Positions 1-64,000 of a stretch of 64,000 nt of DNA are shown piece after piece. Origin of the DNA: Candidatus Polarisedimenticolia bacterium (lineage in GTDB: Bacteria > Acidobacteriota > Polarisedimenticolia > Gp22-AA2 > AA152). The notes under the pieces were generated by a model. That model was not told the origin of the DNA. It did no database searches and worked only from the letters and a program-made list of their open reading frames with translations. Location of the stretch: NCBI GenBank assembly GCA_036004685.1, contig DASYRE010000046.1, forward strand, positions 1 through 64,000, in the 5' to 3' direction. Both the position numbers and the translations under genes were made by a program. Every line of letters begins with the position of its first letter. Within the stretch, counting starts at the first letter, position 1.

Positions 1-225
1 GGGGGAAAGGTAGCTGAACACACCGTCTTGGTGCCGGTCATCTCCGCGCATCGTGGGCTCCTCCGAAAAGTTCCGGAGCATCGTACAACGATGAGTGATC
101 ACGTCAACGGGAAAATGAAGGGTTTTTCAGCATCCTGCTAACGGGCCGTATCACGCGCGGTGGGTGAGTGCCGACGCTTCCTGTCGGCTGCGAGCCCGAC
201 GCCCACCGTCGCGTGCATACGGAGG

Positions 226-885
226 TTAGGCCTCATTTTGACTCTCGGGATCCGCCGGTAGGCCGGAGCGGATCCGTTGCTGCCGCCGATACTCCCGAGC
301 ATGTCTCAAGCAGTAGAGCAACTCCTGCGCGTCAGTATCAACGGCATACTCGAAAAGTGTGGTGCGGTCCAAGTAAGCCCGTTCAACTTCATTCATGATG
401 CCGCGAATTTTCTCGAATGCTGAATCGATGGTTTTCTTGGTGATTGGCACGAGGGGAACTAAGCTACGCCCAAGTATCGTGTCGAGGTCAGAATGGGCGA
501 GAAGTTTGCTCCGTCGCTGTCGGATGGGCCCGCACAGCGTTTCGAGTTCGTCAAGTTGCACCTTGACTCGATCGCGTAAACCCGCCGGGTCGGCAGGGTC
601 GATGTGTACAAGAAGCCGGCTTAGACTGAGATTGTCCTTCCCGACCGACTTGAGCGGGTCCGTAAGCCGGGCGATGGCTAATTGTATATGGTCTGCCCAG
701 ACATGTTGGCTTAGGCCGAAATAGGCTTGGGCGCCAAAGTTGAGCAGGTCAACTGTCTCCTTGCTTCCGTAGAGCTCACTAAATATCTTCCACTTCATAT
801 GCAGGCGAACAACTTCCTGCCAAAGCGCCGCTCGAACCGCGGCTAGTTCAGCCGGCATTGCGGATGGTTTACCCACTGTACTCAC
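226..885 (-). CDS. HEPN/AbiU2-like protein
   Basis: Predicted 219-residue all-helical protein. The segment RRSKLLAHSD (about residues 124-133) contains an R-x5-H motif typical of HEPN nuclease folds. The overall pattern, with an amphipathic N-terminal half, a mid-protein RxxxxxH and 'YAVDTDAQELL' near the end, resembles the AbiU2-type HEPN family known from abortive-infection loci. I chose the GTG at 885 because GAGGAG lies 6 bases upstream; an ATG at 906 has no such site. No antitoxin or nucleotidyltransferase partner (MNT) is adjacent, so a toxin-antitoxin role is not supported by context. The family call rests on the motif and helical pattern; the function is inference. Confidence 0.6.
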   Translation of the reverse strand: MSTVGKPSAMPAELAAVRAALWQEVVRLHMKWKIFSELYGSKETVDLLNFGAQAYFGLSQHVWADHIQLAIARLTDPLKSVGKDNLSLSRLLVHIDPADPAGLRDRVKVQLDELETLCGPIRQRRSKLLAHSDLDTILGRSLVPLVPITKKTIDSAFEKIRGIMNEVERAYLDRTTLFEYAVDTDAQELLYCLRHAREYRRQQRIRSGLPADPESQNEA

Positions 886-906
886 TCTCGGCTCCTCGTG
901 ATGCAT

Positions 907-1309
907 GCCTAACTAGTTTTGTGCCGATCCCCGTTATTTGATAGGGCTGCGAGGACGGCGAGAATAAAAAAAGTAGTGCCGCACGAGCCTGCGCGGGGAA
1001 GCCCCTCCAATCCAACGACAGAGGGAAAAAGAGCGCGCCTCCATTCGGAGGTTTTCAACGAAATAGACTGACCTGTACGAAAAAATATGACTGCGAGGGA
1101 GCAGGTGGTAAGGGTTCGGTGGAGGTGCCGGGCGTGACGAGGACTCGGGATGGATTGTCATGCGAACCCCCCGCGCGAATGGCTCGCCAGGCTCGGAGTT
1201 GGGGGCGCGGTTGGAGAAACTATACGCCCGTGGCGGCATGTAGCGCAAGGAATGGAGTCGCGCCGCTGAAGATCGGCGCGGAGTCGTGACAGCGGTGCAC
1301 GCCTAGTGG
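907..1309. other. Intergenic region, no gene seen
   Basis: This 403-base gap lies between the HEPN-like gene (start side) and the 3' end of the VgrG-like gene. It is richer in A/T runs than its neighbours. A 5-bp inverted repeat CCTCC-ATTC-GGAGG sits at 1038-1051, with five A on its left side at 1026-1030. This would be a weak terminator for the minus-strand VgrG-like gene, but it is too short to call. No coding signal is recognisable. Confidence 0.4.
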
Positions 1310-2839
1310 TCACCTTGGAGGTAGATGGTCCGGATTGTAGACGCTGCCGACGATGATGGGCTGGTCGGGATCCCCCTCGAGAAAGGCGACCACCACCTCC
1401 CAGCCGACGCGGGGGAGAACGAACCCGGTCTCGGTTCCGGCGTAAAGCGCCCCGACGCGCACCCAGCACGAGCTGGACTCGTCCCGCCGGCCCTCGCGAT
1501 CCCAGTGGAATTGCACTTTCACGCGGCCGTATTTGTCGGTGAAGATCTCCTCGCCGGGGGGCCCGACCACGACCGCCGTCTGCGTGCCGGGAACGACCGG
1601 TCTCGGAGTCTTCCGGGCGGGCCGGAAAGGCAGGCCGGCCGGGATGCATTCGAAGCGGTTCCGATATTCCCCCTTCGAGCCGTCGGTCGCCGCCCGCGCC
1701 GAGTGCTGTACGGAGGTCAGGACGTACGCTCCGTCGCCGTCGAAGTGCCGGGTGAGCTGAAACCGGTGCCCGGGCGTAAAGATCGCCGCGGTCGACACGC
1801 CGCGGATGACGAGCGCCTGGGCCGCTTCTTCCTGCATCCGGATTCCCACGGTGCGCCGGCCGTCCTCGAAGATCTTGGTGAGCTCGTCGGGCCCCTCGGC
1901 GCCGCCAGGATCGATGCCGTCGAAACGCTTCGCATAACCTCCCGGATAGTCGTAGAGCTTCAGAGCGTCGGCGCCGCCGGCGGTGAGCCGGTGCAGGACC
2001 TGCCCGGCCGCGACCGTATCCTGGATGTCCGCGCTCACCTCGAGAGTCTGGCCCGGCAGCTCGAACTCGTGATCTCTTAGGGTGGTCTTGCCCGAGCGGA
2101 TCTCCTGAATCTTGTCCCAGTCCGCGATCGTGTCGGGGCGGTCGAGCGCGGCGCACCGGTAGGGGAACGCGCCCGCCAGGTCCGGGTGCCCTTCGGGAGT
2201 GTTGGCGAGCACCATCGTGTGGCCGCCCGCCGAGTGCCTGAAGAAGTAAAAGATTCCCTCCTCCTCCATGAGGCGGCTCAGGAAGGCGAAGTCGCTCTCC
2301 TGGTACTGGACCACGTAGGTGCGCGGGTGGAAGGTCCCCTGGAGCTGCATCGTGAAGGCGAGGCCGGGAGTCTCGCGCAGGACCGTGGCGAGGATGTCCG
2401 GAACGGACATCTCCTGGAAGATGCGGGTCGACCGCGTGCGGGTCAGGAGCCAGAGCCTGGGCACGATCTCGGCCTGGTAGCGGGTCCTCTCGCCCTGGCT
2501 GAAGCGGTTGCAGATTCCGTGGAAGTACCGCGTCTGTCCTCCCGGCATCGTCACGCTTATGCCGATCTCCCGGCCCAGCAAGTCGCTCGCGGAGATGCTG
2601 GCGGTACTCGCCGACACCAGATCGAGCTGGTATGAGAAGAGGGAGGAGATCCCTTCCTGCCCGTGGAACGCTTCGAGCACCAGAGACTCAGCCCCGGCGG
2701 GCGCGGACAGCGACAGGACAACCCCGGAATCAGAAGCCGAAGCGTCGACTCCTATCTGGCGGATCTCCATGGCTGCCGCCGCGCCGGCCGCCAGGGTCAG
2801 AATGATGAGTGCGACCGAGAGCCTGGCGCCGTGTCTCAT
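1310..2839 (-). CDS. VgrG-like spike protein with signal peptide
   Basis: 509 residues. From about residue 50 it follows the gp27-like part of VgrG/Rhs-Vgr proteins, including SVPDILATVL and the YQESDFAFLSRLMEEEGI motif. It then has the gp5-like OB-fold, with FTDKYGRVKVQFHWDREG and VGWEVVVAFLEGDPDQP. In type VI secretion systems VgrG forms the spike tip. Two oddities stand out. The start at 2839, fixed by AGGAGGTCCTC directly upstream, gives a hydrophobic N-terminus (RLSVALIILTLAAGAAA) that looks like a Sec signal peptide. The protein also ends right after NPDHLPP, so the usual C-terminal beta-helix needle is absent. No other type VI gene lies in the window. The family call is firm; the role of a secreted, needle-less VgrG is unknown. 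Confidence 0.85.
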   Translation of the reverse strand: MRHGARLSVALIILTLAAGAAAAMEIRQIGVDASASDSGVVLSLSAPAGAESLVLEAFHGQEGISSLFSYQLDLVSASTASISASDLLGREIGISVTMPGGQTRYFHGICNRFSQGERTRYQAEIVPRLWLLTRTRSTRIFQEMSVPDILATVLRETPGLAFTMQLQGTFHPRTYVVQYQESDFAFLSRLMEEEGIFYFFRHSAGGHTMVLANTPEGHPDLAGAFPYRCAALDRPDTIADWDKIQEIRSGKTTLRDHEFELPGQTLEVSADIQDTVAAGQVLHRLTAGGADALKLYDYPGGYAKRFDGIDPGGAEGPDELTKIFEDGRRTVGIRMQEEAAQALVIRGVSTAAIFTPGHRFQLTRHFDGDGAYVLTSVQHSARAATDGSKGEYRNRFECIPAGLPFRPARKTPRPVVPGTQTAVVVGPPGEEIFTDKYGRVKVQFHWDREGRRDESSSCWVRVGALYAGTETGFVLPRVGWEVVVAFLEGDPDQPIIVGSVYNPDHLPPR

Positions 2840-3188
2840 GAGGACCTCCTGGGGATAGTCATCCGAAGAGCCGATCCCGTCACCGATCAGGCAAACGGAG
2901 AGAGGATGTTGCGAGAGGTCCGATTCTGACGCCAGAAGTCCGGACAGGTCAAGCGTCTTCGGCGTCCGGCCACGGATAGGACCATTACCCGGCATCCGGC
3001 CCTGGCCAGGTTTACTTCAGCCAAAATGGAAGTCATGGTCGCCTTTCGAACTTGCCTGTCCTCTTCCACTGTCCTCGTGGGAGTCTGTCCAGCCGGCCCG
3101 CGGAAATCTGTCCGAGCCGTCCCGCGGTCGCTATACTATTTCACGCCGTCCCCGAGCGTTCGTTGAAAGCCGGAAGCCAGAGCACTCC
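2840..3188. other. Divergent intergenic region with possible promoter
   Basis: This 349-base region separates the minus-strand VgrG-like gene from the plus-strand radical SAM gene. TATACT at 3132-3137 is a good -10 hexamer for the downstream gene, although no convincing -35 sits 17 bases upstream. The rest shows no recognisable gene. Confidence 0.35.
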
Positions 3189-4238
3189 GTGGGAGCGCCG
3201 ATGCAGTCGCCCCGGCGGGTGAGCAACCCGCCCAATCCGTGGTCCAGCCAGCACGTCGAGTGGATCGATGCCCCGCCGCTCGTGGCGCTGGAAGTGTACG
3301 AAGAGGAGGCCAAGACGATCCTGGCGACGAACGACAGTCCCGACGTCGGCTTCACCTGGAGCGTCAATCCCTACCGCGGCTGCCAGCATGCCTGCGCCTA
3401 TTGCTATGCCAGGCCGACCCACCAGTACCTCGGCTTCGGCGCGGGAACCGATTTCGACTCCCGGATCGTCGTCAAGCGCAACGCCCCGGAGCTGTTGCGC
3501 AAGGAGCTGGCGCACCCGCGGTGGAGGCGCGGCCGCGAGACGATCGCCTTCTCGGGAGTGACCGACTGCTACCAGCCGCTCGAGGCTTCCTACGAGCTGA
3601 CGCGCCGGTGCCTGGAGATCTGCGACGAGTTCCGCCATCGCATCGCGATCATCACGAAGAGCGCCCTAATCCGACGCGACCTCGATCGGCTCGCCCGGAT
3701 GAGCGGTCGCGGCGGCGCCCACGTGACGATTTCGATCCCCTTCGCCCGCGACGAGGACGGGAGGAAGATCGAGCCGCTCGCCAGCGCCCCGTCCACCCGC
3801 TTCGAGACGATTCGCCGGCTGGCGGAGGCGGGCGTGCCGGTGGGAGTGGGGATCGCGCCGCTGATTCCCGGACTGAACGACAGCGCCATCGCCGAGATCC
3901 TCGAGCGGGCCAAGGCAGCGGGCGCGACCGACGCGTTCCTGGTGCTCCTGCGGCTGCCGGCCGAGGTCAAGCCGGTCTTCGAAGAGCGCCTGCACGAAGT
4001 CTTCCCCGAGCGCGCCGAGAAGGTCCTCCACGCGCTGCGCGACATGCGTGAAGGACATCTTTACCGCTCCGAATTCGGCGAGCGGATGCGCGGCAAGGGC
4101 CCGCGTTGGGAGGCGATCCACAGCCTCTACGAGGCCCAATGCCGGCGCCTCGGCCTCGATCACCGCCGCTACGACCCGGCCGACAAAAAGAGCGCCCCCG
4201 CCCCGGCCCTCCCGAAGCAGATCCCGCTGTTCCAATAG
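3189..4238 (+). CDS. SPL-family (PA0069-type) radical SAM protein
   Basis: 349 residues. The radical SAM cluster motif C-x3-C-x2-C is seen as GCQHACAYC (Cys 65, 69, 72), followed by YARPTHQYLGFGAG, a signature of the SplB-like (spore photoproduct lyase superfamily, COG1533) radical SAM group often annotated PA0069. Such proteins bind a [4Fe-4S] cluster and cleave S-adenosylmethionine; the substrate of this subgroup is not established. Length is normal. The GTG at 3189 and the ATG at 3201 are both possible starts. A 53-base piece of the 3' part (3962-4016) is found again at about 12303-12355 as a gene remnant. Confidence 0.85.
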   Translation: MGAPMQSPRRVSNPPNPWSSQHVEWIDAPPLVALEVYEEEAKTILATNDSPDVGFTWSVNPYRGCQHACAYCYARPTHQYLGFGAGTDFDSRIVVKRNAPELLRKELAHPRWRRGRETIAFSGVTDCYQPLEASYELTRRCLEICDEFRHRIAIITKSALIRRDLDRLARMSGRGGAHVTISIPFARDEDGRKIEPLASAPSTRFETIRRLAEAGVPVGVGIAPLIPGLNDSAIAEILERAKAAGATDAFLVLLRLPAEVKPVFEERLHEVFPERAEKVLHALRDMREGHLYRSEFGERMRGKGPRWEAIHSLYEAQCRRLGLDHRRYDPADKKSAPAPALPKQIPLFQ

Positions 4239-4261
4239 CCAGCCGATGGATTTGCTCAAAG

Positions 4262-4429
4262 ACTCTTCACTCGCGAGACTTTGCCTCCATTCATGAGATC
4301 GGCCATCAATTCGGCCTGAAAGAGTTTACAGGCCGCGGGTGCAGCAATATGCTGATGCAGGAATAATCTCCGGGCGAAGGGGATTACGATCTGCCACCTG
4401 CGGAAGAGTTCTTTCTTCGCATGTGCTGA
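4262..4429 (+). pseudogene. Remnant of a zincin-type metalloprotease
   Basis: In one frame the DNA reads SRDFASIHEIGHQFGL, carrying an HExxHxxG zinc-protease signature, then a Cys-Ser-Asn-Met-Leu-Met segment and a TAA at 4364-4366. The same frame continues past the stop for 20 more codons to a TGA at 4427. No start codon or upstream domain is present, because the radical SAM gene ends at 4238. I read this as the decayed 3' end of a metallopeptidase. The third metzincin His is not seen (Glu sits there), so the exact family is open. Confidence 0.45.
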
Positions 4430-4458
4430 AGAGGTGGGAGACTATCAAGGAGAAGAAT

Positions 4459-5400
4459 ATGAGCCAACGGAGTGAAACCGAGACCACCATGAAAGCCGTA
4501 CGCATCCACGCCTTCGGCGGTCCGGAAGTGTTGCGGTATGAAGACGCCCCGCGGCCGGTCGCCGCGGCGGGCGAGGTCCTGATCCGGATCCATGCCAGCG
4601 CGGTCAATCCCGCGGATTGGAAGTTCCGCAATGGATTGTTCGGGAAGGATGCACCCTTGCCGCTCACGCTGGGTTTCGATTTCTCCGGAGTGGTCGAGGC
4701 TCTTGGCGAAGGCGTCACGCGCTGGAAAACGGGCGACGAAGTTTATGGGTATGGGCTGGGCGCCTATGCCGAATATATTGCCGTGAAGGAAACCTTGGTG
4801 GCCGCCAAGCCGAAAACGGTAGACCACATCCATGCGGCCGCCATCGCCTCGGCGAGCCTGGCGGCCTGGAAGGCCTTGTTCGAAGTGGGCGGATTGCGTC
4901 CCGGCCAGAAGGTTCTGATCCACGGAGCGACCGGCGGCGTGGGGGGGTTCGCCGTGCAGCTTGCGCATGCCAAGGGCGTCCATGTCATCGGCACGGCATC
5001 GAAGCGCAACCAAAGCTATCTCAAGGAATTGGGCGCCGATGAAGCCATTGATTACGAATCGGTCCGTTTTGAGGACGAGGTTCGCGATGTGGACATGGTG
5101 TTTGATACCCAAGGCGGTGAGACGCAGGCGCGCTCCTGGAAGACCCTCAAGCGAGGCGGCATCCTGGTTTCCATCGCGCAGCCTCCGGCCCAGGCGGAAG
5201 CGGAGAAACATGGCGTGCGGGCTGCGTTCATGGTCAATGAAATGAAGGCCGAATCCTTGAACGCCATCACCAAGCTGGTTGACTCCGGGAAATTGAAGGC
5301 CGTGGTCGACACCGTTCTGCCCCTGTCCGAGGCGCGCCGCGCCCAGGAGCTCATCCAAACCGGCCACACGCGCGGGAAAATCGCGCTCAAGGTGGTTTGA
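4459..5400 (+). CDS. NADP-dependent oxidoreductase (quinone oxidoreductase family)
   Basis: 313 residues of the zinc-independent medium-chain dehydrogenase/reductase family. It has the N-terminal GroES-like fold (MKAVRIHAFGGPEVL; LGFDFSGVVEALGEGV) and a Rossmann domain with HGATGGVGGFAVQLA at about residues 155-169 for NADPH binding. The Cys zinc ligands of alcohol dehydrogenases are missing, as expected for quinone/enoyl reductases. Likely reaction: NADPH-dependent reduction of quinones or alpha,beta-unsaturated carbonyls in the cytoplasm; the true substrate is unknown. The start at 4459 follows AAGGAG; the longer ORF upstream overlaps the zincin remnant. The next gene begins about 20 bases after its stop, so the two may be co-transcribed. 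Confidence 0.88.
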   Translation: MSQRSETETTMKAVRIHAFGGPEVLRYEDAPRPVAAAGEVLIRIHASAVNPADWKFRNGLFGKDAPLPLTLGFDFSGVVEALGEGVTRWKTGDEVYGYGLGAYAEYIAVKETLVAAKPKTVDHIHAAAIASASLAAWKALFEVGGLRPGQKVLIHGATGGVGGFAVQLAHAKGVHVIGTASKRNQSYLKELGADEAIDYESVRFEDEVRDVDMVFDTQGGETQARSWKTLKRGGILVSIAQPPAQAEAEKHGVRAAFMVNEMKAESLNAITKLVDSGKLKAVVDTVLPLSEARRAQELIQTGHTRGKIALKVV

Positions 5401-5420
5401 CTCAACGGGAGCTTGAAGCG

Positions 5421-6509
5421 ATGCGCCGCCCAACCCTTCGCGCGCTGATCCTGACTGCCTTGATGGGAGCCTGCGGCGGTCTCTCCCCAGGTTTCGCCGC
5501 CGATGATCGGCAAACTAAATCGCCCTGGGACCTCAAGATGTTCCGGTTCGAGTTCGACAACGACAGCTTCATCGGATCCGACGACGCGTTCTCGGCAGGC
5601 TGGAGCTTCCAGGTGCATTCGCGGGTGATGGACCAGTGGAATCCCGCCTACGCCGGCTGGATCGGTAAGCTGCCCGGGCTGGGGGATGATGGCCCGGGCC
5701 GCCGCGTCGTCCGCTGGGCGTTCGCATTGAGCCAGATCATCATCACGCCGAAAGACATCAGCATCGCCGCGCCGCAGCCGAACGACGCGCCGTGGGCCGG
5801 CTCGCTCGGCGTGACCGGCACCTGGTCGTCGTACGACAACCGGAAGCTGGGGGCGCTGCAGATCTACCTCGGGTGCATGGGTCCCTGCTCCCAGGCCGAG
5901 GACGTGCAGAAATTCATTCATGAGGATCTCGGCTTCGGGGATCCGCCCAAGGGATGGAAGAATCAGCTCTCGAACAAGGCGCTGGCCAACCTGAACTACG
6001 AGTACCGCTACAAGCTGTTCAGCCCCGCGGTGGCTGCCTACCTCCCCAGACGGTTCGCCGCCGACCTCGCCGTCGGTAGCGAGGCGGCGGCCGGGAACCT
6101 GACCACTCGCGTGAATGGCGAGGTTGAGCTGCGGTTCGGGTGGGGATTGCCGATGGGGTTCACGAAGATCCCCGACCCGCCCGGCGTCGGGATGGTCCTC
6201 GATCCCGTCTACCTCGACCCGGAGCAGCCCCTGATCGACCTGTACGGCTGGCGCATCTATTTCAACCTGGTCGTGCGTCGCCACTGGATCACCTACCTGG
6301 CGCCGTCCGAGGGGGGCCCGACCGAGAGCGGCGGGAATCAGCCGAAGCTCAGACCGTATCCCGGCAAGGAGGACGTGCTCTTCGGGGTGCACCTGACCCG
6401 GGTCCCATTCAGCGTCCACGTTACCTACTACCGGTACTTCAGCTCGGTTCCGGCAGGCATCGACGGGACGCTCGACTGGGTCAACTTCTCTTTCGAGTAC
6501 CGCTTCTAG
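5421..6509 (+). CDS. LpxR-like outer-membrane lipid A deacylase family (DUF2219)
   Basis: 362 residues with an N-terminal signal peptide (RALILTALMGACGG...GFA). The mature N-terminus has FEFDNDSFIGSDDAFSAGW, matching the Asn-Asp/Asp-rich opening strand of LpxR (DUF2219). The protein ends with an aromatic strand (VNFSFEYRF) typical of outer-membrane beta barrels. LpxR removes the 3'-linked acyloxyacyl group of lipid A in the outer membrane. I prefer the ATG at 5421 (GGGAG upstream) over the TTG at 5397, which overlaps the previous gene. Deacylase activity is inferred from family only. Confidence 0.72.
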   Translation: MRRPTLRALILTALMGACGGLSPGFAADDRQTKSPWDLKMFRFEFDNDSFIGSDDAFSAGWSFQVHSRVMDQWNPAYAGWIGKLPGLGDDGPGRRVVRWAFALSQIIITPKDISIAAPQPNDAPWAGSLGVTGTWSSYDNRKLGALQIYLGCMGPCSQAEDVQKFIHEDLGFGDPPKGWKNQLSNKALANLNYEYRYKLFSPAVAAYLPRRFAADLAVGSEAAAGNLTTRVNGEVELRFGWGLPMGFTKIPDPPGVGMVLDPVYLDPEQPLIDLYGWRIYFNLVVRRHWITYLAPSEGGPTESGGNQPKLRPYPGKEDVLFGVHLTRVPFSVHVTYYRYFSSVPAGIDGTLDWVNFSFEYRF

Positions 6510-6619
6510 CGGCCACTTCCCGGTACCACGCCTGTCGAAGCTCGCTGAAACTCACGCCGGACGTGAGCCTGCGCTGCCACGGCTGCCCATTTCCGGGGTT
6601 TGGCATTATGATTAGCGAC

Positions 6620-7573
6620 ATGCTGCCTCATCGCTCGACGTCCGGGGACTGGCCGGCACTCAGCTACAAGGACTGGGAGCCCACGTGCACGACGCTGCAC
6701 CTATGGACGCAGATTGTCGGCAAGGTGCGGCTCGCACAAACTCCCTGGATCAATCACTCCTGGCACGCGACCTTCTACTTGACGGCGCGAGGTCTCACGA
6801 CGTCGACCATCGCCTATGGACCGCGCACGTTTCAAATCGATTTCGACTTCATCGGCGACGCACTGCGCATCGCCACGAGCGATGGCGGCGTCGCGACGCT
6901 GGCTCTGGCGCCGGCATCGATCGCCGATTTTCACGCTCGCTTCCGGGCCGCCCTCGCCGAGCTGGGACTCGAGATCGCCATGCACGACCGGCCGAGCGAG
7001 ATGCCGAAGGCCGTGCCGTTCGCCGAAGACAGGGCGCCTCGCCCCTACGATGCCGACGCCGTCCGGCGCTTCTGGCGCGCCTTGCTCCACACCGAGCGCG
7101 TTCTCGTACGCTTTCGCTCCGGGTTCCTCGGCAAGGTGAGTCCGGTGCACCTGTTCTGGGGCGGTCTCGACTTGGCAGTGACGCGCTTTTCGGGCCGCCG
7201 TGCGCCGCGACATCCGGGTGGCGTGCCGCACCTGCCGGATGCCGTGAACGTCGAGGCCTATTCGCACGAGGTGAGCAGCGCCGGCTTCTGGCCGGGCGGC
7301 AGCGGAGCCGACGACGCGGCCTTCTACTCGTACGCCTATCCGGAGCCCGAGGGCTTCCGGACGGCGGCGGTTCGACCTGTCGGCGCGCTGTACGAGGCAA
7401 AGCTCGGCTTGTTCATGCTGCCGTATGCGGCGGTAAGGAGCGCGCCGGATCCGGAGGCGACGCTGCTCGAATTCTTGCAGAGCACGTACGAAGCGGCTGC
7501 CAACCTGGCAGGCTGGAATCGGGCGGAGCTCGACAGCTCATTCGGTGAACCCGGCGTGCCCCGGCAGGTCTAG
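6620..7573 (+). CDS. DUF5996 family protein
   Basis: 317 residues. The N-terminal pattern WPALSYKDWEPTCTTLHLWT, followed by VGKVRLAQTPWINHSWHATF, is characteristic of the uncharacterised DUF5996 family. Further conserved blocks are HLFWGGLDLAVTRFSGR and SAGFWPGGSGADDAAFYSY. No signal peptide or membrane segment is seen, so it is probably cytoplasmic; its function is unknown. Starts at 6608 and 6620 are both in frame. I favour 6620 because TATGAT (6607-6612), a near-perfect -10 hexamer, ends 7 bases before it, which suggests a leaderless message. Confidence 0.8.
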   Translation: MLPHRSTSGDWPALSYKDWEPTCTTLHLWTQIVGKVRLAQTPWINHSWHATFYLTARGLTTSTIAYGPRTFQIDFDFIGDALRIATSDGGVATLALAPASIADFHARFRAALAELGLEIAMHDRPSEMPKAVPFAEDRAPRPYDADAVRRFWRALLHTERVLVRFRSGFLGKVSPVHLFWGGLDLAVTRFSGRRAPRHPGGVPHLPDAVNVEAYSHEVSSAGFWPGGSGADDAAFYSYAYPEPEGFRTAAVRPVGALYEAKLGLFMLPYAAVRSAPDPEATLLEFLQSTYEAAANLAGWNRAELDSSFGEPGVPRQV

Positions 7574-7817
7574 CGCTCGAGCGCCCCGCGCACGCGCTTG
7601 CGATTCACCCGCCAGCCCTCCCAGATCCCTCTGTTGCTGTCCTCCTCCCCGTATTCGTCCCTGCTTTGAGCGATGAACCACTGGAGTAATTGCCTTCTCC
7701 TTGGAGCGGCCGAGGGCCGCGACGAGAGAGGATGTCGGAGCGGGAGCCACGAGGGCCGCAGCTCCAATCTTCTCGGCGGAGCTTTCCACCTGAGCCCCTC
7801 GCGGGCCATAATCGCGC

Positions 7818-9365
7818 ATGCCTTCCCCCCGCGCCTGGACGCTCGCCGCCATGATTCTGGGATCGAGCCTGACGTTCATCGACGCGACCGTCGTGAACGT
7901 GGCGCTGCCGGCGCTCCAGGCGGATCTCGACGCTACCATCACCGAAGTCCAGTGGGTCATCGAGGCTTACGCCCTGTTCCTCGGGGCGCTGATTCTGGTC
8001 GGCGGCTCGCTGGGAGACCAGCTCGGGCGCAAGCGCGTCTTCCTCGCCGGGGTGGCGCTGTTCACGACCGCGTCGGCGCTGTGCGGCCTGGCGGGCTCGG
8101 CGCGCGTGTTGATCGCCGGCCGGGCGCTCCAGGGCATCGGCGCCGCGTTCCTCGTCCCCGGCAGCCTGGCGATCATCAGCGCGACGTTCGACGACGCCGG
8201 CCGGGGCCGCGCCATCGGAACCTGGTCGGGGTTCAGCGCGATGACTTCGGCCCTCGGACCGATCGCCGGCGGCTGGCTCATCGAGCACGTGAGCTGGCGC
8301 GCCGTGTTCTTCCTGAACCTGCCGCTGGCGGCGGTCGTGGTGGCGCTTGCCTGGCGCTTCACGGCGGAGAGCCGCGATCCGTCGCGCCTCGGCCACGTCG
8401 ATTGGACCGGCGCGGCGCTGGCGGTCGGCGGCCTCGGCGGGATCGTGTTCGGCCTGCTCGAGTGGCCAAGCCTCGGCGCGAGCCCCCCGGTGCTCGGCGG
8501 GATCGCGGCGGGCGCCGCCGCGCTCGCGCTTCTCGTGCCGGTCGAACGGCGGGCGCGGAACCCGATGCTGCCGTTGAGACTGTTCCGCTCGCGGCCGTTT
8601 ACGCTCGCGAACCTCCTCACGCTGCTGCTGTACGCCGGTCTTGGCGTCACTCTGTTCGTCGTCCCCATGAACCTCATCCAGGTCCAGCACTACACCGCGA
8701 CGTCGGCGGGCGCCGCGTTCCTGCCGTTCCCCCTGATCCTGTTCGCGTTGTCGCGCTGGTCGGGCGGTCTGGTCGCCCGGATGGGCAGCCGCTTGCCGCT
8801 GACTCTCGGACCGCTGATCAGCGCGGCGGGGCTGGCCCTGTACGCGAGACCGGGCGTCGGAGGCCCGTACTGGACGACGTTCTTCCCGGCGATCGTGGTG
8901 CTCGGCCTCGGCATGGCGATCACCGTCGCGCCCTTGACGACGACCGCGATGGGCGCCGTGGAGCGCGACCATGCGGGCGTCGCGTCGGGCGTCAACAACG
9001 CGGTGGCGCGCGTCGCCGGGCTGCTCGCCATCGCGGTCTTCGGAGCGCTGCTGGTGAGGACCTTCGATACGCGGGTCCGGCTCCGCCTCGACCCCCTCGA
9101 GTTGCCGTCCCCGGTGAGGACGGCGATCGATCGTGAGCTACCGAAGATGGCGGGCGCCGAGCTGGATTCCGTGCCGTCCATGGCGCCGGCGCAGCGGGCC
9201 GCCGTCCGGCGGGCGATCGACGAGGCGTTCGTCTCAGGGTTTCGCCTGGTGATGATCGGCGCGGCGGCGCTGGCTCTTGCCGCCGCGATCGCCGGCGCGT
9301 CGATCCGCGGCAGATCCGCGACGGGGTCGTTGGACCAGAGCCCTCCCGGTGGTAGGATTTCTTGA
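7818..9365 (+). CDS. DHA2-family MFS drug efflux transporter
   Basis: 515 residues, about 14 predicted membrane helices. It carries hallmarks of the EmrB/QacA (DHA2) drug:H+ antiporters: LTFIDATVVNVALPAL in helix 1, motif A (GGSLGDQLGRKRVFLAG), GRALQGIGAAFLVPGSLAII and motif C around GPIAGGWLIEHVSWRAVFF. It probably exports hydrophobic compounds across the inner membrane using the proton gradient; its substrates cannot be read from sequence. CATAAT ends 5 bases before the ATG and no Shine-Dalgarno is visible, so the transcript may be leaderless. No membrane-fusion or TetR-type regulator gene is adjacent. Confidence 0.9.
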   Translation: MPSPRAWTLAAMILGSSLTFIDATVVNVALPALQADLDATITEVQWVIEAYALFLGALILVGGSLGDQLGRKRVFLAGVALFTTASALCGLAGSARVLIAGRALQGIGAAFLVPGSLAIISATFDDAGRGRAIGTWSGFSAMTSALGPIAGGWLIEHVSWRAVFFLNLPLAAVVVALAWRFTAESRDPSRLGHVDWTGAALAVGGLGGIVFGLLEWPSLGASPPVLGGIAAGAAALALLVPVERRARNPMLPLRLFRSRPFTLANLLTLLLYAGLGVTLFVVPMNLIQVQHYTATSAGAAFLPFPLILFALSRWSGGLVARMGSRLPLTLGPLISAAGLALYARPGVGGPYWTTFFPAIVVLGLGMAITVAPLTTTAMGAVERDHAGVASGVNNAVARVAGLLAIAVFGALLVRTFDTRVRLRLDPLELPSPVRTAIDRELPKMAGAELDSVPSMAPAQRAAVRRAIDEAFVSGFRLVMIGAAALALAAAIAGASIRGRSATGSLDQSPPGGRIS

Positions 9366-9470
9366 AGCTCGAAGCGGCGACCGTAGTCCGCGACGACGGC
9401 CGGCCCTCGTTGCGGTCGGCAGGTTGCCGACCGTGCGATCCCTAAGCGATCTGGCGCAAGGAGACAGACC

Positions 9471-9851
9471 ATGTTCACGAACGGGAAGCCATTTTCCAGT
9501 TTTTCGGTGAACGATTTGCAGAAGGCGAAGGAGTTCTATCACCGCACGCTCGGATTGGAGGTCTCTGAAAAGCCAGAAGGACTGGAGCTGCACGTTCCGG
9601 GCCAGGCGAAAATCTTCATGTATCCCAAGCCGAACCACACGCCGGCGACCTTCACCGTCCTCAATTTCCCCGTTGCCGACATCGAGGAAACGGTCGACGA
9701 GCTCTCCCGGAAGGGCGTGCGCTTCGAGCACTATGATGAACCCAACATCAAGACCAACGAGAAGGGGATCGCGCGCTGTCAGGGCGCCCCCAGCATCGCG
9801 TGGTTCAAGGATCCCGCGGGGAACATCCTGTCGGTGCTCGAAGAGAAGTAA
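9471..9851 (+). CDS. VOC superfamily (glyoxalase-like) protein
   Basis: 126 residues with the vicinal-oxygen-chelate fold: two beta-alpha-beta-beta-beta units, opening with [21 protein letters not shown] and closing with [16 protein letters not shown]. Members bind a divalent metal and include glyoxalases, dioxygenases and antibiotic-resistance proteins; this single-domain form would act as a dimer. A clear AAGGAG precedes the ATG. It lies 54 bases before the osmoprotectant transporter genes but has no obvious functional tie to them. Reaction unknown. Confidence 0.85.
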
Positions 9852-9905
9852 GTCCTCCATAACGAGGGATCCCTCCGCTCTCGGCGTCCGGAGTCGGGGA
9901 GGCGT

Positions 9906-10712
9906 GTGGCCGATTCGGCGAGGCCGGTGATCGAGCTCCGGGAGGTGAGCCGCCGTTACGGCGACACGCTCGCGGTGGATCGCGTGTCGCTCTCCGTCGG
10001 GCGCGGAGAGCTGGTCGTCCTGCTGGGAGGCTCGGGGAGCGGCAAGACCACCACGCTCAAGATGGTGAACCGGCTCATCGAGCCCAGCTCCGGCGGGATC
10101 TTCGTCGACGGTGCGGAGGCGCAGTCGGTTCCAGGTCCCGAGCTGCGCCGGCGGATCGGCTACTGCTTCCAGCAAGTCGGCCTGTTTCCGCATCTCACCG
10201 TCGCCGGGAACATCGCTGTCACCCCGTCGCTGCTCGGCTGGGATGCGGGCCGCATCGCCCGTCGCGTGGACGAGCTACTCGATCTCGTCGAGCTGGACCC
10301 CGCCGCGTTTCGCGACCGGCGGCCGTCCGAGCTGTCGGGCGGGCAGCAGCAACGGGTCGGCGTCGCCCGAGCGCTCGCGGCCGAGCCCAAGGTCATGCTG
10401 CTGGACGAGCCGTTCGGCTCCCTCGACCCTCTCACGCGCGATCGGATCCAACAATCGTTCCAGCGGATCCGGCGGCGGCTCGAACTGACGGCCATCTTCG
10501 TCACCCACGACATGATCGAGGCGCTTCTTCTCGGCGACCGGGTGGCGGTGATGAACCATGGCAGGCTGGTCCAGGTCGGGACGCCGGAGGAGCTTGTGCG
10601 CCGGCCGGCCGACGACTACGTCGCGAGCCTGATGGCGACGCCGGCCCGGCAGGCCGGAGCGCTGAAGGATCTGGTGGGAGGGGAGTCGGGGAAAAGGCAG
10701 GAACCGCGATGA
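9906..10712 (+). CDS. Osmoprotectant ABC importer, ATP-binding subunit
   Basis: 268-residue ABC ATPase of the OpuBA/OsmV type. It has Walker A LLGGSGSGKTTTLKMVN, the Q-loop in CFQQVGLFPHLTV, signature LSGGQQQRVGVARAL, Walker B VMLLDEPFGSLDP and the switch His in VTHDMIEALLLGD. There is no C-terminal CBS pair, unlike OpuAA/ProV. The gene starts at GTG and overlaps the next gene by 4 bases (ATGA), so it is translationally coupled to the permease/binding protein at 10709. Together they would import quaternary ammonium osmolytes such as glycine betaine or choline; the ligand is an inference. Confidence 0.88.
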   Translation: MADSARPVIELREVSRRYGDTLAVDRVSLSVGRGELVVLLGGSGSGKTTTLKMVNRLIEPSSGGIFVDGAEAQSVPGPELRRRIGYCFQQVGLFPHLTVAGNIAVTPSLLGWDAGRIARRVDELLDLVELDPAAFRDRRPSELSGGQQQRVGVARALAAEPKVMLLDEPFGSLDPLTRDRIQQSFQRIRRRLELTAIFVTHDMIEALLLGDRVAVMNHGRLVQVGTPEELVRRPADDYVASLMATPARQAGALKDLVGGESGKRQEPR

Positions 10713-12271
10713 GAGAGCAGCTCGCTCTGCTGCCGGAGTACCTGACCGACCATCTCCAGCTCACCCTCCTGGCGCTGCTCCTGGGTTCGATCGTGAGCGT
10801 CCCGATCGGAATCTGGTCGACCCGTCGCCGGCGTCTCGGCGCGGCGGTCCTCGTCGTCGCCGGCGTGATCCAGACGATCCCGAGCCTCGCCCTGTTGGCG
10901 GTGATGGTCCCGCTTCTCGCCTGGCTGGGCGCGCTCGCCTCCGGCGCCGGGATCGAGATTCGCAGCATCGGCTTCCTCCCGGCGATCGTCGGATTGACGC
11001 TCTACAGCATCCTTCCCATCCTGCAGAACACCATCATCGGGATCAACGGGGTCGACCCCGCGCTCCGCGAGGCGGCCCGCGGCGTCGGCATGACCGATCG
11101 GCAGCAGCTCTGGCGGGTCGAGCTGCCGCTGGCGATGCCGGTGATCGTGGGCGGGATCCGGACCTCCACCGTGTGGGTCGTGGGGATCGCGACGCTGTCG
11201 ACGCCGGTGGGGGCGAGCAGCCTCGGGAACTACATCTTCAGCGGCCTGCAGACTCGCAATTTCAAAGCGGTCCTGGTGGGCTGCGCGAGCGCCGCCGGTC
11301 TCGCCATCGGCCTCGACACCCTGGTGCGGGCGCTGGAAACGGGAATCCGCCAGCGACGGCCCCAGCTCACCGCCGGCGCGGCCGGAATCTTGGGCGTCCT
11401 GACGCTCTACGCCGCCGCCAGCTTCGGGATGGGGGCGGCGGCGGGCGACCGCCCGGTTCTCATCGGCGCCAAGACCTTCACCGAGCAGTACGTCCTGGGC
11501 GAGATCCTGGCCACCCACGTCCGGCGCGAAACCGGCCGGAGCGCGAAGGTGGTCCCCTCGCTCGGATCGACCGTGGCGTTCGACGCCCTGCGCGCCAACG
11601 ACATCGACGCCTACGTCGACTACTCCGGAACGATCTGGGCGACGATCATGAAACGGACGGGGATCCCGCCCGATCGGAGCGAGGTGCTGGAGGAGGTCGG
11701 GCGATACCTGAAGAGGGAGCACGGGATCACGCTCGTCGGCGCTCTGGGGTTCGAGAACGCCTATGCCCTGGCGATGCGGGCGGATCGCGCGCGGCAGCTC
11801 GGCGCCGACTCCCTCAGCAGGCTGGCGGTGCACGCCCGGTCGCTCGAGATCGCGGGGGACTACGAGTTCTTCAGCCGGCCGGAATGGGCCGCGCTCGAGC
11901 GCGTCTACGGCTTCGCCTTCCGGGCCCGCCGAAGCATGGACCCCACGCTGATGTACCAGGCGGTGGCCGAGTCCCAGGTGGACGTCATCAGCGCCTTCAC
12001 CACCGACGGCCGGATTGCGGCCTACCACCTGGCGATCCTCGAGGATGACCGTCATGCCATCCCTCCCTACGACGCCATCATCCTGGTCGGCCCGCGCCTG
12101 GCCCGGGAGCGGCCGGAAGCTCTGGCCGCTCTGCGCGAGCTCTCCGGATCGATTCAGCCGGAGGAGATGCGGCGCATGAATTCCGCCGTGGACCGGGAAG
12201 GGCGCAGTCCCGGTGAGGTCGCGCGAGACTTTCTCGACCGCCTTCCCGGATCCCGGCGGACCGGTTCTTAA
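10709..12271 (+). CDS. Osmoprotectant ABC importer, fused permease and substrate-binding protein
   Basis: 520 residues. About residues 1-235 form the permease domain, with six helices and the EAA-type loop ALREAARGVGMTDRQQLWRVELP. This is followed by a short hydrophobic link (AAGILGVLTLYAAASFG) and an OpuAC/QAT-type binding domain starting at DRPVLIGAKTFTEQYVLGEI. Fusion of permease and binding protein keeps the receptor tethered outside the membrane and is a known arrangement in OpuA/OpuB-like importers. With the ATPase it makes a complete two-gene system. Ligand (betaine, carnitine, choline) not determined. Confidence 0.88.
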   Translation: MREQLALLPEYLTDHLQLTLLALLLGSIVSVPIGIWSTRRRRLGAAVLVVAGVIQTIPSLALLAVMVPLLAWLGALASGAGIEIRSIGFLPAIVGLTLYSILPILQNTIIGINGVDPALREAARGVGMTDRQQLWRVELPLAMPVIVGGIRTSTVWVVGIATLSTPVGASSLGNYIFSGLQTRNFKAVLVGCASAAGLAIGLDTLVRALETGIRQRRPQLTAGAAGILGVLTLYAAASFGMGAAAGDRPVLIGAKTFTEQYVLGEILATHVRRETGRSAKVVPSLGSTVAFDALRANDIDAYVDYSGTIWATIMKRTGIPPDRSEVLEEVGRYLKREHGITLVGALGFENAYALAMRADRARQLGADSLSRLAVHARSLEIAGDYEFFSRPEWAALERVYGFAFRARRSMDPTLMYQAVAESQVDVISAFTTDGRIAAYHLAILEDDRHAIPPYDAIILVGPRLARERPEALAALRELSGSIQPEEMRRMNSAVDREGRSPGEVARDFLDRLPGSRRTGS

Positions 12272-12287
12272 GTCGGCGGCAAGACGG

Positions 12288-12383
12288 ATGAAAACGCCGC
12301 CGGCCGAGGTCAAGCCTGTCTTCGAGCAGCGCCTGCGTGAAGTCTTCCACGAGCGCCATGCCGTCGAATCATGCCTTGGATAG
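12288..12383 (+). pseudogene. Fragment copied from the radical SAM gene
   Basis: A 31-codon open stretch contains PPAEVKPVFEQRLREVFHER. This matches LPAEVKPVFEERLHEVFPER of the radical SAM protein encoded at 3189-4238. At DNA level, 47 of 53 bases are identical by eye between 12303-12355 and 3962-4014. Nothing else of the gene is present, so this is a relic of a duplication or of a second, deleted paralogue. It lies directly after the osmoprotectant operon, in a 332-base gap that otherwise shows no gene. Confidence 0.6.
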
Positions 12384-12603
12384 GTGCCGACCTGGGGCTG
12401 GCCCTCAGCCGGCCGGGTCGACCAAGGGATGTCAGGTCTCGGCCGGACGCCGCGGTCGGGCCCAGCCCGACGGGCTCAGCCTGACATCGGTTTGCGGCCG
12501 ACGGGCAAATCACCCTACTTGAATCGCCCGCGGGGCGGGCCGAGAATGGAATGAGCCGTCGAGGGGGTGGGGTGAAACGGAAAGCAGCGCGACGGAGGTT
12601 CTG

Positions 12604-13167
12604 ATGGACAACAACGCGGTGATTGCCATCGTAGCGGTGATCGCTATCGTGGCTCTTGGACTGGCCATTTGGTCCGCGGTTCGCAGGCGTCAAAGCAGCC
12701 ATCTCCGGGATCAGTTCGGGCCCGAGTACGGCAAGGCGGTCGAAACCTTCGGCGGCCCTCGCTCGGCGGAGCGCGAGCTGGCGGCGCGAGAGAAGCGGGT
12801 CAAATCGTTCGACATCCATCCGCTGTCGCTCGATCAGCAGCGGGGGTTCACGAAGGCCTGGGAGGAGGCTCAGATACGGTTCGTGGACGATCCGCCGGCG
12901 GCGGTCACCGACGCCGATGGGCTGGTCAAGGAAGTGATGCAGGCGCGGGGCTATCCGATGGTCGACTTCGAGCAGCGCGCCGCGGACATTTCGGTGGATC
13001 ACCCCGAGGTGGTCAACCACTATCGGGCCGCCCGGGCGATCGCGGTGACGAACCGGGAGGGCAAGGCCATGACCGAGGACCTGCGGCAGGCGCTGGTCCA
13101 TTACCGGGCCTTGTTCGAGGATCTTTTGGAGACGGCGCCGCCCCAACGCAGGGTGAGCGCCCGGTAG
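12604..13167 (+). CDS. Membrane-anchored protein of unknown function
   Basis: 187 residues: one N-terminal membrane anchor (AVIAIVAVIAIVALGLAIW), a basic stop-transfer RRRQ, then a soluble charged domain with GPEYGKAVETFGGPRSAEREL and AVTDADGLVKEVMQARGYP. I recognise it as a conserved type found scattered in soil bacteria but know no function. ACGGAGG precedes the ATG. The N-out/C-in orientation predicted from the positive residues places the soluble domain in the cytoplasm. Confidence 0.75.
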   Translation: MDNNAVIAIVAVIAIVALGLAIWSAVRRRQSSHLRDQFGPEYGKAVETFGGPRSAERELAAREKRVKSFDIHPLSLDQQRGFTKAWEEAQIRFVDDPPAAVTDADGLVKEVMQARGYPMVDFEQRAADISVDHPEVVNHYRAARAIAVTNREGKAMTEDLRQALVHYRALFEDLLETAPPQRRVSAR

Positions 13168-13490
13168 GAAGGAAGGAGAGGCCAGGGTCGCGCGGGTGGG
13201 GGCTCAGGCTCCGGCCCGCGCGGCTCGCGGAGGTGGAAGCAGCGCCGCGATTCTTATCGCCCGCTCCGTCCGCACCTGCGCGAGCGTGCATTGCCTGGGC
13301 GACTTGTCCGGCCTCCAGCGCAAGAAACGCGTTCCATGGCGGAACCGATTCCCCGTGAAGTGATCGTACCTCACTTCGACCACCAAGCGTGGCGCGAGAG
13401 GAACCCATTCCCCGAGCGCTGGGTGGACCAGCGGCTCGGACCGCCGGGAGCCGCTCCCGTGAACCCCGGCGGATGAATGAGCGGCTCGAG
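13168..13490. other. Intergenic region, possible tiny ORF only
   Basis: 323 bases between convergent genes. One in-frame stretch from an ATG at 13336 to 13476 (46 codons) lacks a ribosome-binding site and resembles nothing I know. I do not call it as a gene. Confidence 0.4.
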
Positions 13491-14114
13491 CTACATCGCG
13501 AGGCGGCGGCGCGGCGGGAGACGGCCCGGGCGCCGGCCGTGGCGGTCGCCGGGATCCAGCATCACGTAGCGCAGCGGACGTCCTTCGTCGACGCAGCGCA
13601 GCATCAATCCGCCGCGGCTCATGTCGCCCCGGCCCACGAACTCTGCCGGGAAGCGCACCCGGTCGCCGAGGACGCCAGTGAGAAGATCGAGGTATTTCCC
13701 GGTGGCGATGCTCCCCAGCAGGATGAAGTGGCATTCGGGTCCCGCCGACGCGGCGAGCCTACCAACGTCGCGCAGGAGCGGCCCGCGATAGCGCCGATCG
13801 GCGGGATCAATTGGAACGTCCGCCAGCCGGCGAAGGAACGACAGCGTGATCGCCTCCTCGGGCCGCCTCAATCCGTAGCCGGGAGTGATGACCAGGGCGC
13901 CGGGAAGGCCGCGCGGCGGGGAGGAGAAGGCGCCGGCGTAGGCCACCTTGCCGCGGAAGTAGAGGCCGCTCAGGAAGGTGAAGACCTCGGAGAGGGGAGC
14001 GCCCCCGGGACTACGGAGCCTGCAGGCCAACTCGAATCCGGCCTTCTCGCTGAGAAGAAGCCCGGCTCGCCGGCCCCCACAGTGCGCGGGGGAAAGAAGA
14101 TAGATGCGCCTCAT
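13491..14114 (-). CDS. Conserved uncharacterised protein
   Basis: 207 residues opening with MRRIYLLSPAHCGGRRAGLL and containing two strongly patterned blocks, FLSGLYFRGKVAYA and LLGSIATGKYLDLL, followed by FPAEFVGRGDMSRGGLMLRC. These look like conserved motifs of a cytoplasmic enzyme. I recall homologues annotated only as hypothetical in diverse bacteria. GSIATGKY resembles but does not match a phosphate-binding loop. The basic tail (RHGRRPGRLPPRRR) may bind nucleic acid. It stands alone, convergent with the gene before it. Confidence 0.7.
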   Translation of the reverse strand: MRRIYLLSPAHCGGRRAGLLLSEKAGFELACRLRSPGGAPLSEVFTFLSGLYFRGKVAYAGAFSSPPRGLPGALVITPGYGLRRPEEAITLSFLRRLADVPIDPADRRYRGPLLRDVGRLAASAGPECHFILLGSIATGKYLDLLTGVLGDRVRFPAEFVGRGDMSRGGLMLRCVDEGRPLRYVMLDPGDRHGRRPGRLPPRRRLAM

Positions 14115-14436
14115 GGCTCATTCTAAAGCCGCGTTCTGCGAAAGAGTATTCTCAGGGAACGGACGCCGCAGCCCGGCCGTGAACTTCCTCGGGAAGAGCT
14201 GCCGGTCCCGGCGGATGGAGGAAAAGCGCCCCTATTAATAATGAACAGGAAGGACCCGGAGGTCATGACGTGCCCACGGCCCGCCCCGTCGCTCGGGTCC
14301 TCTCGGGAGACTTTTCGTGAGAACATAGATGCTTCTGGAATGCAGCTGGGTGGGCGGCTCCGAGGCCTTTGGACTGCCGGGCAGCAGTCGGCTGGGCCGG
14401 TCAGTGGCCTCCGAGCGAAATCAAAGAAGGGAAAGG
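14115..14436. other. Divergent intergenic region
   Basis: 322 bases between the divergent genes starting at 14114 (minus) and 14437 (plus). An AT-rich patch CTATTAATAATG at about 14233-14243 could supply a -10 element, but no -35 partner is clear. No gene seen. Confidence 0.35.
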
Positions 14437-14898
14437 GTGAAAACGAACGGAACGGCGGAAATGACGGGGGCCGGTCGAACCATCTTGCACCGCCTGGCGC
14501 GGGAGGCCGCTTGGGTGCCGGCGACGGTTCTCGTGCTGCACGCAGCCCTCGGAGCGATCTTAGGTCACGAGCCCTACCTCGATCCGGTGATGCACCTGCT
14601 GGGGGGAGCGGCGGCCGCTTTCTTCTTCCGCCACGCCGGCTCAGCGGCCGCGCCGTTACTCGGAGCGCTGACGGACACGGCGCTGGACCTGCTTTCCTTC
14701 GGTCTGACGTGCGCCATCGCCTTGGGGTGGGAATTCGCGGAATTCGTGGTCGACCATATCTTCGACACCAACGTCCAGCTGAGCCTCGGCAACACGATGC
14801 GCGACCTATTCCTCGGAGTCACCGGCGCGCTTCTCTACCTGACGGCCCGAAGCGCGCTGGGCGCCGCCCGCCGCCGGATTGCGGAGACGCGAGACTAG
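14437..14898 (+). CDS. DUF2238-like inner membrane protein
   Basis: 153 residues from the GTG at 14437 (AGAAGGGAAAG upstream); an ATG at 14461 is the alternative. It has four predicted helices. The pattern HLLGGAAAAFFFRH, then ALGWEFAEFVVDHIF and NTMRDLFLGVTGALL, matches the YjdF/DUF2238 membrane family, where a conserved Glu and Asp lie within helices. Function unknown. The coding potential of the longer ORF upstream is poor. Confidence 0.68.
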   Translation: MKTNGTAEMTGAGRTILHRLAREAAWVPATVLVLHAALGAILGHEPYLDPVMHLLGGAAAAFFFRHAGSAAAPLLGALTDTALDLLSFGLTCAIALGWEFAEFVVDHIFDTNVQLSLGNTMRDLFLGVTGALLYLTARSALGAARRRIAETRD

Positions 14899-14948
14899 GC
14901 CTGGCCATAAGCCTCTGCATCGATTTCTACCTGGTCGGCGGGATCATC

Positions 14949-15113
14949 GTGGGGAGACGGCCGATGCCGTGGCTGGCGCTCGGGATGCTCGGAATCTTCG
15001 CGACCTTGTGGTTCTTGCTGCCGCGCGTGCGGGCCCTGCAGCGTCTGGTGATCCGCGGAATGGATCCCTCCAGCTCTCTCGAAGCACCCGGACCGATCGA
15101 TTCGGCCGCTTAG
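14949..15113 (+). CDS. Possible small membrane protein
   Basis: An open stretch right after the DUF2238-like gene encodes a hydrophobic peptide: WLALGMLGIFATLWFLL followed by a basic segment LPRVRALQRLVIRG. The frame is also open and hydrophobic upstream (ISLCIDFYLVGGIIVG) but has no standard start there. I give the GTG at 14949; the ATG at 14964 is the alternative. It could instead be the frameshifted tail of a longer ancestral membrane protein. Low confidence. Confidence 0.33.
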   Translation: MGRRPMPWLALGMLGIFATLWFLLPRVRALQRLVIRGMDPSSSLEAPGPIDSAA

Positions 15114-18100
15114 CGCGCCGCGGCCCGAGCCGGGCTGGCACCCTGGGTGACCGATACCAGGTTGTCGTCGGGATCGCGGTCGATCAGCTTGTTGAAGGGA
15201 TCGATGCCGGCTTTCACCGGCTGCTGATCGACGACCATCTCGAACGTGCTGGCCGAGCCGTCGACGTGGCGCTTCTCGAGGGCCAGCAGGCGCCCTTCGG
15301 ACGGTCCCTTCGGATCGCGGCTCCCGAACACCCCGAAGTCGATCCAATCGTCCATCGGAACTTTCGTCTCGCGCCCCGACCCGTCGGCGTGGTACTTCGC
15401 GGCGCCGACTTCGATCCGCACGACGTACTTGCCGTCGTCGCGCTTCGACCAGGTGGCGGCGACCGCCTTGTTCTCGTACAAGGTGATCTTCCGGAAGAGA
15501 TCGTCGAGGATCGCCCGCCGGTCCTCCGGGACCGCCCTCTGGATGTAGTCCAGGAACTCGATCGAGTAGGTGTAGGGCGGCTGCTGGAATGCCGTCGCCT
15601 TCACGTATTGCGCCAGCGCCGCGTTGAGCGGCTCCTCTCCGACGTAATCCTTGAGGGCGTACATCACCAGGCTTCCCTTGCGGTAGTGGATGTAGGGCTG
15701 GTTCTCCACGAGATAGGAAGGAAGCTCCTCGATCCGCTCGCCGCCGCGCCCTTGCAGGTAGCGGTCCAGCTCGTACTTCAGGAAGCGGCGCATCTTCTCG
15801 GGACCGACGAGGTGCTCCATGACCATCAGGGCCGAGTATTGCGACATCGTCTCGGAAAGCAGGGTGGCGCCCTGGACGTTGCCGCCCATCACCTGGTGCG
15901 CCCACCACTGGTGCGCCACTTCATGGGCCGTGACGTAGGAGACGTAATCGATCGCGTCGGGCCGATCGTCGAGCCGCGCGATGAAGCCGATGCTCTCGGA
16001 GAAGGGAATGGTGTTCGGGAACGACTGCGCGAAGCGCTCGTAACGCGGAAACTCGACGATCCGGACCTGATGGTGCTGATAGGGGCCGAACTCGGTCGTG
16101 AAGTAGTCGAGGGATTTCTTCACGGCCGCAATCATCCGGTCGACGTTGTAGGGATGGCCGGGATGGTAATCGATCTCGATGTCGACGTCGTGCCAGCGGT
16201 CGCGCTTGACGGCGTAACGGGCCGACAGGTAGGCGAAGAAATCGAAAATCGGGGAGTCCATCTCGTAACGGAAATAGCGCCGGCCGTTGGCGGTCCATTC
16301 CCGCTTGAGATATCCCGGGGCAATGGCCATCTGATCCGGGCTGGTGCTGACCGTGGTGGCGAAGCGCACCCAGTCCGCCTCACCGGAGAGGTAGTTGTCG
16401 GCGCGCGCCGAGGCGTCGTCGATCTTGGGGAAGCGCTGCACGGGAGGCAAATCGCGGCGGCGGCGCTCGGTCGGATCGTCCAACTCGGCGGTCTTGGAAT
16501 AGCCGACGTGGGGGAAGAAGTCGGCGCTGTTGAAGAACGTGCCGTTGGCGACGAACTGGTTGCGGCTGCCGTTGTTCACGAATCCGCGGTTCTGAATCGC
16601 CAGATCGTAGGTGACCTCCATCCGGCCGCCCGGGGCCAGCGGCGGCTCGAGGCGGTAGATCCGGTAGCCGAGGTCCTTGTCCTCCATGTCGAGCTTTCCG
16701 CCGGACGGCTTCAAGGATCGCACGACGACGTCGGGGTTCAGTGAGAGGTGCAGCCGATCGACCGGCGCCCCCGTCTTGTTCTCCAGATCGTAGCGCCCCC
16801 GGATGGCGACCGAGCGCGTCTCCGGATAGATGTCGACGTCGGCCTCGACGCCGGTGATGCGCGGCTGCGGAAGCCGCAGGTACTTCCGGTACTGCTTCTC
16901 GTAGCGCGCCTGCCGGTCGTAGCCCGTCTTCGTGGGCCGGTAGTGATTCAGGACGTTGGTGTTGTAGAAGATGAAGGCGCCGGCGGCCAGCGTCCCCGCA
17001 GCCGCGGTGACGAGACTCGCAGCGGCGGGGCGCGTCAGCCGCTGGCGGGCGACCCGCAACCGCAGCCGGAGCGAGGCTTCGGAGCCCCGTACCCACAGAA
17101 GGTGCGCCAGGACGACCAGACCCAGACAGACCAGCCCCCAATAGAGATAGAACCAGGCGAGCGGCTGGACGAAATGCCCGTAACCGTTCATGTCGGAATA
17201 AGGGGCGTCCGGAGTCGTGCCGAAACGGTAGAGATGGTGCTCGAGCCGCATCGCGGGCAGGACGAAGCCGGCGATGTAGAATAGGCTCGACGCGAGCCAG
17301 CCGACGAACTTGTTGTCCACCAGGACCTGCACGAACAGGCACAGCGCGGCATAGAACAGGAACTGCGGCAATCCGACCAGGAACAGCCCTTTGAGGTAGA
17401 GCGGGATTTCGAAGTTCGAGTAGCCGGTGCTCGCCTGGTACCCCATGCAGGTCAGCATCACGGCGATCTGCATGACGACGATGATCGCCCCGAGGGCGCA
17501 GAGCTTCGAGGCCCACCCAATCCAGGTCGGAACGGGCAGGGCGTCCAGCAGCTCCGACATCCTCAGGTTGCGCTCGCGCCAGACCATGTCGCCGCTGTAG
17601 AACGTCAGGACCAGGAACAGGAAGAGGCCGAACGAGCCGATGATGGCCCGCAGCATCAGGTTGGTGACGGGGTAAACCTTCGTCCCGTAGATGTCGTCGA
17701 GCGCATAGATGCTCCCGAAGACGTTCAGGAGCCCGGCGAACAGCATCACCATGAACGGCGCGCCCCGCAGAGCGCCCAGCGTCTCGATGCGCGTCTGGCG
17801 CACGAACTGTGACCAGGCCGCCGAGCGGCCGAAAGCTCGCGGGGCGGCGGGCAAAGGCGCCGAGGCCGCCGCCGGAGCGCCGGCCGCCGCGCTCTCGGCT
17901 TCCATCTGCCGCCGCGTGCTGCGGCGGGCGCCGCCGCCCGCGACGGTCGTGAATCGGAAGCGCGCCCAGGTGAAGACTAGGACCACGGCCGCGACCGCCA
18001 GCCAAAGGAGGCGGTTCTCGAGAAGAATGCCGCGCAAAGGCATCGCGCCGGTGTTCTTCTCGATCACCGTCCAGTAGCGCGTCACCAGCTCGAACGCCCC

Positions 18101-18748
18101 GAACCCGTAGGGGTCGGCGAGCGCCGCGAGGTTCCGATTCTCGAGATCGCCGAGAAAGATCCCCGAGATCGCGTACCCGACGAAGAAGACGACGACGCCG
18201 GCATAAGTCCACAGGAGGCTGCGGGTCAGCGTCGCCAGCGCGAAGAAGATCGCGCCGGTGATGATCACGTTGGGCAGGACGAACGCCAGCATCGAGAAAA
18301 GATAGGGCGCCAGCTGGAAGGGGCCGATGCGCTCCGGCTCTAGCCACGGCATCATGCCTCCGATCGCGACGCCGAGCAGGACGGCGATGTACACCAGCCA
18401 CGACACGACCATGGCTCCGGCGAGACGCCCGAACAGATAATCGGCCTTGCGCACCGGCAGCGAGAAGAAGATGGCGTCGGCCTGCGTCTCGAAGTCCCGG
18501 TAGACGCTGCCGGCGGCGAACGCCGTGGTCAGGAAAGTGCCGATGAGGGTCATGACCAGGAGCATCTGCATCAGCACGAAGGGAGCGTTCCGGTTGACGC
18601 TGCCAATCGCCCCGCCCACGACGATCACGTCGGTGGTCACGGCGCCGAAGGTCATCAGGAAGAACAGGATCGCGGCGATCCAGAAGAGCGGCTGGCGCAG
18701 CTGGTAGCGGATCTCGAAAGCGAAGATTCTCCAGAACATGAGGCTCAC
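15110..18748 (-). CDS. ABC-2 permease fused to M1-family aminopeptidase
   Basis: About 1,212 residues. The N-terminal ~560 residues are an ABC-2 type permease with two sets of membrane helices, opening MFWRIFAFEIRYQL. The C-terminal half is an M1 metallopeptidase domain with the zinc motif HEVAHQWW and the third ligand Glu in LLSETMSQYSALMVMEH. This fused architecture is a known but uncharacterised family. The partner ATPase gene lies immediately upstream; GTG at 18748 overlaps its stop (GTGA), with ATG at 18739 as alternative start. The two genes would form an exporter whose peptidase domain probably processes peptides at the membrane. The substrate is unknown. Confidence 0.88.
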   Translation of the reverse strand: MSLMFWRIFAFEIRYQLRQPLFWIAAILFFLMTFGAVTTDVIVVGGAIGSVNRNAPFVLMQMLLVMTLIGTFLTTAFAAGSVYRDFETQADAIFFSLPVRKADYLFGRLAGAMVVSWLVYIAVLLGVAIGGMMPWLEPERIGPFQLAPYLFSMLAFVLPNVIITGAIFFALATLTRSLLWTYAGVVVFFVGYAISGIFLGDLENRNLAALADPYGFGAFELVTRYWTVIEKNTGAMPLRGILLENRLLWLAVAAVVLVFTWARFRFTTVAGGGARRSTRRQMEAESAAAGAPAAASAPLPAAPRAFGRSAAWSQFVRQTRIETLGALRGAPFMVMLFAGLLNVFGSIYALDDIYGTKVYPVTNLMLRAIIGSFGLFLFLVLTFYSGDMVWRERNLRMSELLDALPVPTWIGWASKLCALGAIIVVMQIAVMLTCMGYQASTGYSNFEIPLYLKGLFLVGLPQFLFYAALCLFVQVLVDNKFVGWLASSLFYIAGFVLPAMRLEHHLYRFGTTPDAPYSDMNGYGHFVQPLAWFYLYWGLVCLGLVVLAHLLWVRGSEASLRLRLRVARQRLTRPAAASLVTAAAGTLAAGAFIFYNTNVLNHYRPTKTGYDRQARYEKQYRKYLRLPQPRITGVEADVDIYPETRSVAIRGRYDLENKTGAPVDRLHLSLNPDVVVRSLKPSGGKLDMEDKDLGYRIYRLEPPLAPGGRMEVTYDLAIQNRGFVNNGSRNQFVANGTFFNSADFFPHVGYSKTAELDDPTERRRRDLPPVQRFPKIDDASARADNYLSGEADWVRFATTVSTSPDQMAIAPGYLKREWTANGRRYFRYEMDSPIFDFFAYLSARYAVKRDRWHDVDIEIDYHPGHPYNVDRMIAAVKKSLDYFTTEFGPYQHHQVRIVEFPRYERFAQSFPNTIPFSESIGFIARLDDRPDAIDYVSYVTAHEVAHQWWAHQVMGGNVQGATLLSETMSQYSALMVMEHLVGPEKMRRFLKYELDRYLQGRGGERIEELPSYLVENQPYIHYRKGSLVMYALKDYVGEEPLNAALAQYVKATAFQQPPYTYSIEFLDYIQRAVPEDRRAILDDLFRKITLYENKAVAATWSKRDDGKYVVRIEVGAAKYHADGSGRETKVPMDDWIDFGVFGSRDPKGPSEGRLLALEKRHVDGSASTFEMVVDQQPVKAGIDPFNKLIDRDPDDNLVSVTQGASPARAAAR

Positions 18749-19635
18749 GCCGCCTTCTGGTTGGCGTCGCGCAGCGTGGAGAAGTAGACGTCCTCGAGGT
18801 CGGCCGAGACCTCTTCGAAGGTGGGATTGGGCCGGGCCGGCGACAGGACGTGCAGCGCCGTGCGCCCGGCCACCAGGTGGGTTGAAATCACGCTCATCTC
18901 CCGCTCGTAAGCCGCAATCTGGTCGCGCGGCACGATCTTCTTCCAGACGCGGCCGCGCAGGCTCTCGATGGCCGACTGCGGCTCGCCGCTCACCAGGACG
19001 CGCCCCGCGGCGATGATCGCCATCCGGCTGCACAGGTCGCTGACGTCCTCGACGATGTGCGTCGACAGGATGACCACGACGTTCTCGCCGATCTCGCTCA
19101 GCATGTTGTGGAAGCGGAGCCGCTCCGCCGGATCGAGCCCGGCGGTCGGCTCGTCGACGATCATCAGGCGGGGATTGCCGAGAAGCGCCTGGGCGATCCC
19201 GAAGCGCTGCTTCATCCCTCCGGAGAAGGTCCCCAGCTTCCGCTTCCGCACGTCCCAGAGGTTCGTGCGGTGCATGACCGCCTCGACGATTTCGGCGCGC
19301 TTCCGTCCGTCGACGATCCCCTTGAGGACGGCGAAATGCTCGAGCATCTCCAGGGCCGAGACCTTGGGATACAGCCCGAACTCCTGCGGCAGGTATCCGA
19401 GCGTCCGCCGCACCGCGTCCTTCTGCCGGAGGACGTCGATCTCGCCGAAGGTGATCGAGCCGGTGTCGGGCTCCTGCAGGGTGGCGATGGTGCGCATCAG
19501 CGTCGACTTGCCCGCCCCGTTCGGCCCCAGCAAGCCGAACATTCCCGCCGGGATCCGGAGCGAGACGCCTTTCAGCGCCTGGACGCCGTTGGAATAGGTC
19601 TTGGAGATGTTGTCGACGACGAGCTCCGGGGTCAT
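18745..19635 (-). CDS. ABC-2 transporter ATP-binding protein
   Basis: 296 residues. Walker A GLLGPNGAGKSTLMRT, Q-loop LPQEFGLYPKVSALE, signature FSGGMKQRFGIAQALL, Walker B LMIVDEPTAGLDP and switch His STHIVEDVSDLCSRM are all intact. The start at 19635 is fixed by GAGGAGG just upstream. It is translationally coupled to the permease/aminopeptidase fusion downstream and surely energises it. The ~75 residues after the nucleotide-binding core (ISTHLVAGRTALHVLS) match the usual C-terminal extension of bacitracin/antibiotic-type ABC-2 ATPases. Confidence 0.92.
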   Translation of the reverse strand: MTPELVVDNISKTYSNGVQALKGVSLRIPAGMFGLLGPNGAGKSTLMRTIATLQEPDTGSITFGEIDVLRQKDAVRRTLGYLPQEFGLYPKVSALEMLEHFAVLKGIVDGRKRAEIVEAVMHRTNLWDVRKRKLGTFSGGMKQRFGIAQALLGNPRLMIVDEPTAGLDPAERLRFHNMLSEIGENVVVILSTHIVEDVSDLCSRMAIIAAGRVLVSGEPQSAIESLRGRVWKKIVPRDQIAAYEREMSVISTHLVAGRTALHVLSPARPNPTFEEVSADLEDVYFSTLRDANQKAA

Positions 19636-19915
19636 GGTTCCTCCTCGCGTGTCAGGGTGACTACCTCTATTACGCATCATGGCCCGGTTCGGTTCTTGGA
19701 ATGTCCGTTTCTGGCACATGCGGGGGCCGGCTCGTCCTTCTCAAAGCATCTTATCCCAGGAGGTTACCTCTCAGGCTCGGCAAAACGGGCGCGCACGGGA
19801 GGCGGCGCCTCTCAAGGAATCCACGAACCCGCGGCGAGCCGCTGGAATGCATTGTCGGGGAGCCTGTCCTGCTGTATCCTGAGGCCTCTCGAAGCAAGCC
19901 TCAGGGAAGTGAACC

Positions 19916-22270
19916 GTGGCACGACTCCTCTCGACGCTCGTGCTGGTCGTGGGCTGGTCGGTGATCCCGTCCTTCGCCCAGACCGACACCTCGGCACCCA
20001 ACCTGGCCGGGTTCTCCTTCTCGCCGGCCTCCATCGACACGACCGACGCCTCCCGGACGGTGACCGTCACGTTCCACGTGACCGACAACCTGTCCGGAGT
20101 CGCGTCGGCCCGCGCCATCTTCGCGAACCGGGACGTGCCTTCCGAGCCGCTCGGCTGCGAGAGCGCGGCGCCGCAGAGCGGCACGGCGCTGGACGGCACC
20201 TACGTCTGCCAGGTGACCTTCCCGCGGTTCTCGTCTTCCGGGACCTGGCAGGTCTCCACGGTCGAATTGGTCGACCAGGCTTCGAACCAGACACTCCTGT
20301 CGACGGCGGCGCTTGCCGGCATGGGGTTTCCCACCGATCTGCAGGTCTGGAGCGCCCCCGACACGGCGCCTCCGCTGCTCACCGGATTCAACTTCGTTCC
20401 CCGGGCGGCGGACGCCTCCCAGGGACCGGTCACCGTGCAGGCTTCCTTTCACGCGACGGACGACCGGTCGGGAATCGCCTGGGCCAAGGTGACCTTCGTC
20501 GGCCCCCCGCCGGCGGGGACCGTGCTCGGCTGCACCGGCCAGGCGGTGACGGGAGGGGAGCCGGCGCTCGACGTGGTTCTGGTGTGCAACGCCGTGCTTC
20601 CCCAGGGTTCGGCGCCGGGTGTGTGGACGGTCTATGCGGTCGAGACGCAGGATGCGGCGGGCAACCTTTACCAGGTACAGACGTCCAATCTTCCCGGGCT
20701 GGGATTCCCTTCCGAGCTGAACGTCACGACGCAGCCGGACGTCACTCCCCCGAGCCTCAGCGGTTTCTCCTTGAGTCCCTCGGCCGTCGACGCCGAGGCG
20801 GGCGGGACGGCGACCCGACTGAGCTTCACCGCCGCCGACGACTTGAGCGGCGTCGCTTCGGTGGCGGCGGTTCTCGTCTCTCCCGGCTCCTCGCCGCAGA
20901 GCCGGAGCTGCGCGAGCACGCTGCCGGACAGCAGCCCTTCCCTGAGCGGAGCCTATCATTGCGACCTCGCGTTTCCGGCCGATTCTCCCGAAGGCGTGTG
21001 GAAAATCTCCCAGGTCGTGGTGAGCGACGCCGCGGCGCACAATCGGACCTATGCGACCGCCGATCTTTCGCTATCCGGCTTCCCGGTGGATCTGTCGGTT
21101 GGATTCCTCCCAGGGGCGCCGCGCGCCCTCGTCGAGCAGCCCGCCGGCGGCCTCTCGATCCGCGGCGACAGCCTCACCGTCGCCGCTCGTCTGGCGCAGG
21201 GAAGCCCGGCGGGGATATCGGCGACGGCGGGGGTGCGCTTCGAATATCGCTCGCTTCCCTTCGGCAGCTTCGCCGCGATTCCGGCCAAGGACGCCACGCA
21301 GCCCAATCCCGACACGACCTATCCCTACGTCATCCACTGGGATCTCGCGGCCGTGGCCGACGGCGACTACGAGCTGCGCGCCGTCGCCCACGGCGGGTCC
21401 GGAGCGCCGGATCCGTCCCCCGTTCCCATCACCGTCCACGTGACGGCCGGCGGCTCCGACATCGAGGAGCATGTGAATGCCCAGGGCCTGCAGGAGAGCC
21501 GGACGGCGGCGGGCTTGGAGACGGTCACGGCGGCCTCGGGAAGCCGGGCGCCTCGCGGCGGCATGACGGCGTGCGAGTTCCCCGCAGGATCCCTGGAGGC
21601 GCCCGCGGACACGATCAAGATCGTCCATCCCGATCCGGCCGTCGAGGCGGCGAAGCTGGAGCAGCCGGCGCAGAGCATCGGCGTCTTCGTCGACGTCGCG
21701 CTCGAGAGCGGGCAGACGGACCTGGCCCAGGGGCTGCAGGCAGCTCTCGACATCGGCTATCCCGACGCCGACGGGAACGGCCTGGTGGACGGTACCGCGG
21801 TCCGCGAGCAGGATCTGGAGCTGGCGCGCCTCGACACGGTTCTCGACCGCTACGTCCCGATGCCGCCCTGGGCGGTCCTCACGGAGCACAACCGGGTGCG
21901 CGGCTCGATCGTCAGGACCGGCCGGTTCGCCCTGATCGCCCCCGTGGAGGCGAAGATCCGGTTCCTGTCCGACGTCACGACGCTCACCTGGGATCCTCTG
22001 AGCGAAGCTTCGAGCTACCACGTCTATCGCGGGGCCCTGACGCTGCTTCGCGACACGAACGCCGACGGCCTGCCCGATGGGGGCTACGGCGAGTGCCGGG
22101 ACTTTCTCGATCCGGTCCAGACCGATCTGGTCTTCTCGGACGCGGGGACTCCCGCCGGTTCTGGAGCCGGCTGGTTTTACCTGGTGACCTTCCAGACGCC
22201 CGGCGGCGAGAAAGGCGCGGGAAACACGAGCCAGGGGCTGACCCGAACCCTGGTCCCAGCGTGCCCGTGA
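19916..22270 (+). CDS. Secreted three-repeat Ig-like protein
   Basis: 784 residues with a signal peptide (LLSTLVLVVGWSVIPSFA). Three tandem repeats of about 118 residues follow, from about residues 22, 150 and 273. Each opens D-x-x-x-P-x-L-x-GF-x-x-x-P, has T-D-D-x-S-G-[VI]-A, and two conserved Cys, then ends GFP-x-[DE]-L-x-V. They look like bacterial Ig-like (cadherin-like) domains. Another Ig-like unit covers ~390-515. The C-terminal ~90 residues form an FN3-like module beginning LTWDPLSEASSYHVYRG and ending in ACP. Probable cell-surface or extracellular structural protein. GTG start with AGGGAAG. It is convergent with the protease gene. Confidence 0.75.
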   Translation: MARLLSTLVLVVGWSVIPSFAQTDTSAPNLAGFSFSPASIDTTDASRTVTVTFHVTDNLSGVASARAIFANRDVPSEPLGCESAAPQSGTALDGTYVCQVTFPRFSSSGTWQVSTVELVDQASNQTLLSTAALAGMGFPTDLQVWSAPDTAPPLLTGFNFVPRAADASQGPVTVQASFHATDDRSGIAWAKVTFVGPPPAGTVLGCTGQAVTGGEPALDVVLVCNAVLPQGSAPGVWTVYAVETQDAAGNLYQVQTSNLPGLGFPSELNVTTQPDVTPPSLSGFSLSPSAVDAEAGGTATRLSFTAADDLSGVASVAAVLVSPGSSPQSRSCASTLPDSSPSLSGAYHCDLAFPADSPEGVWKISQVVVSDAAAHNRTYATADLSLSGFPVDLSVGFLPGAPRALVEQPAGGLSIRGDSLTVAARLAQGSPAGISATAGVRFEYRSLPFGSFAAIPAKDATQPNPDTTYPYVIHWDLAAVADGDYELRAVAHGGSGAPDPSPVPITVHVTAGGSDIEEHVNAQGLQESRTAAGLETVTAASGSRAPRGGMTACEFPAGSLEAPADTIKIVHPDPAVEAAKLEQPAQSIGVFVDVALESGQTDLAQGLQAALDIGYPDADGNGLVDGTAVREQDLELARLDTVLDRYVPMPPWAVLTEHNRVRGSIVRTGRFALIAPVEAKIRFLSDVTTLTWDPLSEASSYHVYRGALTLLRDTNADGLPDGGYGECRDFLDPVQTDLVFSDAGTPAGSGAGWFYLVTFQTPGGEKGAGNTSQGLTRTLVPACP

Positions 22271-22288
22271 CTCGGCTGCTCCAACCAC

Positions 22289-22320
22289 AAAAAAAAGGCG
22301 CGGAGCCGGAGCTCCGCGCC
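22289..22320 (-). terminator. Rho-independent terminator of the S8 protease gene
   Basis: The perfect 10-bp stem GGCGCGGAGC/GCTCCGCGCC (22297-22306 with 22311-22320) has a 4-base loop. On the minus strand it is followed by eight T (22296-22289). It lies 19 bases past the protease stop codon. On the plus strand only two T follow, so it may also slow transcription from the convergent gene. Confidence 0.9.
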
Positions 22321-22338
22321 TTCCCCTGCCGCAATGGC

Positions 22339-24684
22339 TCAGTGGATCACGTTGCCGTCGGCGGTGACTCTCAGCTCATACTTGTCGTCGATCGAGTTCA
22401 CCTGGAACCCGAACATGAGGACCTGCCAGCTGCCCGCCTTGGGATTCGCAATCACCACACGCTCCGGGTCGCTCAACGTCGCCCCGGCCGTGCTCATGAC
22501 TCCGTCAGGATCCACGAGGACCATGTCGATGTCGTTGGTGGGGTAGTGCGAATAGCCCTCACGCCACAGAAGACGGAATTCGGCCGAGGCGACTCCGGTC
22601 GGCATCGTCACGGTGCGGGTGAGGACGTCGCCTTGAAGGATCTTCCCCTGCTCGGTGAGCTGCGGAAGGGGATCGACCACGGAGACGATGGAGATGTCCG
22701 CGCTGACGTCGCCGGCGTTCGTCCAGTCGCCATTCGGCGTGATGCGGATCAGACCGAATTCGGGATTGTTGAGCACCCACTGGCCGCCCTTGGTGAAGGT
22801 CTGGACGAAGTAGCCGGTGGTCCCCGACTGGCGGGAGGTCTTGGCCTTGTGGATCGTGAGGAAGATGTCGTCTCCGAACAGGGCGTTCTGCTGAGAGGGC
22901 GGCAGCGAGGCCGCGAAGTTGGACAGGGTAACGATCACTTGCGCTGTGTTCGGCGTTACCTCGTAGATGATCTCGCCGCGCTGCCCGGGCCTCAACGGCC
23001 CGACCGACTGCGCCACGGTGCCGTTGGCGACCGGCAGGCCGGCGATCAACGTGACGTTGCTCTTCACACTTTTTGACGGCGTGGGCCAGGTGGGCAGGGC
23101 GTCCGGCACGTTGCCGGCCGCCAGCATCGCCCGCGCCGCGCCGGCGTCCACGAAGCCGAGCCCCTGATCCTGCGGGCCCGAGCTGTCTCCCAGCAGGTTG
23201 GGATTGGCCGAGGCAACGATGGCATTGTGGATCTGCCGCGCCGTGGCGGCCGGGAACGCCTGGCGCAGGACCGCCGCGATGCCGGCCACCGTCGGCGAGC
23301 TGAAGCTGGTGCCGCCCGCGAAGCTGATGCCGTTGACGGTCGTCGCGAACCCCTGGCCGTAGCTCCAGTCGCCGTTGGCGCTCACGTCCGGACCGCGGGT
23401 CCCATCGGCGTTGGGGCCGCGCGAGCTGAACGACGCGGTCTGGACGTGGGTCGTGGGCCGGTAGAAGCGGCCGATCCCAAGGCCGAACTGGAGATCGCGG
23501 ACGATGCGCTCATAACCGGCGATGCTGGAGGCGCCCACCGAGATGGACGAGAAGGAGCTGGCGGGGCTGCCGGAGGTCAAGCCGGAGGGACCCGCGTTGC
23601 CCGCGGAGGTGGCGACGACGATGTCGTGATCGAGCAGCGCGTCGACGGCGGTATCGAAGATGTCGTGCCCCGAGAAGAGCGTGGGACCGCCCAGGCTCAT
23701 GTTGACCACCTGGATCTTCACTCCTCCGGGAACTCCCGTGTCGTACATGGTGCGCAGATCAATGGCGCGATCGATGGCCGCCAGGATGGCCGACGTGGAG
23801 CAGCCGCCGTCGCAGACCCGCATCGCGTAGATGCTGGAAAGCGGCGCCGAGCCGATCATCGGGATGCGGTTCGGCAGGATGATGGCGCCCGGCAGGTAGG
23901 CGTTCGTGGCCCGGAAGAACGTGCTGGCCGTGTTGAAGCTGAAGACCACGTTGGCGGAGATCATCCCGGCGACGAAGGTTCCGTGCCCGTCGTTGGCGAA
24001 GTTCGAGCAGCCCTTCGCGTCGCCGATGAAATCCTCGCAGCCGATCACCGAGCCGTCGAGCGACAAGTGAGGGAACCCCGGACGGATGCCGGAATCGATC
24101 ACGCCGACGACGATTCCCTGTCCCGCAAAGCCGTCGGCATGGAGGACGCCGACTCCGGTCGTCGCGTTGTTGATCAAGTAGGCATCCGGATTCGCGGCCG
24201 CGAAGGCGGGAAGATCGGCCGACGCGATGACCTCGCTGGACTCAATGGCCACGTTCTTGACGTCCGACGCGGAAGCCAGCGCGCCGTCGCGCAGCGCCAG
24301 ATTGTCCACCGGATCCGGCAACGGAACCTTGAGGTCCTTGGAAATCTTGCCAGGGCCGGTGAGCACGCTCAGACTTTCGATGGCGGACTTCGGAATGCGC
24401 GCGGCGATGCCGTTGAAGTTCCGGTATTGCCGCGTGACCGTCCCCCCGGCCGCCACAACGGCCTCGATCACGGGGCTGTACGGCTTGGAGACGTCCAACA
24501 GGACCGCGTCCATCCCGTCGCTGTCGGACTTGGCGGCGCCGCCTCCTCCTCCGCCGTCATCGGTGGGCTTGAGAAACCGCGGCCTTTCGACCGCTTGGGG
24601 AATCCCAATCGTGGCGGCGATGTTAGCGAGAACCAGCAACACACACAGGCCGAGCCACAGTGATCTTCGGCGCACAAGCTTCAT
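22339..24684 (-). CDS. Secreted subtilisin-like (S8) serine protease
   Basis: 781 residues. Signal peptide (LWLGLCVLLVLANIAATIG), a propeptide-like region to about residue 170, then the S8 domain. Catalytic Asp is in GIVVGVIDSGIRPG, His in NDGHGTFVAGM and Ser in GGTSFSSPTVAG, with the oxyanion Asn in TSAGNAGP. After the catalytic domain a ~230-residue beta-rich tail ends with a P-domain-like/pre-peptidase module (DIDMVLVDPDGV; SWQVLMFGF). The AAGGAGG site supports the start. Exported protease, presumably for extracellular protein degradation. Six Gly in a row near residue 45 form a flexible linker. Confidence 0.92.
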   Translation of the reverse strand: MKLVRRRSLWLGLCVLLVLANIAATIGIPQAVERPRFLKPTDDGGGGGGAAKSDSDGMDAVLLDVSKPYSPVIEAVVAAGGTVTRQYRNFNGIAARIPKSAIESLSVLTGPGKISKDLKVPLPDPVDNLALRDGALASASDVKNVAIESSEVIASADLPAFAAANPDAYLINNATTGVGVLHADGFAGQGIVVGVIDSGIRPGFPHLSLDGSVIGCEDFIGDAKGCSNFANDGHGTFVAGMISANVVFSFNTASTFFRATNAYLPGAIILPNRIPMIGSAPLSSIYAMRVCDGGCSTSAILAAIDRAIDLRTMYDTGVPGGVKIQVVNMSLGGPTLFSGHDIFDTAVDALLDHDIVVATSAGNAGPSGLTSGSPASSFSSISVGASSIAGYERIVRDLQFGLGIGRFYRPTTHVQTASFSSRGPNADGTRGPDVSANGDWSYGQGFATTVNGISFAGGTSFSSPTVAGIAAVLRQAFPAATARQIHNAIVASANPNLLGDSSGPQDQGLGFVDAGAARAMLAAGNVPDALPTWPTPSKSVKSNVTLIAGLPVANGTVAQSVGPLRPGQRGEIIYEVTPNTAQVIVTLSNFAASLPPSQQNALFGDDIFLTIHKAKTSRQSGTTGYFVQTFTKGGQWVLNNPEFGLIRITPNGDWTNAGDVSADISIVSVVDPLPQLTEQGKILQGDVLTRTVTMPTGVASAEFRLLWREGYSHYPTNDIDMVLVDPDGVMSTAGATLSDPERVVIANPKAGSWQVLMFGFQVNSIDDKYELRVTADGNVIH

Positions 24685-25331
24685 GGGGCCTCCTTGGCCT
24701 AGGGGAAGAAGGGCGAGGGGAGCGGCGATTTCAACTTGGAAGCACGAGGATCCGTGAACAAATCCCGGAGAGCCGGTCGAGCCATGGGCGATGATTCACG
24801 AGACATACGAAGCCTGACCGGGCCTGGGTACGCCCCGCGCGAAAATCCTTACAGATGGCGCCGCGGAGTAATGCCACGGCGCAGCATGGCGACGAGCGCG
24901 AGAGAGTGGCTTTAATCCGCTTTCGTATACCCGCCCGAGGCCGGTTTGTCAAGGACGAAAAAGCCCGTAGTCATTGGCCGCTTCGCATCTGGAACGTCGC
25001 AAAGACCCCGTTCGGCTGGTCGGGATCCGCTTTTACCCCCGCGGCTGGAGGTCGTCCCGGCAGGCCGGGGTCGAAGCGCTCGTTGAGGATGAGGATGGGG
25101 AGCGGAAGGCGGCGAGGTCAAAGAGCCGGAAAGGCGTAGGTCACGGCGGGCGTGCTCCAGCCGACCCGCCGCGACGCCGAGGACGTTCGAGCCTCTCCAA
25201 TCCGGGCTCCGTGTCGCCAAGCCCAGGCGGCTTCAAATGACCGCATGTGACGCAGCCGAGCTGGGTGTGCCGGGACGGAGCGGCCCTTCTTGGGATCGGA
25301 ATGGGCCATAATTCAGGGGGATCGCACCTAA
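24685..25331. other. Gene-poor region with possible decayed ORF
   Basis: 647 bases between divergent genes. On the minus strand around 25080-24973 one frame reads LILNERFDPGLPGRPPAAG and ends FATFQMRSGQ then stop, protein-like in composition, but it is cut by a stop upstream and lacks a start. The neighbouring frame upstream ends in WSTPAVTYAFPAL. This could be a frameshifted relic, but I cannot name a family. GGGCCATAAT at 25303-25312 contains a -10-like CATAAT for the amine oxidase gene. Confidence 0.35.
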
Positions 25332-26714
25332 ATGGCGACGCGGCACGCGGCGATCCGGGATGGGAGATCGAACCTGGCAGCACAGCGGATTGACGTCGCG
25401 GTCGTGGGAGCGGGAGCCGCGGGGCTGGCGGCCGCCTCGCAGCTGCGAGGCAAGGGCCTGCGCGTCGAAGTGCTCGAGGCGCGCGGGCGGATCGGCGGGC
25501 GCATCTTCACGCACCGCGACGAGCGAGCGCCCTTCCCCGTCGAGCTGGGGGCGGAGTTCGTCCATGGCGACGCTCCCGAAACGTCGCGGATCCTGGAGCG
25601 CGCCCGTCTCTCGGCCTGCGAGGTGCGCGGGGAGCACTGGCTTGCCCAAAGCGGCGCGCTGCGGCGGACGAGCTTCTGGAAGGGAGTCGACCGCGTCTTG
25701 CGGCGGATCGATCCGAACGACGACGACGAATCGGTCGCCGCGTTTCTGGCGCGGAAGCCGGGAGGTCGGTCGCTCGCCCGCCAGCGCCGCGCCGCCCGGG
25801 AATTCGTCCAGGGGTTCTACGCCGCCGATCCGGAGCGCCTCAGCGCCCATTCCGTCGCCGCCGGCGACGACGAGAGCCCGAGCGAGGCGGCTTCGCATGC
25901 CGCGCGCCTCGTCGAGGGATACGACTGCGTTGCCGCCCGGCTGGCTCGGGGTCTTGGCGCGCGGCTTCATCTCCGGGCGAGCGTCACCGAAATCGCCTGG
26001 GAGCGCGGCGGCGCCGAGCTGACCGTCCGATCGAGATCGGGCCGGACCCGGCGGATCGCGGCGCGCTGCGCCATCCTCACCGTGCCCCTCGGCGTCCTCC
26101 AGGCGCGAGGGGACGAGCCGGGAGGCATCCGCTTCCGTCCGGATCCGCCCTACATCCGGCGGGCTCTCGGCGCGCTCGCCATGGGCTCCGTCATGCGTCT
26201 GGCGTTCTGGGTGAAGGAATTCCCGTGGCAGCGCGCCGCCGCAGCCTCGCGAGACCTCCAGCTCGACCATCTCAGCTTCCTGCACCTGAAGCGCGATCCG
26301 TTCCGCGTCTGGTGGACCGCCTATCCACTGCGCCGCCCGGTGATGGTGGCGTGGAGCGGGGGGCCGCCGGCCGCCGAACTGTCGCGGCGGAGCCGCCCGG
26401 AGGTCGAATCGATCGCGCTGCGCAGCCTGGCGGAGGGGCTGGGCGTCTCGATCCGGCGGGTCTCGTCGTGCGTCAAGGAGATCTGGACCCACAACTGGGA
26501 CGCCGATCCGTACGCGCGCGGCGCCTACAGCTATCCTCTGGTGGGCGGCTCGGAGGCGGCGAAGTCCCTGGCGAGACCGGTAGAATCGACTCTTTTCTTC
26601 GCGGGCGAGGCGACCGATCCCGAAGCAGCGGGCACGGTCGAGGGAGCGATCGCGACCGGTTTGCGGGCGGCCCGGCAGGTGAGCGCCCTGTTCCGGCGGA
26701 AGGCGGGCGCATGA
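25332..26714 (+). CDS. FAD-dependent amine oxidase family protein
   Basis: 460 residues of the flavin monoamine oxidase/NAD(P)-binding Rossmann superfamily. Dinucleotide motif VAVVGAGAAGLAAASQLRG near residue 22, followed by the acidic ribose-binding VEVLEARGRIGGR; conserved VELGAEFVHG; and the C-terminal FAD clamp FFAGEATDPEAAGTVEGAI. It would oxidise an amine with O2 or another acceptor; the substrate cannot be read. No signal peptide, so cytoplasmic. A purine-rich GGGGGATCG precedes the ATG. It overlaps the DUF2071 gene by 4 bases (ATGA), a sign of translational coupling. Confidence 0.88.
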   Translation: MATRHAAIRDGRSNLAAQRIDVAVVGAGAAGLAAASQLRGKGLRVEVLEARGRIGGRIFTHRDERAPFPVELGAEFVHGDAPETSRILERARLSACEVRGEHWLAQSGALRRTSFWKGVDRVLRRIDPNDDDESVAAFLARKPGGRSLARQRRAAREFVQGFYAADPERLSAHSVAAGDDESPSEAASHAARLVEGYDCVAARLARGLGARLHLRASVTEIAWERGGAELTVRSRSGRTRRIAARCAILTVPLGVLQARGDEPGGIRFRPDPPYIRRALGALAMGSVMRLAFWVKEFPWQRAAAASRDLQLDHLSFLHLKRDPFRVWWTAYPLRRPVMVAWSGGPPAAELSRRSRPEVESIALRSLAEGLGVSIRRVSSCVKEIWTHNWDADPYARGAYSYPLVGGSEAAKSLARPVESTLFFAGEATDPEAAGTVEGAIATGLRAARQVSALFRRKAGA

Positions 26715-27466
26715 GTGCTCCCACGATGGAAGCCCGGCTCGCGGTGCGGCAACGGCCGGTCGCCAGCAGCCCGATCATGCTGCAGAAATGGCGGGATCTC
26801 CTGTTCCTCCACTGGGAATACCCCACTGAAGCGATCCAGCGGACCCTGCCCGAGGGGCTGTCGGTCGACACCTTCGAGGGGAAAGCCTATCTGGGGATCG
26901 TTCCTTTCTTCATGCGGGACGTCCGGCCTCCTGTCCTTCCCGCTTTCCCGGGCGTTTCGAACTTCCTGGAGCTGAACTTCCGCACCTACGTCCACGACCG
27001 CAACGGGATCCCCGGGGTCTGGTTCTATTCGCTGGACGCCAATCAGTGGCTGGCGGTGAAGACGGCCCGGGCCCTGTTCCACCTACCTTATTACTACGCG
27101 GCCATGACGGCCTGGACCGACGCGGCCAAAGGCATCTGCTACCGGGCCCGCCGGGAGGCTGCTCCGGAGCGCGAGCTGTCGTACGATTATCTCGCCCGGG
27201 GACAAGACGTCGCGTCGGAGCCGGGCTCCCTGGAGTTCTTCCTGATCGAGCGCTACGTCCTGTTCGCCTGGGCCGAGGCCTCCCGGACGCTCTACTCGGC
27301 GCGCGTCTGGCACCGGCCGTATCCTCTGGAGACGGTCGAAGTGACGCGTTGCGACGCGGAGCTGTTCGCCCTCGACGGCTTTCCGCCGCCGGCGCGCCGG
27401 CCGGATCACCTCCTGTTCTCCCACGGCGTCGACGTCGAGGTCTTCATGCCGCGCCGAGTAATCTAG
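26711..27466 (+). CDS. DUF2071 family protein
   Basis: 251 residues with the DUF2071 signature: LLFLHWEYPTEAIQRTLPEG, then AYLGIVPFFMRDVRPP, FLELNFRTYV and GVWFYSLDANQWLAV. The fold is related to acetoacetate decarboxylase, but the catalytic Lys of that enzyme is not evident and no activity is established. It starts inside the stop of the amine oxidase gene, so the two are likely expressed as one operon. Cytoplasmic by sequence. Confidence 0.88.
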   Translation: MSAPTMEARLAVRQRPVASSPIMLQKWRDLLFLHWEYPTEAIQRTLPEGLSVDTFEGKAYLGIVPFFMRDVRPPVLPAFPGVSNFLELNFRTYVHDRNGIPGVWFYSLDANQWLAVKTARALFHLPYYYAAMTAWTDAAKGICYRARREAAPERELSYDYLARGQDVASEPGSLEFFLIERYVLFAWAEASRTLYSARVWHRPYPLETVEVTRCDAELFALDGFPPPARRPDHLLFSHGVDVEVFMPRRVI

Positions 27467-27471
27467 ACCGC

Positions 27472-27500
27472 TTGACCGAGGAAGCTGCTTTTTCTAGGCT
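27472..27500 (+). promoter_or_regulatory. Sigma70-type promoter, probably leaderless
   Basis: TTGACC (27472-27477) and TAGGCT (27495-27500) are separated by 17 bases, and the ATG of the histidine kinase gene begins 6 bases after the -10. Transcription would start at or very near the ATG. No Shine-Dalgarno is seen. The -10 matches only the TANNNT core, so this is tentative. Confidence 0.4.
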
Positions 27501-27506
27501 CAACCG

Positions 27507-29702
27507 ATGTCCGAGCCTCAATTCAACGCCAATACAGGATTCGCTCTCCTCGGAGAGCTGGCCCGGCTGACGGCCCCTCCGGCGGACAGCGACGAGATCT
27601 GCGACCAGGGGCTCGCCCTGATCGCCAAGGCCCTCGGCGCCCAGGCAGCCCTGGGGTTCGAGACGGCGGAGCCGAGCCCGGCGCTGCGCCTCACATGCCG
27701 CTGGGGGAGGCCGTCTTCCGAAGATCTCGGCGCGCTGGCCGAGAGAACGGCGTCCTTGGGCGAACTGACCGAGGAGAAGGGACCTGGCGGGACGTCTTCG
27801 CGGCGCGTGGCGATCCCAATCGCCGACGAAGCGGGCGTCATGGGGGTGATGGTGCTCGAAGCCCCGGCGCGCTGGAACGCCACCGCGCGCCTCTTTGTCC
27901 AGAGCGCGGCGCGGACGCTCGGCGCCGCGCTGCGGGTCCAGCGCATGCTGGAGGAGACGCACCGGCAGGGGGAGCTCCTGGCCCGGCGGAACATCGAGCT
28001 GGAGGTGCTGCGCGAGTTGGTCGGCTCTCTCCAGGGCCTCGAAGACGAGGAGGAGATCCTGCAGACGGCTCTCGACCTGGTCCTCCAGCGGCTCGGGCTG
28101 ACCGCGGGGTGGGTCTTCTGGGGTGAGGCGAGCAGCGGAGAGCTGGGCCTGGCCGCCGCGCGCGGCGTCGCGAAGAAATTCGTGATCGAGGCGCGCGAGA
28201 AGGGGATCGGAGGCTGCCTGTGCAAGGACGTCTTCGAGACCGGGCGCCTGCGCTTCGCGAGGAACACGACCGAGTGCCCGCGCCTTCCCGATCTGGTCCA
28301 AGGCACCGAGCCGATGACCCACGCCTGCATCCCTCTGAAGTTCGAGCGGGGGACGCTCGGGGTGATGAACATCGCCAACCGGCCCGGCCGGCTGTTCTCG
28401 CCGCAGGAGCTGCAGTTCCTGGAGACCTTCGGCAACCAGGTCTGCCTGGCCGTCGACAAGACGAGGACGGCGCGCGCCGAGAGCCGGAGCAACGCCGAGG
28501 CTAAGGCGCTCGCCTCGCTCGCCCGCGCCATCGGAGGAAGCCTCAAGGAGGAGCACGTCCTCTCGGCGCTGGCCGATTACACGCGGGAGCTGCTGAGCGC
28601 CGACGTGTGCGCCATCTTCCTGGGCGAGAAGCCCTCCTCCCTGCTGTTCGCCCATCTTTCCGGACCGCCGATGGAGGGGCTGGAAGTCGGCCGTTCCGTG
28701 GACCTCGAGGCGATCGGCTCCCGCGCCTTCTCGAGCGCTCTGAACCAGCGCGCCTCGATGGTCGTCCCCAACGCCCTGGAGGATCCGCGCGGGAATCCCC
28801 AGCTGGCCCGCCGCTGGGGCATCGGATCGGCGATCATCATCCCCCTACTGGCCCACGACCGTCCTTGCGGGCTCCTCGTCGCGGGGCGCTCGCAGCCCTC
28901 GAATTGGAGCGAGGAGGAGATGAAGCTGGCCGATGCGCTCGCCGGCCAGGCGGCCGTCGCCATCGACAACGCGCGCCTCTACCGGGAGGCGCAGGACGCC
29001 TTCCTACGTCTCCAGCAGGCCCAGTACGGTATGATGCGGGCCGAACGGATGGCGACGGTCGGGACGCTGGCGTCGTCCTTGGCGCACGAGGTCCGGAACC
29101 CGCTCAACTCGATCAACCTGCAGCTAGTGCTTCTCGCCCGGCGGGTCGCCAAGCTCGGAGCCCAGGAGGAGATGGCCGGGCTGCTCGAGACGGCGCGGCG
29201 CGAGATCGCCCGGCTCGACAGCCTGGTGGAGGAGTTCCTGTCGCTCTCGACGATCGACCGGATCTCCCTCGCCGCGGCGCAGCCGGAGGAAGTGGTCCGC
29301 GAGGTGACCGCCCTGCTGGCTCCGATGGCACGCACCCGCGGCATCGAGGTCTCGGAGGATCTCGACGGCCCGCTCCCGCCCATCTCGATGGATCGGGAGA
29401 AGATCAAGCAGGTGCTGATCAACGTGGTGCGCAACGCCATCGAGGCGATGCCGGAAGGGGGATCGCTGCGCCTGTCGATCCGGCGGAGCGACGAGATGGT
29501 GGCGATCGACGTGGCCGACACCGGGACCGGGATCGCCCCGGGCCTCGACGTGTTCGACTTCTTCGTCAGCACCAAGCGGGGAGGCACCGGCCTGGGATTG
29601 CCGATCGCCCGGCGCATCGTCGAGGGCCACGGCGGCTCCCTGAGCTATCGCAGCGATCCGGGCCGGGGAACCACGTTCACGATCGCGTTGAAGGCCCGAT
29701 GA
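27507..29702 (+). CDS. Triple-GAF sensor histidine kinase
   Basis: 731 residues, no membrane segment. Three GAF-type sensor domains occupy about residues 15-150, 165-312 and 333-485. A coiled segment and the HisKA domain follow, with the phospho-accepting His at about residue 527 in SLAHEVRNPLNSI. The HATPase domain has the N box NVVRNAIEAMPEGG, G1 ADTGTGIAPG and G2 GGTGLGLPIA. GAF2 holds Cys residues in GGCLCKDVFETG and ARNTTECPRLP, which could bind a cofactor. As a soluble kinase it should sense a cytoplasmic signal and phosphorylate the adjacent NtrC-family regulator 34 bases downstream. Architecture is of the NtrB/ZraS-like class. Confidence 0.92.
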   Translation: MSEPQFNANTGFALLGELARLTAPPADSDEICDQGLALIAKALGAQAALGFETAEPSPALRLTCRWGRPSSEDLGALAERTASLGELTEEKGPGGTSSRRVAIPIADEAGVMGVMVLEAPARWNATARLFVQSAARTLGAALRVQRMLEETHRQGELLARRNIELEVLRELVGSLQGLEDEEEILQTALDLVLQRLGLTAGWVFWGEASSGELGLAAARGVAKKFVIEAREKGIGGCLCKDVFETGRLRFARNTTECPRLPDLVQGTEPMTHACIPLKFERGTLGVMNIANRPGRLFSPQELQFLETFGNQVCLAVDKTRTARAESRSNAEAKALASLARAIGGSLKEEHVLSALADYTRELLSADVCAIFLGEKPSSLLFAHLSGPPMEGLEVGRSVDLEAIGSRAFSSALNQRASMVVPNALEDPRGNPQLARRWGIGSAIIIPLLAHDRPCGLLVAGRSQPSNWSEEEMKLADALAGQAAVAIDNARLYREAQDAFLRLQQAQYGMMRAERMATVGTLASSLAHEVRNPLNSINLQLVLLARRVAKLGAQEEMAGLLETARREIARLDSLVEEFLSLSTIDRISLAAAQPEEVVREVTALLAPMARTRGIEVSEDLDGPLPPISMDREKIKQVLINVVRNAIEAMPEGGSLRLSIRRSDEMVAIDVADTGTGIAPGLDVFDFFVSTKRGGTGLGLPIARRIVEGHGGSLSYRSDPGRGTTFTIALKAR

Positions 29703-29736
29703 GCGCGCCGGCGGCGCCGGCGCCGGGCGGAGGCCC

Positions 29737-31164
29737 ATGAGCGAGGCGCAGGGACGCATCCTGGTCGTCGACGACGAGGAGACGGCGCGCAAGAGCCTGG
29801 GCCAGATCCTGTCGGACGACGGCTACGAAGTCTTGCTGGCGGCAGACGGCGGAGAGGCGCTGCGCCTCGTAGCGCAGGAGTCGCCCGCCGTCGTCCTCAC
29901 CGACTTGAGGATGCCGGGCATGGACGGCCATGAGCTCCTGAACCGCGTCCGCCAAGGCTACCCCGACGTCTCGGTCGTGATCATGACGGCGCACGGCACG
30001 ATCCGCAGCGCGGTCCAGGCTCTGCAGGAAGGCGCCGAGGACTACCTGACGAAGCCGATCGACGTGGAGGAGCTGGAATACCTGCTCGGCCGCATCCGCA
30101 AGAGGAAGTCGCTCCTGGCCGAGACGCGCATGCTGCGCGAGCGGCTGGACGACAAGTACCGGTTCGAGAACATCATCGGGCGCAGCCCTGAGATGCTCGA
30201 GGTCTTCCGCCTCGTCGAACAGGTCGCTCCCACCCAGGCGTCGATCCTGATCGGCGGCGACAGCGGCACCGGCAAGGAGATGATCGCCCAGGCGATCCAC
30301 CAGCGCAGCCCGCGCCGCGAGGCGCCGTTCATCAAGGTCTCGTGCGCCGCCCTGCCCGAGACCCTGCTGGAAAGCGAGCTGTTCGGCCACGAGCGCGGCT
30401 CCTTCACCGGCGCGGTCGCCCGGCGCTCCGGGCGGTTCGAGCTGGCCGCCGGCGGCACGATCTTCCTCGACGAGATTGGCGACATCCCGGCGGGGATGCA
30501 GGTCAAGCTCCTCCGCTTCCTCCAGGAGAGGCAGTTCGAGCGGGTCGGGGGAAACCAGACGCTGACGGTCGACGTCCGGGTGATCGCCGCGACCCACCGG
30601 AACCTGCCGAACCTGATCCGGGAAGGGAAGTTCCGTGAGGATCTCTACTACCGCCTCAACGTCATCGAGATCGTCATCCCGCCCTTGAAGACGCGCAGCC
30701 AGGACATTCCGCTGCTCGTCGATTTCTTCCTGCACAAATTCGCCCAGGCGAACGCTAAGGAGATCACCGGGCTCACGGAGGAGGCCCTGGCCGCTTTGAT
30801 GAGCTATGCCTGGCCCGGGAACGTGCGCGAGCTGGAGCACGCCATCGAGCGGGCGGTGATCCTGGCGCGCGAGCCGGTGATCGATCTGTCCCTGTTCCCG
30901 ACGCTGCCGCGCCTGGAGCCGGTGACCCGGAAAGCGGCGGGACTGGCCATTCCGGGTGCCAGCCTGGCCGACATCGAGCGCGACGCCATCCAGCGGACGC
31001 TGGAGGCGGTGGGCGGCTCCACCGCCCGCGCGGCCGACATCCTGCAAATCAGCCCGCGGACCATTCAATACAAGATGAAGCAGTACCGCTCGCGCGGCGT
31101 CGCCATCGACGAGAGGCGGGAGAAAGAGCCAAAGGAAGAAGCCGCGGACGGACCGGAAGAGTAG
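29737..31164 (+). CDS. NtrC-family sigma54-dependent response regulator
   Basis: 475 residues. Receiver domain (1-120) with acidic pocket VVDDEE, phospho-acceptor Asp56 in [11 protein letters not shown] and Lys in YLTKPID. AAA+ domain (~145-380) with Walker [10 protein letters not shown] at about 173, the sigma54-contact loop GSFTGA near 221 (usual GAFTGA, Ser for Ala), Walker [12 protein letters not shown] and the arginine finger in YYRLNV. C-terminal Fis-type helix-turn-helix [21 protein letters not shown]. It requires sigma54 holoenzyme. It follows the kinase gene, with GGAGG before its start, so the two form a two-component system. Candidate targets are the sigma54 sites near 34551, 57814 and 58068. 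Confidence 0.95.
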
Positions 31165-31170
31165 ACCGGA

Positions 31171-31207
31171 GCGACCCGGCCCGGGAAGCGATCCCGGGCC
31201 GGGTCGC
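31171..31207. terminator. Strong hairpin between convergent genes
   Basis: A perfect 16-bp GC-rich stem GCGACCCGGCCCGGGA (31171-31186) pairs with 31192-31207 across a 5-base loop. It sits midway between the stops of the NtrC-type regulator and the multicopper oxidase. No good T run follows on either strand, so it is an atypical but very stable bidirectional terminator or RNA-end stabiliser. Confidence 0.7.
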
Positions 31208-31222
31208 GATCAGTCCCGTGTT

Positions 31223-34200
31223 TTACGGACAGCCGTGGCCGGAAGCGGCAATCTCCGCGTCGCGCGAGCCGACTTGCGTGGCGTCGCCGCCGTCGTAGGT
31301 CCCGTTCCCTCCTCCGGTCACCTTGCGCGCCGCGAACCACCAAACCTCGCCCACCGCCGGAACCGCCGTGTAGGGCATCGAGGTCTCGACCCGGTTGTCG
31401 GCGACGCAGGCCTTTGTCGCCTGGGCGAAATCGCCGCCGGTGCTTTGCAACGTCGCGGCGTCGCCGCGGACCACGTCGTAGCTGGTGGCTCCGATCATGG
31501 ACGACCACCAGAGGAGCGCCGGCTCCATGGTCAGTCCGAAGTACGCCGTCAGCCCCGGGTCGCCGAGAGTCATCGCCGACATGGTGCCGACGGTGATGAG
31601 CCGCCGCCCCATGGCGATCGCGGTGATGCCCATGCCGGAGAGCGTCGGGTTGGCGTTGATCGCCGCGGCGAGCGCGGCGACCACCTGCTCGGGGGTTTCG
31701 CCCGGCGTCGTGTTGACCGTGATCACCACTCCCGACACCGTGATCTGCACGGTGCCGCCCTGTCCGAGCCCGCCCACCTCATAGTAGTACTCGTTGTCGC
31801 ATCCCGCCGAGCAGGCATCGCCGCCCGCCAGGTTCCCGTCGTCGCATTCCTCGGTCGGGTCGATCGCCGCGTCGCCGCACTGCACCGTCTGGAACTGCCG
31901 CATCATGTCGTGCTCCTCATGCTCCAGGATGTGGCAGTGGTACGGGTATCTTCCCTTGTAAGCGTCGAAGCGCGTGATGACCCGGAGGATCTGCCCCGGT
32001 GCCACCATGGCGGTGTCCTTCCAGCCGCTCTCCTCCGCCCCGGGAGCCTGGGGAGTTCCGTTGGGAATGATCTCGCCGTTCGGACCTTTGGTGAATCCGT
32101 CCCGATCCAGGATCTGGAACATCACCAGGTGCATGTGCATCGGATGCGACACGCCCGAGTCGTTGATGTATCTCCAGATCTCCACGGTGCCCAACTCCGG
32201 ATATTCGGTGATGTCGTCGAAACGCAGAGAGTTGATCGACCACATGGAGCGGCCGCATCCGTCGGTCAGGTCCTGCTTCAGCCGGAAGTCGCGCGTCTGC
32301 ACCGCCTGCGCCGGGTTGAGCCGTTGGATCGGGCGCAGCGTGGCCGGGATCGGGTCGACATCGCCCGCCTGATTGGTGACCCGGAACTCCATCACCTGGG
32401 GCAGGTCGGGAACGCCGTTCGGGAAAGGCGCGGCCGCGCTGTTCTGCAGCAGGATGTGATCCCCGCTGGCGTACCCGACGAAGTCCACGATCACCTCGTA
32501 GCGCTCTCCGGGTCCGATAGTCAGCGACCCGACGCCCGGAACCGGAGCTTCGAGCAACCCGCCTTCGTCGCCGACGACAGTGAAGTTCAGCGTCCCCGAC
32601 GGCGGGACGAGCGACAGCGTGTAGACGCGCGAGGTGCTGCCGTTCAGCAGCTTGAAGCGGTACTTTCCCTTCTTGACGCTCAAGTAGGGCCAGATTTTTC
32701 CGTTGACCATCACCTTGTCGCCGAACCAGTGATCCATCCACATGGCCGGGTACTTGAGCGACCCATCGGGGTTGAGCTTCTTGTCCTGGATCACGAGCGG
32801 GACTTCGTATTGCCCGGCCGGAAGGTTGATGGCGTCTTCCACCGAATCGCGAATCAGGTAGGCTCCGGCCAGACCCATGTAGACGTTCAGGCGGGTGACG
32901 CCCAGGGCGTGATCGTGGAACCAGATGAATCCCGCCTGCTGGTCGTTCGGGTAGGTGTAGGTCACGGGGGGATCCCCGGGAAGGAACGTCGACTCCGGAT
33001 AGCCGTCGAACGCCGCCGGCACGTGGCCGCCATGCAGATGGACCACGGTCTTGGCCTTGTTCTCGGCGCCGTGGATGCAGGTCATCCCTTCGCTGTCGGT
33101 CATCGTGTCGATCGCCAGGTAATGGTTGTTGGTCCGCGGGGCGTTCGTCACGAAATCACGGATGTCGTTCACCCAGTTCACCGTCACCGGCATGCCGGTC
33201 CGCGCCACGATGATCGGCCCCGGGGTGCTCATCGCCGAGACACCGTCGTGGTAGCCCCAGACGCGCGTCGGCGGGAGCTGGCTGTGGAGCTGCTGCTCGA
33301 ACTCCCGCATCGTGATGGTGTAGGTCGCCGCGCCCCCCACCGTTCCCGAGGTCGGCGTGGCGATCGGCGGAATGGGCAGCGCGTCCAGGTAAGGAGTGAG
33401 CTGGATCGGGCAGTCGGCCGTCGCGCAGGTGGAGCCGTCGCCCTGATAGGCGCCGCCGCCGGTCGTGCAGGTGCTCTGGCTGACCTCGCTGCAGGTTCCG
33501 TTGCTGGCGCAGCAGGCGCCGGTGGCCGCGACGCACGGGTTCGGCGTGCAGGAAGTTCCGTCGCCCCGGTACGTCCCGCCCACTGACAGGCAGTTGGCCG
33601 CCGTCTGGATCGTGCAGGTGCCTCCCTGGCAGCAGCCGCCGCTGATCGCCTGCGGTGTGTAGTCGATCACCAGCTTCGGCTTCCACGAGACGCCGCCCGT
33701 CGAGCCGGTGTTCTCCCGAGTCCCAAAGCGCTTCGTCGTCTGGGTGGTCGTCTCGGTGCCGATGATGATCCAGCCGAAGTTCTGCGCGGGATTGCTCAGC
33801 CACGACTGCACGTCGGCGACCAAGCCGGAGGTGGAGCCCCAGGTGTAGAACCCGGTGTTGCCGACCGTCCGTGTGGCGCTCGCGGTCAGTGTGTAGTCAC
33901 CGCCGGGAAGCGTCCAGAACAGGGTGGGATAGAAGGTGTGATGCCAAGTGGCGTCGCCGGTCGTGGGCGGCTCGCCGCGTCCCTGCTGGGAATTGCCGGT
34001 GTTCGAGGTGCCTTCTCCCCAGTTGGAGAACAGGCGATTCAGGCTGACGTTGTAGCTCGTGGTCACGGCGACCTTGTCGGCGTAGAGCGTGAGCTGGGCG
34101 CTGTTGATCGTTGCTCCGGCGGGAATGTTCCCGGCGATGTCGAAGGCCAGAACGCCGCGTCGCACGGCCGGCCGCGTTCCCGTACCCGGATCGGCGTCGG

Positions 34201-34399
34201 CGTCCTTCACCTTGCCGACGAACATCGTCGGGCCCGCGCCATCGCTGCGATCAGTGAAGCCGTCGGGCGAAATCGGCTCGTAAAGCGTGTTGTCCTTGGT
34301 CGGCTGAAGCGTCGCCGTGTTGGAGAAGACCAGTCCCGAGATCAGCAGGCCCGCGATCAGCAGCGCGAGAGTCCTTCCGTGGCGTTTGGTGATACCCAT
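31223..34399 (-). CDS. CotA-type multicopper oxidase with DNRLRE domain
   Basis: 1,058 residues from the ATG at 34399 (AAGGGG upstream). Signal peptide (LALLIAGLLISGLVFS), then a DNRLRE-type beta domain (~30-250), a Cys-rich stretch (~255-330, two GxCC...GTC units), the multicopper oxidase core (~345-855) and a Cys-rich ECDDGNLAGGDACSAGCD repeat. An FN3-like end module starts near LLWWSSMIGATSYDVVRGD. All copper-ligand motifs are present: HLHGGHV, WFHDHALG, HPMHMHL and HCHILEHEEHDMM. This is the CotA/bilirubin-oxidase class, which couples oxidation of phenolics or metals (e.g. Mn) to O2 reduction. Exported; substrate unknown. A sigma54 site lies upstream. Confidence 0.9.
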   Translation of the reverse strand: MGITKRHGRTLALLIAGLLISGLVFSNTATLQPTKDNTLYEPISPDGFTDRSDGAGPTMFVGKVKDADADPGTGTRPAVRRGVLAFDIAGNIPAGATINSAQLTLYADKVAVTTSYNVSLNRLFSNWGEGTSNTGNSQQGRGEPPTTGDATWHHTFYPTLFWTLPGGDYTLTASATRTVGNTGFYTWGSTSGLVADVQSWLSNPAQNFGWIIIGTETTTQTTKRFGTRENTGSTGGVSWKPKLVIDYTPQAISGGCCQGGTCTIQTAANCLSVGGTYRGDGTSCTPNPCVAATGACCASNGTCSEVSQSTCTTGGGAYQGDGSTCATADCPIQLTPYLDALPIPPIATPTSGTVGGAATYTITMREFEQQLHSQLPPTRVWGYHDGVSAMSTPGPIIVARTGMPVTVNWVNDIRDFVTNAPRTNNHYLAIDTMTDSEGMTCIHGAENKAKTVVHLHGGHVPAAFDGYPESTFLPGDPPVTYTYPNDQQAGFIWFHDHALGVTRLNVYMGLAGAYLIRDSVEDAINLPAGQYEVPLVIQDKKLNPDGSLKYPAMWMDHWFGDKVMVNGKIWPYLSVKKGKYRFKLLNGSTSRVYTLSLVPPSGTLNFTVVGDEGGLLEAPVPGVGSLTIGPGERYEVIVDFVGYASGDHILLQNSAAAPFPNGVPDLPQVMEFRVTNQAGDVDPIPATLRPIQRLNPAQAVQTRDFRLKQDLTDGCGRSMWSINSLRFDDITEYPELGTVEIWRYINDSGVSHPMHMHLVMFQILDRDGFTKGPNGEIIPNGTPQAPGAEESGWKDTAMVAPGQILRVITRFDAYKGRYPYHCHILEHEEHDMMRQFQTVQCGDAAIDPTEECDDGNLAGGDACSAGCDNEYYYEVGGLGQGGTVQITVSGVVITVNTTPGETPEQVVAALAAAINANPTLSGMGITAIAMGRRLITVGTMSAMTLGDPGLTAYFGLTMEPALLWWSSMIGATSYDVVRGDAATLQSTGGDFAQATKACVADNRVETSMPYTAVPAVGEVWWFAARKVTGGGNGTYDGGDATQVGSRDAEIAASGHGCP

Positions 34400-34487
34400 C
34401 GTTTTCCCCTTTCGGGTTGCCGGAGGCGATCGAAGTCGCCCCTCCCCCCTGTGATGGCCGCATTCTTGATTCGAGGAAAATGTCATC

Positions 34488-34502
34488 GCGACAAGTTGTC
34501 GC
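34488..34502. promoter_or_regulatory. 15-bp perfect palindrome in divergent region
   Basis: GCGACAAGTTGTCGC: two 7-base arms around a single G. It lies about 40 bases downstream of the sigma54 site of the multicopper oxidase gene, in its leader, and between the two divergent DNRLRE genes. It looks like an operator for a dimeric regulator. The half-site GACAA/TTGTC recurs in inverted order at 60787-60802. Confidence 0.45.
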
Positions 34503-34543
34503 CGACTTTCGACGCCAACTCACACGACTCACGCCGACAGTTC

Positions 34544-34558
34544 GCAATTCCAGTGCCA
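34544..34558 (-). promoter_or_regulatory. Sigma54 promoter of the multicopper oxidase gene
   Basis: Minus-strand TGGCACTGGAATTGC matches the core consensus TGGCAC-N5-TTGC exactly, with GG-N10-GC spacing. The predicted start of transcription is near 34532, giving a ~130-base leader before the ATG at 34399. The NtrC-family activator gene is the neighbour beyond the oxidase. A 13-bp palindrome (GAAGCA-G-TGCTTC, 34617-34629) 60-70 bases upstream could be part of the activator binding region. Confidence 0.7.
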
Positions 34559-34616
34559 GCCGTTTGACGAGATCGGACGGAGCCTCTCGAGGGTCGCGCC
34601 CGGCGTGCGCGGAACA

Positions 34617-34629
34617 GAAGCAGTGCTTC
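34617..34629. promoter_or_regulatory. 13-bp palindrome upstream of the sigma54 site
   Basis: GAAGCA-G-TGCTTC, perfectly symmetric. It lies upstream of the oxidase sigma54 promoter and 134 bases before the start of the second DNRLRE gene. It is a candidate activator site, but the distance is somewhat short for a typical enhancer and the symmetry could be chance. Confidence 0.3.
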
Positions 34630-34762
34630 GACGAAAGGAGCAGGCTGGAAAGGGCCGGTGGGACGAACGCAGCGTGCGCGTCGAACGCGGCCGGCGGGCA
34701 CCGTTCCTGCAATGGGACGTCCTCAGTCAGCGAATCGCGGATTGTGGAGGAAGGAGGTTCCT

Positions 34763-35959
34763 ATGGGTCCGAGCCGAAGTGTTCGCCTCGTCCGCCGCGC
34801 CATCGGTTTCGTCGGATTGGGATTGCTGGCGGGCGCCGTGGGGAGCCCGGCGGTGGCCGAGTTCGCGCTCCTGGGGCCTCAGAAGGACAGCACCCTGATC
34901 GAAAACCTCTCCGGGGCCGTCGCCAACGGCTCCGGGCCGTCGATCTTTGCCGGGCGCATCAGCTCCTCGACCGGCTCCATCCGCCGGGCGCTTCTCGAGT
35001 TCGATGTCGCCTCGGCGATTCCTCCGGGGTCGACCGTGACGAACGTAGTCCTCACGTTGAACCTCGCCTCCACCAACGCCGGGCCCGTCACGATCCGCCT
35101 GCATCGCGTCCTTTCCGAATGGGGCGAAGGGCCCGCCTTCGCCGCGGGAGGCAGCGGTGCGCCGGCGATGCCCGGCGATTCGACCTGGGTTCACCGTTTC
35201 TACGACGACGTCTTCTGGGCGCTGCCGGGCGGTGATTTCGACGCCGTCCCGCGGGCCGCCGCTCTGGTGGATCAGCTCGGGGCCTATTCGTGGGGATCCA
35301 CCCCCGAGATGGTGGGCGACGCGCAGTCCTGGCTCGACGATCCGGACCAGAATCACGGCTGGATCCTGCTGGGCGACGAGACGTTGCCGACGACGGTGAA
35401 GCGCTTCGAATCGCGCGAAAGCCCGGAGGAAAGCCTCCGCCCCTTGCTCTACGTGGAGTTCGTGCCGCCTTGTCGGCCCAATCCGGCAACTCCGGGCTAT
35501 TGGCAGCGCCAGTGTTTCACCCGCGGCGGGGCCGAAAGCGGCGCCGGCGCGGAGCCACGTTTCACCGACTGGGTCCTTCCCTGCGCCGGCAAGATCCTGG
35601 GCGACCTCGGGTTCCCGGAAATCGACGCCTGCGAGGCGTTCGCCCCGAGTCCCTGGCGCGATTGCCGGCAGGTGGCGTTGCGCAAGATCGCTTCCTTGAC
35701 GCTGAACGTCTGCGCCGCCCGCCTCCAAACCAGCTGTCCCGTGAATCCGGTCACCCAGGGATGCAGCGCCGCGAACGCCGGGGAGCTGATGAGCGAGCTG
35801 GCCCGGCTGATCCTGGAGGGGGATTGCGAAGAGGCTTCCGCCTGCGCCGGCAGCTCAGGGCGAACCGCCGATCCGCCAAATGCCCGAGGATCTTCAGGTT
35901 CGCCGGCCGCTCCCACGGCCCGGACTTTACAATCTTACCAGCGTGGGAATTTTCGCTAG
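34763..35959 (+). CDS. Secreted DNRLRE-domain protein
   Basis: 398 residues. ATG at 34763 with AAGGAGG. Signal peptide (RAIGFVGLGLLAGAVGSPAVA), then a DNRLRE domain (~35-240) with KDSTLIENLSGAVANGSGPS, RRALLEFDVASAIPPGSTV and QSWLDDPDQNHGWILLGDE. The C-terminal ~150 residues are Cys-rich (at least ten Cys) and open with PATPGYWQRQC, a motif that follows such domains in secreted proteins of unclear role. The same DNRLRE domain forms the N-terminus of the divergent multicopper oxidase, so the two probably act together at the cell surface. Confidence 0.78.
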   Translation: MGPSRSVRLVRRAIGFVGLGLLAGAVGSPAVAEFALLGPQKDSTLIENLSGAVANGSGPSIFAGRISSSTGSIRRALLEFDVASAIPPGSTVTNVVLTLNLASTNAGPVTIRLHRVLSEWGEGPAFAAGGSGAPAMPGDSTWVHRFYDDVFWALPGGDFDAVPRAAALVDQLGAYSWGSTPEMVGDAQSWLDDPDQNHGWILLGDETLPTTVKRFESRESPEESLRPLLYVEFVPPCRPNPATPGYWQRQCFTRGGAESGAGAEPRFTDWVLPCAGKILGDLGFPEIDACEAFAPSPWRDCRQVALRKIASLTLNVCAARLQTSCPVNPVTQGCSAANAGELMSELARLILEGDCEEASACAGSSGRTADPPNARGSSGSPAAPTARTLQSYQRGNFR

Positions 35960-36079
35960 AAACGGGGCCGGACCCTCCGGCGGGGGAGCGGAAACCGGCC
36001 CGAATCAGGCTTCAACCGCGCAGATCTTGCGCGGGGGTTCTCAAGGTGGCGCGAGTTTTTCCCCATTGTAGGGTGAGGA

Positions 36080-36270
36080 GTGATCCAAGCGATTCCGGAA
36101 GTCCTGGGCGGGCTGACGTATGCCGACAAGGAGGTGCGCGACTCGGCCGCCAGGACTTTGGGGAAGAATCGTGCGCCTCCCGCCGCCCGCCGGCTCACGC
36201 CGCGCCGCCGGCGATCCCCAGCTTTCATCGTGCGGAAGGAGGCCAAGGAGACCCTGGACCGCCTGCAGAA
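36080..36270 (+). pseudogene. HEAT-repeat protein remnant
   Basis: The frame from GTG 36080 reads IPEVLGGLTYADKEVRDSAA then RTLG, a clear HEAT/PBS-lyase repeat helix pair. Its continuation is lost in Arg/Pro-rich sequence and resumes as VRKEAKETLDRLQNDP, another HEAT helix. The middle helix is missing or frameshifted and no other repeats remain. Probable decayed end of a HEAT-repeat protein. Confidence 0.5.
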
Positions 36271-36512
36271 CGATCCGACAAGCGTCGTTAGAGTTCCCGC
36301 AAGTCCCGCGCGAAGGCCCAAGCGCACCTGGCCCGCCGGCGTGTCCCGACCGCACCGACCCCGATGCCGCGAACCTCTCGCCTGACTATGTAACCCGACG
36401 ACCCCTGCATTGGGTGTCTACGATGCCATTTCCTGGCCGAGCGACGATGAGGCTACGATACACGTCTCGCGGCCATATTCTTTCGTGAAGATCGCCAGAT
36501 TTGTGGGAAGGG

Positions 36513-36541
36513 TTGACACTGTGCATATGCTGAAGTTGTAT
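36513..36541 (+). promoter_or_regulatory. Possible sigma70 promoter
   Basis: A consensus TTGACA (36513-36518), 17-base spacer and TTGTAT. The -10 is weak, but the perfect -35 in an AT-richer patch upstream of the gene at 36670 makes it worth noting. Confidence 0.35.
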
Positions 36542-36669
36542 CATGTCGCGTTCGTGGCCCTTCTTCTCCAGGGCGACGCGCTGGACTATGCGTGGTCGTC
36601 ACGTTCGCCGTTGGTTAAGGCTCGGAACCGGAAAGACGCGCCGTGGCTCTTGTTCAGACCGGGTGTTCG

Positions 36670-37143
36670 ATGAAGCGGTTCCATTCATACCGTATCATTG
36701 CCTTGCTCGCTCTCGTGCTGCCGCTCCTGATCGCAGCAGGCTTTAACTACGACAGCTATCGGCCTCACTCTATCCACAGAGTCATTAAGGAGCAGCAGCA
36801 CCTGCAGGGCGGCGACTTCAATATCGTCGCCAGTGACTTCAAGTACAGGGTGGCGGTGCAGTATCTTGGTGAGCACCGGCCGATCCGACCGCACGTACAC
36901 GAGCTGATCCGCATGTGGGCGAAGGCGGTTCGGCCAGGCCCAGATGTACCTGCAGCATTTAAACGGGAGATCCACGTCACGGAGGCCGATAGGGAGTACT
37001 GGCTGCCCATCCAGGAGGTGCTCCGACCTGATTTGGAGAAAGAATGTCGAAGCGCCTGCGCCGCTGATCTGTACGTGATGTGGATAGGTTCCGCAAAAGG
37101 TGATTGGGTATTCATCGTGAACGACTTTCAGGTCCAAGAATAG
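36670..37143 (+). CDS. Exported or membrane-anchored protein, unknown function
   Basis: 157 residues: N-terminal hydrophobic segment (IIALLALVLPLLIAAGF) then a soluble domain with DFNIVASDFKYRVAVQYLG and DLYVMWIGSAKGDWVFIVNDF. No family recognised. Two Cys (CRSAC) near residue 128 could form a disulfide in the periplasm. GC content is visibly lower and codon choice less G/C-biased than in neighbouring genes, which together with the flanking gene debris suggests recent acquisition. The ribosome-binding site is weak; an in-frame ATG at 36643 is the alternative start. Confidence 0.6.
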   Translation: MKRFHSYRIIALLALVLPLLIAAGFNYDSYRPHSIHRVIKEQQHLQGGDFNIVASDFKYRVAVQYLGEHRPIRPHVHELIRMWAKAVRPGPDVPAAFKREIHVTEADREYWLPIQEVLRPDLEKECRSACAADLYVMWIGSAKGDWVFIVNDFQVQE

Positions 37144-37236
37144 CGCCGGCTGAAGAGTGGCCAGCGCTTACAATCGCGGGAGGCGCGAGATACTCGCCGT
37201 AGTGATTGCAACAAGGCGGTTGGAATTGGAGGTGAC

Positions 37237-38166
37237 ATGAGAAGACAGTCCGCAATGGCCGTTGTTATGGTCTGCGTCCTTTCGATGGCGGGCCCGTGCG
37301 CTGCGGAGTCGAAGGGTCTTCCGGAGACGCCCGAGGAATTCGAAGCGAAGCTGGGATACCAGACGGGCACTGTCGAGCTCGCTGGGGGCGTGGCGACGAT
37401 CCATCTGCCGGAGTCTTTCCGCTTCATCGGGCCGGAAGGGAGCCGCCGGCTCCTGGAGAGCGGCTGGGGAAATCCCGCCGGGATGGCGGAAGGCGTCCTG
37501 GGGATGCTAATCCCTTCCGGGGTGAGTCCTCTGAGCCGCGAAGGGTGGGGCATCGTCATCACCTACGACCAGGACGGCTACGTGGACGACAAGGATGCGG
37601 CGTCGATCGATTACAACAAGATGCTCAAGGAAATGCAGGAGGCCGCGCTCGCCGCGAACAAGGAGAGGAAAAAGAAGGGATACGAGCCGGTAACGCTCGT
37701 CGGCTGGGCGGAGCCTCCTTCCTACGACGGCGCAACACACAAGCTGTACTGGGCGAAGGAGCTCGCCTTCGGCGGTGCTCCGGAGCACACCCTGAACTAC
37801 AACATCCGGATCCTCGGACGTCGCGGCGTCCTGGTTCTCAATGCAGTCTCCAACATGAGCGAGCTTTCCGCGATTCGCGGGCAGTCGAAGGACATTCTCG
37901 CCGCGGTCGATTTCAACCAGGGCCATCGCTACACCGACTTCCTCCCTGGGAAGGACAAGGCGGCGGCTTACGGAGTCGGAGGACTGATCCTCGGCGCGGC
38001 GGCGGCCAAAGCCGGGTTCTTCAAGCTGCTGTGGGTCGCGATTCTGGGATTCAAGAAGCTCATCATCGCCGGGGTCGTCGGGGTGGGCGCCCTCCTCAAG
38101 CGCGTCTTTGGCGCCAGGAAGCAAAACCCCTATGACGCGCCTAATTCAGGAGAATACAAGACGTAG
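37237..38166 (+). CDS. DUF2167 membrane-anchored protein
   Basis: 309 residues with a signal peptide (AVVMVCVLSMAGPCAA). The conserved DUF2167 pattern follows: GTVELAGGVATIHLPESFRF, GMLIPSGVSP, WGIVITYDQDGYVDDKDAA and LVGWAEPPSYD...LYWAKEL. One or two membrane helices lie near the end (KLLWVAILGFKKLIIAGVVGV). The protein is exported and tethered, with the domain on the outer face of the inner membrane. Function is not known for the family. GGAGG precedes the ATG. Confidence 0.88.
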   Translation: MRRQSAMAVVMVCVLSMAGPCAAESKGLPETPEEFEAKLGYQTGTVELAGGVATIHLPESFRFIGPEGSRRLLESGWGNPAGMAEGVLGMLIPSGVSPLSREGWGIVITYDQDGYVDDKDAASIDYNKMLKEMQEAALAANKERKKKGYEPVTLVGWAEPPSYDGATHKLYWAKELAFGGAPEHTLNYNIRILGRRGVLVLNAVSNMSELSAIRGQSKDILAAVDFNQGHRYTDFLPGKDKAAAYGVGGLILGAAAAKAGFFKLLWVAILGFKKLIIAGVVGVGALLKRVFGARKQNPYDAPNSGEYKT

Positions 38167-38236
38167 AAACGAGCGTGGCGAGTATCGAGCAAGGCTTTCT
38201 TGGGGAGTTGGGCGGTCCATTCGAGGGGGGCACCTT

Positions 38237-38986
38237 GTGGCCTACAAGACAGGCAACCCGGGTCTAAACGCCAAGACGTTCGAGCGACTCCCCATCCCTG
38301 CCGTGTCGAGCGATCGCATGACACTGCAGGGCGCGGTCAATAAGTCTTTCGCTCTTCTCTTCATCCTCCTGGTGACAGCCGCTTGGGCGTGGTCACGATT
38401 CTTTGAAACTCGCGATTCAGGCTTCGCCTCACGGATCGCCCTGTTTGGCGCGGTTGGCGGGTTCGTCGTCGGTTTGATCGTCGTTTACCGCAAGACCCTG
38501 GCACCGTACCTTGCTCCGGTATACGCTGGCTTTGAAGGTGTTGCCCTCGGCGGAATCTCCGCCATTTTCGAGCAGCGATACCCAGGCATAGCGATCCAGG
38601 CCGTGGGTTTGACCTTCGGCGTGCTGGCAGCACTGCTGATTGCCTACTCCTCCAGGCTTATCCGCCCGTCCGAGAATTTCAAGCTGGGAGTGGTCTCCGC
38701 GACCGGAGGCATCGCAATCCTCTACCTCTTGAGCTTGGACCTGGGTTTCTTCGGCATCAACGTGCAATACATTTACGACAGCGGCCCCATCGGCATCCTG
38801 TTCTCCTTGTTCGTCGTCATCGTGGCCGCCACCAATCTGGTGCTCGATTTCGATTTCATCGAGTCAGGCGTGAAGCGTGGCGTTCCCAAGTACATGGAGT
38901 GGTATGCCGCATTCGGATTGCTCGTCACGCTGGTTTGGCTGTATCTCGAGATTTTACGGCTCTTGGGGAAGTCCAGACGACGGTAG
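38237..38986 (+). CDS. Bax inhibitor-1/YccA-like membrane protein
   Basis: 249 residues, about seven membrane helices. It opens YKTGNPGLNAKTFERL, then has GAVGGFVVGLIVVY and SSRLIRPSENFKLGVVSATGGI, and ends SLFVVIVAATNLVLDFDFIE and YMEWYAAFGLLVTLVWLYLE. This is the Bax inhibitor-1/YccA family (bacterial 'YccA-type' subgroup), whose members leak Ca2+ or modulate the FtsH protease. The GTG at 38237 (or TTG at 38234), after a GGGGGG stretch, is a better start than the ATG at 38108, which lies inside the previous gene. Confidence 0.9.
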   Translation: MAYKTGNPGLNAKTFERLPIPAVSSDRMTLQGAVNKSFALLFILLVTAAWAWSRFFETRDSGFASRIALFGAVGGFVVGLIVVYRKTLAPYLAPVYAGFEGVALGGISAIFEQRYPGIAIQAVGLTFGVLAALLIAYSSRLIRPSENFKLGVVSATGGIAILYLLSLDLGFFGINVQYIYDSGPIGILFSLFVVIVAATNLVLDFDFIESGVKRGVPKYMEWYAAFGLLVTLVWLYLEILRLLGKSRRR

Positions 38987-39062
38987 GTAATCCGCTATGC
39001 TTCGTGAGCCGAGAATGGGTCTTCTGAGGGTAGGCGACGGACTCAAATCATTGGAGGACATC

Positions 39063-40001
39063 GTGAGGAGACTTGCCGCTCTGGCCTTGCTGACGTTCGC
39101 GACGAGAACGCTCGCGGCGCCGGGGCCGGCGGCACCGCCGCCGGTCGATAGCCACCGGAAGCCCATCATCGACATGCACCTGCATGCGTTCGGGCTGGCC
39201 GATGGGGAAGCGGCTCCGCCCAATCCGGTGACCAAAAAGCCTTCAGCCGCGACCTCGACGGCGGCGATCCGCGAGGGGTCGCTGGCCGCGCTGAAGCGCT
39301 ACAACATCGTCAAGGCGGTCACCAGCGGAGCGCCGGCGAACGTCGCCGCGTGGCGCACGGCGGCTCCGGATACGATCATTCCCGGCATTCACGTGGATAC
39401 CTACGAACCGCTCCCCGATCTCGCGACGCTGCGCGCCGACATTCAGGCCGGTCGCGTGAAAGTCCTGGGTGAGCTGGCGCTGCAGTACATGGGGCTGTCC
39501 CCGAGCGATCCCAAGCTCGAGCCTTACTTCGCGCTGGCGGAAGAGCTCGACATTCCGGTCGCGATTCACACGGGGCTTGGTCCTCACGGGGTACCCTATG
39601 ACCCATGCTGCCCGAACTTCCGCGTCGGTCTCGGCAATCCGCTCCTGGTGGAGGAGGTGCTCATCCGGCATCCGAAGCTGCGCGTCTACCTGATGCACGC
39701 CGGCGCCCCGTACCTCGAAGAGACCAAGGCCATCATGAACGTGTACCGGCAGGTGTACGCGGATCTCGGGGTGATCGATTGGGTCATCCCTCGCGAGGAG
39801 TTCCACGAGGTTCTCCATTCGCTCATGCGCGCCGGGTTCGGCAAGCGATTGATGTTCGGCTCCGACCAGATGGTCTGGCCCGAAGCGATCGGCATGGCCA
39901 TCGAGGGGGTGGAGTCGGCCCCATTCCTGACCGAGGAGCAGAAGCGGGACATCTTCTACAATAACGCCGCGCGATTCCTCAGAATCGAAGAAGCCAAGTA
40001 A
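39063..40001 (+). CDS. Secreted amidohydrolase-family protein
   Basis: 312 residues. GTG at 39063 with GGAGG 5 bases before; signal peptide (LAALALLTFATRTLA). The TIM-barrel amidohydrolase-2 fold shows metal-site motifs: IIDMHLHAFG near the N-terminus, PVAIHTGLGP in the middle, VYLMHAGAPYLEE, and a C-terminal Asp in KRLMFGSDQMVWPEAI. Likely a periplasmic metal-dependent hydrolase or decarboxylase (amidohydrolase_2, COG2159). Substrate unknown. Confidence 0.85.
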   Translation: MRRLAALALLTFATRTLAAPGPAAPPPVDSHRKPIIDMHLHAFGLADGEAAPPNPVTKKPSAATSTAAIREGSLAALKRYNIVKAVTSGAPANVAAWRTAAPDTIIPGIHVDTYEPLPDLATLRADIQAGRVKVLGELALQYMGLSPSDPKLEPYFALAEELDIPVAIHTGLGPHGVPYDPCCPNFRVGLGNPLLVEEVLIRHPKLRVYLMHAGAPYLEETKAIMNVYRQVYADLGVIDWVIPREEFHEVLHSLMRAGFGKRLMFGSDQMVWPEAIGMAIEGVESAPFLTEEQKRDIFYNNAARFLRIEEAK

Positions 40002-40157
40002 TTCGGGGTATGGTGAAACTCGTTCCATTCCATTGCGTACCGGTATGCAGAATTCAACCAACCTTGCCCGGATATGTGATCCATGCATGGCTCGGATTGG
40101 CGTGCGGACTGGATCGTGGCGAGAAGCCGTCGCGAGCATCGCGAAGAGGCGGGGGAG

Positions 40158-41336
40158 GTGAGTATCAGAGTACTGGGGCATCGAGCTGTGCATCGACATC
40201 TCATTGTTTGCGCTCTTGCTTTTCTCTTTGGATCCACGGGCCATTCCCAGACGCCGGCGACGCTCCGGATCCCCCCAGACTCCCCGCGCTGGGATCTGCA
40301 AGGCAATGCCAAGACGGTTGAGTATCAAGGCCGCAAGTGTCTCCTCCTGGATGGTGCTGCAGCCGTCGTGAAAGACTTGGAAATGCGCGACGGCGTCGTC
40401 GATGTGGATGTGGCGACCCCGGCAAGTCGAGGGTTTTTCGGCATTCAATTTCGGATCGCCAACGATGGGGCCAGCGCCGAAGTGGTTTACCTGCGCCAGC
40501 ACAAATCCGGGCTTCCCGACGCCATGCACTACACGCCGGTTCTCAACACCGGCCTCAACTGGCAAATCTATAATGGGCCAGGCTTCACCGGCGCGGTCGA
40601 TATCCCGAAAGACGTCTGGTTCCACTTGCGCCTGGAGGTTACGGGCGCGCAGGCAAAGCTCTACGTCAAGGACCTGGACAAGCCGGCCCTCGTGATGAAC
40701 GACCTGAAAAGCGGCGTTCAGAAGGGCCAGGTGGCCCTGTACGTTCTCACGGGCGCGACCTATTTCTCGAACTTCGAGATACGGACGACGCCCGACGCGC
40801 CCTGGGAACGTCACCTGCCCTCGATGCCACCGGATACTCTGACCAAGTGGAGCCTGTCGCCCTCGTACGATGGGCTCGAACGCAATCTGGAGCGGCCGAT
40901 CCCGTCCTCCGAGAGCGAGGCGATACGCTGGCAGGAGGTGGAGGCCGAGCCGCCCGGCTTCGTGGTCATCAATCGTTATCGCGAAAATCCGCATCCGAAA
41001 GTCTCGTTTCAGGGGGACTTTTCGAAGCGTCTGGAGCCTCAGCCGGGAATGAGGGTGGTGTACGCGCGAGCCAGCATCCGTTCGGACCGCGAGCAAGTGA
41101 AGAGACTCACCATAGGCTATAGCGACGACGTCAGCGTGTTTCTGAATGGCAAGATGCTCTATCGTGGCCGAAGCGCCCAGGGCTTTCGCGATCCCGGGTT
41201 CCTTGGCATCGTCAACCCGGAAAACGACGCCGTCTACCTCCCATTGAGGAAGGGCAGCAATGAGCTGATGCTCGCGGTCAGCGAGCTCGGTGGCGGATGG
41301 GGATTCATTTGCCGCTTGGCAGACCAGGAAAACTGA
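40158..41336 (+). CDS. Secreted LamG-like (DUF1080-type) protein
   Basis: 392 residues. Signal-peptide-like N-terminus (HLIVCALAFLFGSTGHSQ). The first ~200 residues form a concanavalin-like jelly roll related to the 3-keto-disaccharide hydrolase domain: DGAAAVVKDLEMRDGVVDVD, GFFGIQFRIAND and WFHLRLEVTGAQAKLYV. A second, beta-sandwich domain (~250-390) has GYSDDVSVFLNGKMLYRG, as in glycosidase-associated domains. It may bind or process sugars outside the cell. The GTG start is my choice; the ORF continues upstream to 40083. Confidence 0.72.
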   Translation: MSIRVLGHRAVHRHLIVCALAFLFGSTGHSQTPATLRIPPDSPRWDLQGNAKTVEYQGRKCLLLDGAAAVVKDLEMRDGVVDVDVATPASRGFFGIQFRIANDGASAEVVYLRQHKSGLPDAMHYTPVLNTGLNWQIYNGPGFTGAVDIPKDVWFHLRLEVTGAQAKLYVKDLDKPALVMNDLKSGVQKGQVALYVLTGATYFSNFEIRTTPDAPWERHLPSMPPDTLTKWSLSPSYDGLERNLERPIPSSESEAIRWQEVEAEPPGFVVINRYRENPHPKVSFQGDFSKRLEPQPGMRVVYARASIRSDREQVKRLTIGYSDDVSVFLNGKMLYRGRSAQGFRDPGFLGIVNPENDAVYLPLRKGSNELMLAVSELGGGWGFICRLADQEN

Positions 41337-41658
41337 GCCTACGACCGATCGCTGTCCAGCATGGGATGCCGTGCTGTTTCCCACGTCCAGAGGCTTACAA
41401 GATTCCCGCTATCGAAACTTCCGAATCCAGCTTATAGTACCGATCTCCCCCCATCGCCGCCGGGAGCGAGTATGCACCCGTGCATGTCAAGGGCCCACCG
41501 GTCCGGAGATCGCGGATCTGGAAGGCGATCAATTCGGTGAGCTGCTCGTCGCCTGGGCATCGGAGAAGAAAATCACCCTGGGCGCGGCCATTTCCTCTCA
41601 GTGGGTCTCGTTGGATAGAGTGGATGGGGAGCGTAGCGCAGCGCGTGAGGAGGACTCG
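41337..41658. other. Intergenic region, no gene called
   Basis: 322 bases upstream of the isochorismatase gene. The frame of that gene stays open upstream and contains PEIADLEGDQFGELLVAW, which looks protein-like, but no start or domain is evident. The true start at 41659 has its own ribosome-binding site. Confidence 0.35.
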
Positions 41659-42507
41659 ATGGCGAAGATGAGCCGGCGTGATCTGATTCGCGTCGCGGCC
41701 GGCGGTGGGCTGGCAGCGATAGCATTTCGCGGCACTCGCGCGGGAGCTGCGACTGACCCCCAAGGGACGAAGATGGCCACCCAGGATGCGCCCACAGGCC
41801 GTGTAGTCACGATCGAGGCGAAGCCGGAGCCGATCCCGATCGATACGGCGAAGACGGCGGTGCTCGTGATCGACATGCAGAACGACTTCGGGTCCAAGGG
41901 GGGCATGTTCGATCGCGCCGGGATTGACATCTCGGGCATCCAGAAGGCCGTCGGACCCACAGCGCAAGTCATCGCCTCTGCCCGGGCCGCAGGCATGAAG
42001 ATCGCCTACCTCAAGATGGGCTATCGTGCCGATCTTTCCGATCTGGGCGCTCCCGACTCGGTGAACCGGGTTCGGCATCTGCGGCTGAATGTGGGTAAGG
42101 TGGTCCGAGCTCCCGATGGCAGGGAGAGTCGGATTCTGATTCGTGACACCTGGAACACGGATGTCGTCCCCCAGCTGGCGCCGCGGGCCGGCGATCTCAT
42201 CGTCCAAAAGACGCGGTTCAGCGGTTTCTACGAGACCGACCTGGATGCCAGGCTCCGAAAGCTCGACATCAAGCACCTGATCGTGACGGGCTGCACGACG
42301 AGCATTTGCGTGGATTCGACGGTCCGGGACGCCATGTTCAGGGACTATGCGTGCATCTTGCTCGCGGACTGCATGGCCGAACCCATCGGGCAGGGGTTGC
42401 CGAGAAGCAATCACGACGCCTCGCTCCTGGCTGTTGAAGTGCTGCTCGGCTGGGTGTCGGGCTCTGCCCAGTTCATCAAGGCCCTCGAGCTGCGCCCGTC
42501 TGAATAG
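41659..42507 (+). CDS. Tat-exported isochorismatase-family hydrolase
   Basis: 282 residues with a twin-arginine signal (MSRRDLIRVAAGGGLAAIAF), then the isochorismatase/cysteine-hydrolase fold. The catalytic triad is visible: Asp in AVLVIDMQNDFGS, Lys in IVQKTRFSGFYETDLD, and Cys in VTGCTTSICVDSTVRDA. Family members hydrolyse N-carbamoyl amides, nicotinamide or isochorismate; periplasmic location is unusual. GAGGAGG before the ATG fixes the start. Which substrate is cut is unknown. Confidence 0.87.
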   Translation: MAKMSRRDLIRVAAGGGLAAIAFRGTRAGAATDPQGTKMATQDAPTGRVVTIEAKPEPIPIDTAKTAVLVIDMQNDFGSKGGMFDRAGIDISGIQKAVGPTAQVIASARAAGMKIAYLKMGYRADLSDLGAPDSVNRVRHLRLNVGKVVRAPDGRESRILIRDTWNTDVVPQLAPRAGDLIVQKTRFSGFYETDLDARLRKLDIKHLIVTGCTTSICVDSTVRDAMFRDYACILLADCMAEPIGQGLPRSNHDASLLAVEVLLGWVSGSAQFIKALELRPSE

Positions 42508-42521
42508 CGGGAATCACCACC

Positions 42522-43232
42522 TTGGACCCTGACGTCGTTCCCATCCAGAGATATGCCAGGATCGCGGGCGTCTTGGGTTTCGTCTCGATCGTGGCGGGGG
42601 GATTCGGCGAAGCCTACGTTCCGGCGGCGCTCGTGGTATGGCGGGATGCCGCGGCGACGGCTGCCAATATCACGGCCTCGGAGTCGCTATTTCGTTGGGG
42701 CTTCGCCGGCTATCTCGTCGAGGCCCTGTGTGACGTCGGGCTCACGTTGCTGCTCTATCTCTTGCTTCGGGTGGTTCGCAAGGACCTAGCCCTGCTCTCC
42801 GTCTTCTTTCGGCTCATCGGCACCGCGGGTTTCGCGATGGCCCAGGTCTTCCACTTCGCGGCCTTGCCCATCGTCAGAGGCGACGATTCGCTGAGGGTAT
42901 TCTCCCCCGAGCAGCTGAATACCCTCGCGTTGCTGTCGCTCAAGGTGAGCGTCTACGGCCAGTCCGTGTTCACCATGTTCTACGGAGTCGGTACGATTCT
43001 GGTCGGCTACCTGATGGTCCGATCCGGTTTCCTGCCCCGATTCATCGGAATTCTCTTGGCGCTGACTGGCATCGGGTTCGTGGCCAAGACCTTCACGTGG
43101 GTCCTGGCGCCGCCGTATTCATCTCCGCTCCTTCTCTTGCCGGCGGCGGTCGCCGCGCTGGCGCTGACGGCCTGGCTGCTCGTCAAGGGAGTCGATGCCG
43201 CGAAATGGATGGAAAGGGCGGATTCCCGCTGA
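42522..43232 (+). CDS. DUF4386 membrane protein
   Basis: 236 residues with six predicted membrane helices. RYARIAGVLGFVSIVAGGFGE opens the protein; the pattern SLFRWGFAGYLVEALCDVGLTLLLY, FFRLIGTAGFAMAQ and MFYGVGTILVGYLMVRSGFLPR follows the DUF4386 family. Function unknown. The start is a TTG 15 bases after the isochorismatase stop, so the two are likely co-transcribed. It is followed closely by the ankyrin gene. Confidence 0.8.
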   Translation: MDPDVVPIQRYARIAGVLGFVSIVAGGFGEAYVPAALVVWRDAAATAANITASESLFRWGFAGYLVEALCDVGLTLLLYLLLRVVRKDLALLSVFFRLIGTAGFAMAQVFHFAALPIVRGDDSLRVFSPEQLNTLALLSLKVSVYGQSVFTMFYGVGTILVGYLMVRSGFLPRFIGILLALTGIGFVAKTFTWVLAPPYSSPLLLLPAAVAALALTAWLLVKGVDAAKWMERADSR

Positions 43233-43246
43233 TCAGGCCAGAACGC

Positions 43247-43894
43247 GTGCCGGACAGGCTGCCGCTTTGGCTGCGCATCCTCGGAGTCATTGCGGCTCCC
43301 GGGGCCGTGTTCCTGGCGGCTCGCCTCGTCTATGAGCAGACATGGTTGACTTGGCGTCGTGGTCCGCAGATGGTGGGGTTCGCTCTGGCGCACTCGGGCC
43401 TGGTCTTCCCTCTGCTCTTGAGCACCGTGCTCATGTTGATCTGGTGCGGGGCGGTGCTCGGCCGCAGTCTGTGGGCTCTATGGCGGGGCAAGTCGGTCTC
43501 CCGACACCGTTGGATCGTGTTGGCCGCTTCAATCGCTCTCCTGCTCGTTCCCCTGGTGCCTTACGGCACCTGGCAGCGTCTTGCGGTCGGCCGTCTCTCG
43601 TCCGGCCCTCACGCGGCCGAGTTCTTGACCTATGCGGCCGCCACGGGGAACCTCGGCGTCGTGAAGAGCCTTATGCGTTCTGGAATTAATCTCAACGCTC
43701 AGAACCGCGACGGTTCGACCGCCCTCTATGCTGCGGTGGTTGGGGGGCAGGTGCAGATCACCGAGTATCTCCTCGCCCAGGGAGCGGACGTGAACCTTCG
43801 CAACAAGTGGGCTCACAGCCCGCTTCATGCGGCTCGTGAAATGAAGCGCGGGGATCTCATCACGATTCTCCTGGCCCATGGCGCTACCGAGTAG
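43247..43894 (+). CDS. Membrane protein with ankyrin repeats
   Basis: 215 residues. Three hydrophobic helices in the first ~110 residues (LWLRILGVIAAPGAVFLAARL; LVFPLLLSTVLMLIWCGAV; WIVLAASIALLLVPLVPY) precede a C-terminal ankyrin block with three repeats: LTYAAATGNLGVVKSLMRSG, GSTALYAAVVGGQVQITEYL and HSPLHAAREMKRGDLITILL. The ankyrin part would bind a protein partner in the cytoplasm. GTG at 43247 is preferred; an ATG at 43205 overlaps the preceding gene by 28 bases. Confidence 0.75.
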   Translation: MPDRLPLWLRILGVIAAPGAVFLAARLVYEQTWLTWRRGPQMVGFALAHSGLVFPLLLSTVLMLIWCGAVLGRSLWALWRGKSVSRHRWIVLAASIALLLVPLVPYGTWQRLAVGRLSSGPHAAEFLTYAAATGNLGVVKSLMRSGINLNAQNRDGSTALYAAVVGGQVQITEYLLAQGADVNLRNKWAHSPLHAAREMKRGDLITILLAHGATE

Positions 43895-43986
43895 CCTGAA
43901 GGGTCCAACCATACGCAGGCGACCTGCGCCGGCGATTTGAAACGCAAAACCGAGAGAAACACGCCCGACCGCGGAGGCGAAGCACG

Positions 43987-45042
43987 ATGACTGAACCGAG
44001 CGTTCAAGTGAAATGGGCTCTCGTCCTGGCGGCATGCCTGATGGGGCTGACGGCCTGCCGTGACCGCTCCGTCGCCCCCGCGGCAAAGGCTTCGAGCTAT
44101 TTGGATTACACCGGACGGACCGATCTGCTCGGTGGCGGCGTGCGGATGATTCCGATCCAGACGCCGAAGGGCACGTTCCGCGTCTGGACCAAGCGCGTGG
44201 GCAACAATCCCAGGATGAAGGTGCTGCTGCTGCACGGCGGGCCGGCGGCGACGCACGAGTACTTCGAGGCCTTCGACAGCTACTTCCCGGCCGCCGGCAT
44301 CGAATACTACTACTACGATCAGCTGGGCTCGGCCTACAGCGATCAGCCCAACGAGCCCGAGCTGTGGGATCTGCCGCGTTTTGTGGAAGAAGTCGAGCAG
44401 GTGCGGCAGGCGTTGGGGCTCGACCGGGACAGTTTCTACCTGCTCGGGCACTCCTGGGGCGGGATCCTCGCCATGGAGTATGCGCTCCGGTACCAGCAGC
44501 ACCTGAAGGGGCTCATCATCTCGAACATGATGTCCAGCATCCCGGCCTATAACGACTACGCCCGGACCGTGCTGATGCCGGCCATGGACCAGAGCGCGCT
44601 GGCGGAGATCAAGCGGCTCGAAGCTACGGGGAAGACCGAAGAGCCGCGCTACATGGAGCTGCTGATGCCGAACCACTACGGGCAGCACGTGTTGCGGATG
44701 CCGGCGGCGCAGTGGCCGGACCCGGTGAACCGGGCCTTCCAGCACCTCAACCGGGCAATCTACGTGCCGATGCAGGGACCGAGCGAGCTCAGCGCCCAGG
44801 GCAAGCTGATCCACTGGGATCGGACGAGCGACCTCGGGAAGATCGCGGTGCCGACGCTGGTGATTGGCGCGCGGTACGACACGATGGACCCGGCGCACAT
44901 GGAGATGATGGCCGGTAAGGTGCGAAGGGGACGATATCTTTTCTGTCCGAACGGCAGCCACCTGGCCATGTATGATGATCAGAAGATTTACGTCGACGGA
45001 GTCATCCAATTCGTCAGGGACGTGGACGCAGGTCGCTTTTGA
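43987..45042 (+). CDS. Lipoprotein proline iminopeptidase (S33) family hydrolase
   Basis: 351 residues. N-terminal lipobox L-T-A-C (VLAACLMGLTACRDRS) predicts lipid anchoring. Alpha/beta hydrolase core with oxyanion HGGPAATHEYF, nucleophile elbow LLGHSWGGILAMEYAL (Ser), Asp in VIGARYDTMDP and His in CPNGSHLAMYDD. The HGGP and GHSWGG pair is diagnostic of proline iminopeptidases, which release N-terminal proline. Lipoprotein location suggests processing of imported or surface peptides. The GAGGCGAAGC before the ATG is a modest ribosome-binding site. Confidence 0.85.
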   Translation: MTEPSVQVKWALVLAACLMGLTACRDRSVAPAAKASSYLDYTGRTDLLGGGVRMIPIQTPKGTFRVWTKRVGNNPRMKVLLLHGGPAATHEYFEAFDSYFPAAGIEYYYYDQLGSAYSDQPNEPELWDLPRFVEEVEQVRQALGLDRDSFYLLGHSWGGILAMEYALRYQQHLKGLIISNMMSSIPAYNDYARTVLMPAMDQSALAEIKRLEATGKTEEPRYMELLMPNHYGQHVLRMPAAQWPDPVNRAFQHLNRAIYVPMQGPSELSAQGKLIHWDRTSDLGKIAVPTLVIGARYDTMDPAHMEMMAGKVRRGRYLFCPNGSHLAMYDDQKIYVDGVIQFVRDVDAGRF

Positions 45043-45120
45043 TCTGGTCGGTCCGATAGCCGCGTTGGCCGTCGCCGATCTCGAGAGGCGGCGTTATTGA
45101 TGGCCAGCTGTCGGTCTGGG

Positions 45121-45483
45121 ATGAACAAGGAGGATCGGGTCCTCGGGCAGGTGCGCAAGCTCTGCCTGTCGCTGCCGGAGAGCCGCGAAGTGGATTCGTG
45201 GGGGCATCCGAACTTCCGGGCCGGCAAGAGGACGTTCGCCGCGTTCGAGTGGATCCAAGGGAGGCCTTCGATTACCTTCCGGTTGGATCCCGCGGAGGTC
45301 GAGTGGCGGCTTCCTCTCAAGAGTTTCTTCGCGACGCCCTACGGCCGCGGCCGGTGGGTCAGCGCATGGGCGGATGGATCGCTCAACTGACGCCTCGTCG
45401 GCCGCCTTCTCGAGGAGAGTTATCGGGGGGTGGCGCTCAAGCGGATGATCCGTGACCTGGATGCGATGAAGAAAGGGGCCTGA
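45121..45483 (+). pseudogene. MmcQ/YjbR-like gene with in-frame TGA
   Basis: The frame encodes a MmcQ/YjbR-family (DUF419) protein: VRKLCLSLPESREVDSWGHP, FRAGKRTFAAFE and TFRLDP. It stops at TGA 45388-45390 after WADGSLN, then continues in the same frame as RLVGRLLEESYRGVALKRM to a stop at 45483. Family members usually have Trp (TGG) at the stopped position, so a single TGG-to-TGA change explains it. Without readthrough the product is 89 residues and lacks the last helix. The first 54 bases of this locus recur at 50220. The fold is related to a DNA-binding domain; function unknown. Confidence 0.72.
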
Positions 45484-45577
45484 GTAGTTGAAGGCACCGC
45501 CTCCCGTGAGCGAGGGCGGTTGACAAGGATGCTGCATGGACTATCGGACTGCTTGATGAAGACGCCACGGAGCTGAC

Positions 45578-45808
45578 ATGAGCACGAAGCGACGGTCGAC
45601 AAGCTCGCCGCCCCGCGGCCTGCCCGTGTATCGGCTTCTGACCGGAGTGGACGATGCTGTGTTCTGTCACCGGGTCAGCGAAGCTCTGGCGCTCGGCTAC
45701 GAGCTGTACGGGCCTCCGGCGGCCACGTTCAACGGCGACGAGGTCATCGTCGCGCAGGCGGTCATCTGGCCTTCGATCCGGCGGGCGCGGGCGAAAGCGA
45801 AGCCATGA
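45578..45808 (+). CDS. DUF1737 domain protein
   Basis: 76 residues matching the small DUF1737 family: YRLLTGVDDAVFCHRVSEAL then ALGYELYGPPAATFNGDEVI and AQAVIWP. Soluble and probably cytoplasmic; function unknown. GGAG precedes the ATG. It overlaps the next gene by 4 bases (ATGA), so both are translated from one message. Confidence 0.85.
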   Translation: MSTKRRSTSSPPRGLPVYRLLTGVDDAVFCHRVSEALALGYELYGPPAATFNGDEVIVAQAVIWPSIRRARAKAKP

Positions 45809-46374
45809 CGGATCAAGAAAGCTCTCCCGGCGGGCCGACGCGACGACGCTGGAAGACCGTCATCGGCGTTCTCGGAGTCATCTTCGGTAGCTTCGGGGTG
45901 ATGAGCGCAACGCAGGTGGCCTTGACTCCCCTGATGCTGGAATGGCAGCGGAAGTTCATCGCGACGATACAGACCCAAGCCTCACAACAGGGATCGGGGC
46001 AGACGTTCGGCGCGGTCGCCGCCATGTTCGAGCAATTTCTGGCGCCCGCGCCATGGTGGTTCACCCCATGGTGCATCGGCTTGGGTCTGGTCTCGCTCGC
46101 CGTGTCCGCGTTCTATCTCTTCAGCGCCATCTGGCTGATCCTGCACAAGCCTTCGGCGCCTCGTTGCTTTTGCGTAGCGATGATTGCGAGCATCTCCACG
46201 GTCATCGCACGAATCGCCGGACTGATGATGGCGCGCGGCATGTGGGGTCTCATGATGGGGCTCGGGGCCGTGTTTGGAATCGTAATCGATCTCGTGCTCC
46301 TCCTCATCGTACTGGCCCATCGAAGCGAGTGGTCCGAAGGAACTCCGATTGGCGCGCCAGGAATTTACTCATAA
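45805..46374 (+). CDS. Membrane protein, unknown function
   Basis: 189 residues with four predicted helices (VIGVLGVIFGSFGVMSATQV; WCIGLGLVSLAVSAFYLFSA; CFCVAMIASISTVIARIAGL; MMGLGAVFGIVIDLVLLLIV). A polar extracytoplasmic loop of about 45 residues lies between helices 1 and 2. I recognise no family. It is coupled to the DUF1737 gene by a 4-base overlap and ends 77 bases from the convergent M28 peptidase gene. Confidence 0.7.
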   Translation: MTDQESSPGGPTRRRWKTVIGVLGVIFGSFGVMSATQVALTPLMLEWQRKFIATIQTQASQQGSGQTFGAVAAMFEQFLAPAPWWFTPWCIGLGLVSLAVSAFYLFSAIWLILHKPSAPRCFCVAMIASISTVIARIAGLMMARGMWGLMMGLGAVFGIVIDLVLLLIVLAHRSEWSEGTPIGAPGIYS

Positions 46375-46450
46375 GAAGGGCCCTGAGGGAGGAAGCACAA
46401 GGCTGCGCCGTATTACGACGGCTAAGGGTGAGCTGACGGGAAGCGGGAGA

Positions 46451-49400
46451 CTAATCCGCCCAGCGGGCGATGAAGAGATTGGTCTCGTGCGAGGCGGGGT
46501 CGGCGCGGTTGGACGACCAGATGAGCCAGCGGCCGTCGGGGCTGAAGTGGGGGAAGCCGTCGAAGCCGGGGCTGAAGGTGATGCGCTCCGGCTCGCCTCC
46601 GTTGCGGCCGACGAGATAGAGATCGAACTCGCGCTTGCCGCCGGGGCCCATGTTGGATGAGAAGAGGATCCGGTTGCCGTCGGCGGTGAAGGTCGGGCAG
46701 AAGTTGGCGGCGCCGTTGGAGGTCAGCGGGCGGGCGCCGGTGCCGTCGGCCTTCATCATATAGATCTCCAGGGAGTGGGGGCGGATCAGCCCCTTCTTCA
46801 GGAGCTGCCGGTACTCTTCGAGCTCCGGCCCTTGCGGGCGGCTGGCGCGCCAGACGATCTCGGAGCAGTCGGGGCTGAAGAAGGCGCCGCCGTCATACCC
46901 CTCCTCGTGCGTCATCCGCTTCGTCTCGCCGGCCTCGTCCATCACATAGAGATCCAAGTCGCCGTTCCGGTCGGAGGTGAAGATCAGCTTGCCGCCGCGG
47001 TGGCACCAGGTCGCCTCGGCGTCGTATCCCGGCGTCTCGGTCAGCCGCCGAACCCCCGACCCGTCGGGTTTGGCCTCGACGATGTCGTAGCTGTCGTAGA
47101 GGGCCCAGACGTACCCTTGCGAATGATCCGGCGGCGGCGGGCACGACGCTCCCGCTCCTTCCGTGGTGGAGTAGACGACCCGGTCGGCCTCGGGCCAGTC
47201 CCAGTAGCCGCAGGTCGTGCGCCCCTTGCCGCTCGAGATTCTGCGGATCGCGCCCGTCGCCAGATCCAGGATGAACTCCTGATCGCAGCCGCCCCCCGGA
47301 GGGGTGGCCTGGAAGATCACTTGGCGCCCGTCGGGGGCGAAGTAAGGCTCGGCGTTTTCCCCGCCGAAAGTGAGCTGGCGAATCTCCTTCAGATGGCGCT
47401 CTCCCTCCACGATCTTGCCGTACGGCTTGCCGGCGCCTACCTGGAAATCGGGCCCGGGCCTTCCCTCGTAAAAGGATGCGACCGCGCCTTCGGCAGACGG
47501 CGTTGGCGTGTCATGCGCGGACGCGGGCGATCCGGGAGCAGCCGGGAGAGCCGATTTGGAAGGTGCGGACTCCGCGGCGGGCGCCGCCGGCTTGGCGGCG
47601 GTCGATGCGGCCGGGGCCGGTGTGCCCGGGGAGGCGGCCGGTGCCGGTTCCTTGGTCATCGCGGCCCGGTCGCCGAGCGTGGCGCGAAACGTGCTCGGCT
47701 TGTCCTGCCGCACCACGACGACGGTGATCGTCTCGCCCGGCTTGTGATCCTGCAAGGCGTAGGTCATGTCGTAGAGATTCTCGATCCGGGTCCCGGCCAT
47801 CTCGACGATCCGATCGCCGCCGCGGATGCCGGCGCGATCGGCGGGGCCGTCCTTGCGGACGTCGGCGAGCAGGACGCCTCCCTCCGTGGCTTCCATCGCA
47901 CGGTAATCGGGCACGGTGCCGAGGTAAGCGCCGTAGCCCCGGCTGTCCCCGCTCGAGAACGGAGCCGATCCGGACTTGTTATAGGTCAGCCGGATTGGTT
48001 CCTGGGAAAGGTGCCGGGCAAGCTCCACGGCGAATTCCGTGATCCGCGCCGCGCCTTCCGCATCCAGGGTGCTCGCGTCGTCGTCCGGCGTGTGGTACTG
48101 CTCGTGGGCGCCGGTAAAGAGATGGAGCACCGGAACGCCGGAAGCGTAGAAGCTCGTCTGGTCCGAGGGGCCGTAGCCGTCTCCGTGGGCCGTCACCTCC
48201 AGGCCCGCCGCCTGGCGGGCCCGGTCGATCTCCGCCTTCCATTCCGGCGCCGAATCGGAGCCCAGCGCCGCGAGCAGGTTGTCGCGCAGCCGGCCCACCA
48301 TGTCGAGGTTGATCATCGCGATCGTCCGCATCAGCGGAAAAGGAGGGTGATCGACGAAATAAGAAGACCCGGCGAGGCCGACCTCCTCGCCGGAGAAGAG
48401 CGCCACCACGACGGTCCGGCGCTCGCGAGCCGTTTCCAGGAGCTTGCGCAGCTCCGTGCCGATCTGAAGCGCCGCGACGACTCCGGAAGCGTTGTCGTCG
48501 GCGCCGTTGTGGATCGCGGTCTCGTTGGGGCGCATCGAGCGCTCGCCGCCCATCCCCAGATGATCGTAGTGCGCTCCGATCACGACGACGTCCTGGGCGA
48601 GGCTTCCGCGCCCCGGGAGCTTTCCGGCCACGTTCGCCGTCTCGGCGTAGGTGGCGTCGAGCGCCACTCGGCCGGCGACGTCGATCCCGACGGCATCGAC
48701 CGAGCGCGGAACCAGATCCCGATCCACCGTTTCCTGGAAGGTTTTCAGATCCATCTTGGCGCGGTCGAGCCACTTCTGCGCCACGGAAGTCTTGACTTGC
48801 AGGACGGGGATTCCGGCGGGACTCTCGGGTCCGTCGTTCTTGAGCGCCGGGACCTTGTCCTGGCCCTCGTCCTGGAGCGGCCCCGTCGCGAAAATCACCG
48901 CCGCCGCGCCGCGCTCGCGCGCCTGGAGGACCTTGTAGCGGAGCCCCGACCAGCGGCTCGGCTTCTTCCCGGCGAAGGGGGAGGCGTCGTCCTTCTCCTG
49001 TGGCTCGTAACGGAGCATCAGGACGACTTTGCCCTTCAGATCCAGCCCTTTCAGCTCCTCGAACCCGAGGGCAGGGGACTCGATACCGTATCCGGCGAAC
49101 GCCAGCGGGCCCGAGAACTCCCCGGTGCTCGAGAAGCCGAGCGTCGCCCAGTCGGCGTCCGGGACGCCGTCGAGGCGGTTTCCCTTCGCCATCGACACGC
49201 CCATCTTCACCTTGAAGGACTGCCGGAAGCTGCCGTCGAAGACCGGCTGGAGCCCACGGCGCCGCAGCTCGGACTCGATCCAGTCGGCGGCGCGTCCGAT
49301 CCCGGCGGTTCCCAGACCCCTCCCTTCCATGGAGTCGGCCGCGAGGATTTCCACGTCGCGCTGGAATTCTTTCGCCAGGCTCCGCGTCCGCCGGTCGGCC

Positions 49401-49513
49401 GCCGCAGGCTCGTGCTTCGGCTTGGAGCCAGGCTCGCCACCGGCGCGGAAGCCGCCCTCCGCCGCGCCGACGAGAAGAATGGCCAGGACTGCCGGAGGGA
49501 TCCACCGTGTCAT
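46451..49513 (-). CDS. M28 metallopeptidase with PDZ and beta-propeller domains
   Basis: 1,020 residues. Signal peptide (PPAVLAILLVGAAEG), then an M28 aminopeptidase domain with a protease-associated insert. Metal ligands are in IGAHYDHLGMGG, NGADDNASGV, LFSGEEVGLAG, INLDMVGRL and HEQYHTPDDD. A PDZ domain follows (~530-615: GGVLLADVRKDGPADRAGIRG), then an Ala/Pro/Ser linker and a TolB-like PD40 propeller (~720-1020: EPYFAPDGRQVIFQATPPGG). Start at ATG 49513, six bases after GGAG. Probably a periplasmic or secreted exopeptidase in which the propeller binds substrate. A GTG at 49519 is the alternative start. Confidence 0.9.
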   Translation of the reverse strand: MTRWIPPAVLAILLVGAAEGGFRAGGEPGSKPKHEPAAADRRTRSLAKEFQRDVEILAADSMEGRGLGTAGIGRAADWIESELRRRGLQPVFDGSFRQSFKVKMGVSMAKGNRLDGVPDADWATLGFSSTGEFSGPLAFAGYGIESPALGFEELKGLDLKGKVVLMLRYEPQEKDDASPFAGKKPSRWSGLRYKVLQARERGAAAVIFATGPLQDEGQDKVPALKNDGPESPAGIPVLQVKTSVAQKWLDRAKMDLKTFQETVDRDLVPRSVDAVGIDVAGRVALDATYAETANVAGKLPGRGSLAQDVVVIGAHYDHLGMGGERSMRPNETAIHNGADDNASGVVAALQIGTELRKLLETARERRTVVVALFSGEEVGLAGSSYFVDHPPFPLMRTIAMINLDMVGRLRDNLLAALGSDSAPEWKAEIDRARQAAGLEVTAHGDGYGPSDQTSFYASGVPVLHLFTGAHEQYHTPDDDASTLDAEGAARITEFAVELARHLSQEPIRLTYNKSGSAPFSSGDSRGYGAYLGTVPDYRAMEATEGGVLLADVRKDGPADRAGIRGGDRIVEMAGTRIENLYDMTYALQDHKPGETITVVVVRQDKPSTFRATLGDRAAMTKEPAPAASPGTPAPAASTAAKPAAPAAESAPSKSALPAAPGSPASAHDTPTPSAEGAVASFYEGRPGPDFQVGAGKPYGKIVEGERHLKEIRQLTFGGENAEPYFAPDGRQVIFQATPPGGGCDQEFILDLATGAIRRISSGKGRTTCGYWDWPEADRVVYSTTEGAGASCPPPPDHSQGYVWALYDSYDIVEAKPDGSGVRRLTETPGYDAEATWCHRGGKLIFTSDRNGDLDLYVMDEAGETKRMTHEEGYDGGAFFSPDCSEIVWRASRPQGPELEEYRQLLKKGLIRPHSLEIYMMKADGTGARPLTSNGAANFCPTFTADGNRILFSSNMGPGGKREFDLYLVGRNGGEPERITFSPGFDGFPHFSPDGRWLIWSSNRADPASHETNLFIARWAD

Positions 49514-49714
49514 GCCCACTCCAAGACTCGTGAACTTGAAGTTGAATTCGAAAGACTAGCCCTGCAGCGGCGTTCCCGTCAACCGGACCAGGCCCAGGCG
49601 ACGCGGCTCATCCCGGCAAAGGGGCGGTTTGCGGGCGCGAAGATGCCAGGGCCGGGAGGTCGGAGTTAGAATCGCCAGGAAGAATGGCTGCGTGGGGGCG
49701 TAAGGAAAAGCGCC

Positions 49715-50200
49715 ATGCCGATCGGGACATCGATTCGACAGGCTTACAGCTGGCTGGATACGATCTTGCCGCGCTGGATGGCGCGGGAAGGTGTCATCCT
49801 CCTGCGCCTGAGCCTGGGCATCGTCTTCTTCTGGTTCGGCGTTCTCAAGTTCTTTCCCGACCTCAGCCCGGCGCAGGAGCTGGCGACCCGCACGATGGGT
49901 GCCCTGACCCTTGGCAGGGTGCCGCCGGCCGTATGCCTGCCGGTGCTGGCGGTTTGGGAGTGTCTCATCGGGGTGGGGCTGTTGTCGGGCCTGTTCATGC
50001 GCGCGACCCTTCTTTTGATGTTCGTGCAAATGGTCGGCACCATCACGCCGATGTTCCTTTTCCCGGACGAGGTCTTCCTGCGGTTCCCTTATGCGCCGAC
50101 CCTGGAGGGTCAGTACATCATCAAGAACCTGGTGCTCATCAGCGCCGGCGTGGTGATTGGTGCCACCGTGCGCGGCGGGAAGCTCATCGCCGATCCATAA
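49715..50200 (+). CDS. DoxX/DUF417-type membrane protein
   Basis: 161 residues, four helices: ILLRLSLGIVFFWFGVLKFF, VCLPVLAVWECLIGVGLLSG, LLLMFVQMVGTITPMFLF and IIKNLVLISAGVVIGATV. The pattern places it in the DoxX/YkgB (DUF417) superfamily; members associate with oxidases or thiol oxidation, but function here is unknown. Divergent from the M28 peptidase gene. Confidence 0.82.
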   Translation: MPIGTSIRQAYSWLDTILPRWMAREGVILLRLSLGIVFFWFGVLKFFPDLSPAQELATRTMGALTLGRVPPAVCLPVLAVWECLIGVGLLSGLFMRATLLLMFVQMVGTITPMFLFPDEVFLRFPYAPTLEGQYIIKNLVLISAGVVIGATVRGGKLIADP

Positions 50201-50219
50201 AGAGCGCGCGTGCGTTGAG

Positions 50220-50295
50220 GGCCAACCGTCGGTCTGGGATGAACAAGGAGAATCGGGTCCTCGGGCAAGTGCGTTGCGGCGAAGTGCAGACATAG
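50220..50295 (+). pseudogene. Duplicated 5' fragment of the MmcQ/YjbR gene
   Basis: About 50 of 54 bases (50220-50273) match 45102-45155, including the sequence before the ATG and the first 12 codons (MNKENRVLGQVR versus MNKEDRVLGQVR). The similarity then ends abruptly and the frame stops 6 codons later, at 50295. It is therefore a truncated copy rather than a gene. Confidence 0.75.
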
Positions 50296-50389
50296 TTTTC
50301 AGGAGAGGCCGCCCGAGTCAAGGTGGTCCCACGGGAGTGAGCCGAGCGATGAAAGGGAGGGCATCGTCTTGAACCGTATGCGAGAGGCT

Positions 50390-51283
50390 ATGATGAAGCG
50401 CACCTTGTACGGTTTCGCGGTCGGCCTGGCATTGCTGCTGGCAAGCGCATCCTTGGCCGCCGGGGCGGAGCCCAGGCGAATCACCGTGCTCTACGATGCC
50501 TTCGGCCCACCCTCGGCGCTGCAGAAGGATTGGGGGTTCGCAGCGCTGGTGGAGTATGCGGGTCGACGCATCCTGTTCGACACCGGCAACAACGCGAAGA
50601 TTTTCGAGCACAACGTCAAGCGGCTCCGGATCGATTTGAAAAAACTCGATGCCGCCGTGATCTCGCACCGGCACGGAGACCATACCACCGGCCTGACGTA
50701 CCTGCTGCGGGAGAATCCGGCCGTCAAGATCTACGTCCCGCAGGAGGGAGCCTTCTTCAAGAGCCGGCTTCCGGCCGATTTCCTGGAGCCCCAGCCTTCC
50801 TTGCCACCGGAGATGCGCTACTTCGACGGAAAGCAGCCGGAGCGTCTTCAATCGGGCACTCCCTGGGAAACCGCCGATTTTGAAATCGTGACGAAGACGA
50901 CGGAGATATTGCCCGGCTTCTACGTCCTGACGACTCGCTCCGAAAAGCCCGGGACGATGGAAATGAACGAGGTCTCGCTCGCCATCCGCACTCCCAAGGG
51001 GCTGGCTGTCGTCGTGGGCTGCTCCCATCCGGGCGTGGAGAAGATCCTCGAAGGAGCCGCGCGGATCGACCCAAAGCTGTACACCGTGACGGGCGGTTTT
51101 CACCTGGTGCAGACGCCCCGGGAACAGGTGCAACGGACCGCGGACTTGCTTCATGACACCCTGAAGGTCGAGCGCGTCGCCCCGGGTCATTGCACGAGCG
51201 AGCCGGGATTCTCGATCTTCATGGATCGTTTCGGGGACCGCTTCGACCGCGCCGGCCTTGGCTCGGTCCTCGCGCTTCCCTAG
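50390..51283 (+). CDS. Exported MBL-fold hydrolase (COG1237 type)
   Basis: 297 residues with a signal peptide (LYGFAVGLALLLASASLAA). Metallo-beta-lactamase fold with metal motif VISHRHGDHTTGL, and the pattern ALVEYAGRRILFDTGNNAKI, VVGCSHPGVEKIL, TGGFHLVQ and APGHCT. This is the COG1237 subgroup (relatives of methanopterin-type RFAP synthase, though bacterial members are uncharacterised). Starts ATGATG at 50390 behind GAGAGG are preferred over TTG 50369. Product likely periplasmic; substrate unknown. Confidence 0.85.
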   Translation: MMKRTLYGFAVGLALLLASASLAAGAEPRRITVLYDAFGPPSALQKDWGFAALVEYAGRRILFDTGNNAKIFEHNVKRLRIDLKKLDAAVISHRHGDHTTGLTYLLRENPAVKIYVPQEGAFFKSRLPADFLEPQPSLPPEMRYFDGKQPERLQSGTPWETADFEIVTKTTEILPGFYVLTTRSEKPGTMEMNEVSLAIRTPKGLAVVVGCSHPGVEKILEGAARIDPKLYTVTGGFHLVQTPREQVQRTADLLHDTLKVERVAPGHCTSEPGFSIFMDRFGDRFDRAGLGSVLALP

Positions 51284-51344
51284 CCGATGGTTCCGCCCCG
51301 CTGGGTTGAACGGGGCGGCGTGGATCCTGAAAGGAAAAGAGGAA

Positions 51345-52322
51345 ATGCCGAAACCAACGACGCCGAAGTCCAAGTCACAGCCTGACATGCTCTATCGGAC
51401 CCTTGGCAAGACCGGAGAGAGAGTCTCCGCGATCGGTCTCGGCGGCTGGCACCTCGGAGTGAAGAAGGTCGACGAGCCGCTCAGCCTCCGCATCGTTCGC
51501 GCCGCCATCGACGGCGGCATCAACTTCATGGACAACTCCTGGGACTACAACGACGGCGCCAGCGAAATCCGGATGGGCAAGGCGCTGCGCGACGGCTATC
51601 GGAAGAAGGTCTTCCTGATGACCAAGATCGACGGGCGGTCGAAGAAGGAAGCGGCGCGGCAGCTCGACGAATCGCTCCGGCGGCTCGACACCGACTGCAT
51701 CGATCTGGTCCAGCACCACGAGATCCTGCGCTTCGAGGATCCGCACCGGATCTTCGACGAGGAGGGGGCCCATGCGGCGCTGCTCGAGGCGCGCCAGGCG
51801 GGCAAAATCCGCTTCATCGGCTTCACGGGCCACAAGGATCCGTGGATCCACCTGCACACGCTCGAGGTGGCCCGCGAGCACGATTTCCGGTTCGACACGG
51901 TCCAGATGCCGCTGAACGTCATGGACGCGCACTATCGCAGCTTCGAAAGACTGGTCTTGCCGGCGCTCGTCCGGGAGGGCATCGGGGTGCTCGGCATGAA
52001 GAGCATGGGGAACGGAATCATTCTAAAGTCGCAAACCGTGACGGCGATTGAGTGCCTGCAGTACGCCCTGAGCTTGCCGACCTCGGTGGTCATCACCGGG
52101 GTGGACAGCATGGAGATCCTCGGGCAGGCGTTCGAGGCGGCGCGCACCTTCCGCCCGATGAGCAAGGCCCAGGTGAAGGCGCTGCTGGCCAAAACGGTCG
52201 GGGCGGCCTCGAAAGGGGAGTTCGAGCTGTTCAAGACGACCTCGATCTTCGACGCCACCGCCATCAACCCGCAATGGCTGGGCGAAGAGCCCGAGCGTGT
52301 GCAGCAGGTGATGCCCGACTGA
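51345..52322 (+). CDS. Aldo/keto reductase
   Basis: 325 residues with TIM-barrel aldo/keto reductase motifs: SAIGLGGWHLGVKKVDEPLS, catalytic Asp/Tyr region MDNSWDYNDGASEIRMGKAL, Lys in VFLMTKIDGRSKKEA, His in DLVQHHEILRFED, and cofactor strand TSVVITGVDSMEIL. NADPH-dependent reduction of an aldehyde or ketone in the cytoplasm; substrate unknown. The ATG at 51345 follows AAAAGAGGAA. It is 61 bases after the MBL hydrolase and may share its transcript. Confidence 0.88.
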   Translation: MPKPTTPKSKSQPDMLYRTLGKTGERVSAIGLGGWHLGVKKVDEPLSLRIVRAAIDGGINFMDNSWDYNDGASEIRMGKALRDGYRKKVFLMTKIDGRSKKEAARQLDESLRRLDTDCIDLVQHHEILRFEDPHRIFDEEGAHAALLEARQAGKIRFIGFTGHKDPWIHLHTLEVAREHDFRFDTVQMPLNVMDAHYRSFERLVLPALVREGIGVLGMKSMGNGIILKSQTVTAIECLQYALSLPTSVVITGVDSMEILGQAFEAARTFRPMSKAQVKALLAKTVGAASKGEFELFKTTSIFDATAINPQWLGEEPERVQQVMPD

Positions 52323-52551
52323 GTCGCGCCGCACAGCCGAACGTGCGCCGCGGCAACGCACGGCGCGGGCGAATTGCGTTATAACAGGGCGCTCCTGCGC
52401 CCGGACAAGTAGGTGACGGCTCCTCGGCATTTCGAGCCAATTATGGTTAAGTAAGTGAGGCGCCTACCCCCCCGCTTCGGCCTGACGGCCGCCACTCGGC
52501 CGGGGCTCAATCCCGCATTGTCGCGGTTGTCGCATACGGAGGTGACGCATC

Positions 52552-53130
52552 ATGTCCATGTCGACGCTGAAAGCTCGGACGATACTCTGCTGTCTGGTTT
52601 CATTGAGCCTGTGCGGCGGAGCGTGGAAGGAAAACGGCAAGCCGGTCCCCGATACCGCCTGGGCCAAGTCCGATGGAGACTTTGTCGCGCAGCTGGTTTT
52701 CAGCGACACGCCGAATGATACGTTCAAGAAGGGGGACAGGCCGGAACCCGCCGCGCTGTTGAGCGGCACGCGGAAGGCGCTGCGAGGGGCTCCGATCGTC
52801 GCGGTCGTCTATTTCTCCGGGTGCGCCGCCGACGCGAAGGGGAATTGCGACGCCACGGTCCGATTCTCGGCCCAGGCGCCCGACGGAAAACCGTGGAGCG
52901 ATCCGATCGAAGGGGAGCTGTGGCTCAACAAGCTGCCGCCGGGAAAAGGCCAGATGCAGCTCAGCGTGAAGAATATGGGGATTCTTATCGAAACCGGTGA
53001 CGCCCTGGGCGTCTACAAGGTGCGGGCCGATATCGAGGACAAGATCGCCAAGAAGAAGATGGTCCTCGAAAAGGAGTTCACCGCGGTGGAGGCGCCCGCG
53101 GGAAGCAGCAGTGGCTCCAGCAGCCCTTGA
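52552..53130 (+). CDS. Secreted protein, unknown function
   Basis: 192 residues. A signal-peptide-like start ends LCCLVSLSLCGGA; a lipobox is not convincing. The mature part is beta-rich (DFVAQLVFSDTPNDTF; VAVVYFSGCAADAKGNCDAT with two Cys; EGELWLNKLPPGKGQMQLSV) and ends in a Gly/Ser tail. Family not recognised. ACGGAGG before the ATG supports the start. It is convergent with the DHOD-like gene 18 bases away. Confidence 0.65.
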   Translation: MSMSTLKARTILCCLVSLSLCGGAWKENGKPVPDTAWAKSDGDFVAQLVFSDTPNDTFKKGDRPEPAALLSGTRKALRGAPIVAVVYFSGCAADAKGNCDATVRFSAQAPDGKPWSDPIEGELWLNKLPPGKGQMQLSVKNMGILIETGDALGVYKVRADIEDKIAKKKMVLEKEFTAVEAPAGSSSGSSSP

Positions 53131-53148
53131 AGTCCGCCGCGCCCGCGA

Positions 53149-54136
53149 TCAGATCGGCAGGTGATAGCCGGTCAGGGCTTTCACGTACTGGGCGCGCTCG
53201 AAGGCGGAGGGGTCGGCGCAGGAGCGCTGGTTCATGCTCCCCTTGAGCTGATAGACCGAGACGTACTCGTGCTCCTCCATCCAGCGGACGAGCCCGGCGC
53301 GGATCTCGGCAAGGTGCGGGATGCCGCGCCGCAGGAGCGCCGAGCAGATCATCGTCACGTCGGCCCCGACCATCAGCATCTTCAGCACGTCCTCGTGGGT
53401 GGCGATCCCGCCGGTGGCGGCGAAGCTCGCCTCGATGTGCCCGTCGAGGATGGCGATCCAGCGCAGCGGCAGGCGCATCGCCTGCGGGCTACTCAGCAGC
53501 ACGCGCGGCAGGACCTCGAGGCTCTCCAGGTCGATGTCGGGCTGGTAGAAGCGGTTGAAGAGCACCAGGCCGTTGGCCCCGGCCTCCACCAGCTTCTTCG
53601 CCATGTTGGCGGGCGCGCTGAACTGCGGCCCCAGCTTGACCGCCAGAGGCAAGCTCACGACCGAGCGGACCTGGCGGACCACTTCCAGCATCCGCTCCTC
53701 CACCTGCGCGCCGGTGGTGTCGGGGTCGGTCGGGATGGTGTAGAGGTTCAGCTCCAGCGCATCCGCGCCGGCCTGCTCGATGTCCCGGGCGGTGTCGAGC
53801 CAGCCTCCGAGCGAGGCGCCGTTCAAGCTGGCGATCACCGGGATTTCGACGGCGTTCTTGGCGCCCAGGACGTGCTCCAGGTATTCCAGGGTCCCGAAGC
53901 GGAACTCCTTCGGCTCGGGAAAGTAGGTGAGCGACTCGGCGAACGACTCGGTGCCTTTCGAGAGGTAATGCTGGATCGTCAGCGCCTCCCGCTCGATCTG
54001 CTCCTCGAACAGCGACTGCAGCACCACGGCTCCGGCGCCGGCGTCCTCCATGCGCCGCAGGTTGTCGAGGTCCTCCGACAGCGGGGACGCGGAGGGGACG
54101 AGCGGGTTCCGCAGATCCAATCCCAGGTAGCTGGTC

Positions 54137-54147
<11 letters not shown>
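53149..54147 (-). CDS. Dihydroorotate-dehydrogenase-like flavoprotein
   Basis: 332 residues, FMN-binding TIM barrel of the dihydroorotate dehydrogenase-like group: TSYLGLDLRNPLVPSASPLS, ALELNLYTIPTD, LPLAVKLGPQFS and GANGLVLFNRFYQPDIDLE. In true DHODs a Cys or Ser base lies in the segment where these homologues differ, so pyrimidine synthesis is unlikely. Its start overlaps the end of nifJ by 11 bases with its own AAGGAAGG, so the two are co-translated. This pairing is common in bacteria and suggests the protein works with the ferredoxin oxidoreductase, perhaps as an accessory electron carrier. Role unproven. Confidence 0.82.
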
Positions 54148-57733
<3,586 letters not shown>

Positions 57734-57805
57734 GATGCGTTCCCTCCCCAGCTCCCGCGGATGACAGGCCGCCCGCCATCTCCTTGACGCCACGCTCTTT
57801 GAAAC

Positions 57806-57821
57806 AGCAGATTCCGTGCCA
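57806..57821 (-). promoter_or_regulatory. Sigma54 promoter of nifJ
   Basis: Minus-strand TGGCACGGAATCTGCT against the consensus TGGCACG-N4-TTGCW: seven of seven bases at -24, four of five at -12 (one C for T), GG-N10-GC spacing exact. Expected start of transcription near 57794, 60 bases before the nifJ ATG. Confidence 0.75.
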
Positions 57822-57924
57822 TTCGAATCTGGCCCATCAGGCGCTTCCCGAGTGAGCCCCGTGGGACGACGCGAATACTTTGCTCCCCCCCTGCCCGCCC
57901 CGCGCAATTTTTTCCGATTCACTT

Positions 57925-57947
57925 GATCTGGTTCAGGAAGTCAGATC
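57925..57947. promoter_or_regulatory. Inverted repeat, candidate enhancer
   Basis: GATCTG-N11-CAGATC. The arms are perfect and the centres are 17 bases apart, suiting a dimer. It sits 104 bases from the nifJ sigma54 site and 114 from the divergent one, the usual distance of NtrC-type upstream activating sequences. Confidence 0.4.
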
Positions 57948-58060
57948 TTCAGGGAGTGCTCGCGGCGGGTCTGCACCCAAAGCCACCTCGATGAGATCGT
58001 CTGGAAAGGACGCGCCTCCGTTCCCTAGGCACTTCCCGGCGTCCGTCCCGCGAAGCGCAC

Positions 58061-58076
58061 TGGCATGCACTCTGCT
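58061..58076 (+). promoter_or_regulatory. Sigma54 promoter of the 71-residue gene
   Basis: TGGCATGCACTCTGCT: six of seven bases at -24 and four of five at -12, with exact GG-N10-GC spacing. The start would be near 58088, 77 bases before the ATG at 58165. Confidence 0.6.
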
Positions 58077-58164
58077 TAGTCGACAGAGAGGACGCACGAG
58101 GGCGCGTAAAGCGATGGTGGTCGGGGCCGCGAGGCGAACCCGCCGCCATGGCGAAGGAAAGAAG

Positions 58165-58380
58165 ATGAGCGATCCGGAAAGACTCCGCGGGCAAATCAGG
58201 CAGATCAGGTCCCTCATCTTTGCGGCCCGCCAGCGGATTGCCGGCCTGCGGCCCATCTGGGGCGCTTACCTGGCCGGGGAGACGATGAACGGCCTGGACG
58301 AAGCGCTGGACCAGCTGGAGAAAGAGATGGGGCTGGCGCCGAAGGCCGAGAAAGGCCTGAGGATGCCCCGTCACTGCTAG
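58165..58380 (+). CDS. Small helical protein, unknown function
   Basis: 71 residues, charged and helical: MSDPERLRGQIRQIRSLIFA, then ETMNGLDEALDQLEKEMGLA. No membrane segment and no recognised family. AAGGAAAGAAG lies upstream. It is divergent from nifJ and appears to have its own sigma54 promoter, so it may belong to the same regulon. The frame past its stop continues as SPGVDVEAIMLETAK before another stop, hinting at readthrough or a longer ancestor. Confidence 0.55.
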   Translation: MSDPERLRGQIRQIRSLIFAARQRIAGLRPIWGAYLAGETMNGLDEALDQLEKEMGLAPKAEKGLRMPRHC

Positions 58381-58685
58381 ATCTTCTCTCCCGGGGTCGA
58401 CGTGGAAGCCATCATGCTCGAGACGGCGAAGTAGCGTCTCCGCAAGCGCTTTCCAGTCAATGCCCGCCTCTGTTAATGTACACGCCCGGAATGCTTGTTC
58501 CGTCGCGTGGGATCCCTACGAAACCAGAAGCCGCCTCGGAGACGCTTTACAGAGCCTTGCAGCGCTCGATTGATGCGTAGGGACGGTCATGGATCCGCAC
58601 TAGGAGTGAACGGAGGCAACTTCGCGGTCAGTTGCGGCAAGCTCGTTCTCAATGGGCGCAATCCCAAGGAGGAGATGAGGAAGCA
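58381..58685. other. Intergenic region upstream of the cytochrome gene
   Basis: 305 bases, no gene. It starts with the in-frame tail of the previous gene. A site TGGAAGCCATCATGCT at 58403-58418 has correct GG-N10-GC spacing but a poor -24 element, and I do not call it a promoter. No other recognisable signal. Confidence 0.4.
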
Positions 58686-60140
58686 ATGACCCTCTCGACC
58701 AACAAGCGACTCCGCGTCACCGGCTTTCTGAGAGTTCTCGCCTGGAGCCCCTTGGGTCTCTCTGGGCTCGGGCTCGCGATCGTGTCGGGGATCCTTCTGC
58801 TCCTGTTCGCGTTTGCCGGACCGCTCGGAATCGAGACCGGACCCTATTTCGGAATCGTCGCCTGGATTCTGTTACCGGCCCTCTTCGTCCTCGGTTTGCT
58901 GTTGACGCCTATCGGTTACTTGCGCGCCCGCCGGCGGCTGTCGGAAGGCGACGCCGTGCAGAAACTTGCGTTGCCGATCCTGGATTTCAACAATCCGCGT
59001 CTTCGTCGGAACCTCCTCCTCTTCGTTGGACTCAGCTTCGCCAACTTGCTGATTCTTGGCATGGCGTCGTATCAAGGCGTGCACACCATGGAGTCCAACG
59101 CCTTCTGCGGCTTGACCTGCCATAGAGTCATGGAACCGGAGTACACCGCTTTCCAGTTCTCGCCGCATGCGAGCGTGAAATGCGTGGATTGTCACGTCGG
59201 ACCCGGCGCCACCGGTTTCGCGCGTGCGAAGCTCTCCGGAGTGCGGCAGCTCTTCTCCGTGGTCCGAGGAAGCTATGCTCGTCCCATTCCAGCGCCCGTC
59301 GAGAACCTTCGTCCGGCGCGCGAGACCTGTGAGGCCTGCCACTGGCCGGCCGAGGATCATGGAGATCGCCTCCGGATCCGGGAGCGCTACAACGATGACG
59401 AAAAATCATCCAGGCGTACGACGGTGCTGCTTCTCCACGTCGGCGGCGCCATCAAGGGAGGAGGCGAAGGACACGGAATCCATTGGCACATGAATCTCGC
59501 GAACGAGATCACCTATCTCCCTGTCGATAGGGAGAGGACCAAGATTCCGTGGGTGAGGCTCAAGGACGCTGCGGGGAGGATCACCGAGTTCTCGGTCGCC
59601 GATTCAGGCTTGTCGAAGGAAGAGATTGCCAGGGCACCCAAGCGAACAATGGACTGTATCGACTGCCATAATCGCCCGGCCCACCGCTTCAGCCTGCCCG
59701 AAGAGGCCGTGGACGAAGCAATCCGTGAGCGTGGGCTGGATCGGAACCTTCCTTACTTGAGACGCGAGATGATATCGGCGCTGAAGGCGTCCTATATCGA
59801 CAAGTCAGCGGCACAGCGTGGAATCGCCGAGTCTCTCGCGAAATTCTATCGGGAGAGTTATCCGGAAGTCTCCGCCAGCTCCCAAGCAGCGATCGGTAAA
59901 GCCGCCGCGGCGGCGCAGGTCATCTACGAGCGAAACGTTTTCCCCGGAATGAGGGTGGGATGGGCCGTCCATCCGGATCACCTCGGCCACGAACACGCTC
60001 CGGGTTGCTTCCGATGCCACGATGGTGAGCACAAGAGTTCTGACGGCAGGGAGATCAGCCAGGACTGCGGGACGTGTCATACCCTGTTGGCGGTCGAGGA
60101 GGAGGAGCCGCCGATTCTGAAAACGCTCGCAGGGCAGTAG
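58686..60140 (+). CDS. NapC/NirT-type multihaem membrane cytochrome c
   Basis: 484 residues. Three membrane helices near the N-terminus (LSGLGLAIVSGILLLLFAFA; FGIVAWILLPALFVLGLLLT; LLLFVGLSFANLLILGMASY) are followed by haem sites: CGLTCH (CX3CH, atypical), CVDCH, CEACH, CIDCH, CFRCH and CGTCH. The NAFCGLTCHRVMEPEYTAF opening is typical of the NapC/NirT-related quinol dehydrogenases, which pass electrons from menaquinol or ubiquinol to periplasmic partners. The ATG at 58686 follows GAGG. The four-haem cytochrome encoded convergently just after it is a likely partner. Confidence 0.88.
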   Translation: MTLSTNKRLRVTGFLRVLAWSPLGLSGLGLAIVSGILLLLFAFAGPLGIETGPYFGIVAWILLPALFVLGLLLTPIGYLRARRRLSEGDAVQKLALPILDFNNPRLRRNLLLFVGLSFANLLILGMASYQGVHTMESNAFCGLTCHRVMEPEYTAFQFSPHASVKCVDCHVGPGATGFARAKLSGVRQLFSVVRGSYARPIPAPVENLRPARETCEACHWPAEDHGDRLRIRERYNDDEKSSRRTTVLLLHVGGAIKGGGEGHGIHWHMNLANEITYLPVDRERTKIPWVRLKDAAGRITEFSVADSGLSKEEIARAPKRTMDCIDCHNRPAHRFSLPEEAVDEAIRERGLDRNLPYLRREMISALKASYIDKSAAQRGIAESLAKFYRESYPEVSASSQAAIGKAAAAAQVIYERNVFPGMRVGWAVHPDHLGHEHAPGCFRCHDGEHKSSDGREISQDCGTCHTLLAVEEEEPPILKTLAGQ

Positions 60141-60187
60141 CATCGCCTGTCCCGGGCTTTGAAGAGTTCAGAAGGCCTCGGCAGGAC

Positions 60188-60751
60188 TTACTTGCCAGCC
60201 GGCTTCTGGGGATTCGGATGCGCAATCTTCGCGCTGGCGGTCGCGAAGTCGAATCCCTTGTGCGTCGGATTTTCAGGGTTGTGGCAGTGCTTGCAAGTCT
60301 CCTCGGACGGCACAACCAATCCCGCCGCTGCCGCCTGCGCATGATCCTTCATGACGGCCATGGAATAGTAGTCTCCGCCGGCGCCGTGGCAGGACTCGCA
60401 TCCGACACCTTCCTCCGCCTTGTACTTGTCGGTCAGCATCTGGGCCGGGGCCCCGTAGCCGGTCACGTGGCACTTGAGACATTCGGGAGCTTTCTGCGGA
60501 TCGGCGATCCCCTTGGCTGCCCCCACTTTCTTCGCTTCTTCGGTGCCGAGTGTGGCGAAGGCCTGAGCGTGCTTCGACTGGGCCCACTTGCTGTACTGCG
60601 CTCCCTTCGCCGGCGAGTTGTGGCACAGCTTGCATTTCTCTGAGCCCACGAACTTGTGCGCCGCGCCGGCTGCCCCCGCTTCGCTCAAACACAACCCAAG
60701 CGCCGCGAAGGCCGCAAGACTCGTCAGGGTCAACGCGCCGAACCGCTTCAT
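60188..60751 (-). CDS. Periplasmic tetrahaem cytochrome c (c554-like)
   Basis: 187 residues. Signal peptide (FGALTLTSLAAFAALGLCLS), then four CxxCH haem sites: CKLCH, CLKCH, CESCH and CKHCH. The pattern GSEKCKLCHNSPAKGAQYSK and FATLGTEEAKKVG is that of the cytochrome c554/c-prime family. The periplasmic carrier could take electrons from the NapC-like protein encoded convergently. GGAGG lies upstream of the ATG at 60751. It has a plausible sigma70 promoter with an overlapping inverted repeat. Confidence 0.9.
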   Translation of the reverse strand: MKRFGALTLTSLAAFAALGLCLSEAGAAGAAHKFVGSEKCKLCHNSPAKGAQYSKWAQSKHAQAFATLGTEEAKKVGAAKGIADPQKAPECLKCHVTGYGAPAQMLTDKYKAEEGVGCESCHGAGGDYYSMAVMKDHAQAAAAGLVVPSEETCKHCHNPENPTHKGFDFATASAKIAHPNPQKPAGK

Positions 60752-60786
60752 CGGTCCTCCGTGAGTTTTGACTGTTCGTATTCGTT

Positions 60787-60802
60787 GTTGTCCCCAGACA
60801 AC
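60787..60802. promoter_or_regulatory. Inverted repeat over the cytochrome promoter
   Basis: GTTGTC-CCCA-GACAAC, perfect 6-base arms, covering the predicted start of transcription of the tetrahaem cytochrome gene (promoter at 60806-60834). An operator-like position. Confidence 0.5.
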
Positions 60803-60805
60803 TCC

Positions 60806-60834
60806 TCTATACAATCTCTTTCCTCCAGGCGCAA
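60806..60834 (-). promoter_or_regulatory. Sigma70-type promoter of the tetrahaem cytochrome gene
   Basis: Minus-strand TTGCGC (60834-60829), 17-base spacer, TATAGA (60811-60806). Start expected near 60799, 48 bases before the ATG. Confidence 0.5.
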
Positions 60835-60986
60835 CCAGACGCGTGCCCTTCGAAGCAGCCCTGACGATGCGGAACCATTCTGCTCGCTCTGCCGGGGCGC
60901 TCGGAGGGTAACGTTTGGCAACCTGGAGAGCGCGTGCGTGGGACCTCGGAGGCACAAGCCGACGGATCCCGCGCAGCAACCGCCTT

Positions 60987-61208
60987 TCAGGCCGCGGACT
61001 GCGGCTTCCTGTCCGGATGCGCTTCGGCCGCGATCTGCCTCTCCGCCTCGAGCCAATCCTCAAACTCGTGCCCGGGCTCGCCCCCCCTCCTCTCGTAGAG
61101 TTCGTAGGCCTTGCGGGCGATCATCTCGTGACGCATCCCTTCGTCCTGAAAAGAGGGCCTTTGGCGCGAGGCGCCTTTCACGACGCCTGGCTTCGATTTG
61201 TTTCGCAT
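60987..61208 (-). CDS. DUF2934 domain protein
   Basis: 73 residues with the DUF2934 pattern IARKAYELYERRGGEPGHEF then EDWLEAERQI. This small domain, common in acidobacteria and proteobacteria, has no known function. GAGGAGAG before the ATG confirms the start. Basic N-terminus. Confidence 0.88.
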   Translation of the reverse strand: MRNKSKPGVVKGASRQRPSFQDEGMRHEMIARKAYELYERRGGEPGHEFEDWLEAERQIAAEAHPDRKPQSAA

Positions 61209-61555
61209 GACTCTCTCCTCGAGTTCCGTGCGGCCTCTGGGCGGGCCGCCTTTATCCGAAGCTTGGAGTCCCAGTCACTCCAAGTCCCTCCCCGCGCCGC
61301 CAGCACCGACAAGCGGCCTTGCGTTTCCGGAGGGAAATTTTTCAGGAAGTCCCTCGAGAGGTTGAGCAGCGCCGCGCGGCGATAGGCTTATAAAAGAAAA
61401 CTCCCGACGGGGCATGGTCAAGTCGCTGGCGCTGGTGCCTGTCGCTCCGATCACGACGCAAATCGGAGCCGCGAAGCCGCCAGGACTGTTCGCGTGAAGG
61501 AGATCATAATTCACGAGGGTGCCTCCCGGCGAATTGACCAGCACGATTTCTCCGT
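61209..61555. other. Intergenic region, no gene seen
   Basis: 347 bases between the DUF2934 gene and the end of the radical SAM gene. One long ORF on the minus strand (61275-61751) overlaps that gene's 3' end and has no recognisable domain, so I leave it out. Confidence 0.4.
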
Positions 61556-63019
61556 TCAGGGGTCGACGCGAGGGGGCAGGGAGGGACGGGCGAGCGCGGC
61601 GGAGAGATCGCGCGAGGTTTCGGGACGCCGGGAGTAGCGGAGCCTGCGCTCCACGCGTCTCTGGAAGCGCATGGCGAAGGCTTTCGAGAGCGCGCGCAGG
61701 CGAAGCTCCTTCCACCAGTACTTTCGCGGATTGTCCATGAGGTGGCGGCACTCCTCCGGCAGCAGGACCAGGCTCACGTGCACGTTCGGCGCGACGCCGA
61801 TGGGAAGATCCTTCTCCATGCAGGCCTCGTAGAGGCGGCGGAAGAGCGGCACGAGCTCCTCCGTCTTCGGGGGAGCGAAATCCTCCATGTCGGTGCCGGT
61901 GAGGGGACGGAAGACGCAGACGGTCGGGATAGCGCCGACCGAGGCGATCCAGTCAATGGCGGCGATCGAGGAGGCGGGGGGCTCCAGCCCGGCGATGATC
62001 TCGCCGTTGGAGACCCAGGGCTCCCAGCCGGCCCGCGACAGGCGGGCGCAATACTCGACCGCCCCGAGATAACGCGAAAGCCCGTATTCCCGCGCCTTGC
62101 CCGGGCAGAACTTCTTGAAGATCTCCTCGTCGAAGATCTCGAAGCAGAAGGAGGCGCGGTTGACTCCCAGGTCGCGCAGGTAGTCGTAGCGTTTCAAGTC
62201 GTGATGCGGAGGGGTCTGTACTCCCGCCAGGAGTCCCGTCTCCTCCTTCACCCGCCGCAGGAACGGCTCGAGGATGTCCAGGTAAGTGTCGCCTTCGTAG
62301 TGCCCCGTGTTGAAATCGACGTAGGTGATCTCCGACTCCTCGCGCGCCGCGCGTACCACCTCCATCACCTCGTCCACCGATTTCTCGGTGTCGTCGTCGA
62401 CTCCGAGGTTCAATCCCACCGAGCAGAATCTGCAGTTGACCTTCGGTTTCTCGGTCCAATACTCGCAGACCTTGGCCTGGTAGATGCCGAGGTAAGTGCC
62501 CTGCAGAGTCCCAATCCGGGTCATCGGCTTGCCGCTCGACGTCGAGCGCTCGTACCAGGCGGGCCGCGGCGCGAGGCGCACCGGGATCCCTTCCTCGCTC
62601 CGGGACGAAGGAATGAAAGAGGCGCTGGCGACGGAGGAGCGCTCGCGGTGGCGGCGGAGAACGTACCGCCCCTGCTCGCGGTAGAGCACGTAGGGAGACG
62701 CGGCCGCGAATTTCTCGGTGACCGGGACGTTGGTCCACAACCCGCCGGGAAGGATCAGCTCGAGGCCCGAGCCCAGGCCCGCCCGGGTCCGGAGGATTTG
62801 GCGGCCTCCGTCCTCCACGACGTAGCACGAGTCGTCGAGACGCATGCCGCGGCAGTAGAGGTCGAGTTTCAGGAGGGCCGGGTTGCGCCGGATGTCCGTT
62901 TCCAAAGCGGCTTCCTCGAAAACTTGAGGTAATTCCGCGAGCCGACCGGCTGCCTTGCCGGAATGGCAGGGTGCCGATTTCCTTTTGGAGGTGATTGTGC
63001 AACCCTTGTGCCGCGCCAT
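61556..63019 (-). CDS. Atypical radical SAM protein
   Basis: 487 residues. Shows CEYWTEKPKVNCRFCSVGLN, i.e. C-x10-C-x2-C (from about residue 198), rather than the common CX3CX2C. The following VDFNTGHYEGDTYLDILEPF and NRASFCFEIFDEEIFKKFCP fit a radical SAM TIM barrel. A similar wide spacing (CX9CX2C) is known from Elp3. I do not recognise the subfamily; homologues I recall are annotated only as radical SAM proteins. ATG at 63019 after GGAAGG. N-terminal ~150 residues form a separate domain, perhaps substrate binding. Stands alone. Confidence 0.8.
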   Translation of the reverse strand: MARHKGCTITSKRKSAPCHSGKAAGRLAELPQVFEEAALETDIRRNPALLKLDLYCRGMRLDDSCYVVEDGGRQILRTRAGLGSGLELILPGGLWTNVPVTEKFAAASPYVLYREQGRYVLRRHRERSSVASASFIPSSRSEEGIPVRLAPRPAWYERSTSSGKPMTRIGTLQGTYLGIYQAKVCEYWTEKPKVNCRFCSVGLNLGVDDDTEKSVDEVMEVVRAAREESEITYVDFNTGHYEGDTYLDILEPFLRRVKEETGLLAGVQTPPHHDLKRYDYLRDLGVNRASFCFEIFDEEIFKKFCPGKAREYGLSRYLGAVEYCARLSRAGWEPWVSNGEIIAGLEPPASSIAAIDWIASVGAIPTVCVFRPLTGTDMEDFAPPKTEELVPLFRRLYEACMEKDLPIGVAPNVHVSLVLLPEECRHLMDNPRKYWWKELRLRALSKAFAMRFQRRVERRLRYSRRPETSRDLSAALARPSLPPRVDP

Positions 63020-63274
63020 AAGACCCGCCGACCTTCCGGAGAGACTCCCTGGGGCGATCTTGAGGAAGGCAGCCTCCGCCGCTGGTGGACATGGATTAAC
63101 CTTCTGATTAACATGAAGTTCCCCATGCCCCGGCGGGGCCGATTCGGCCCTTTGCCGGTGGCCGGACCCCCGGCGCCTCTTCATTATTTAAGGGGCCGCG
63201 GCGCCTGGGGCCGTGCCTGGCGAAAATAATTCGCGCCGCTGGAACGGGCCGGCTTGGCGGCGCAGGGTGATGGC

Positions 63275-64000
63275 ATGAGGTATGGCGTGAAGTATGCACA
63301 AGCAGCAAAAGGTCAGTATTCGCCAACCGATGACGCCCATCATAAGAAGAACATGGCCACCAAATCGCAAATCATGAATCGTGTCGTCCTGGGGCTGGTC
63401 GTAGCAGGGATCAGCGCGGGGCTCGTCCTGCAGATCATGGGAAACCGGGACGCGGCGGGCGTGGTGTGGGCGGCCACGACGATGGCGGCGCTGGTCCCCC
63501 TGACTCTCTCCGTCGTGAGAGACCTGCTCTCCTGGAAAGCCGGCGTCGACGTCATCGCCCTCTTGGCCATGGGAGGATCCCTGGCTCTCGGGGAATACCT
63601 GGCCGGGGCCGTCATCGCCCTGATGCTGTCGGGCGGGCAGGCGCTCGAGCAGTTCGCCGCGGCGCGGGCGCGACGCGAGCTCAAGGCCCTCATGGACCGG
63701 AGTCCGCGCAAGGTCCACCGTTTCGAGGAAGCCGGCCTGGCGGAGCGCAGCATCGAGGAGGTGCTTCCCGGCGATCTTCTCCTGGTCCGCGCGGGGGAGA
63801 TCGTGCCGGTGGACGGACGAGTCGAAGGCTCGGCGGCAATCCTGGACGAATCGGCCCTCACCGGCGAGGCTCTTCCGGTGGAGCGCCCGCCCGGCGACGC
63901 GGTGCGCAGCGGCACGCTGAACGCCGCCGGCTCTCCCTTCGAGCTGCGCGCCGCCGCGACCGCTCAAAAGAGCACGTATGCGGCCATCGTGCGCCTAGTG
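63275..64000 (+). CDS. Heavy-metal P-type ATPase, 5' part
   Basis: Truncated by the window end; 242 codons visible. Four hydrophobic helices (VVLGLVVAGISAGLVLQI; VVWAATTMAALVPLTLSVV; VDVIALLAMGGSLALGEYLA and AGAVIALMLSGGQALEQFA) are followed by the actuator domain with EVLPGDLLLVRAGEIVPVDG and the TGE motif DESALTGEALPVE. This is the P1B-type metal pump layout. No N-terminal HMA domain is present; a His pair (DDAHHKKN) lies in the leader. ATG 63275 opens the frame; ATG 63353 is an alternative start. The metal-specifying CPx motif lies beyond the window. Confidence 0.88.
   Translation, partial: MRYGVKYAQAAKGQYSPTDDAHHKKNMATKSQIMNRVVLGLVVAGISAGLVLQIMGNRDAAGVVWAATTMAALVPLTLSVVRDLLSWKAGVDVIALLAMGGSLALGEYLAGAVIALMLSGGQALEQFAAARARRELKALMDRSPRKVHRFEEAGLAERSIEEVLPGDLLLVRAGEIVPVDGRVEGSAAILDESALTGEALPVERPPGDAVRSGTLNAAGSPFELRAAATAQKSTYAAIVRLV

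Follow-up and report, generated by a model that had tools for sequence, protein, structure and literature searches.

The 64-kb stretch of DNA analysed here (the window) carries on its minus strand a nifJ gene for a pyruvate:ferredoxin (flavodoxin) oxidoreductase (PFOR) of 1198 amino acids (54137-57733). The protein is a full single-chain PFOR, as it scores 1782 bits with TIGR02176 (cut-off 911) and contains the Pfam domains POR_N, POR, EKR and PFOR_II. The end of nifJ is overlapped by a minus-strand gene encoding a dihydroorotate dehydrogenase-like (DHOD-like) protein (53149-54147; NF005741, 481.6 bits versus a cut-off of 303), and the two genes likely form one operon. In the original prediction, sigma54 control of PFOR with such a partner was regarded as non-standard. 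The partner is in itself ordinary: of 91 loci with room for it, 75, from many phyla, have a DHOD-like gene as the same-strand neighbour of nifJ.

On the other side of nifJ, beyond a gap of 431 bp (57734-58164), the plus strand encodes a 71-residue ORF (58165-58380) and, downstream of it, a NapC/NrfH-type multiheme cytochrome c (58686-60140; PF03264, 2.5e-10) that is possibly cotranscribed with the small gene. A c554-like multiheme cytochrome gene on the minus strand (60188-60751) is convergent with the NapC/NrfH-type gene. Both cytochromes have counterparts in a related genome, G011: the NapC-type gene has one at 47% identity, in the neighbourhood of nifJ and of a gene for a sigma54 activator, and the c554-like protein is 39% identical to the product of a c554-type gene. 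At the edge of the window, a gene for a P-type ATPase with a C-terminal hemerythrin domain begins at 63257 and runs past the window end (L034:9257-11734).

The gap between nifJ (ATG at 57733) and the small ORF contains two matches to the sigma54 -24/-12 element, arranged back to back. One, TGGCACGGAATCTGCT (57806-57821, minus strand), points toward nifJ and is predicted to start transcription at ~57795, which leaves 62 nt to the nifJ ATG. The other, TGGCATGCACTCTGCT (58061-58076, plus strand), points toward the small gene with a predicted start at ~58087, 78 nt from its ATG (58165). Both 16-mers have the exact GG-N10-GC spacing and fit the TGGCAYG-N4-YTGCW context. Scored with a matrix built on the published sigma54 consensus with our own hand-set weights (maximum 18.3), they reach 17.7 and 17.3, respectively, and rank first and second across the whole window, the third-ranked site scoring 16.0. 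The weight-matrix scan thus confirms the places, orientation and spacing given in the original prediction, whose starts (57794 and 58088) are close to ours.

All genome-wide counts for this genome come from pattern searches. The strict pattern TGGCAYGN4YTGCW occurs eight times in the 3.84-Mb genome, twice inside the nifJ gap, versus five matches for the backward control, so a single strict match means little. When the region was shuffled 20,000 times under a first-order Markov model, by comparison, 0.065% of the shuffles had at least one equally good site and none had such a site on each strand; a divergent pair within one 431-bp gap is therefore far beyond chance. It could be argued that both matches are fortuitous, given the GC-rich DNA and the lack of genome-wide enrichment of the strict pattern by itself, and that nifJ is read from an unrecognised sigma70-type promoter. 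We consider this very unlikely, in view of the shuffles, of the absence of any visible sigma70-like site in the gap, and of the recurrence of the element upstream of nifJ in the class at ~50 times the expected frequency. A search for known RNA elements found none. The gap does include an 8-base run of A and T only (57906-57913, GGAAAAAATTGCGC), as does the divergent nifJ gap of the related genome G006 (L005:5401-5408, GGAGAAAATTTTGC); such runs are absent from the remaining sigma54 gaps examined.

This recurrence was measured by scoring the 300 bp upstream of nifJ at 101 loci, 22 of them in genomes of the same class and 79 in named genomes elsewhere. A strong site (correctly oriented, with a matrix score of at least 16) precedes nifJ in six class genomes (G000, G006, G010, G018, G026 and G040) and is absent from the other 16 class loci, from all 79 loci outside the class and from all 101 reversed controls. 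At the background rate of 10 matches per 301 kb, ~0.11 class sites would be expected by chance, versus the six seen. In a NifJ tree built on a reduced set of sequences, one clade, with full support, unites G000, G006 and G010, each of which has the site; the NifJs of G018, G026 and G040 fall elsewhere, scattered among NifJs without sites, which points to several gains or losses. In the comparison across related genomes that the original prediction proposed, the nifJ-side site recurs, the inverted repeat discussed below is not conserved, and the small gene is present in two of the 396 phylum genomes searched.

In Klebsiella, nifJ is a NifA/sigma54 gene, which already speaks against the statement in the original prediction that sigma54 control of PFOR is not a standard description. 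The gene name and the apparent sigma54 dependence match this precedent, and the locus could on these grounds belong to a nitrogen-fixation (NifA) regulon. However, no nifH above the family cut-off was found in this genome or in the five relatives with the site, in a search that, as a control, gave matches over the cut-off for 3 of 14 known genomes, and the partner genes at the locus are cytochromes. We rejected a nif regulon as extremely improbable.

Judging from its codon-position GC (0.66/0.46/0.85, versus 0.62/0.66/0.61 for the same frame immediately before the ORF, i.e. a GC3 of 0.85 versus 0.61) and from a relative in G018, the small ORF is coding. The two proteins are 33% identical along a 55-residue alignment (E 7e-9) and share a conserved W-x-x-YLAGET motif, the YLAGET core of which is invariant between them. 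No Pfam or NCBIfam model matches the 71-residue protein. AlphaFold2 predicts a two-helix hairpin (helices 3-25 and 31-54; pLDDT 78), for which a fold search returned generic two-helix matches and nothing significant; perhaps it is an accessory or regulatory protein. The family has two members among the 396 genomes of the phylum searched, and a profile search of these genomes, plasmids and species genomes revealed no further ones; weak profile matches above E 0.001 were unrelated where inspected. The G018 relative has a sigma54-like site, TGGCACACGGGATGCA, in the same relation to the gene as TGGCATGCACTCTGCT and at the right distance. With the coding signature, this makes it likely that the small gene belongs to a sigma54 regulon, as originally proposed.

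Divergent arrangements that face cytochrome genes also occur in relatives. In G006, the pair CGGCATGCGACTTGCT / TGGCACGACGGTTGCT separates nifJ from a 48-residue ORF followed by a monoheme cytochrome c gene, and the partner site TGGCACGACGGTTGCT is perfect. The corresponding pair in G040, TGGCACTGCGATTGCA / CGGCATGATTCGTGCT, faces a cytochrome c that is 43% identical to that of G006; its partner site is weak (14.5). Among the six closest class homologues of this cytochrome c, the one in G034 has a strong site (17.1) in a suitable position, no nifJ being found next to the gene, and the one in G011 has a site scoring 16.5 that lies ~1.2 kb upstream. The G018 relative of the small gene faces a multiheme cytochrome gene, and each side has a sigma54-like site (TGGCACACGGGATGCA and TGGTACGTGTGTTGCT). 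In G006, the nifJ transcript is predicted to begin with a leader of ~217 nt, and a long hairpin in it, AAGGCCCCTCCGCC...GGCGGAGGGGCCTT (L005:5110-5160), is possibly an attenuator; no Rfam family matches the sequence covering it.

These arrangements bear on a more restricted reading, in which only the nifJ-side promoter is truly sigma54-dependent and the match on the small-gene side is a lucky one, or the ORF unimportant. It would agree with the recurrence of the nifJ site in six genomes and of the small gene in two, and with the sizeable chance count of the strict pattern genome-wide (8 versus 5 in the control). Nevertheless, it is unlikely, because the small-gene site has a score of 17.3 with the right orientation and distance, the ORF has a codon-position GC typical of genes, its sole relative likewise has an appropriately spaced sigma54-like site, and the partner site in G006 is perfect. 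On the sequence evidence, we think it probable that the gap holds two back-to-back sigma54-dependent promoters, driving nifJ with the DHOD-like gene on one side and the small gene on the other, under NtrC-type activation.

The machinery for such control is encoded in this genome, with one rpoN (1.1e-62) and 26 strong matches to sigma54 activators. One of the 26 is a kinase/regulator pair within the window (27507-31164); nothing was found that ties it to the promoters in the nifJ gap. Elsewhere in the genome, on contig C51 at ~36.67-36.71 kb (L215:13174-13211), a second divergent sigma54-like pair (TGGCACGACCCTTGCT and CGGCACACTTCTTGCT, ~20 bp apart) separates a small lipoprotein-like gene from a CBS-domain-like one. 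On the same contig, two outward-pointing sigma54-like sites (L215:1601 and 4577) flank a kinase and an NtrC-type activator, a candidate self-contained regulon.

In two relatives, activator genes are found close to the loci of interest. The small-gene locus of G018 adjoins genes for a protoglobin histidine kinase, a PAS kinase and an NtrC-type activator. In G011, which belongs to the same taxonomic order as the window, nifJ and the DHOD-like gene lie within ~7 kb of a kinase/activator set of the G018 type and of the NapC-type counterpart. The two activators are 77% identical, and G011 has further sigma54-like sites before its activator and before its PAS kinase. The G011 region L211:3900-14600 also encodes c554-type cytochromes and a single ORF in which cytochrome b is joined to a nine-haem domain, together with the protoglobin kinase, the PAS kinase and the NtrC-type activator, the last of these preceded by a strong sigma54 site (7988, minus strand).

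The activator at our locus could then be an oxygen-sensing protoglobin kinase/NtrC system similar to NmpU/NmpR of Myxococcus xanthus. NmpRSTU combines a protoglobin kinase with an NtrC-like activator and governs an oxygen-use regulon by way of sigma54, and protoglobin-type kinases sense oxygen in AfGcHK/NmpU; PFOR is not among the NmpR targets considered here (PMC11841059). The likeness of this system to the sets beside the cytochromes of G018 and close to nifJ of G011 favours the idea. In contrast to NmpRSTU and to these relatives, the present genome lacks proteins with a protoglobin domain, and its nearest match to the G011/G018 activator is not a close one (48% identity), so similarity to that activator could not be used to assign one here, and no good site of the NmpR-like form GCGCA-N5-TGCGC was found in the nifJ gap. 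For the present genome this assignment is doubtful; protoglobin-type activation may hold for the relatives and not here.

Sigma54-dependent promoters usually have an upstream activator site in the form of a dyad. Between the two predicted promoters lies an inverted repeat, GATCTG-N11-CAGATC (57925-57947), 104 and 114 bases from the two sigma54 sites, as described in the original prediction, in which it served as a proposed shared enhancer. An enhancer would suit its midway position, at ~140-150 bases from each of the predicted starts, and this is the sole point in favour. The gap contains three six-base dyads versus 3.4 expected, so the repeat is not above chance; it has a single exact copy in the genome and is missing both from the gaps of the relatives and from the other upstream regions with sigma54 sites in this genome. 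The proposal of a shared enhancer is therefore not supported. Nor did any common dyad rise above shuffles across the sigma54 upstream regions of this genome and its relatives.

The closest published parallel is por (DVU3025) of Desulfovibrio vulgaris, which is transcribed from sigma54-dependent as well as sigma70-dependent promoters, with the sigma54-dependent regulator LurR as its activator (PMC6456213). Sigma54 control of PFOR is thus a known type of regulation and not a new one, contrary to the original prediction, although the D. vulgaris regulome paper stated that, as of 2015, sigma54-dependent pyruvate and lactate genes had not been reported from other taxa (PMC4641369). In both systems the PFOR gene lies directly behind a sigma54 site (PMC6456213, PMC4641369). 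The Desulfovibrio regulators are sigma54-dependent response regulators, and one of them, NrfR, acts on nrfHA, encoding a nitrite reductase with an NrfH-type cytochrome, and also binds the LurR sites upstream of por (PMC6456213). The two systems differ in their partner genes, as por heads a lactate operon (DVU3025-3033) whereas nifJ here is accompanied by the DHOD-like gene only and is divergent from the small gene and the NapC/NrfH-type cytochrome gene. In addition, the LurR motifs lie 250-389 bp upstream of the por start codon, whereas no LurR-like motif (GTC-N10-GAC) was found here or in any of the gaps of the six genomes with the nifJ site. A search of a limited set of papers found no report of the present setting, which is weak evidence of absence. 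We regard the locus as a new member of the sigma54-PFOR group, of interest because it is paired back to back with cytochrome genes and because it includes a new small protein of no known family.

Most likely, the locus belongs to a low-oxygen or anaerobic-respiration sigma54 regulon that couples pyruvate oxidation to c-type cytochromes and includes an orphan helical-hairpin protein. The sigma54 polymerase would wait at both promoters until an NtrC-type activator, possibly one shared by the two, opens them. One promoter would then drive nifJ and the DHOD-like gene, and the other the 71-residue gene and perhaps also the NapC/NrfH-type multiheme cytochrome. The trigger would most likely be a shortage of oxygen or of another electron acceptor, a signal suggested by the biochemistry of PFOR and by the protoglobin kinases that G011 and G018 encode. 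As a result, the oxidation of pyruvate to acetyl-CoA and reduced ferredoxin would be raised together with periplasmic electron-transfer proteins. More tentatively, and with slightly less than even confidence, we suggest that the class has a sigma54 regulon in which back-to-back promoters, with a low-oxygen/acceptor switch, link PFOR to periplasmic c-type cytochromes, with the W-x-x-YLAGET protein as a dedicated member.

PFOR stands at a branch point of fermentation, carbon fixation and anaerobic respiration. The orphan small protein gains its first functional lead from this setting. If PFOR and cytochrome genes do share sigma54 promoters, the class would have an activator-gated switch for pyruvate oxidation that resembles the one in sulfate reducers and was reached with different partner genes.
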